29,649 bases of DNA from a virus: positions 1-29,649 of IMG/VR virus record IMGVR_UViG_3300031974_001145; one strand, 5' to 3'. Positions 1-29,649 of this stretch are shown one piece after another. The position numbers and the translations under genes were made by a program. How positions within the stretch are numbered: position 1 is the first letter of the stretch; each line of letters opens with the position of its first letter. Under the pieces are notes generated by a model, which saw only the letters and a list, made by a program, of their open reading frames with translations, made no database searches and had not been told where the DNA came from.

Positions 1-5
1 CTCAT
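1..5 (-). CDS. Start of next minus-strand gene (partial)
   Basis: An ATG on the minus strand (positions 5-3) directly follows the TAA stop of the frameshift extension (8-6). Only one codon and part of the next are inside the window, so the product cannot be identified. By position it follows a tail-tube-like gene, gp26 and its frameshifted extension, which in lambda-type tail operons is where the tape-measure gene lies. A gp29-type tape measure is therefore a guess, not an observation. Confidence 0.3.
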
Positions 6-191
6 TTATAAACCTTGTTGTTGTGCTCTTTGATTTTTTTCTTTTATGTCATCAATCAACATTGTCAAGTAAATTTCTCTCTCCCATGGCATCATTGTTT
101 CTACTTCTTCTAATGAGTAACTGTAGTTGTTCATTAGTTGGAAGTTAACCTGATAGTAGTTCGTCAGGTTATCATGAGAGAGATTTATTAA
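6..191 (-). CDS. Probable -1 frameshift extension of gp26 (GT-like 'T' domain)
   Basis: A 61-codon reading frame in the -1 frame relative to gp26 begins where gp26 ends. If ribosomes slip back one base on the T-run just before the gp26 stop, they read TTA-ATA-AAT and continue to TAA at 8-6, giving a fusion of about 296 residues. The encoded segment has NYYQVNFQLM, then YSLEEVETMMPWEREIY, then a charged C terminus. These features recur, from memory, in small proteins next to gp26 in marine T4-like phages. The first in-frame ATG (134) would give only 42 residues and lose the NYYQVNF part, and no convincing ribosome-binding site precedes it. An ATG at 175 is in the wrong frame and stops after three codons. 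By analogy with lambda gpG/gpGT the fusion would be a tail-assembly chaperone. Independent translation from 134 remains possible. Confidence 0.6.
   Translation of the reverse strand, partial: LINLSHDNLTNYYQVNFQLMNNYSYSLEEVETMMPWEREIYLTMLIDDIKEKNQRAQQQGL
146..171 (-). other. Stem-loop downstream of the gp26 slippery run
   Basis: On the minus strand TAACCTGA pairs perfectly with TCAGGTTA (8 bp) around a 10-base loop. It lies about 19 bases downstream of the T-run that ends gp26. Programmed -1 frameshift sites often have a stimulatory RNA structure, but usually at a spacing of about 5-9 bases, so this one is farther than normal. It may be a stimulator, part of a larger fold, or incidental. Confidence 0.45.
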
Positions 192-197
192 AAAAAA
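188..197 (-). promoter_or_regulatory. Putative -1 ribosomal frameshift (slippery) site at the gp26 stop
   Basis: The minus-strand message reads GAT TTT TTT TAA at the end of gp26: a run of eight T whose T TTT TTT core fits the X XXY YYZ slippery pattern, with the zero-frame stop as the very next codon. After a one-base backward slip the Phe tRNAs still pair perfectly. The -1 frame is then open for 61 codons with conserved-looking sequence. This is inferred from sequence only. Confidence 0.6.
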
Positions 198-895
198 TCG
201 TCCATTCCTTGTAGTGTTCGTTTGTTCTCGTGCTTACATGATACGCATGTAAACTCTACGTCTTTTGAGATCGCAGGCATGTTCTGTACGAACTCAGTGA
301 CTCGCTCAAATTGATCAGAGGTCATTGAATCAATGAAATTGATAACGTCCTCTTTGCTCTCATCTTTAATTGAGAATCGTTCCTCTTCAGTCAGTACCGA
401 GTCTAGACAAACCATAATGAGTTCCATCAATGACTCTGTCATACTATCAGTCTCAAGGAGTTTCTCATTAGATAAGAAATCATCATAACTCGGATATCGC
501 ATCTTTAACGATACTTCATCGGTCAGTTTGATGATATCACTCTGTGTTTCTTTGGACATCTGAATGTCATCAAGTTCAATTGAGATGTCATTCGCCATGT
601 TGCACTCTTCGCACTTGATTGACAGATCAACTACTTCACCCACAGACTTGGCGCGAATTTGAGTGAACAAGTAATCAACATCAAACGTGGTGAGATTCGC
701 TTCAATCGGTTCTTCAATGCAGGCATGAATTGTGCGAGTGATCGCTCGGACCATATCGGTCTTGTCTTGAGTCTCGTACGCGATGAGCAGTGCCTTCTGC
801 TCTTTGACTAGAAACGGACGAAACGTAGTCTTTTTGCCCAACGAAGGTATCGTGATACGATAACTGGGAGTGCTGTTTAACTGGGGTAATGCCAT
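188..895 (-). CDS. 26: gp26-like baseplate hub assembly protein / tail assembly chaperone
   Basis: This 235-residue protein resembles the T4 baseplate protein family that includes gp26 and gp51 (T4 gp26 is about 208 residues). Visible features are an N-terminal stretch with ITIPSLGKKTTFRPFLVKEQ, a helical middle, and two CxxC pairs (C95/C98 and C217/C220) that could form one split zinc ribbon. The start has a good AGGA ribosome-binding site (about 904-901). It ends on a run of T immediately before its stop and is followed by an open -1 frame, which suggests it is the short form of a two-product gene. In T4, gp26 acts in assembly of the central hub. In this arrangement, between a tube-fold gene and the frameshift extension, a role as a G-type chaperone for the tube or tape measure is plausible. 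The family call is fairly secure; the chaperone role is inference. Confidence 0.8.
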   Translation of the reverse strand: MALPQLNSTPSYRITIPSLGKKTTFRPFLVKEQKALLIAYETQDKTDMVRAITRTIHACIEEPIEANLTTFDVDYLFTQIRAKSVGEVVDLSIKCEECNMANDISIELDDIQMSKETQSDIIKLTDEVSLKMRYPSYDDFLSNEKLLETDSMTESLMELIMVCLDSVLTEEERFSIKDESKEDVINFIDSMTSDQFERVTEFVQNMPAISKDVEFTCVSCKHENKRTLQGMDDFF

Positions 896-912
896 AATGT
901 ATTCCTAATAAT

Positions 913-1539
913 TTAAATGTACTTGCCTAGATTGATGTTCAAGTCTAGATCTAGTATGCTTCGGTCATCTTTGACGACTCTCCACTTAGTGTAAGCGAAC
1001 GTTATTGAAACCTCAACAAGACCATCCGCATCATTATTTAATGCGATAGAAGTCAGTGTTGTAGGAAACGCTTCTTCTAGTTCAACACTGTATATAGTTG
1101 AACCAAAAGCATCAAAGTTTATATCAAGAGGACCGATGTCAAACCCAAATCGTGCGATTGGTTTTCTCAATTGATGGATTCTAATTGACTTCGTGTAATC
1201 ATTTTTGTATGCGACATACCCAGCATTTGGTCCGTTCTCACTTACGATCTCTTTCTGCCAAGTGTCAAACCATTTCTTAACACCATAGTCATTCAGTACG
1301 TGAAAGACCATTGTGACATCTTCAATCGCAAATCCGTTTGCGATTTTCTCTTGGAAAATACCCATCTGTCTATCTAGAGTCAATACCTGCTTCCCAGGCA
1401 TATTGACTTCTTTACATACGACATCTAGTGTTCTTGAGCTTGCGCCTTTCCATCGTGGCAGTTCAACTCGGTATTGGTTAGAAGCGGCAATACCGTTCTT
1501 AGATGTCAGTCTACCTTTTAAATCTTCTATTGATGCCAT
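913..1539 (-). CDS. Tail-tube-fold protein, gp19/gp54-like
   Basis: A 208-residue protein with the pattern of the T4 tube family. After an N terminus with NQYRVELPRW come conserved-looking elements CKEVNMPGK, a middle strand DVTMVFHVLNDYGVKKWF, and a C-terminal strand VEVSITFAYTKWRVV. The 'bend/strand then FDxWQ' pattern and the closing FAYxxW strand are typical of gp19, gp48 and gp54 tube-like folds. It is longer than T4 gp19 (163) and shorter than gp54 (320). Its ATG overlaps the upstream stop (TAATG), and AGGA precedes the start. Because the window is a baseplate cluster with no sheath gene, it may be the tube initiator (gp54 role). Because it precedes gp26 and a frameshift extension, it may instead be a major tube protein. 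The fold is more certain than the exact role. Confidence 0.65.
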   Translation of the reverse strand: MASIEDLKGRLTSKNGIAASNQYRVELPRWKGASSRTLDVVCKEVNMPGKQVLTLDRQMGIFQEKIANGFAIEDVTMVFHVLNDYGVKKWFDTWQKEIVSENGPNAGYVAYKNDYTKSIRIHQLRKPIARFGFDIGPLDINFDAFGSTIYSVELEEAFPTTLTSIALNNDADGLVEVSITFAYTKWRVVKDDRSILDLDLNINLGKYI

Positions 1540-2123
1540 TAGACCATCTTCCTAGAGTCGCTATAAATTTTATTCTTGCCTGCCTTCTCAAACTGTGCAG
1601 TCGGCAGAAATGTTGCGATCTCCCACTCTGGTGCAGGTACCATCGCAAACTTACTTTGTACGTGTTCGTTCAAGTAGTGTTTGAAGCATGGTTTGAAGTA
1701 CTTCAATTTCGCAGTCTTCGCTAACAACTGATAAGACATTTTAAACCGAGTAGAACTATTGAACTTAGTGTTTGTTGTAATGTCCATCAACGCGTCTAAC
1801 ATCTTTGCACGTAGAATCGGTGGGAGGTAGTGTAGATTCAATCCGTAGAATCCACCCTCTGCTGGACCGACAACTACGACCAACGGAAACTTATCGTAGT
1901 ATGGCAACGTTTCTTTGTGCTTAGGATCATAGAAGAACATGTACATGCTGCCTATGACTTCTTGATTCGTCTGTTGTATGGGATCTTCTTTCATCAATGA
2001 CTCGCGGTTAATGCGACGAAGATTACTTACTTTCTTTCTGAACCACTCACGGGACTCCTTAGTACGAGGAGTGATCCCAGCACGAAACGCCTGCAGTTCT
2101 AGGTTCTGAAATATGTTAGACAT
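1539..2123 (-). CDS. Conserved T4-like phage protein of unknown function
   Basis: This 194-residue protein is not assigned to a named T4 gene. It has a basic N-terminal helix region (RTKESREWFRKKV), then a central aromatic block with MYMFFYDPKHK, LPYYDKFPLVVVVGP and GFYGLNLHYLPP, and a C-terminal half with FKPCFKHYLNEHV and EWEIATFLPTAQF. I recognise the YYDKFPLV...GLNLHYLPP block as recurring in marine T4-like phages, where it is usually left as hypothetical or given weak structural names. It lies between gp4 and the tube-fold gene, with a perfect late-promoter box 28 bases upstream, so it is probably a late virion or assembly protein. No catalytic motif or membrane segment is evident. Confidence 0.7.
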   Translation of the reverse strand: MSNIFQNLELQAFRAGITPRTKESREWFRKKVSNLRRINRESLMKEDPIQQTNQEVIGSMYMFFYDPKHKETLPYYDKFPLVVVVGPAEGGFYGLNLHYLPPILRAKMLDALMDITTNTKFNSSTRFKMSYQLLAKTAKLKYFKPCFKHYLNEHVQSKFAMVPAPEWEIATFLPTAQFEKAGKNKIYSDSRKMV

Positions 2124-2150
2124 GTGCGCTTCCGTTAAAATCCGTATTTC

Positions 2151-2158
2151 TATTTATA
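2151..2158 (-). promoter_or_regulatory. T4-type late promoter box (TATAAATA), minus strand
   Basis: The plus strand reads TATTTATA, so the minus strand carries an exact TATAAATA, the T4 late-promoter -10 element recognised by the phage sigma factor gp55. It sits 28 bases upstream of the 194-residue gene and would drive that gene, the tube-fold gene and gp26. Confidence 0.75.
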
Positions 2159-2167
2159 CGAGTTTTT

Positions 2168-2181
2168 GTTGATTAATCAAC
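2168..2181. repeat. 14-bp perfect palindrome between gp4 and the next gene
   Basis: GTTGATTAATCAAC is a perfect inverted repeat lying just after the gp4 stop codon and about 10 bases upstream of the minus-strand late box. As RNA it could form a 5-bp stem with a TTAA loop. It is not followed by a T-run on the minus strand, so a standard terminator is unlikely there. On the plus strand a short T-run follows after five bases. It could be a protein-binding site or chance. Confidence 0.4.
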
Positions 2182-2182
2182 A

Positions 2183-2695
2183 TCACTTTTTCTTCTTGCG
2201 AAACGGAGGCAGTTTCTTCAGTGGTTTTTTAGTGCGCATACGTTGCGTAGACTTGGGCATGATACCCATCGCGGTGAGTTCTTTCTCTGTCCAGATCTCA
2301 AAGTGGTGACCTCTATCTTCTGCATATTGCTTTGCAGCCTTCCACTTAGATTGGTTCTTAATGTAGGTCATGCCTTCGTTCAATAGCGTTTGGCGTGACT
2401 TTCCCTGTTTACGTTCAGGTCGCTTAGTCTCTTTGTGAGGTTTGACTTCAACGAGTACAACGCGTCCAGACTTGTACTGTATCACGAAATCTACGAAGTA
2501 TCGGTGGGGTTTGTTGTCAGTCTCACAGATGTAGGGTATGACTAACTCTTCGGACATCCACTGGATCACGTCCGAGTTCTCATCACACCACTTCATGACG
2601 TGACGTTCCCATCCTGATCGGTAGACGACATTGTCCACATCACCTACGTACTTAGATGCATTTTTAGGTTTGTATCGTCCCTTGTAAGTCTTCAT
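2183..2695 (-). CDS. 4: gp4 head completion protein (PD-(D/E)XK nuclease fold)
   Basis: This 170-residue protein matches T4 gp4 (about 150 residues), which finishes the packaged head before tail joining and belongs to an endonuclease-like fold. The N terminus YKGRYKPKNASKYVGD and the following VYRSGWERHVM are characteristic. Candidate catalytic residues of the PD-(D/E)XK fold are visible: E30 in the first helix, D69 in YFVDFVI, and E83/K85 in LVEVKP. The C terminus is very basic (RTKKPLKKLPPFRKKKK), consistent with DNA contact. It is the first gene leftwards of the divergent late promoters. The 'head completion' function is known for T4; nuclease activity here is inferred from the residues. 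Confidence 0.88.
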   Translation of the reverse strand: MKTYKGRYKPKNASKYVGDVDNVVYRSGWERHVMKWCDENSDVIQWMSEELVIPYICETDNKPHRYFVDFVIQYKSGRVVLVEVKPHKETKRPERKQGKSRQTLLNEGMTYIKNQSKWKAAKQYAEDRGHHFEIWTEKELTAMGIMPKSTQRMRTKKPLKKLPPFRKKKK

Positions 2696-2707
2696 TCGGA
2701 TTTCGTG

Positions 2708-2715
2708 TATAAATA
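2708..2715 (+). promoter_or_regulatory. T4-type late promoter box (TATAAATA), plus strand
   Basis: An exact TATAAATA lies 33 bases upstream of the gp48 ATG at 2749. It would drive gp48, 53, 27, 5 and the coiled-coil gene. It is interleaved with an opposite-strand box at 2725-2732. Confidence 0.8.
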
Positions 2716-2724
2716 GTCTAACGA

Positions 2725-2732
2725 TATTTATA
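2725..2732 (-). promoter_or_regulatory. T4-type late promoter box (TATAAATA), minus strand, for gp4
   Basis: The plus strand reads TATTTATA, so the minus strand has an exact TATAAATA 29 bases upstream of the gp4 start at 2695. The box lies only 9 bases from the plus-strand box, so the two initiation regions overlap. Confidence 0.8.
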
Positions 2733-2748
2733 GATTGGGTTATGCGCC

Positions 2749-3999
2749 ATGGCAGACACTACAAAAACGACGGTTGATTATTCAGAATATAGTTCTGAGT
2801 CCATTGACGATATGATTGATGATATCGCGTCTGAAACCAAGTTACAATATCCTCTTAATGACACTGATAGGTACAAAGCGAAAATTAGTTTCACGATACT
2901 ACAAGTCCTTGCGCCAGTGGCCATAGGTAATGAAGGCGGCGAACATATTAAAAAGGCGAATGAGTCTTTCAAGGCCGCAAAAGAAGCGAACAGGCGATCT
3001 AGAGAAGCGAATAACAAATCTAATACACACCTTAACAGATCTAAGACTCTAGAAAAACTAGAAGACGACGCTCAGGCGCAAGCAATATCAAGAGCATTGA
3101 AGAAGTCATCAAAACAATTATCGACTGCTTCTGAAAATTTATCTAACCAATCTGTGAAACATGCTACTGAAGGAAAAGATTCTTTAAAAGAAGCATTTAA
3201 TGCGTTCACTCAATCTTCAAAGTTTTCTGACAGATCTGTCATACGAAGACCAGATGTGCCTAGTATACAGTTATACTTACCTGTTGCGTTCCAACAAAAC
3301 GACAGTTTCTCTATCCCTGGTACAGAGTTGGGTCTGCTAGGCGCAGGCGCGCTTGCGGGCATGAACTCTGGAAGCGGTTTGCTCAAGTCTACGATGGATC
3401 AGTTCTCACAAGGATTGGGAAGTGTATTTGATATGGCGAAAGGAAACTTGAACGCATCACAAGCTGCTGTAGTTACAGCGAGACTAGCGAGTAAATTCAC
3501 TCCATCTGAAGTTGCATCGGCGTTTTCTCTTGCAGCGGGCGTCACGGTAAACCCTAACGTACGAAGTATCTTCAAGGGCGTGAACTTGCGTGAGTATTCT
3601 TTTCAGTTTAAGTTCTTACCTAAGTCACGAAAAGAAGCGGAAGCAGTAGAGAAAATAATTAAGACGTTTAGGACATACTCGTACCCAGAAGTAATTGATA
3701 TGGGTCCAGTCGCCGCTGGTTACAAATATCCTGATCTGTTTGGTATTTCTGTCTACGTTGAACAGAAAGAAATAGTAGAAGAAGTAGATGCAGAAGGTAA
3801 TAAAACTGAAGTAGAAAAAACTAAACAGGTTCGTGTTGGTAATCAAATCAAAAATTGTTATCTACGATCTGTGTCCACCAACTACAACGCATCGTCTATG
3901 GCATTCCATCCAGATGGTCGTCCAGTTGAGATTGACTTGTCACTAAACTTTGTTGAAGAAGAAACTATCAGCAGAAGAGATGTTAAGGACGGTTACTAA
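2749..3999 (+). CDS. 48: gp48-like baseplate tail-tube cap
   Basis: This 416-residue protein matches T4 gp48 (about 364 residues), which sits on the baseplate and starts the tail tube. The C-terminal half carries the recognisable block VNPNVRSIFKGVNLREYSFQFKFLPKS, then EAVEKIIKTFRTYSYPE and a closing SMAFHPDGRPVEIDLSLNF, the tube-domain signature shared with gp54 and gp19. Residues roughly 60-165 form a charged, Ala/Ser-rich helical segment (KKANESFKAAKEANRRSREA...), probably a coiled coil and not part of the tube domain. The ATG at 2749 has no strong ribosome-binding site; an ATG at 2742 is in another frame. The stop overlaps the next start (TAATG). Confidence 0.85.
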   Translation: MADTTKTTVDYSEYSSESIDDMIDDIASETKLQYPLNDTDRYKAKISFTILQVLAPVAIGNEGGEHIKKANESFKAAKEANRRSREANNKSNTHLNRSKTLEKLEDDAQAQAISRALKKSSKQLSTASENLSNQSVKHATEGKDSLKEAFNAFTQSSKFSDRSVIRRPDVPSIQLYLPVAFQQNDSFSIPGTELGLLGAGALAGMNSGSGLLKSTMDQFSQGLGSVFDMAKGNLNASQAAVVTARLASKFTPSEVASAFSLAAGVTVNPNVRSIFKGVNLREYSFQFKFLPKSRKEAEAVEKIIKTFRTYSYPEVIDMGPVAAGYKYPDLFGISVYVEQKEIVEEVDAEGNKTEVEKTKQVRVGNQIKNCYLRSVSTNYNASSMAFHPDGRPVEIDLSLNFVEEETISRRDVKDGY

Positions 4000-4718
4000 T
4001 GTCATATTTCCGAGATTTCCCAAAAGAGTTTTATCAGTTCGCGAATGGCGACACTGCACTTATGCAGAATCTTTCTCTGTATGTTGAGATCATCGACCAA
4101 GTCAAAGAGAACTCCGCGTTCTATCAAGACTTCTACATACGAGATGGTGAACGACCAGACAATGTCTCGCACAGATTGTATAACAACCCTACGTTACATT
4201 GGACGTTCTACCTAATGAACAATCACATACGTGAACAAGGGTGGCCACTGACTCAACGATCTATTATAGAGAAAGCGAAAGAAGACTTTCCTAATATCAC
4301 GTTGAACACACAAGACGACATTGACATGTTTTCAAAAGTAACCACAGTCGTGTCGCAGAGTGGCGCGACGGCTAAACTCGTACGTATTAATACAAGTATG
4401 GGTCAAGTCGTAGTAGATCCTATTGACGGGTCTGAGTTCTCAGAAGGCGATACTATCTCAGATCTTGATGGCGTTGTCACTCAGACAGCAACGTTAATGT
4501 CTGTTGAAAGTGAGTATCTTTCTGCACACCACTATGTTGATGGTGAAGGCAATTTAACAGACTACCGAACGAAGGACGGATGGAACACTGGTCTATTTGA
4601 GATGACGAACCTTGAATACTATCAGAAGCAGAATGAAGATCTAAGACAGATCCGCGCGATTAAACCGAGTTCAATCGCCACAGTCACCTCTATGTTTTCT
4701 AGAGCGGCCCGATCATAA
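3999..4718 (+). CDS. 53: gp53-like baseplate wedge protein
   Basis: This 239-residue protein matches T4 gp53 (196 residues), a wedge subunit that helps join wedges around the hub. The N-terminal half has the typical pattern YIRDGERPDNVSHRLYNNPTLHWTFYLMNN, corresponding to the T4 segment around 'RPEELANAIYGNPQLYWVLLMCN'. The C-terminal YYQKQNEDLRQIRAIKPSSIATVTSMF is also characteristic, with the E-x-L-R-Q-I-(R/K) motif. Residues about 120-170 hold a small beta-rich insertion (TAKLVRINTSMGQVVVDP) absent from T4. Translational coupling is likely, because its start overlaps the gp48 stop and its stop lies against the next ATG. Confidence 0.9.
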   Translation: MSYFRDFPKEFYQFANGDTALMQNLSLYVEIIDQVKENSAFYQDFYIRDGERPDNVSHRLYNNPTLHWTFYLMNNHIREQGWPLTQRSIIEKAKEDFPNITLNTQDDIDMFSKVTTVVSQSGATAKLVRINTSMGQVVVDPIDGSEFSEGDTISDLDGVVTQTATLMSVESEYLSAHHYVDGEGNLTDYRTKDGWNTGLFEMTNLEYYQKQNEDLRQIRAIKPSSIATVTSMFSRAARS

Positions 4719-6097
4719 TGAGCGATCTTTCGGAATACAAAACTCACATTGCACTCTCAAGTGTAAAGTTTGAAGTAATAGACGGCATACCTGTAGAGAT
4801 TGCTCCTAGTGTTCTTGACCTAGATTTTTTTGAGCATATAGACAAGCCTTATCTTACAGCGGTGATGAGTTTTGTTAGCTTTGATGCCTCTATTGACTTT
4901 CTGGGAATCAACGGCGGCGAGAGGATCAAGATTGAAATAAAAGTACAAGAAGAAGACGATCAAAGTTGCCGAAAACCAGAACTCATTGAGAAAACGTTCT
5001 ACTTAGACAAGTTGATTAGAAACGAGAAAATTAAAGACGATCAAGAACATTACATTGCACACCTCATTGAGGACATTGGATTTCTTTCTAAAACAAAAAA
5101 CATTAATCGTTCATACTCAGGTAGCGGCAGTGATATCATCTCTAAAATTTCAAATGAGTTTCTAAAGACGATAGACGCGAAAGGCGAACCTCAATCTAAA
5201 GAAGTTGTTATGTATGGCGACCCAGAACAACAGGTCGTTAAGATGATCGTTCCTAATATGAACCCTATTGAAGCATTGCACTGGGTAAAGAATCAATTAT
5301 CAACTAGTCAAGGGTATCCTTTGTACTTGTATTCTTCTTTCATAGAGAAAGAACTTGAACTTGTTGATCTGAAGTATCTATTGACTCAACCCGTTGACAA
5401 CTGGGACATACCTTTTACTTTCTCTGAATCAACCATCTCTAAGTCTGACCCATCACAAAAACTCCACAGAAGAACTGTTCTTAGTTACGAGTCGCGAAAC
5501 ACATCTAACATGTTTTCATTACTTGACAGAGGGTTGATAGGTGCCGACTATACTTACATTGACGTAACGAAGAATCAAAGAAACGAATTCGTGTTTGACG
5601 TTGAGTTAGACGTTAATGATAAACTCAAAGATGCAAAACTCATCAAAGAGACAGCGAGCATTGATACCTTTCAATACGATTGGATGCGAAGTGAAACACC
5701 AAGAACAAGATCTATCACTCAGATAGGTGGTATCTCTTCTTACGAAAACTGGAGATCTCTATCTGAGAATGATGACGTTCCGTCATATAAATCTAAAGTG
5801 ATTGCAAGATCTATGGCAAACATCGTCACGAAAGATCCTATCTTGATCTCTGTCAACGGTCAAGACTTCTTTGACGGTAAGAGTAATAGGTCTATTGGAC
5901 GAAAGATCAAAGTGATGTTCGTTAAAAACGATAAAGTGCCTGAGGGTGAAGAATCAAACAAAGAGACTCTCTTTGATAAGAAGAAGTCAGGAGAGTTTCT
6001 TATCTACGCTTGCAAGCACTCTATACGACAAGAGGGGTACACTGTCTCTATGTCTCTCGTAAAAGTTGATGTTGACTCACCAGAGGTGACTTTGTAA
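4718..6097 (+). CDS. 27: gp27-like baseplate central hub protein
   Basis: This 459-residue protein fits the T4 gp27 / tail hub family (T4 gp27 391 residues), a trimeric ring that connects the tube to the spike. The N-terminal domain begins with a beta-rich 'KFEVIDGIPVEIAPSVLDLDFFEHIDKPYLTAVM' pattern (quoted in part: FFEHIDKPYLTAVMSF), followed by ERIKIEIKV and a Y/FLDK segment. The middle has the hub feature NMNPIEALHWVKNQL, and the C terminus (GRKIKVMFVKNDK, SGEFLIYACKHSIRQEG) resembles the second hub barrel. It lies directly before the gp5-like spike, its expected partner, with overlapping stop and start codons. Confidence 0.83.
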   Translation: MSDLSEYKTHIALSSVKFEVIDGIPVEIAPSVLDLDFFEHIDKPYLTAVMSFVSFDASIDFLGINGGERIKIEIKVQEEDDQSCRKPELIEKTFYLDKLIRNEKIKDDQEHYIAHLIEDIGFLSKTKNINRSYSGSGSDIISKISNEFLKTIDAKGEPQSKEVVMYGDPEQQVVKMIVPNMNPIEALHWVKNQLSTSQGYPLYLYSSFIEKELELVDLKYLLTQPVDNWDIPFTFSESTISKSDPSQKLHRRTVLSYESRNTSNMFSLLDRGLIGADYTYIDVTKNQRNEFVFDVELDVNDKLKDAKLIKETASIDTFQYDWMRSETPRTRSITQIGGISSYENWRSLSENDDVPSYKSKVIARSMANIVTKDPILISVNGQDFFDGKSNRSIGRKIKVMFVKNDKVPEGEESNKETLFDKKKSGEFLIYACKHSIRQEGYTVSMSLVKVDVDSPEVTL

Positions 6098-6678
6098 TGA
6101 TACCGAGCAATTTTATTGATTACTATGGCGACCAGACTCGCTGGTTTCTAGGCGAAGTCGTTAATGTAAAAGACGACCCTCTGAAGTTGGGTCGTGCGCG
6201 TGTGCGTATCTTCGGTGTGTACGATGAGATTGAAGAAGAAGATCTACCGTGGGCGCAGATTGTCGTGCCAGTTACGCACTCGGTCAACCGAGGTAATGGT
6301 CAGACATTGGGTCTGTTAGTCGGCGCTCAAGTGTTCGGTATCTTCCTAGATGGACAGAACTCTCAGTTACCACTTATCGTCGGATCAATACCGAAAGAAG
6401 GCGACTCGCAAGTAAAGTCTAACGAAAACTATCCTTATAACAAAGTGTATGATACTGAGAGCGGTCACTATAAAGAGTATGACGACACTCCAGAGAAAGA
6501 GCGCATTAAAGAGTTTCACAAGAGTGGTTCTACTTGGGAGATAACCAACGACACATTCACAATTAAACATAACTCTGGCGCTAGCATTGAAATGGACGAA
6601 GACGGAAACGTCAACATCTCTGCTTCTGGCGATGGCGAAGTCAAGATCAACGGTAAATCAGTTAGACTTAACTCATGA
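6097..6678 (+). CDS. 5: gp5-like spike protein without lysozyme domain
   Basis: This 193-residue protein corresponds to the OB-fold and needle parts of T4 gp5 (575 residues). Residues 14-110 have the OB-fold pattern (WFLGEVVNVKDDPLKLGRARVRIFGVYD, DLPWAQIVVP, GAQVFGIFLDG, PLIVGSI). Residues about 145-193 alternate short strands (ITNDTFTIKHNSGASIEMDEDG, NVNISASGDGEVKINGKSVRL), typical of a short triple beta-helix needle. The T4 lysozyme insertion (catalytic E/D/T) is absent, so no cell-wall cleavage is expected from this protein. It would sit under the gp27 ring and pierce the outer membrane. It overlaps the next gene by four bases (ATGA). Confidence 0.88.
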   Translation: MIPSNFIDYYGDQTRWFLGEVVNVKDDPLKLGRARVRIFGVYDEIEEEDLPWAQIVVPVTHSVNRGNGQTLGLLVGAQVFGIFLDGQNSQLPLIVGSIPKEGDSQVKSNENYPYNKVYDTESGHYKEYDDTPEKERIKEFHKSGSTWEITNDTFTIKHNSGASIEMDEDGNVNISASGDGEVKINGKSVRLNS

Positions 6679-8060
6679 TAGAACTTCCTTGTAGTGACTC
6701 TACTCTGCCTAAGAAGGCAGACTTTGTCAATCTGTTTAATCAGATTGCAGAGATTCCTACAGATCTGGAAATGCAGATCAATCAGTACCGTGCACAGATA
6801 GAGTCCAAAGTCAATGAAGCTGAAAGAAAACTCAAAGGTCTGTCGCTTGAAGACATTGAGAAGGGCATAGACAAAGAGATAGGCAAACTAGAACAGCAAG
6901 CGATTGAAGAGATAGAGAGTAAGATTGAAGAACTTGAAGATATCATGGAAGGTATCGCGGATCTACTCTCACCATACTGGAAGAAGGGTCGCATAAGAGA
7001 CTGGGAGAAAGAGGCAGAGGATGCCATTGAAGAATTGATCCAAGAGTATCATATCTTCATTCCTGTCAAGATCTTAGAGTTGATCAACAAGATCATACCT
7101 GTATCGTTTGAGGTAGAGATACTGGGATTAATGATTGACGTTCTTAAGATCACCGATCCTGCGTACCAAGAAGAGTTAGTCAATCAGATATCAGGATATA
7201 CAGACGAATACTTCGCTAAACTGGAACAACTAGAAGAAGACTTCAAGAGCGGCAAGTTAGAGCAAGACGCATACGATAGTGCAAGAGGTATGTTGGATGA
7301 AGAAGCCGCGAAGATACTAGACGCGATTTATAAATTAGTACCCGAAGAATTGAGGTACTATGACGGCGAGTTCGGTCTGACTAGTAATGAGTATAAGGCG
7401 AAACTCACTTGGAAATATATCAAGGGTGAGATCATGGACTGGTGCACCATGACACTGTTCAAGTTGTTTGAAAAACTCATTGATATGTTTGATGAGATCT
7501 GGGATGCATTAGGGTTGCCTGACTTGCCTATCCCATTATCTTTTGATATGGCAGAATGGATTCGTTCAATGGTTGATCTCGCGAAAGAAAAGATGGACCG
7601 TGAGATACAACGAATAGAAGATCAAGCGAAAGAACTGCAAGAAAAGGCAGAGCAGTTACAAGAAGACATTGAAAACTTTGATGCAGAAAAAGAGATAGAA
7701 AAAGTCAAGCAACAAATGATTGACGAAATCATGAACCTAGTCGTACCACTACCTTCTCCTTTTGACATCTCTCTGAAAGAGATCATGGGTGGTGATATTG
7801 ACAAGACCGTAATCTCTATTGAGCAAGAGATTGATAAGTTGGTTGCCGCAGCGAAAGACTGGAAGACCATCGTTATGAAAGAGTTGCTTTTTATATGGGT
7901 CAAGGTAATCAAGAAGTTCTTAGATGCGATCGGTCTTGGCAAATTACTTGAATTATTGACACTGACTTTCTGTGATGTACTTGAGTTATTAGGTTTACCT
8001 CTATCGTTTGATGTCACTTTGCCAGAATTACCTGAGATTGATGTTCAGGTTCCTGTATAA
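6675..8060 (+). CDS. Coiled-coil tail protein of unknown function, between gp5 and gp25
   Basis: I cannot assign this 461-residue protein to a T4 gene. It is strongly helical and acidic, with long coiled-coil stretches at about residues 30-100, 180-225 and 300-350 (for example KEKMDREIQRIEDQAKELQ). A short Pro-Phe-Asp motif recurs: IPVSFEV near residue 140, IPLSFDM near 285, SPFDISL near 358 and LPLSFDV near 440, each after a leucine-rich hydrophobic helix. The C terminus is a Pro-rich tail (TLPELPEIDVQVPV). It has two cysteines (near residues 252 and 433). Its start overlaps the spike gene and it ends inside a late-promoter box, so it belongs to the hub/spike operon. A hub-associated or tape-measure-like role is possible but unproven. 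Confidence 0.7.
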   Translation: MIELPCSDSTLPKKADFVNLFNQIAEIPTDLEMQINQYRAQIESKVNEAERKLKGLSLEDIEKGIDKEIGKLEQQAIEEIESKIEELEDIMEGIADLLSPYWKKGRIRDWEKEAEDAIEELIQEYHIFIPVKILELINKIIPVSFEVEILGLMIDVLKITDPAYQEELVNQISGYTDEYFAKLEQLEEDFKSGKLEQDAYDSARGMLDEEAAKILDAIYKLVPEELRYYDGEFGLTSNEYKAKLTWKYIKGEIMDWCTMTLFKLFEKLIDMFDEIWDALGLPDLPIPLSFDMAEWIRSMVDLAKEKMDREIQRIEDQAKELQEKAEQLQEDIENFDAEKEIEKVKQQMIDEIMNLVVPLPSPFDISLKEIMGGDIDKTVISIEQEIDKLVAAAKDWKTIVMKELLFIWVKVIKKFLDAIGLGKLLELLTLTFCDVLELLGLPLSFDVTLPELPEIDVQVPV

Positions 8061-8063
8061 ATA
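8056..8063 (+). promoter_or_regulatory. T4-type late promoter box overlapping a stop codon
   Basis: An exact TATAAATA contains the TAA stop of the preceding coiled-coil gene and lies 22 bases before the gp25 ATG. It would start a second late transcript for gp25, gp6, the gp7-position gene and the adhesin-like genes. Confidence 0.78.
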
Positions 8064-8084
8064 CAAAGAAAAGAGTTTCACGAC

Positions 8085-8528
8085 ATGGGTAAAGCATTTT
8101 CAATTGAAGATGGCAATCTAAGTAATTCCCCTATTACTACGACAGTGAGTCGTACGAATTCTGACATAGATTGTTCATTTGAGAGAAATCTAACAACAAA
8201 CGACATCTACAAGAAAACAGATGCCGCTGCTGTCAGACAGTCTATCAAGAATCTGTTGATGTCCAGTCGTGGGTCAGTTCCGTTCAAACCTGTATATGGT
8301 GGTGATTTAGAGTCGTTCTTATTTCAGTTAGATACTGAGATTGAATCATACGACATTGAAGAAGCCGTAAGAACTCAGATAGAGTTGTTTGAACCTCGTG
8401 CGATACTACGACGCGTGACCGCAAACATTCAAGGTGATTACAATTCAGTTTCTCTTACTATTGTCTTTCAGGTGATCAACACACCTAAAGTCGTAACGAT
8501 GGAACTTGCAATATCAAGGGCGAGATAA
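8085..8528 (+). CDS. 25: gp25-like baseplate wedge protein
   Basis: This 147-residue protein matches the GPW/gp25 family (T4 gp25 132 residues), a lysozyme-like-named but structural wedge protein that links sheath and baseplate. The diagnostic block is RGSVPFKPVYGGDLESFLFQ, followed by IEEAVRTQIELFEPRAIL and the R-R-V strand VTANIQGDYNSVSLTIVFQV. Upstream are the late box at 8056 and AAGAG as a ribosome-binding site. The gp6-like gene starts directly after the stop, as expected, since these two form the wedge core. Confidence 0.93.
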   Translation: MGKAFSIEDGNLSNSPITTTVSRTNSDIDCSFERNLTTNDIYKKTDAAAVRQSIKNLLMSSRGSVPFKPVYGGDLESFLFQLDTEIESYDIEEAVRTQIELFEPRAILRRVTANIQGDYNSVSLTIVFQVINTPKVVTMELAISRAR

Positions 8529-10364
8529 ATGACAGTCAATACAAGTGATCTAGACTTCATCAATATTAAGAGTAAGTTAAAGACTTATTTTAAAAACAGT
8601 TCAGAATTTCAAGACTATGACTTTGAAGCGAGTGGCCTGTCTAACATTCTAGACGTTCTTGCTTACAACACTCATATCAACGCATTGATTGCCAACATGG
8701 CGGTCAACGAATCTTTTCTGTCTACTTCACAACTACGATCATCCGCTGTAGGACATGCAGAGGCACTAGGTTATTTCCCTAAGTCTAAGTCGTCCTCTAT
8801 GGCAGTTCTTGACGTGACTCTTTCGGACCCAGGTGGTGTCTCAACAAGTGAGACGATTCCTGCTCGTTCAGAGTTCATCACTGCGATTGACGAAACTGGT
8901 TTTGTATTCTACACTAACCAGAGTTATACTGCAACACGAAATGAAAACGACCAGTTCGTATTCTCTGGCGTGAGAGTCTTTGAAGGCCAATCACGCACAA
9001 AGACCTTCTTTGCAGACGACAGTAACGATACTGTCTTTGTCATCCCAGATGAGAACATTGACACTACAACTATGATCGTTGAGGTGTTTGAGAACTCAAA
9101 CGCAGACGTATCTGTCAGATACAAAAACATTCTTGACGTGCCTGCGATTGACAACGATTCGCGAGTGTACATGTTACGTGAATCACCAAGTGGTGAGTAC
9201 GAGATGTATTTCGGCGACGGCGAGTTCTTAGGTATCCGACCACAGACAGGCAATGTCATCCAAGTCAGTTACATTTCTACATCTAAGACAGACGCAAATG
9301 GCGCAGTCGTATTCAGAACAAATGTATTTGGTGGACAAGATGTGACAGTCGCGACGGCTGCTCCATCTGCAGGCGGTACAGAAAAAGAAAGTATTGATCA
9401 GATCAAGATCAATGCACCACGTGCGTTCGCGACTCAACAACGATTGGTGACTGCAGAAGACTACACGTCAACGATACAAAGCACATATAGTCAGTACGTA
9501 AGTGACGTGATTGCATGGGGCGGGAACGATAACATTCCACCTAAGTTTGGTTCTGTGTACGTCTCTCTCAACTTCTTGCCAGGGTTCGCTGATGAAGTCA
9601 AAGAAGAAGTTAAAGAGTTGATCCGTGAGAATCTGACAGACTACCGATCTATCATGTCAATTGATACAGAGTTCGTTGATCCAGAGATCGTCTATCTAAG
9701 ACTTAATACTCGATTCAACATTGACTCTAAGTTGTCAACACAGAGTTCCGAGATCTACAAGCAAGACATCTCGTCGGTCATTTCTGAATACTTTTCAATT
9801 GAACTAGAAAAGTTTGAATCTGTCTTCCGTAGATCAAACCTGTTGAGTCGTATTGACGATTACAGTCCAGCGGTATTGAACTCTCGTATGGATGTTGTTG
9901 CACAACGCAGAATAAACATTCGCCCATATTTTGACGAAGTTGATGCATATCATCAATTAAGCGGTACCACTGCACCAGATTTCATTGAACGAGACATCAC
10001 AGTAAACTTCCCGTTCTTACTCGCAACTCCTGATAATGATGATCATGTTGTTGTCACCTCGCCTTTCAGATACTTCAATAAGAATGCAGTCATTAAGAAT
10101 CAGTTGGGTTCATACAAACTTCAAATGTTTGACATGGACGATAACGTTCTAGTTTCAAACGTAGGTGACTACGATGCAGCGAAAGGTACTGTCAACTTTA
10201 AGGCGTGGCGCATGGAACGCGAAACCGTAGACACAATTAAAGTGACTGCGACTCCAGCGAATCAGAGTACGATCATGCCATTGAGAAACTATCTCTTTGA
10301 ACTAGAAGAAGACTCTACAGTAACAGTAAATGTAGAAAGAGACGGTACTAAGGTTCTATTGTAA
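8529..10364 (+). CDS. 6: gp6-like baseplate wedge protein (baseplate J family)
   Basis: This 611-residue protein matches T4 gp6 (660 residues), which forms the inner ring of the baseplate. The N terminus has FDFEASGLSNILDVLAYNT-type sequence (YDFEASGLSNILDVLAYNTH) followed by NMAVNESFLSTSQLRSSAVGHAEALGYFPKS, the conserved start of gp6/J proteins. The centre has GEYEMYFGDGEFLGIRPQTGN and APRAFATQQRLVTAEDY, both core baseplate-J motifs. The C-terminal 150 residues are beta-rich. It is directly after gp25 and coupled to the next gene by TAATG. Confidence 0.93.
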   Translation: MTVNTSDLDFINIKSKLKTYFKNSSEFQDYDFEASGLSNILDVLAYNTHINALIANMAVNESFLSTSQLRSSAVGHAEALGYFPKSKSSSMAVLDVTLSDPGGVSTSETIPARSEFITAIDETGFVFYTNQSYTATRNENDQFVFSGVRVFEGQSRTKTFFADDSNDTVFVIPDENIDTTTMIVEVFENSNADVSVRYKNILDVPAIDNDSRVYMLRESPSGEYEMYFGDGEFLGIRPQTGNVIQVSYISTSKTDANGAVVFRTNVFGGQDVTVATAAPSAGGTEKESIDQIKINAPRAFATQQRLVTAEDYTSTIQSTYSQYVSDVIAWGGNDNIPPKFGSVYVSLNFLPGFADEVKEEVKELIRENLTDYRSIMSIDTEFVDPEIVYLRLNTRFNIDSKLSTQSSEIYKQDISSVISEYFSIELEKFESVFRRSNLLSRIDDYSPAVLNSRMDVVAQRRINIRPYFDEVDAYHQLSGTTAPDFIERDITVNFPFLLATPDNDDHVVVTSPFRYFNKNAVIKNQLGSYKLQMFDMDDNVLVSNVGDYDAAKGTVNFKAWRMERETVDTIKVTATPANQSTIMPLRNYLFELEEDSTVTVNVERDGTKVLL

Positions 10365-11479
10365 TGCATCGCTCTAATGTTAAATTTCATACGAATCAGG
10401 TAGTAGAGTTACTGCCAGAATTCTTTGAGACCGAGTATCCACTCTTAGTTAAATTCTTAGAGAGGTACTACGCGTACACGAAAGAAGACGATACCATATC
10501 GTATGATGCTAAGATCAAAGATCTGTTTAACATTCGCGACATCACAACAACAGAACTTGATGCACTTGACTACTTGTTGAGTGAGATTGGTCTGGGCATT
10601 GATCACACAATATTCCCAGAAGATGGTCGTGAAGAACGTGCAAGACTCTCTGCACGTCTACTGGCTAACTTCTATCGTAAGAAAGGTACTCAGGCGTCTA
10701 CAGAACAGTTCTTCAAGATGTTCTTCAACGAAGACGTTGAGGTCTCTTACCCTAAGAAAAACATATTCTATTTGAACGATAAACCTGGGGGTTCACTGAT
10801 TGGACCTGAATCAGTCAAGTTTATCACAGACAACCGCAGATATCAAATCTTTTCAATTCTTTTGAAAACAGGTTTGTCGTCTGCAGACTACGAAGGATTA
10901 TATAAACGATTCGTACACCCTGCAGGATTCTACGTTTCGTCTGAAGTAGAGACGAAAGGAACATCTAGTCTTTCAAGTGAAGGCGAAGGTACAGATCCAT
11001 TAGAGACTCCGTATCTGTTCTTAGAATCAGAAGCACATGCATCTTGTACTCCTCAGTACGATCTCATGACCATGCGTGAAACTGATTTTGTTGATGAGTC
11101 ATTCATCCTGAGTTCAGAAGTCACACTGCGTTTGTTTGAAGGCATGACACTACAACGAATTGAAGAGTTATATGGCACTCTTGCTGCGGCACAAGCACCA
11201 GGGTCTTGCTTGATAGGTCAGAACGATATATACCTATCAGACGTATTTGATTGTAAAGACGCAGACTTCGCAGAGACTACAATAGATGTCAGTCTCATCA
11301 ACCGAACATTAACCAAAAGAACTCAACCGGATCCGGTGCCTGACGTTATGAGTAATCAATATGAAGATAGAGATTTCAACATATTCTTCGGTACTACACC
11401 AATTGAAACAATTAAACGAGGCGAAGAAAACATATCGTCTATACAGTATACGAACGATCAAGTAATAATAGGCAGCTAA
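10364..11479 (+). CDS. Baseplate wedge protein in the gp7 position
   Basis: This 371-residue protein has an N-terminal domain seen in many marine T4-like phages: ELLPEFFETEYPLLVKFLERYYAY, then ARLLANFYRKKGTQASTEQFFKMFFNEDVEVSYP. The 'FYRKKGT..S..FFKMFFNEDVEV.YP' element is the family signature and resembles the region of wedge proteins that contacts gp6. A downstream FVHPAGFYVSSEV is also typical. The last 170 residues are less recognisable. It is much shorter than T4 gp7 (1032 residues), so it may replace only part of gp7 or be a tail-protein-I-like wedge adapter. Its place after gp6 supports a wedge role. Confidence 0.7.
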   Translation: MHRSNVKFHTNQVVELLPEFFETEYPLLVKFLERYYAYTKEDDTISYDAKIKDLFNIRDITTTELDALDYLLSEIGLGIDHTIFPEDGREERARLSARLLANFYRKKGTQASTEQFFKMFFNEDVEVSYPKKNIFYLNDKPGGSLIGPESVKFITDNRRYQIFSILLKTGLSSADYEGLYKRFVHPAGFYVSSEVETKGTSSLSSEGEGTDPLETPYLFLESEAHASCTPQYDLMTMRETDFVDESFILSSEVTLRLFEGMTLQRIEELYGTLAAAQAPGSCLIGQNDIYLSDVFDCKDADFAETTIDVSLINRTLTKRTQPDPVPDVMSNQYEDRDFNIFFGTTPIETIKRGEENISSIQYTNDQVIIGS

Positions 11480-11480
11480 C

Positions 11481-12422
11481 ATGAGTATTATAGATCAAAA
11501 CTCAGGCGATCCGGTCAACATATGGATTGGTACACAGTCTGAGTATGATGCGATAACAGTAAAAGATGAGGACACATTATATTTCATCAAGGAGAATGAT
11601 GATATAATAATTGTGAATCCTCCAGAACCTGAGCCTGAACCAGAGCCAGAGCCGTCTCCAGAACCTGAACCTTCTCCAGGGGTGATAGATGAAAACGTTA
11701 TTGTAGGTACCTCATTACACTTTGAGTCTACAGTAAACTCTTCTTTTGATAACAACATTCTTTTTAGAGACTACACTCAGCCAAGACATGAACCTAGTTT
11801 TACGTTCTACTCATCTCCAGAAGGTGCGACCCCTGGTACTCTATTGTCAGTGACAGACACTCATGTGATATTCAGTTCCACCGAAGAGACTACTCTGCCA
11901 GATGGTTCTACAGGATACGGTGCTCTATATTTGTATTCGTTTGAGAACATAAAAAAACTCAGAGGATTGAACATTGATTTTGCTTCAACGTTTGAACTCG
12001 ATAGTATTGCGAACGAATACGGTATTGTCAAGCCGCTTAGTGACTTTGGCGATCGCCAGAAAAGAGTTAAGGCACTTACTTATTACATATTAAATCCTAC
12101 TAAGTTAGTCAACGGCGGATACAAGACCGTGCTTCCTGTCATAGAACCTGAACCAGACTTACCAGACGATCAAGAACATTGGTCTGGATCAACACCTAGA
12201 TATGAATGGTCTGAGTTTGTTGAAACCCCAGGGGCGAACACCTCGCTTCTCTTGACTTGGAATAATAGTGTTGTGTACAGTGAGATCATACCTGCAGGAT
12301 ATCCAATATCAACTGAAGTTCAAGGGGATGATGGAAGAATTTATCAGCGAGGAAGTTTGCAGGGCACATACGGTGCGGAAGGTCAATCAAACTACTATAG
12401 TATTATAAGGCAAGGAGAATAG
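11481..12422 (+). CDS. Adhesin-like tail protein with Pro-Glu linker and shared C-terminal module
   Basis: This 313-residue protein is built of parts. Residues 11-38 (VNIWIGTQSEYDAITVKDEDTLYFI) match a short N-terminal motif common on phage fibre and decoration proteins. Residues 47-67 are a Pro-Glu-rich linker. Residues about 70-215 are beta-rich, with a segment near 128-165 (TDTHVIFSSTEETTL...GALYLYSFENI) like an FG-GAP/propeller blade. After a second short linker (EPEPDLPD), the last 80 residues form a module with SGSTPRYEWSEF, LLTWNN, DDGRIYQRGSLQ and a closing YYSIIR. The same module ends the next gene and the 1788-residue protein at 21183. Probably a host-recognition or accessory tail protein; the function is inferred. 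Confidence 0.65.
   Translation: MSIIDQNSGDPVNIWIGTQSEYDAITVKDEDTLYFIKENDDIIIVNPPEPEPEPEPEPSPEPEPSPGVIDENVIVGTSLHFESTVNSSFDNNILFRDYTQPRHEPSFTFYSSPEGATPGTLLSVTDTHVIFSSTEETTLPDGSTGYGALYLYSFENIKKLRGLNIDFASTFELDSIANEYGIVKPLSDFGDRQKRVKALTYYILNPTKLVNGGYKTVLPVIEPEPDLPDDQEHWSGSTPRYEWSEFVETPGANTSLLLTWNNSVVYSEIIPAGYPISTEVQGDDGRIYQRGSLQGTYGAEGQSNYYSIIRQGE
11619..11683 (+). repeat. Pro-Glu linker coding repeat
   Basis: A run of six-base units encoding Pro-Glu (cca/cct gaa/gag), with occasional Ser-Pro, makes a stiff, charged linker of about 21 residues between the N-terminal motif and the body of the 313-residue protein. Confidence 0.8.
12145..12419 (+). other. Shared C-terminal module, copy 1
   Basis: This encodes the last ~90 residues of the 313-residue protein: EPEPDLPD linker, HWSGSTPRYEWSE, a hydrophobic strand ending in TWNN, then DDGRIYQRGSLQ and SNYYSIIR. 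It aligns by eye with copies at 14090 and 26274. Confidence 0.75.
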
Positions 12423-12424
12423 TA

Positions 12425-14365
12425 ATGACAACACCTACTGGACAATATGCAGTAGAAGGGATGAACGCCAATAGTAGTTTTGGTTTTGATGTAGTGTCAA
12501 CATCTACACAAAACATTGTATTCCATTCTAGATACGGACACTTCGTAGCAGAAGCGCAGTTAGAGAACGAATTGCCTTATGGTTCTCAAATCACGATTTA
12601 CGATAAAGAGTGGAATTTAGTAGAGCAGTTGCAGTTTACTCCGAATATTGAGGGATGGTTTAATACTAACTTTATTCCAGGCGGCAAAGTATATCCAGAT
12701 CCCGTCGGGTCATCAAACATTTTTGTTGTTGATGATCGTTGGTTAGTTTTCCCTGCCGACTATACTCGATATTGGGACGATACAGTTTATGCGTATAAGC
12801 ATTATAGTCTGTCTTTTGGTTTCTTAGACTTGCATAACTTAGAAGGTCTTAAGTACGAAGACACTAACCCGTACGGCGTTACACATACGTATACGAACAT
12901 GTCTTTCATTGTCGCGACATTAATACCTGACAATGGAACACTTCAAATAGAACCTACTCGTATAGACGGCAAACAAAAAGTTATTGCTTCTGAGTACAGT
13001 GTGTCTCAGGAATCAAATTTGTCACCAGGCCTTAGAAAACCTAGTGTTTGGGTTTATGACGTTGAGGCAATGATCAATGCAGGTCTTGCAAATCTAGGCG
13101 GTGGTGTCGTAGTAAATGAAGAAGCATTCTTTGATGTATTTGTAGGAGACGGAACAGAGAAAGAAATTTTCTGGGGCACTGGTGGTAACAATTACAGTTA
13201 CACTCTACCAGAAGGATTTGGACCTGACGCAGGAACTGTTGTATCTACAGTACCAGTTGCTAAAATTACTGCTGATCCCGATAACAACCAACTAATTGTA
13301 TCAGATGGGTACAAGTCTGAATTATATGAATATACAAACGGATCTTGGTCAACCCCTACAGTGATTCCAAACTCTTTTGAGGGTGGTCAGTTATCAGGTT
13401 CTTTATATTTGGATTCTCTTGGTAAAGCGTATTATGATATTATCAATTTCCCAGATTCGTATCTAGAGTTTACGAATGCATCTGAATTCTATCATCCGTT
13501 TACATTCGCTTTGCCAGATACTTTACCGAAACTAGGGCCTGACGATCCGGCGCCACCAACAGGCGGACCAGAACCTGAACCTGAGCCAGAGCCGCAACCA
13601 GAGCCTGAACCGAATCCAGAACCAGGCCCAGAGCCAGACCCAGTCAATGACAATTTCTTTATTGTAAAGAGAGAAGGAAGACTTACAACAACTACTCCGT
13701 GGACAACGGTTTCTGTTGTTGACATTTACAAAGAGTCTGATATTCAGGCTGGCAATGAAGGCACTTTATACAATCACCCTAATGGCAGAACTGGAATATA
13801 TGCTCCTTCGTACTCTTTGATTTCTCCTATATGGACAACACTCTCAGGTCTAGGAATCAATAGTGATCACACATGGGATCAAGACGGAGTAGAACCTATT
13901 GGAGTTCTAGATTCTTTCGGTCACGATGTAACCATAAGCGGCAATAGACTATACATTACTGCACCAGATGAACATTTAAACGGAAAGGTAGGTGCAATAT
14001 ACATATACGCGCTGTCTGATCTGTCTGCTCAGCCTATACGGATAACATCCGAATACACACACCCACCTCATGTACCATCACCAGAACCTGAACCAGAGCC
14101 AGATTTACCGGATGGAGTTGATCATTGGGTCGCATCTTCTCCGAGATATGAGTGGTCAGAATATGACGATTTTGACGGCACAACAGATGTTACCTTGTTA
14201 ATAGTTTGGAACGACGTATCTAAGTTGCAACTTGTCTATCCGTCATTCGAAGATATTCCTACAAGTGTTACAGGCAATGATGGAAGAACTTATACTCGCG
14301 GCGCATTACAAAACACATATGGAAATGAATCCAAATACTATGGCGTGATAAGAGAGGCGCAATAA
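12425..14365 (+). CDS. Adhesin-like tail protein, FG-GAP-like, with linkers and shared C-terminal module
   Basis: This 646-residue protein has a beta-rich body (residues 1-370), then a Pro-Glu linker (about 382-406), a second beta domain, a short linker (SPEPEPEPDLPD) and the shared C-terminal module. Residues about 498-535 (DSFGHDVTISGNRLYITAPDEHL..GAIYIYALSDL) fit the FG-GAP propeller-blade pattern well: FG, a hydrophobic strand, 'G-rL-itAP', then 'G-xhYhY'. An earlier, weaker match has IFVVDDRWLVFP. The final 80 residues (SSPRYEWSEY, LLIVWND, NDGRTYTRGALQ, YYGVIR) match the preceding gene's end closely. No signal peptide or catalytic motif is seen. A host-binding role is likely but inferred. 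Confidence 0.65.
   Translation: MTTPTGQYAVEGMNANSSFGFDVVSTSTQNIVFHSRYGHFVAEAQLENELPYGSQITIYDKEWNLVEQLQFTPNIEGWFNTNFIPGGKVYPDPVGSSNIFVVDDRWLVFPADYTRYWDDTVYAYKHYSLSFGFLDLHNLEGLKYEDTNPYGVTHTYTNMSFIVATLIPDNGTLQIEPTRIDGKQKVIASEYSVSQESNLSPGLRKPSVWVYDVEAMINAGLANLGGGVVVNEEAFFDVFVGDGTEKEIFWGTGGNNYSYTLPEGFGPDAGTVVSTVPVAKITADPDNNQLIVSDGYKSELYEYTNGSWSTPTVIPNSFEGGQLSGSLYLDSLGKAYYDIINFPDSYLEFTNASEFYHPFTFALPDTLPKLGPDDPAPPTGGPEPEPEPEPQPEPEPNPEPGPEPDPVNDNFFIVKREGRLTTTTPWTTVSVVDIYKESDIQAGNEGTLYNHPNGRTGIYAPSYSLISPIWTTLSGLGINSDHTWDQDGVEPIGVLDSFGHDVTISGNRLYITAPDEHLNGKVGAIYIYALSDLSAQPIRITSEYTHPPHVPSPEPEPEPDLPDGVDHWVASSPRYEWSEYDDFDGTTDVTLLIVWNDVSKLQLVYPSFEDIPTSVTGNDGRTYTRGALQNTYGNESKYYGVIREAQ
13568..13642 (+). repeat. 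Pro-Glu linker coding repeat
   Basis: Tandem six-base units (ccagaa/cctgag/ccagag) with a few substitutions encode about 25 residues of Pro-Glu with Gln, Asn and Gly interruptions, separating two beta domains of the 646-residue protein. Confidence 0.8.
14090..14362 (+). other. Shared C-terminal module, copy 2
   Basis: This encodes a PEPEPEPDLPD linker then HWVASSPRYEWSEY, LLIVWND, GNDGRTYTRGALQNTYG and YYGVIR. Much of the motif order and spacing equals copy 1, and NDG-x-TYTRGAL is exactly shared with copy 3. Confidence 0.78.
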
Positions 14366-14366
14366 A

Positions 14367-15962
14367 ATGGCATACTTATATGACTATAACGTTAAATTCG
14401 GCGATCAAGTTATACATGCTGGGGATAAGTTACTTGTAACATATAAAGTCAGTGTCATGGACAATAGTACTAATCATGAACCTGTCGCCCCAGAGAAAAA
14501 ATCATTTTCAATTGATGTATATAACGATGCGCCTAATCTAGATGGTTCTTTATCTTTGATTGGTACGATCACTCCTGCAGCAGGCCAGAGCATCTCAGGC
14601 GTTAATTTCACAATAGGTCTGACTTATGGTCTTCAAGATATTTTAGTATATGATAGTCGTTATTTGATTGTAAACTTGCCAGAATTTAGAGTTGCTTACA
14701 ACGGACTGTTAAATGGTGCAATCTTTGTTTACGATTTAAATGAAATCTCGCAGGCGTCACACACAACTTCATATGGGTCTTTAAGTACGTATCCTAAAGT
14801 AGCGATCTATGGTAATGATGAAGATTGGACCTTTGGCGGTTCAATAAAATTAATTTCTGAAAACGGAGTTGAAAAAATATCCGCTACAAATACACGTAGA
14901 GATGCTACGAGTCAATCACTTCAGATCATAGACATTCAAGAACTATTGTCTTTATCGCTTTCAACATACGACCACAATCTATATCATTACTCAGAACTTA
15001 ATAACACAACAATAATTCCTTTATCGGTTGATCAAGGCGCTTTCTCTTTATCTGATGGTCTATATCACTCGGCATCTACAGAGTCCGATAGAGTTACTTT
15101 GTCAAATGCTACTCAGAAGATTGTCTATGAGTATAACACTTCAACTGGGTCTTGGGGAACAACACCATCGACTACTGTTGAACTAATCTCTGAAGGGTAC
15201 TCCGATGGTTCTCAATGGAGTGATTTATTAGTATCAGATGATATGACTTTAAGGCAAGGATCTGCTGACAGTGTCACTGTCTTTAATGAAAATAAAGGAG
15301 CGATTAAACTGTGGGGTGGTGCGGGTCAATACCCTACGAGCAATAATACTGAAACTAAACACATAGATTCTCAATTTGATATTTTATCAAGTCAGGTAGC
15401 CGTGAGTGTTGTCGGACAAAACCCTATCCCAGATATATCTTTAGTAAGTGGACCACCGTCTACTAATTCTTTGTTAACTGATTTAGGTAAGTTTGCTGGA
15501 GTTTATTGGAACTTCTATTCAGATGGGACTTGGAGAGTTTGGACTTATGGATCATCAATACAAAGATCAGACTATTATGGTCGTTGGTTGTCTGGCACTA
15601 TGCCTTATGACGCCACATATTCACTCAGTTGCCATGCAACTGAGATAAACGGACAACCGTTTAGTCTTGTTCAGACAAACGGAGATGGTCGGTTTATATT
15701 AGAAGGCGACAATGAAAATGCATTAGTTCCTGGAGTAACGCTCGCTGGATCTGGTGTAAGACCTTCTTACTCGGCAGGATGGAACCATGTTTCTCAGACT
15801 GAAGTTGCAGCTGGGCATTTAAAGTTCACAGAAACAGACCCTTCTTTGAATGAAACTTATTCGGGATATGCAATCATCACTTTCAGTGTTAGTGGGCCGC
15901 CTTCAATGCTTCCTTCAGAAAACTCATTCAGGTTCGATTATACATTGGCCGATAGCGTATAA
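14367..15962 (+). CDS. Adhesin-like tail protein, beta-rich, unknown
   Basis: This 531-residue protein is beta-rich without helices or linkers. Residues about 88-127 (QDILVYDSRYLIVNLPEFRVAY..GAIFVYDLNEI) match the FG-GAP-like pattern of the two previous proteins, so the three may be related in their bodies. The C-terminal third (FAGVYWNFYSDGTWRVWTYGSS, GRWLSG, PSYSAGWNHVS) is rich in Trp and Tyr, as in carbohydrate-binding or tip domains. Unlike its two neighbours it has no Pro-Glu linker and no shared C-terminal module. Its ATG follows closely on the preceding stop, and it ends within a late-promoter box. Probably part of the receptor-recognition set; no specific function can be named. Confidence 0.6.
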   Translation: MAYLYDYNVKFGDQVIHAGDKLLVTYKVSVMDNSTNHEPVAPEKKSFSIDVYNDAPNLDGSLSLIGTITPAAGQSISGVNFTIGLTYGLQDILVYDSRYLIVNLPEFRVAYNGLLNGAIFVYDLNEISQASHTTSYGSLSTYPKVAIYGNDEDWTFGGSIKLISENGVEKISATNTRRDATSQSLQIIDIQELLSLSLSTYDHNLYHYSELNNTTIIPLSVDQGAFSLSDGLYHSASTESDRVTLSNATQKIVYEYNTSTGSWGTTPSTTVELISEGYSDGSQWSDLLVSDDMTLRQGSADSVTVFNENKGAIKLWGGAGQYPTSNNTETKHIDSQFDILSSQVAVSVVGQNPIPDISLVSGPPSTNSLLTDLGKFAGVYWNFYSDGTWRVWTYGSSIQRSDYYGRWLSGTMPYDATYSLSCHATEINGQPFSLVQTNGDGRFILEGDNENALVPGVTLAGSGVRPSYSAGWNHVSQTEVAAGHLKFTETDPSLNETYSGYAIITFSVSGPPSMLPSENSFRFDYTLADSV

Positions 15963-15965
15963 ATA
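15958..15965 (+). promoter_or_regulatory. T4-type late promoter box for the long fibre
   Basis: An exact TATAAATA overlaps the end of the preceding gene (its TAA stop lies inside the box) and stands 31 bases before the fibre ATG at 15997. A GGG-containing ribosome-binding site follows. Confidence 0.78.
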
Positions 15966-15996
15966 GAAAAATAAAACTTTAACGGGTAGATTATTC

Positions 15997-18900
15997 ATGT
16001 CTCAGCAAAAACTAAATCTCGGCGTAGGTGCTAATGACGGCACTGGGGACACTTTACGAAGCGCTGGCGAGAAAATTAATGAAAACTTCGCAGAAGTATA
16101 CGAGTTAATTGAAGAGATTGCTGTCGGAGATTCTGGCGGCATTGACTCTGATTTGCTGAAGCAACTACTTGACTCAGACTTCATCAAGAGTATACTAGAT
16201 GGGTCTGGTGGTGGCGGGACTGTAGACTCTGCTTATGTTGAAAGTTTAATTGGCGCATCAATTGACTCCGACTTTATTCGCAATCTAGGTTTCTTAGATT
16301 CTTCTGCAATCGCCAATCTAAGCATTCTTGATTCAGATGACATTCGTGCGTTAGGTTTCTTAGACTCTGCGGCATTAGAAGGTCTAGATCTAATTGACTC
16401 TGCTTCTATACGCGCTCTAGGGTTTATTGATTCCGACTTCATACAATCTCTAAATCTACTTGACTCAGCATCACTTTCTTACATAGATTCAGACATTGAT
16501 GCTTTGGCACAGGCCATCTCGGCAATTCAGACTGCTGGGTACATAGACTCAGATACTTTCTCAATATGGTCTCAGTCTATCACGACTCTTTCTGCGGAAC
16601 TAGATTTACTAGATTCAGATCTAAATGCGCAATTGTCTGCCGCTGCTCTGGCACGTGATGCACTGTCCGCTCGTATAGATTTGGACAGTGATCGTTTAAG
16701 TGCGGTTGCTTCATCCGTTACATCGCTCAGTGCGTCATTAGACGCATTTGACAGTGATCTATTGAACTCTATTCTAGATAATGGTGCGGTGATTGCGGCT
16801 AACTCTACAGCAATACAATCACTTACCGCGCGTGTTGATCTGACCGATAGTGAACTTTCTGTACTATCGCAGTCTTTGATTGACTTAAATGTAAGTCTAA
16901 GTGCACTAGACTCTGATTTAACTGCAGGGTTTGAAGCCAGTGCATCTGCTCGTAACGAACTCCTTGCAAGAATCAACCTAACTGATAGTGACCTATCAAT
17001 TCTATCGCAGTCAGTAACAAATTTAATTGCAGATTTAAGCGATCTAGATTCCGATTTAACTGCAGGGTTTGAAGCAAGTGCGACCGCTCGTAACGAATTG
17101 ACCGCACGTATTGATCTAACAGATAGTGATTTAACCATTCTATCTCAGTCAGTTACAAACCTAAGTGCAGACTTGAGCAGTTTGGATTCGGATTTAACTA
17201 CAGGTCTATCTGCCGCAGCAGACGCTCGCGATGAACTAACTGCACGTATTAATCTAACAGACAGTAGTTTGTCGGTACTCTCAGAAAGCATCACAAACTT
17301 GAATGCAAACCTAGATGGGTTAGATAGTGATCTACTGAATTCTATTCTAGATAATGGTGCGGTGATTGCAGCGAACTCTTCGGCAATTGAGACGTTGACC
17401 GCTCGTATTGATTTAGACAGTAATGCCTTGAGCATCCTTTCTCAATCTGTTACAGATCTAAGCGCAGATCTACAACTACTTGACTCTGATCTACAGTCAC
17501 AGTTAGATGCGGCTGCCGCTGCTCGTGATGAACTTTCTTCGCGAATTAATTTAACCGATAGCGATGTTACAGTACAGTCACAACGTATCACAGAACTCAG
17601 CTCTAACTTAGACCTTATTGACTCGGCACTCAGCCAACAAGTTTCTGCATCTGCAGACGCACGTGACGAACTTCTTACATTCATCAATGCGAATGATAGT
17701 GATATTCTGATTCAATCTTCACGCATCACAGATCTAGATGCCCAGTTGAATGTGATTGATTCGGATCTACGTAGTCAGTTGGCTGCGGCTGCAAACGCAC
17801 GTGATGAACTTCTTACTCTCATCAATGCAAACGACAGTGACATCTTGGTCCAGTCGTCGCGTATCACAGAACTAGACGCGACACTATCTCAGATTGACTC
17901 TGACTTAGGATCACGCATTGATGCAGAAGCATCTGCCCGTCAAGAACTAATCACACGAATAGATCAGGATAGTGCGGCACTTACACTACTGGCCGCAGAT
18001 GTCACACAATTAGAAGTTGAATTAAACACAATTAACGACAGTGACCTTCGCGCAGATATTCTTGCTAACGCTGCCGCGATGGACAGCATGGCCGCTCTGA
18101 TTATTCAGACAGATAGTGATTTACAAGTAATCGCCTCACGAATACAAGAACTAGATGCCGCATTACAAGAAGGCATTGACTCAGACTTAGTGATTGCGGT
18201 CCTCTCTGGTACAACAGATGAATTGTATTCACTTGTCGGTCAAAACTCAGATGAGATATACGCACTGGGTGGAAGAGTCACTACAGTAGAACAAGACCTA
18301 CTCAACAAAGTAGATTCTAACTATGTCGTGAGTGCGACAACTGCAGTAGAAGATGCTCTACGATCTGAGATCCGATCTGACTCTGAAATCACAACTATTG
18401 TCAACACTAAGATCATCGATTTCTCAAGCACACTTAATTATGAGACTGCAGGGGTGGCGGCTACATTAGTAAGTGATGCTAAGGACGAACTACGCAGTGA
18501 GATTCGCACTGACTCAGAAGTCAACGCATTAATTGATACTAAGATCACTACGTTTGATCAAAGTTTGAATCGTGTCACAGACTCAGAATTGACTTCTGCT
18601 ATTAACTCTGCTAAGGACGAGTTGAAGTCTCAGTTGTTAGATTCTGGTGAAGCGACCACAATCATTAATACTAAGATCACCGAGTTCTCAAGCACACTCA
18701 ACTACGAGACTGCCGGTGTCGCTGCCACATTAGTAAGTGATGCTAAGGACGAACTAAGATCAGAAATCCGTACAGACTCAGAAGTTAATGCGTTAATTGA
18801 CACCAAGATTACAACCTTTGATCAGAGTCTTGATAGAGTTACTAGCGGCCAATTAACAGATGCGACAAACTCAGTCAAAGATGTATTAAGAGCCGAATTA

Positions 18901-19767
18901 CTAGACTCTGGTGAAGCGACCACAATCATTAATACTAAGATCACTGAGTTCTCAGGTACACTTAATTATGAGACTGCAGGGGTGGCGGCTACATTAGTAA
19001 GTGATGCTAAGGACGAACTAAGATCAGAGATTCGTACAGACTCAGAAGTTAATGCGCTGATTGATACTAAGATCACTACGTTTGATCAGAGTCTAGATCG
19101 TGTCTCAAACAATGAGTTGACAACTGCACTTAACTCTGCGAAAGACGAACTAAAATCTCAACTGTTAGACTCGGGCGAGTCATTGGCGATCACGAATGAT
19201 CGTTTGGTTTCGTTTAGAACTGAGATCGGTCTAGGCGCAGACAGTGACGTATCTTCGCTGATCAATGATGTAAAACAAGACATTAGTTCATTGGTCATTC
19301 TTGATGCTGAAGGAGTTGCGACAATCGCAAACCAGGCAGTAACAGAATTCAAGACTGGTCTGTTAGGAGATGCTTACGACTCAGAAGGCGCTTTCGCAAT
19401 CGCACAAGCAGGTCTAGTACAGAACGTCAGTGTGAATAGTAATGCAATTCAATCTATCAATCAGAAGTACTTTGTTGCACTTGATGACGGAAACACGTTT
19501 ACTGGATTTGAAGTCATTAATGGAGACAGTATCTCGTCCTTTACTATTCAGGCAAACGACTTTAAGATTGTGAATGGAACGAATAGTTCTATAAGTCCTT
19601 TCTCAGTAGACACAACAACAAATACAGTTCAGATGAGTAACGTTGAAGTGACGGGTGGTCTGAACATTCAATCAAGTAGCGCTGGTGCGTCAATGTCTGT
19701 CACAGACGATAAGATTGTAATCAATGACGGCACTAGAGACCGAATCATCATAGGACTTTTGACATAA
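15997..19767 (+). CDS. Long coiled-coil tail fibre with lambda J-type C terminus
   Basis: This 1256-residue protein begins with LGVGANDGTGDTLRSAGEKINENFAEVY, an N-terminal motif I recognise from marine T4-like fibre and attachment proteins. Residues about 45-175 contain many 'LGFLDS'-type repeats with Asp-Ser. Residues about 190-730 are a dozen repeats of roughly 46 residues (LTDSDLSILSQSVTNL..LDSDL....ARDELTARI), a long, probably trimeric coiled coil. Residues about 795-1057 are a second array of 88-codon units (TKITEFSSTLNYETAG...). The last ~110 residues (YFVALDDGNTFTGFEVINGDSISSFTIQANDFKIVN, quoted in part: FTIQANDFKIVNG, ISPFSV, VQMSNVEVTGGLNI) match the DUF1983-like central-fibre domain at the end of lambda gpJ. 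It probably forms a central or side fibre. Receptor binding is inferred. Confidence 0.8.
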   Translation: MSQQKLNLGVGANDGTGDTLRSAGEKINENFAEVYELIEEIAVGDSGGIDSDLLKQLLDSDFIKSILDGSGGGGTVDSAYVESLIGASIDSDFIRNLGFLDSSAIANLSILDSDDIRALGFLDSAALEGLDLIDSASIRALGFIDSDFIQSLNLLDSASLSYIDSDIDALAQAISAIQTAGYIDSDTFSIWSQSITTLSAELDLLDSDLNAQLSAAALARDALSARIDLDSDRLSAVASSVTSLSASLDAFDSDLLNSILDNGAVIAANSTAIQSLTARVDLTDSELSVLSQSLIDLNVSLSALDSDLTAGFEASASARNELLARINLTDSDLSILSQSVTNLIADLSDLDSDLTAGFEASATARNELTARIDLTDSDLTILSQSVTNLSADLSSLDSDLTTGLSAAADARDELTARINLTDSSLSVLSESITNLNANLDGLDSDLLNSILDNGAVIAANSSAIETLTARIDLDSNALSILSQSVTDLSADLQLLDSDLQSQLDAAAAARDELSSRINLTDSDVTVQSQRITELSSNLDLIDSALSQQVSASADARDELLTFINANDSDILIQSSRITDLDAQLNVIDSDLRSQLAAAANARDELLTLINANDSDILVQSSRITELDATLSQIDSDLGSRIDAEASARQELITRIDQDSAALTLLAADVTQLEVELNTINDSDLRADILANAAAMDSMAALIIQTDSDLQVIASRIQELDAALQEGIDSDLVIAVLSGTTDELYSLVGQNSDEIYALGGRVTTVEQDLLNKVDSNYVVSATTAVEDALRSEIRSDSEITTIVNTKIIDFSSTLNYETAGVAATLVSDAKDELRSEIRTDSEVNALIDTKITTFDQSLNRVTDSELTSAINSAKDELKSQLLDSGEATTIINTKITEFSSTLNYETAGVAATLVSDAKDELRSEIRTDSEVNALIDTKITTFDQSLDRVTSGQLTDATNSVKDVLRAELLDSGEATTIINTKITEFSGTLNYETAGVAATLVSDAKDELRSEIRTDSEVNALIDTKITTFDQSLDRVSNNELTTALNSAKDELKSQLLDSGESLAITNDRLVSFRTEIGLGADSDVSSLINDVKQDISSLVILDAEGVATIANQAVTEFKTGLLGDAYDSEGAFAIAQAGLVQNVSVNSNAIQSINQKYFVALDDGNTFTGFEVINGDSISSFTIQANDFKIVNGTNSSISPFSVDTTTNTVQMSNVEVTGGLNIQSSSAGASMSVTDDKIVINDGTRDRIIIGLLT
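16561..18180 (+). repeat. Array of ~138-base repeats in the fibre gene
   Basis: About twelve units of roughly 46 codons, diverged in DNA but clear in protein, each with two Asp-Ser-(Asp) signatures, a leucine-rich helix and an A-R-(D/N)-E-L-x-x-(R/F/L)-I end. Two units carry a 6-8-codon variation with LLNSILDNGAVIAANS, at about 16759 and 17330, nearly identical to each other. Confidence 0.75.
18379..19167 (+). repeat. Three tandem 88-codon (264-base) repeats
   Basis: Units start at about 18379, 18640 and 18904, and a fourth degenerates after 19168. A 62-base stretch of unit 1 (18431-18492) is identical to one in unit 3 (18959-19020). The same stretch of unit 2 encodes the same protein but differs at several synonymous sites in its first half. 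Confidence 0.85.
19450..19764 (+). other. DUF1983-like (lambda gpJ C-terminal) domain
   Basis: The motif order is Y-x-V-x-L-D-x-G-x-x-x-x-G-F, then S-x-F-x-x-Q-A-x-D-F-K-I, PFSV, and VTGGLNI. This is the pattern of the lambda J central-fibre domain. It is paired with a similar domain at 27759-28064. Confidence 0.75.
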
Positions 19768-19782
19768 CATCAAAACGACGAC

Positions 19783-19792
19783 TATATATAAG
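19783..19792 (+). promoter_or_regulatory. Possible weak late promoter before gp8
   Basis: The sequence TATATATAAG in the 51-base gap before gp8 resembles TATAAATA but is not exact. It stands at a spacing to the ATG (19819) similar to the other late boxes. Confidence 0.35.
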
Positions 19793-19818
19793 TTATACCT
19801 TTTTAATGGGAAAATATA

Positions 19819-21174
19819 ATGCCAGCAACAGTAAGACAATCACTCAATATAAATCTAGCGAGACAGTTTCTCGCTGATGTTATTGGTACGGAAAAAGAAT
19901 ACTACATTGGAATAGGTAAATCAGACGTTTTTCCCACTGCAGTTGTTGACGGTGAAACAAAAGTAGATTATCCTTACTTGCCAGTTGATAGTAATTTAGA
20001 AGAAAGCGAGTTTCGCCACAACTTACAATCAATTAAGAAAGTTGAAGGTGCGATTTTTGTCGCTAAGCGAAACAACTGGGTCTTAGATAAGATCTACGAA
20101 GAGTGGTCCGACACTAAGAGTACAGAAGGCGATAACACTTTCTACGTGTTGAATGATGCGAAAGAAGTTTATGTGTGTCTAGAAACAGGACGTGATGGTA
20201 ACGGTAATGTAGTTCCTTCTACTGTTAAACCTAGTTACTGCGAACTCAACGTAGACTACACAGTACCTTTCCGTACATCTGACGGATACGTATGGAAGTT
20301 CTTATACAAGTTGACTCCTCAACAGATCTTCCAGTTCCTTTCTAGTAATCACGTACCAGTCAGTCTAACAGGCCCTGTGTCTAACTGCGACAACTCTGCA
20401 ATTGAAGATTTACAGATGAACGTGATCAATGCCGCAGTCAAGGGCGAGGTCATTCGTTGCGAGATTGTCAATAAAGGTTCTGGTTACGCTACTACTCCTA
20501 CTGTGACAGTGGTCGGTGACGGCACTGGCGCAACAGCAGTCGCGACCATGGTTGGTGGCGAGATTGTAAAGATTACAATGACAAACTACGGTTCAGGTTA
20601 TAGTCGTGCGTCGTTTGTCATAGACGGCACACCTACTACTGAGTGTGTGGGTCGCGCAGTGATTACTCCTCACATGGGGAATGATCCTGTAGAAGATTTA
20701 AAAACAAGTTCAATTATGTTGAACATCAAACCAGACGGTACAGAAGGCAATACGTTCATCGTTGAAAACGAGTTCCGTCAGATTGGAGTGATTCAAGATC
20801 CGACTAAACCAGATGGCACTCCTTACACAGAAGTCTCTGGCAAAGTAATGTCTGTCATTCACTTGAATGCAACTTCTCCTTTCACGTCTGGTAGCGTTAT
20901 TAGAGGTGTCACGAGTGGCGCTGAAGCGTACATCAATGAGTCGTATGATAACTACGTACTGTACCATCAAAATCAAAGCACAGGATTCACTCCGTTTGAG
21001 ATAGGTGAAGCAGTAGAGCAAGTAGGTACTTCGTTACAACAAACGATAACAGGTTTGACCGCTAAGCAAGAAATAGATAGGTATAGTGGTGACGTACTGT
21101 ATGTTGAAAACAGATACCGAATCATAAGAGACGCAGAACAACAAGAAGACATTAAGGTCGTTATTACAATATAG
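19819..21174 (+). CDS. 8: gp8-like baseplate wedge protein
   Basis: This 451-residue protein resembles T4 gp8 (334 residues), a dimeric wedge protein. Matching features are [26 protein letters not shown] near the N terminus (compare T4 'IGSG...FITFGRSEPW'), the central [24 protein letters not shown] (T4 'VYRCLD') and the diagnostic [21 protein letters not shown] (T4 'DGYVWEYLFEIPP'). Residues about 215-265 form a glycine-rich insertion with two GSGY strands ([21 protein letters not shown], quoted in part; [13 protein letters not shown]) that T4 lacks. It is followed closely by the DUF4815-type gene, with which it is usually paired in marine phages. Confidence 0.78.
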
Positions 21175-21182
21175 GATACACG

Positions 21183-24100
21183 ATGACTGATTTTACAAGT
21201 AAAGTTTTTCGCGAAACTTATAGAGATTTCTATGACAAAGAAGATGGTTATCATCGTGTATTGTATAATGCAGGGCGAGCACTTCAAGCGCGAGAACTAA
21301 CAGAATCTCAAAGAATAATTCATGAAGAGATTGCACGTTTTGGTCAGAACATCTTTAAAGAAGGTGCGATGGTCAACCCAGGCGGTGCAACGGTTGACAA
21401 TGGATTAGAGTACATACGACTAACTGCAGCCAGCGTTTACGATGAATCTCTTATCGGTCAGTCATTAACTAATGGAACGGTTGAGTTCAAAGTTCTAGAG
21501 ATGTACAATGTTTCTGGTAGTGATCCTATCACGTTGTACGTTCAGTATACAGATACAACTGCGGTAACCGATGCGACGATTGCTCCACGAGTTGCTGCTG
21601 GCGACACAATCGCTTATGCGTCTGGTGGCGCCTCTCCTACTATGGTGGTTGCAGAAGACATCGTCACTACTGACAGTCAAGGCAATCCAAAAGTAATCAA
21701 AGGCGCTGGTAAAGCGACGAAAGCATATTTCGCTTCTGGTGATTTCTTTGTACAAGGACACTTTGTTTATCTAAGCGGCGGCAGTGCATTCATTGATAAG
21801 TACAGTGGCACTCCAGACGCAGACTTCGGTTTCATTGTAGAGCAGAACATTATCACAGAAAGTGAAGATGAGAATCTACATGACAATCAAGGAGAGATTC
21901 CAAATCTTACTTCTCCTGGTGCCCACCGATATCAGATCAAACTCACTCCTAGCACACGAGATGCAGCGGGCACTGAGAACTTTGTTTTTGTTGCTCGTAT
22001 CGTTGACGGTGTTATCACACGTGAGATTAGTACATTTGACGCATACAACCGAATCAATGACCTACTTGCACTTCGCACGAAAGAAGAGTCGGGCGATTAT
22101 GTTGTAGAAGAATTCAAAGCGATCTTTGAAGACATAGAAGACGACGAAACAAGTCTAAACCTAGACGTGACAGAGGGTGTCGCGTACGTAGATGGTTATC
22201 GTTTAGAAGTCGGTACTACAGACATCACCGTACCGAAAGCGCGTGATACACGTACACAATCACTAGAAGCAGTGCCTGCGGTATACGGCAACTGGGTGTA
22301 TATTGACGGCGATACAACTCAAGGGTTCGGAGATCTATCAGTGTTTGGTAGAGTAGATCTTTTTGACGGCACTAATAATATTGGTACTGCACACATTCGT
22401 GGCATTCAGCGAGACTCTGTAGGCATTCGTCTGTATATCTTTGACGTAAAGATGAATGTCGTAGCACCAGAAAGTAATGCTCGTTACCCATTCTCAAGTG
22501 TTGTAAGTTTGAACAATGGAAGTAACGTAATACCTCTAGTCTCTTCTACTCTACATGGCACGTCTAACAACGATCTATTATTTGCACTACCATACAAGTC
22601 ACCAGAAAAAGACAGCATTCAGAGTCTAACGTATACTGCACAAAAATTCATTACAGAAACTCCAGATGCTTCTGGTATTATTAATGTCACTGGTAGTGAG
22701 TCATCTAGTTGGATCATCTCAGAAGAAAACGGACCTATTCTAACTGGTCCAGAATCAGTCCCTGCGGACAACTCTGATGGTACTTCTACATACTCAGGAC
22801 TAGATCCTGCTAAGTCGTATACAATTGCTTACTATGACGAAGTAACTTCTGCACCTAAAACAAAAACAGTAACGTCAGGTGTCACAACAGTATCCTTGTC
22901 TAGTGAGACATCTTCGGTCAACCTAGGCGTTGTTGACGGGATTTCAATTGAGTCTGTGAAAATCAGAAGTAGTGCACTGACTGATTGGTCACTAGCAGAA
23001 GACATCACATATCAGTTTAAACTAGATGGCGGTCAGCGCGACAACTACTATGGCATCGCACATGCACTTGTACGTGAAGGATACACATTACCATTCAGTG
23101 CGAACCATGAACTACAGATTTCGTTTACTTACTATGCTCGTACAAATAGCAGTCAGTTCTTTGCGGCAAGTTCTTATAATCTTGTAGATTACAAAGACAT
23201 CCCAGGACATACTACACTGAGCACTGGAGAGACAATCTCTCTACGTGATGTGTTAGACTTTAGACCCGACCGTCTCACTGACGGCACACTTAACTTTGAC
23301 ATCTCAGAGTTGCCACAGAACGCCTCATCAATTATAATTGACGAAGTTAGTTACTACCTACCACGTGTAGATGTTCTTGTGGTGAACGCTACAGACAGTC
23401 GTGGAGACGTAGGATTCGGTGAGTTACAAGTCGTTCGTGGTCAACCTGCGATTGATCCTCGTGAGCCAGAAGTTCCTGCAGGCACATTGCCTCTATACAA
23501 GTTTACACTGAATGCATACACGTTTGATCGTTCGGATGTTGTAAGTACATTCATCCCTAACCGACGATTCACGATGAAAGATATCTCTAAGTTGTCCGAT
23601 CGTGTAGAAACATTGTATGAACTAACTGCACTCAGCTTCCTTGAGACTAACACAAATGTCTTGCAAGTATTAGATGCGAACGGTAACCCTCGTACTAAGG
23701 CAGGGTTCATCGCAGACAACTTTAGCACATTGAACTTCTGTGACGTACACAACCCAGCGTATCGTGCTTCGGTTGATCCAGAAGGTCTACTGCGTCCATC
23801 GTTTGTTGAAAATTCTGTCCGTTTGATGTATAATGCATCAAACACAAACAACGTTGTCTCTAAGAAGGGAGACATCGTCACACTTCCATACTCAAATGCT
23901 AACTTCATCTCTCAAGTGTTGGCGACAGGCACAGACAACATTAACCCATTTGCAGTCATCACTGCGACAGGTCATATGACACTATCTCCGTCTTCGGACG
24001 AATGGGTAGAAGTGAAGCGACTACCAGACATTATGCAGAATGTTGTACGTCGTATCAACACATACTTGCCTAGTTTCTTCAGTCGTCCTAATGCAAGAAT

Positions 24101-26549
24101 CAGATCAAAAGTAGAGTCTCGTACGATTCAAGAGTTTATCGGAGAACGCATTCTAGATGTAGAAATCATTCCATTCATGCGTTCACGTAAGATTAGTTTC
24201 CGAGTTCAGGGTCTACGTCCTAATACTCGTATGTTCGCTTATTTCGGAAACAAGAACGTATCTGATTGGGTACGACCAGAGTCTACGTACACAAACTTCT
24301 CGGATGACCCAACTGAGTACGGTAACGAATACGCAAACGCAACCTCGTACCCATCTGCATTGGGCGGTAAGGGCGATCTAGTTACAGACGAAAAGGGAGA
24401 GTTGATCGGTTCGTTCTTCTTGCCTAACACTCCGAACATTAGTTTCCGTACAGGGCGTCAAGAATTTAAACTGCTTGATATCAACGCTAACAATGACGAT
24501 GGGTCTACATCTATCAGTCGCGCAGGATACACTTCAGTTGGTACAATTGAAACAGTACAACGCACAATGCGTACAACACGAATTGTTGAAACAACATACT
24601 GGCGTGATCCTCTTGCGCAGACGTTCTTCGTTGATCAGGTAGAGAATCCAAACGGCATCTTTATTACAAGAGCGAAAGTTTACGTAGAGAGTAAAGACTC
24701 TGTCATTCCTATGCAGGTTCAGATTCGTGCAGTAGAGAACGGTCTTCCTACGAATCGTGTCGTCCCTGGATCAGTTAAGTTCGTAGACCCAGCAAACATA
24801 CCTACGACGCCTCTCACTGAAGAGACAGACATCGGAACAATTAGAACAAGACCAACAATTGTTGAGTTTGACGAACCAATTTACTTGACTTCTGGTGAAG
24901 AGTATGCTATAGTATTACTTGCAGAATCGGTAGACTATAACGTTTATACTGCGCAAACTTATGAGTTTGTTGTAGGACCTTCTCGTGAAGAAAGAGTCTC
25001 TCGTCAACCGACTCTAGGTTCGCTGTTCATGTCTCAAAACGGTTCTACATGGACTCCAGATCAAACTAAAGATTTGATGTTTGAACTAGAACGTGCAGAG
25101 TTTGAGGCAGACGGCGTACTACACCTAGAGAACGCAGAACTTCCGAAGGTCACATTGATTCAGAGTCCATTCGAGACAACTGCAGGATCAAATGTGGTTA
25201 AAGTCCAACATCGAGGACACGGATTCACTGCGGGAGATACTGTTACATTCTCAGACGTATCAAGCGATGTTGGTGGTGTGCCAGTATCAGACCTAAACGC
25301 ATCGTTCGTAATTAGTTCGCCTTCATGGCAAGGGTACTCAATCACTGTTGCTACAACTGCAACAGGTTCTGCTCAAGGCGGTGGCAACAACGTAACTGCC
25401 ACTCAGCAAGTGATGTTTGATCAGTACATTCCACAAGTTCAGTCGTTTACGCCTAACGCAACATCAATTCAATCAACTGTAAGTAAAACAGTGGGCGCAT
25501 CTTACGGAACAAATCGTAAGACAACTGCATTGAACTATAATGAGAAAGACCCAACTTCAACTGTATCATTGAATGATCTAAATGTCAACACTCGTCCGAA
25601 TGTAGTTGCGACATCACAAAACTCTACTGCGAAGACTTTGGAGTTCACGTTGAACCTTTCAACTGGAGATCGTAAAGTATCTCCTGTGATTGATCTACAG
25701 CGAGTCTCAGTTATTGCCCTAGAGAATGTGATTGATAACTCAAACGCAACTCAACACATCACAACACCTGTGATCATTGATGAATTATCAGAAGGTCTGA
25801 AGATTATCTTCGCTGCGAACCGCGCACGAGGTGCAGACTTTAAAGTATACGCACGTACGTCTCTTGATGAGAATGAGTTCGCAGACGCATGGTGGACATT
25901 GATTGACATTGATACGCCAATGCCTACAGATGAGAACCCAGACATCTTCCGTGACTATGAGTACACTCTAGACACAGAACCATTTACTGTGTTCCAAGTT
26001 ATGATTGTAATGACTGCAGACAACTCGTCCAAGTCTCCTATGATTACTGATCTACGTGCGATCTCATTGATCACTGCGAGTGGGTTTAATAAGACTGGGA
26101 CTCCAGTAGATCTAGATCTGAACCCTGCACCTGCTCCTGCGCCAAGTCCAGAACCTGAACCAGGCCCAGAACCAGAACCTGAGCCAGAGCCAGAGCCTGA
26201 ACCTCAGCCTGAACCTCAGCCTGAACCAGAACCTGAGCCAGAGCCTGAACCAGAACCTGAGCCAGAAACTAATCTGTTCTCGCGAGTTTCGCCACAGTAT
26301 TATTTCTCAATCGTACAATTCTTCTCTAGTGAAGGGGAACCTATTAACGGCGTAATTCTAAACTGGAACGATACAATAGTTCCGTTTGACACAAACCAAA
26401 TTACTGGTTTAGATCAGGAACAGATCGTCACTATCGTCGCTAATGATGGATACACTTATACGAGAGGCGCTCTAGAACAGTACATTCCACCAAGTGGGGG
26501 AACGGACATCACTACTTGGTTCTACCGTATCTCTAGGACTCTGACCTAA
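21183..26549 (+). CDS. DUF4815-type baseplate/tail structural protein with added C-terminal module
   Basis: This is the largest gene: 1788 residues. The N terminus ([40 protein letters not shown], quoted in part: [20 protein letters not shown]) and following GAMVNPGG match the DUF4815 family of T4-like phages. Conserved-looking blocks continue to about residue 1250, including [44 protein letters not shown] and [14 protein letters not shown] small domain near 1340 has [16 protein letters not shown], a 'HGF-xxGD' motif seen on phage tail proteins. At about 1645-1696 is a Pro-Glu linker, and the last 90 residues are the module shared with genes at 11481 and 12425. The extra end is unusual for the family and suggests a fused binding tip. 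Probably a peripheral baseplate component. Confidence 0.8.
26120..26270 (+). repeat. Long Pro-Glu linker coding repeat
   Basis: About 50 residues made of Pro-Ala then Pro-Glu and Pro-Gln pairs, encoded by tandem six-base units such as cctgag/ccagag/cctgaa. It separates the DUF4815-type body from its C-terminal module. It is the longest of the four linkers in the window. Confidence 0.85.
26274..26546 (+). other. Shared C-terminal module, copy 3
   Basis: [12 protein letters not shown], then [25 protein letters not shown] and WFYRISR. It is the most diverged copy, but keeps the S-P-x-Y, L-x-W-N-(D/N), N-D-G-x-T-Y-T-R-G-A-L and final Y-x-x-x-R positions of copies 1 and 2. Confidence 0.7.
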
Positions 26550-26782
26550 TGACTAGTCATGTGAAAGTGAAGGGACATGCGAATCTAGTGCGAGATAGTC
26601 GTACTGGTGCCATACTAAATACAAACAAATCCGAAATACAAAACGCGAGGAACCAAAGCAGAATACAAAGAGAAAGGCAAGATCACATTAACTCTCTTAC
26701 AGAGGAAGTGAAAGGGTTAAAAGATGACATGCGACAGATCAAAGAACTGCTTATGAGTTTATCAGGGGAAGTGAATGAGTAA
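26549..26782 (+). CDS. Small conserved T4-like protein with C-terminal coiled coil
   Basis: A 77-residue protein beginning [20 protein letters not shown] with AILNTNKSEIQNARNQ, a pattern I recognise in small proteins of marine T4-like phages that follow the DUF4815 gene. The C-terminal half (RERQDHINSLTEEVKGLKDDMRQIKELL) is a heptad coiled coil. It overlaps the DUF4815 stop (TAATG) and overlaps the following fibre by eight bases. It may be an adapter or assembly factor; function unknown. Confidence 0.7.
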   Translation: MTSHVKVKGHANLVRDSRTGAILNTNKSEIQNARNQSRIQRERQDHINSLTEEVKGLKDDMRQIKELLMSLSGEVNE

Positions 26783-28067
26783 CTTACAAACCATTAATCT
26801 TGCAGACCATGTTAATGCTGCTGTTGATAAGATCAATGAAAACTTTGCCGGATTAGATTCTGCAGTTAGTAACATCACTATAAACATTGATTCTGCAGAT
26901 ATTACTAATATTGTCAATAACATCCTAGACTCTGATTATTTTCTAACAACGATCAACCAAGAATATCTTCAACAGTTCACGATCAATACCGATGTAAGTT
27001 ATCTTGATTCAGACATTTCCGCTAATGCTTCTGCGATCTTTACACTTGAATCTCGTATCGATGCAACTGACTCTGGCATTCTTGTATTGTCGCAGGCACA
27101 AATTGCAACTCAAGCACAACTAGACAACATGGTCTTGGACGGTATCGACTCAGATCTACTTGCTGACGCAATCGCCTCTGCAAACACAACCCTTATTTCT
27201 CGTATAGAAGCAAATAGTGACTCTATTTCTATTCTTTCGGGTGTTATCGATTCAGTTGAAGCTGATCTTATCTTACGAGATTCCGACACCAACAATAGAA
27301 TTGATTTGAATACGAGTGCCATTTCTGCACTAACTTCTCGCGTTTCTGTTAATGAAAGTGGTCTAAGCGCGGTTGTATCTTCTGTCGATTCTCTAGGACT
27401 TACCCTAGATCAGTTTATCACAGACGGTATTGAGATTACACCAGAACAGGTAACAGCGGCAATAGGTGGTGCGCTAGATGAACTTACGCTTCGTTTAGAT
27501 GCGGACAGCGACAAACTTGTTCTTGAAGCTGCGAAGATCGTTGACTTGAATGCGCAACTTACTGCCCTTGATAGTGAAACAGGTGATTTGATTCAGGCAG
27601 AAGCAGATGCTCGCAATGTATTATCTGCAACGGTCGCGCTGATAGATGGTCGAGTGACCTCTCAGTCGCAGGATATAACAACACTAACCGCTAATGTCGA
27701 TAGCGACTTCGCAGTAGTCACTAATCAGTTGACAGCATTCGCAGATGATCTAGGCAATGTCAACGCAGTGTATGCGCTTGATCTAGATGTGAACAATCAC
27801 ATTGCGGGTATTCGTTTGGACAACGACGGTACTACTGCAAACTTCGCGGTAACTGCAGACACATTTAAAGTCATCAATGCGTCGAATAATGAAATTCAAC
27901 CATTCACTGTCATCGGTGATGACGTATTCTTATCTAATGCAACGGTTACTGGAAACTTAGACGTGACTACATCGGACGCAGCAGGATCGATGAATATTAC
28001 AGGCAACTTGATTACCATTCTAGACGGGAATTCTAATGTCCGTGTCAAACTTGGTAAGATATCATGA
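26775..28067 (+). CDS. Second coiled-coil fibre with lambda J-type C terminus
   Basis: A 430-residue shorter relative of the fibre at 15997. The N terminus INLADHVNAAVDKINENFAGLDS shares the KINENFA motif with the long fibre. The middle has Asp-Ser-rich helical repeats (SRIDATDSGILVLSQAQ, LTSRVSVNESGLSAVV). The C-terminal domain matches the DUF1983-like domain (VYALDLDVNNHIAGIRLDND, FAVTADTFKVINA, IQPFTVIGDD, ATVTGNLDVTTSDAAGSMNI). It lacks the 88-codon array. The ATG overlaps the preceding gene's end and the next gene overlaps by four bases. Likely a central fibre or tip protein; two copies of this type in one phage suggest specialised roles or a duplication. Confidence 0.78.
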   Translation: MSNLQTINLADHVNAAVDKINENFAGLDSAVSNITINIDSADITNIVNNILDSDYFLTTINQEYLQQFTINTDVSYLDSDISANASAIFTLESRIDATDSGILVLSQAQIATQAQLDNMVLDGIDSDLLADAIASANTTLISRIEANSDSISILSGVIDSVEADLILRDSDTNNRIDLNTSAISALTSRVSVNESGLSAVVSSVDSLGLTLDQFITDGIEITPEQVTAAIGGALDELTLRLDADSDKLVLEAAKIVDLNAQLTALDSETGDLIQAEADARNVLSATVALIDGRVTSQSQDITTLTANVDSDFAVVTNQLTAFADDLGNVNAVYALDLDVNNHIAGIRLDNDGTTANFAVTADTFKVINASNNEIQPFTVIGDDVFLSNATVTGNLDVTTSDAAGSMNITGNLITILDGNSNVRVKLGKIS

Positions 28068-28366
28068 GCTATGGCGTAGAAATCTACGATATTGATGGAT
28101 CAACAAAAGTCATATCTCCGAATATGCGATTCGGTGTGCTTATCGATTCCGCCACAAATGTTACTTTAGATACCAACACACCGTATATAGATTTTGTAAT
28201 GGATATGACAGGCATAAGTGCTTCTACAGTATCAATTATAGAAATTAGTTCTAGTTGGTCAAATGCCGAAGATTATTCATCAAGGTTTCAATTTCTATCT
28301 GACAGAATTAGAATTAATGCACCAAGTGTTACTTTTTATGGCGACATTTATATAATAAGGTTTTAA
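28064..28366 (+). CDS. Small 'MSYG' tail protein, one domain
   Basis: A 100-residue protein starting MSYGVEIYDIDGSTKVISP. The start pattern MSYG-x-x-x-(Y/F)-D-x-x-G is shared with the next gene but one and with the gene at the window end. It ends with APSVTFYGDIYIIRF, where T-F-Y-G recurs in the 250-residue relative. Small proteins of this kind directly follow J-type fibres in lambda-like and T7-like phages (DUF6453-type, from memory); I am not certain of the family. It is probably a fibre-tip or receptor-binding accessory. Its ATG overlaps the fibre stop, which suggests co-translation. Confidence 0.6.
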   Translation: MSYGVEIYDIDGSTKVISPNMRFGVLIDSATNVTLDTNTPYIDFVMDMTGISASTVSIIEISSSWSNAEDYSSRFQFLSDRIRINAPSVTFYGDIYIIRF

Positions 28367-28368
28367 CA

Positions 28369-29121
28369 ATGAGTTACGGTCTACAAACATTTGACGCATC
28401 AGGTAGGGTTCAATTAGACACTACGCGGGCTAGTGATTCGGGAATGATTGTTATTGATGCGGGCACTGCACCAACTGTCAGTAACGTTCCTTCAGATGCA
28501 AGGGTATTTGTCAATATTCAGCCTTCTAGTGGGAATGTTGGGTTTGTTGCACATGCTTATTCAGGTTCGACGGTGACTTTCTATGGTACTGCTACTTCAG
28601 AAGCAGGCCCATTAGATCAACCGCTTTCTGTCAATTATATTATCGCAGTCCCAGCAAGTACTCAAACTTATTCTGGTAACGATTATGGGTTGCAATGCCT
28701 TAATGGAGACGGTGATGTTCTATACGACAGTAGATATTTGTCTGGCGATGGTGGTTTTGGGATACTAGGATATTCTGCACCACAAGAACATGACGGTGAT
28801 TTATTTGCTACAACGGGACCAGCAAACAACTTGATAGTTTCTGACAAGACAACGTACGTTGATATTGCGAATTGTTTTGTCGGATCCGTTGGGAACAATA
28901 CAGGAAATAAGGTAAAGGGAAGATATATAGTTTTTGCAAATAACTTCTCTACTAATTATACTATTGCTGCAGATAAAGGTTACAGAGAGGGTTACGTTAA
29001 CAGTACTTATTTTGTTGGTACTTTGGACGGAATTTATTTTTGGCGACTAAGAGCCGGTCCTCAGTATTCACACATAGCACATCCAAATCCAACTAATATT
29101 TTATATGGAGAACAGATATGA
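28369..29121 (+). CDS. Two-domain 'MSYG' tail protein
   Basis: A 250-residue beta-rich protein with an internal duplication: residues 1-30 (MSYGLQTFDASGRVQLDTTR) and about 103-130 (DYGLQCLNGDGDVLYDSRYLS) align as Y-G-L-Q, G, D, R and S. Each half probably forms one domain like the 100-residue neighbour. It has SGSTVTFYG near residue 64, comparable to the TFYG end of the smaller protein, and FYGT/GTLDGIYFWRLR at the C terminus. It overlaps the following gene by four bases. Probably a tip or adhesin protein of the second fibre; no ligand can be predicted. Confidence 0.6.
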   Translation: MSYGLQTFDASGRVQLDTTRASDSGMIVIDAGTAPTVSNVPSDARVFVNIQPSSGNVGFVAHAYSGSTVTFYGTATSEAGPLDQPLSVNYIIAVPASTQTYSGNDYGLQCLNGDGDVLYDSRYLSGDGGFGILGYSAPQEHDGDLFATTGPANNLIVSDKTTYVDIANCFVGSVGNNTGNKVKGRYIVFANNFSTNYTIAADKGYREGYVNSTYFVGTLDGIYFWRLRAGPQYSHIAHPNPTNILYGEQI

Positions 29122-29564
29122 TAATCTCGTACGTTGCTTATTGCAATCCATACGGTGAGATCGTCCGAATGGGTTTCGGTAAAGCGTCTAACAACCCGCC
29201 AGAAGGTGTTGACCCTGAAACCGGACAGACCATTGTACACATCACTGGAGAACTTCCAGTGTCTAGGGATCAGTTTGTGCGCACCACTATCTGGGACGGA
29301 GAGTCTTGGGTAAGTCGTCCGGACAAACCAAATCGTTTCGCCCAGTGGGACGGAAGTGAATGGACATGGGATCCGGAAGATCTGCTTGAGGAACTACGCC
29401 GAGAAAGGAATGTAAAACTAGGCGAAAGTGATTGGACCCGAATGGACGACAACGGTTTGACAGATGCGAAACGTAAACAGTGGGCGACATATCGTCAGGC
29501 ATTAAGAGACATCACAAAAGACTATGTCTCTTTGGATTCCGTAATTTGGCCTGAAAGTCCATAA
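29118..29564 (+). CDS. Tail-assembly-chaperone-like protein (phage tail APC type)
   Basis: A 148-residue protein. The C-terminal 55 residues (LRRERNVKLGESDWTRMDDNGLTDAKRKQWATYRQALRDI, quoted in part: RRERNVKLGESDWTRMDD) match the well-known family 'LRxxRnxLLaxSDWtqlpDa.ltdakk.aWatYRqaLRdip', annotated as phage tail assembly chaperone. The end VIWPESP is also typical. The N-terminal part has a small beta-rich domain with TTIWDGESWV. In other phages these follow fibre genes and probably assist fibre trimerisation. Here it lies between two MSYG-type genes. Confidence 0.78.
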   Translation: MIISYVAYCNPYGEIVRMGFGKASNNPPEGVDPETGQTIVHITGELPVSRDQFVRTTIWDGESWVSRPDKPNRFAQWDGSEWTWDPEDLLEELRRERNVKLGESDWTRMDDNGLTDAKRKQWATYRQALRDITKDYVSLDSVIWPESP

Positions 29565-29573
29565 GGGTATATC

Positions 29574-29649
29574 ATGTCGTACGGAATAAAGTTGTATGAT
29601 CCTTCAGGACAGTCAGTTGTTTTTTCTGAAGATATTCGTACGAGCAACA
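29574..29649 (+). CDS. Third 'MSYG' tail protein, partial (runs off the window)
   Basis: The ATG at 29574, preceded by AAGGG, opens 25 codons encoding MSYGIKLYDPSGQSVVFSED, clearly related to the starts at 28064 and 28369. The rest lies beyond the window. Confidence 0.65.
   Translation, partial: MSYGIKLYDPSGQSVVFSEDIRTSN

Follow-up and report, generated by a model that had tools for sequence, protein, structure and literature searches.

At the low-coordinate end of the window (the whole stretch of viral DNA analyzed here, i.e., the 29,649 nucleotides of IMG/VR record IMGVR_UViG_3300031974_001145), the minus strand codes in succession for a tail tube-fold protein of the gp19/gp54 type (positions 913–1539; phrog_45, tail tube, E = 9e-28), a gp26-like protein of 235 residues (TAC-N; 188–895, with its TAA stop at 190–188) and an extension in the −1 frame, immediately after which the window ends with the ATG (5–3) of a gene in the presumed tape-measure position. 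This is the gene order noted in the preliminary description of the sequence. The gp26-like protein is recovered by both the PF12322 T4_baseplate profile (E = 1.9e-58) and phrog_150 (E = 4e-62). Elsewhere in the window, the gene for a gp4-like head closure protein (2183–2695) has a match to PF08722, the N-terminal domain of TnsA-like endonucleases (E = 3.5e-22).

The end of the gp26-like gene reads GAT TTT TTT TAA on the minus strand (199–188), with a run of eight T at 197–190, as first described. Within this run the slippery heptamer T_TTT_TTT (191–197) abuts the zero-frame stop and is in the exact phase for −1 tandem slippage. From the slip point the −1 frame is open for the 61 codons previously claimed, running from 191 to 9 (LINLSHDNLTNYYQVNFQLMNNYSYSLEEVETMMPWEREIYLTMLIDDIKEKNQRAQQQGL) up to a TAA at 8–6, and predicted read-through via this frame would yield a product of 296 residues as against the normal 235. 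The extension (TAC-C; 6–191, minus strand) is modeled as three helices in structure predictions and matches phrog_634, "baseplate hub assembly catalyst" (gp51), with E = 3.6e-23. Moreover, the first 232 positions of phrog_150 match gp26 and its last 48 match the extension; thus, the reference profile already joins both pieces.

The structural model of gp26 has a mean pLDDT of 88. Foldseek searches of the PDB with this model found no significant match, and the tail chaperones rose to the top only upon VIA re-ranking. The best solved structures for the N-terminal domain were then 3fgx (Z 8.2, 86 aligned residues, 4.1 Å), the HK97 tail assembly chaperone 2ob9 (Z 7.3, 80 aligned, 3.3 Å) and YqbN, 3klu (Z 6.8), matches that span only residues 1–95 and have Z-scores of a size (near 8) that can arise by chance. 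These are followed by 5ir0 (Z 5.1), with all remaining structures at 3.2 or below; 2ob9, the only one of the top structures with chaperone in its title, is thus well separated from the unrelated ones. Hence, residues 1–95 of gp26 are predicted to adopt the TAC-N fold.

A relationship of the gene downstream of the extension to the T4 tape measure was considered and set aside: among the relatives, this gene gives no match to the Pfam and PHROG tape measure profiles, except for a partial one in Cr30. In the record of the latter phage the tape measure is annotated next-but-one after gp51, with a small gene between them, and in C48C1 a gene coding for 492 residues begins 4 bases after the extension. 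The corresponding gene of cyanophage ACG-2014d (L083:4902-7955) contains a VanY peptidase domain (E = 7e-10); it may represent a tape measure that carries a domain of a cell-wall enzyme.

Conservation of the heptamer and of the −1 frame

Viral contigs and annotated phages together yielded 262 loci that contain a gp26 gene, of which four run off their contig; the remaining 258, in which the gene end is visible, were used. KVP40-like, Stenotrophomonas and Rhizobium phage gp26 proteins as queries of the viral contigs retrieved only one or two loci each. An in-frame and in-phase T_TTT_TTN heptamer is present near the gene end in 253 of the 258 relatives, as TTTTTTC (143), TTTTTTT (102), TTTTTTA (5) or TTTTTTG (3), with the zero-frame stop 0, 1, 2 or 8 codons past it. 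Removal of near-duplicates left 144 nonredundant genes. The codon preceding the TTT TTN of the heptamer is GAT, AGT, TCT, AAT, GCT, GGT, ACT or TTT, i.e., it always ends in T while the amino acid varies. Thus, the conservation of the T-run, which the preliminary description had put forward as a check, is seen at the level of the reading phase, which is kept even as the preceding residue changes (e.g., GAT, AAT, AGT, TCT, GCT). Phe-Phe elsewhere in the same genes is coded as T_TTT_TTY in just one of 106 instances. Given the codon usage of each gene, log10 P is about −30 for the first Phe always being TTT and about −20 for the preceding codon always ending in T, values that treat the relatives as independent and hence overstate the significance. 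Even GC-rich genes (GC3 up to 0.70) retain the heptamer, although GAC and TTC would be preferred in them. The pattern is accordingly confirmed at the sequence level as real and as more than chance.

The −1 frame itself shows the marks of a coding sequence. In the group to which the window belongs, the extension starts with [LIV]xxLSH..L..YY..NF, placing conserved gp51 residues directly after the slip, and a Tyr-rich motif is seen at residue 11 past the slip in most of the 144 nonredundant genes. Conservation of the residues ahead of the first ATG had been suspected from the window alone and is borne out; across the 18 codons compared within its family, differences by −1-frame codon position number 181/111/802, with changes piling up at third positions. 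Judged by these sequence comparisons, coding in the −1 frame sets in right at the slip.

The five exceptions to the heptamer are four Ackermannviridae-like phages and the IMG/VR record L183. The former (L092:3693, L095:3807, L096:3711, L099:3678) keep a gp51-like −1 extension, while their gp26 genes end in CTTTTC, ATTTTC, GTTTTC or GTTTTT; at the gp26 stop there is an ATG in two of them, and an ATT or ATC at the same place in the other two. L183 was considered as a case of a fusion and rejected, as it has one T deleted in the T-run relative to the near-identical L182; this missing T (L183:2250-2260), which removes the heptamer, is either a sequencing error or a real variant.

Start codons, the polymerase-slippage alternative and the two-gene phages

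Many public records annotate the extension as an ordinary separate gene 51, which would have its own start or be translated by termination-reinitiation at the gp26 stop. The first ATG of the −1 frame in the window is codon 20 (132–134, minus strand), which lies downstream of NYYQVNF and after the conserved NLSHDNLTNYYQVNF and is hence an unlikely start for a separate gene. No GTG or TTG starts were found in this frame before the ATG at 134–132, and none of the sequence upstream of the latter resembles, by eye, a Shine-Dalgarno motif at the normal distance. An ATG does occur within the first 11 codons of the extension in 42 of the 144 nonredundant relatives, yet not one of these 42 has a Shine-Dalgarno motif 4–14 bases upstream. 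By the preliminary description, relatives with a normal ATG and ribosome-binding site for the small gene ahead of this region would count against the shift. Close relatives show nothing of the kind; some distant lineages (KVP40-like, Cr30, Rhizobium and Stenotrophomonas phages) have an ATG that overlaps the gp26 stop, as TAATG or TGATG, but keep the heptamer too. In such lineages it is possible that a free gp51 also arises by re-initiation. Nevertheless, a separately translated gene 51 leaves the invariant, in-phase heptamer unexplained, and we consider it improbable as an account of the locus.

The annotations themselves bear this out: as coding begins at the slip without a proper start, gp51 is either called late in public records, as in C48C1 (105 bases), where the annotated start trims off conserved sequence, or is absent, as in ACG-2014d, where no gene is annotated at the extension. 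A gene that has been shortened or omitted in these records gets a corrected annotation: what goes by the name "gp51" in cyanophages and in many further phages of the T4-like kind is most likely the C-terminal domain of a predicted frameshift product rather than a gene of its own.

The fused product could alternatively be generated by slippage of the RNA polymerase, rather than the ribosome, on the eight consecutive T of the window. About half of the relatives (78/144) have TTTTTTC alone, which is short for polymerase slippage, and a single reading phase is kept throughout, which a slipping polymerase does not need; this makes a transcriptional origin very improbable.

The T4-type phages offer a natural control. 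T4 gp26 (208 residues) and gp51 (249 residues) are paralogues that both match PF12322, with gp51 being a gp26-like protein and the extension fused in frame and, accordingly, matching both profiles; their genes are divergently transcribed. The two-gene arrangement, judged in the other phages from annotation, position and length, also occurs in Serratia X20, Karamvirus, Dhakavirus, Lazarusvirus, Krischvirus (two phages), Tulanevirus and a Klebsiella phage. The heptamer is absent in all nine of the examined phages with a separate, longer gp51, T4 included, which agrees with the earlier statement that T4 is not known to use such a shift. Aeromonas phage 65.2 has the −1 extension and keeps AGT TTT TTC; its annotation, in the part that was inspected, lists no gp51. 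The contrast between the predicted frameshift lineages and the two-gene lineages that lost the heptamer constitutes a natural experiment in replacing a recoding signal. It also disposes of the notion that the T-run merely encodes a conserved Asp-Phe-Phe tail next to an incidentally open −1 frame: five of the nine T4-type gp26 proteins indeed keep Phe-Phe, but code it as TTC TTT or TTC TTC, and chance is excluded by the codon-level conservation together with the conserved gp51 domain that the −1 frame encodes, making this explanation hardly credible.

A predicted tail assembly chaperone pair and its antecedents

Taking together the conserved heptamer, the constrained −1 frame and the TAC fold match, we propose that the locus very probably codes for a G/GT-type tail assembly chaperone pair via predicted −1 ribosomal frameshifting, in line with the original suggestion that gp26 is the G-type chaperone and the small ORF its T extension. 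Most ribosomes would end gene 26 at the TAA at 190–188, giving the 235-residue TAC-N (G-type). A minority would slip back by one base on T_TTT_TTT, where both Phe tRNAs would pair anew, and bypass the stop to produce the 296-residue TAC-NC (GT-type) with its gp51-like helical C-domain. We infer that this slippage occurs and is ribosomal; by analogy to lambda gpG/gpGT, the TAC proteins would act as chaperones of the tape measure and bring tube subunits to it.

Candidate stimulators of the predicted shift lie on both sides of the slip site. In the window, a Shine-Dalgarno-like AAGGA (206–210, minus strand) is positioned 8 bases before the heptamer and may stimulate the predicted slippage. In 137 of the 144 nonredundant relatives an AGG shortly precedes the heptamer, where the Gly is a conserved residue; ahead of this Gly, GAG is used over GAA at 54:26, versus 927:2502 in the same genes, and the Gly codon itself is GGA/GGG over GGT/GGC at 91:51, versus 314:518 (P = 1e-13 and 7e-9, values that are indicative only, the sequences being related). 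Downstream, a 60-base stretch that starts 12 bases after the first base of the first Phe codon gives better folds than shuffled versions of it (mean z −1.29 ± 0.19), while control stretches range from −0.3 to +0.3. In one cyanophage group there is a 5-bp hairpin 10 bases downstream of the heptamer with two-sided changes at all five pairs; its covariation amounts to 24 cells versus 8.6 upon shuffling and 4–7 in slid controls, a lead from a stem that was picked after viewing the sequences. This short palindromic hairpin, e.g., GGTCC-ATAT-GGACC, noted among the cyanophage loci L102–L181, is a possible frameshift stimulator. A consensus downstream hairpin was also sought in the window's own family and none was found, though a hairpin does fold in the window taken by itself (z −2.2). 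We tentatively put forward, as a reading with somewhat less than an even chance, a previously undescribed bipartite stimulator composed of the upstream AGG, at about 8–10 bases in nearly all lineages, and the covarying hairpin in one cyanophage group, with the signal having been replaced in one way in the T4-type phages and in another in the Ackermannviridae-like ones.

Frameshifting was reportedly found to be conserved in several T4-like groups by Vladimirov, Gautam and Davidson in 2022. In the PRFect paper, this work is cited for T4-like phages that, rather than frameshift, have two TAC genes, a short one and a longer, fused one (PMC10885494); the paper on phage Adele refers to it for slippery polyT signals within the TAC-N genes of T4-like phages (PMC12846349). 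Systems of this kind had thus been reported for T4-like phages by 2022, and the locus in the window is a well-supported further member. A T4 review names both gp26 and gp51 as chaperones of hub assembly and states that gp51 does not occur in the particle (PMC3004832). The present findings link T4's hub assembly protein gp51, whose function was long unknown, to the mechanism of tail chaperones in general, a link already proposed in 2022. T4 and the window share the protein families (PF12322, phrog_634) but differ in their deployment: T4 has two genes, whereas both forms would come from one gene by the predicted −1 shift in the window.

The conserved tail chaperone frameshift, that of lambda gpG/gpGT, is said to have been described by Xu, Hendrix and Duda in 2004. 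The present locus resembles it in having a short and a predicted −1-extended form after the tail tube gene, in what would be the pre-tape-measure position, but differs in its slippery site (T_TTT_TTT as against GGGAAAG in lambda) and in that its TAC-N is longer than that of lambda, with an extra C-terminal part. For the E/E+E′ pair of P2, which lies before the tape measure gene T, the record annotates a −1 shift, at GGT TTT TTG, i.e., a T_TTT_TTG after GG. A common origin of the extension and P2 E′ was considered and set aside, the match to the present extension profile being non-significant (E = 0.47). Finally, the TAC locus of Vandenendeviridae and Andersonviridae, as presented for phage Adele, likewise combines a T-rich site, where a −1 shift is predicted, with an extension annotated as a separate gene; it has a GTTTTT motif instead of T_TTT_TTN, and in this it resembles the Ackermannviridae-like exceptions described above (PMC12846349).
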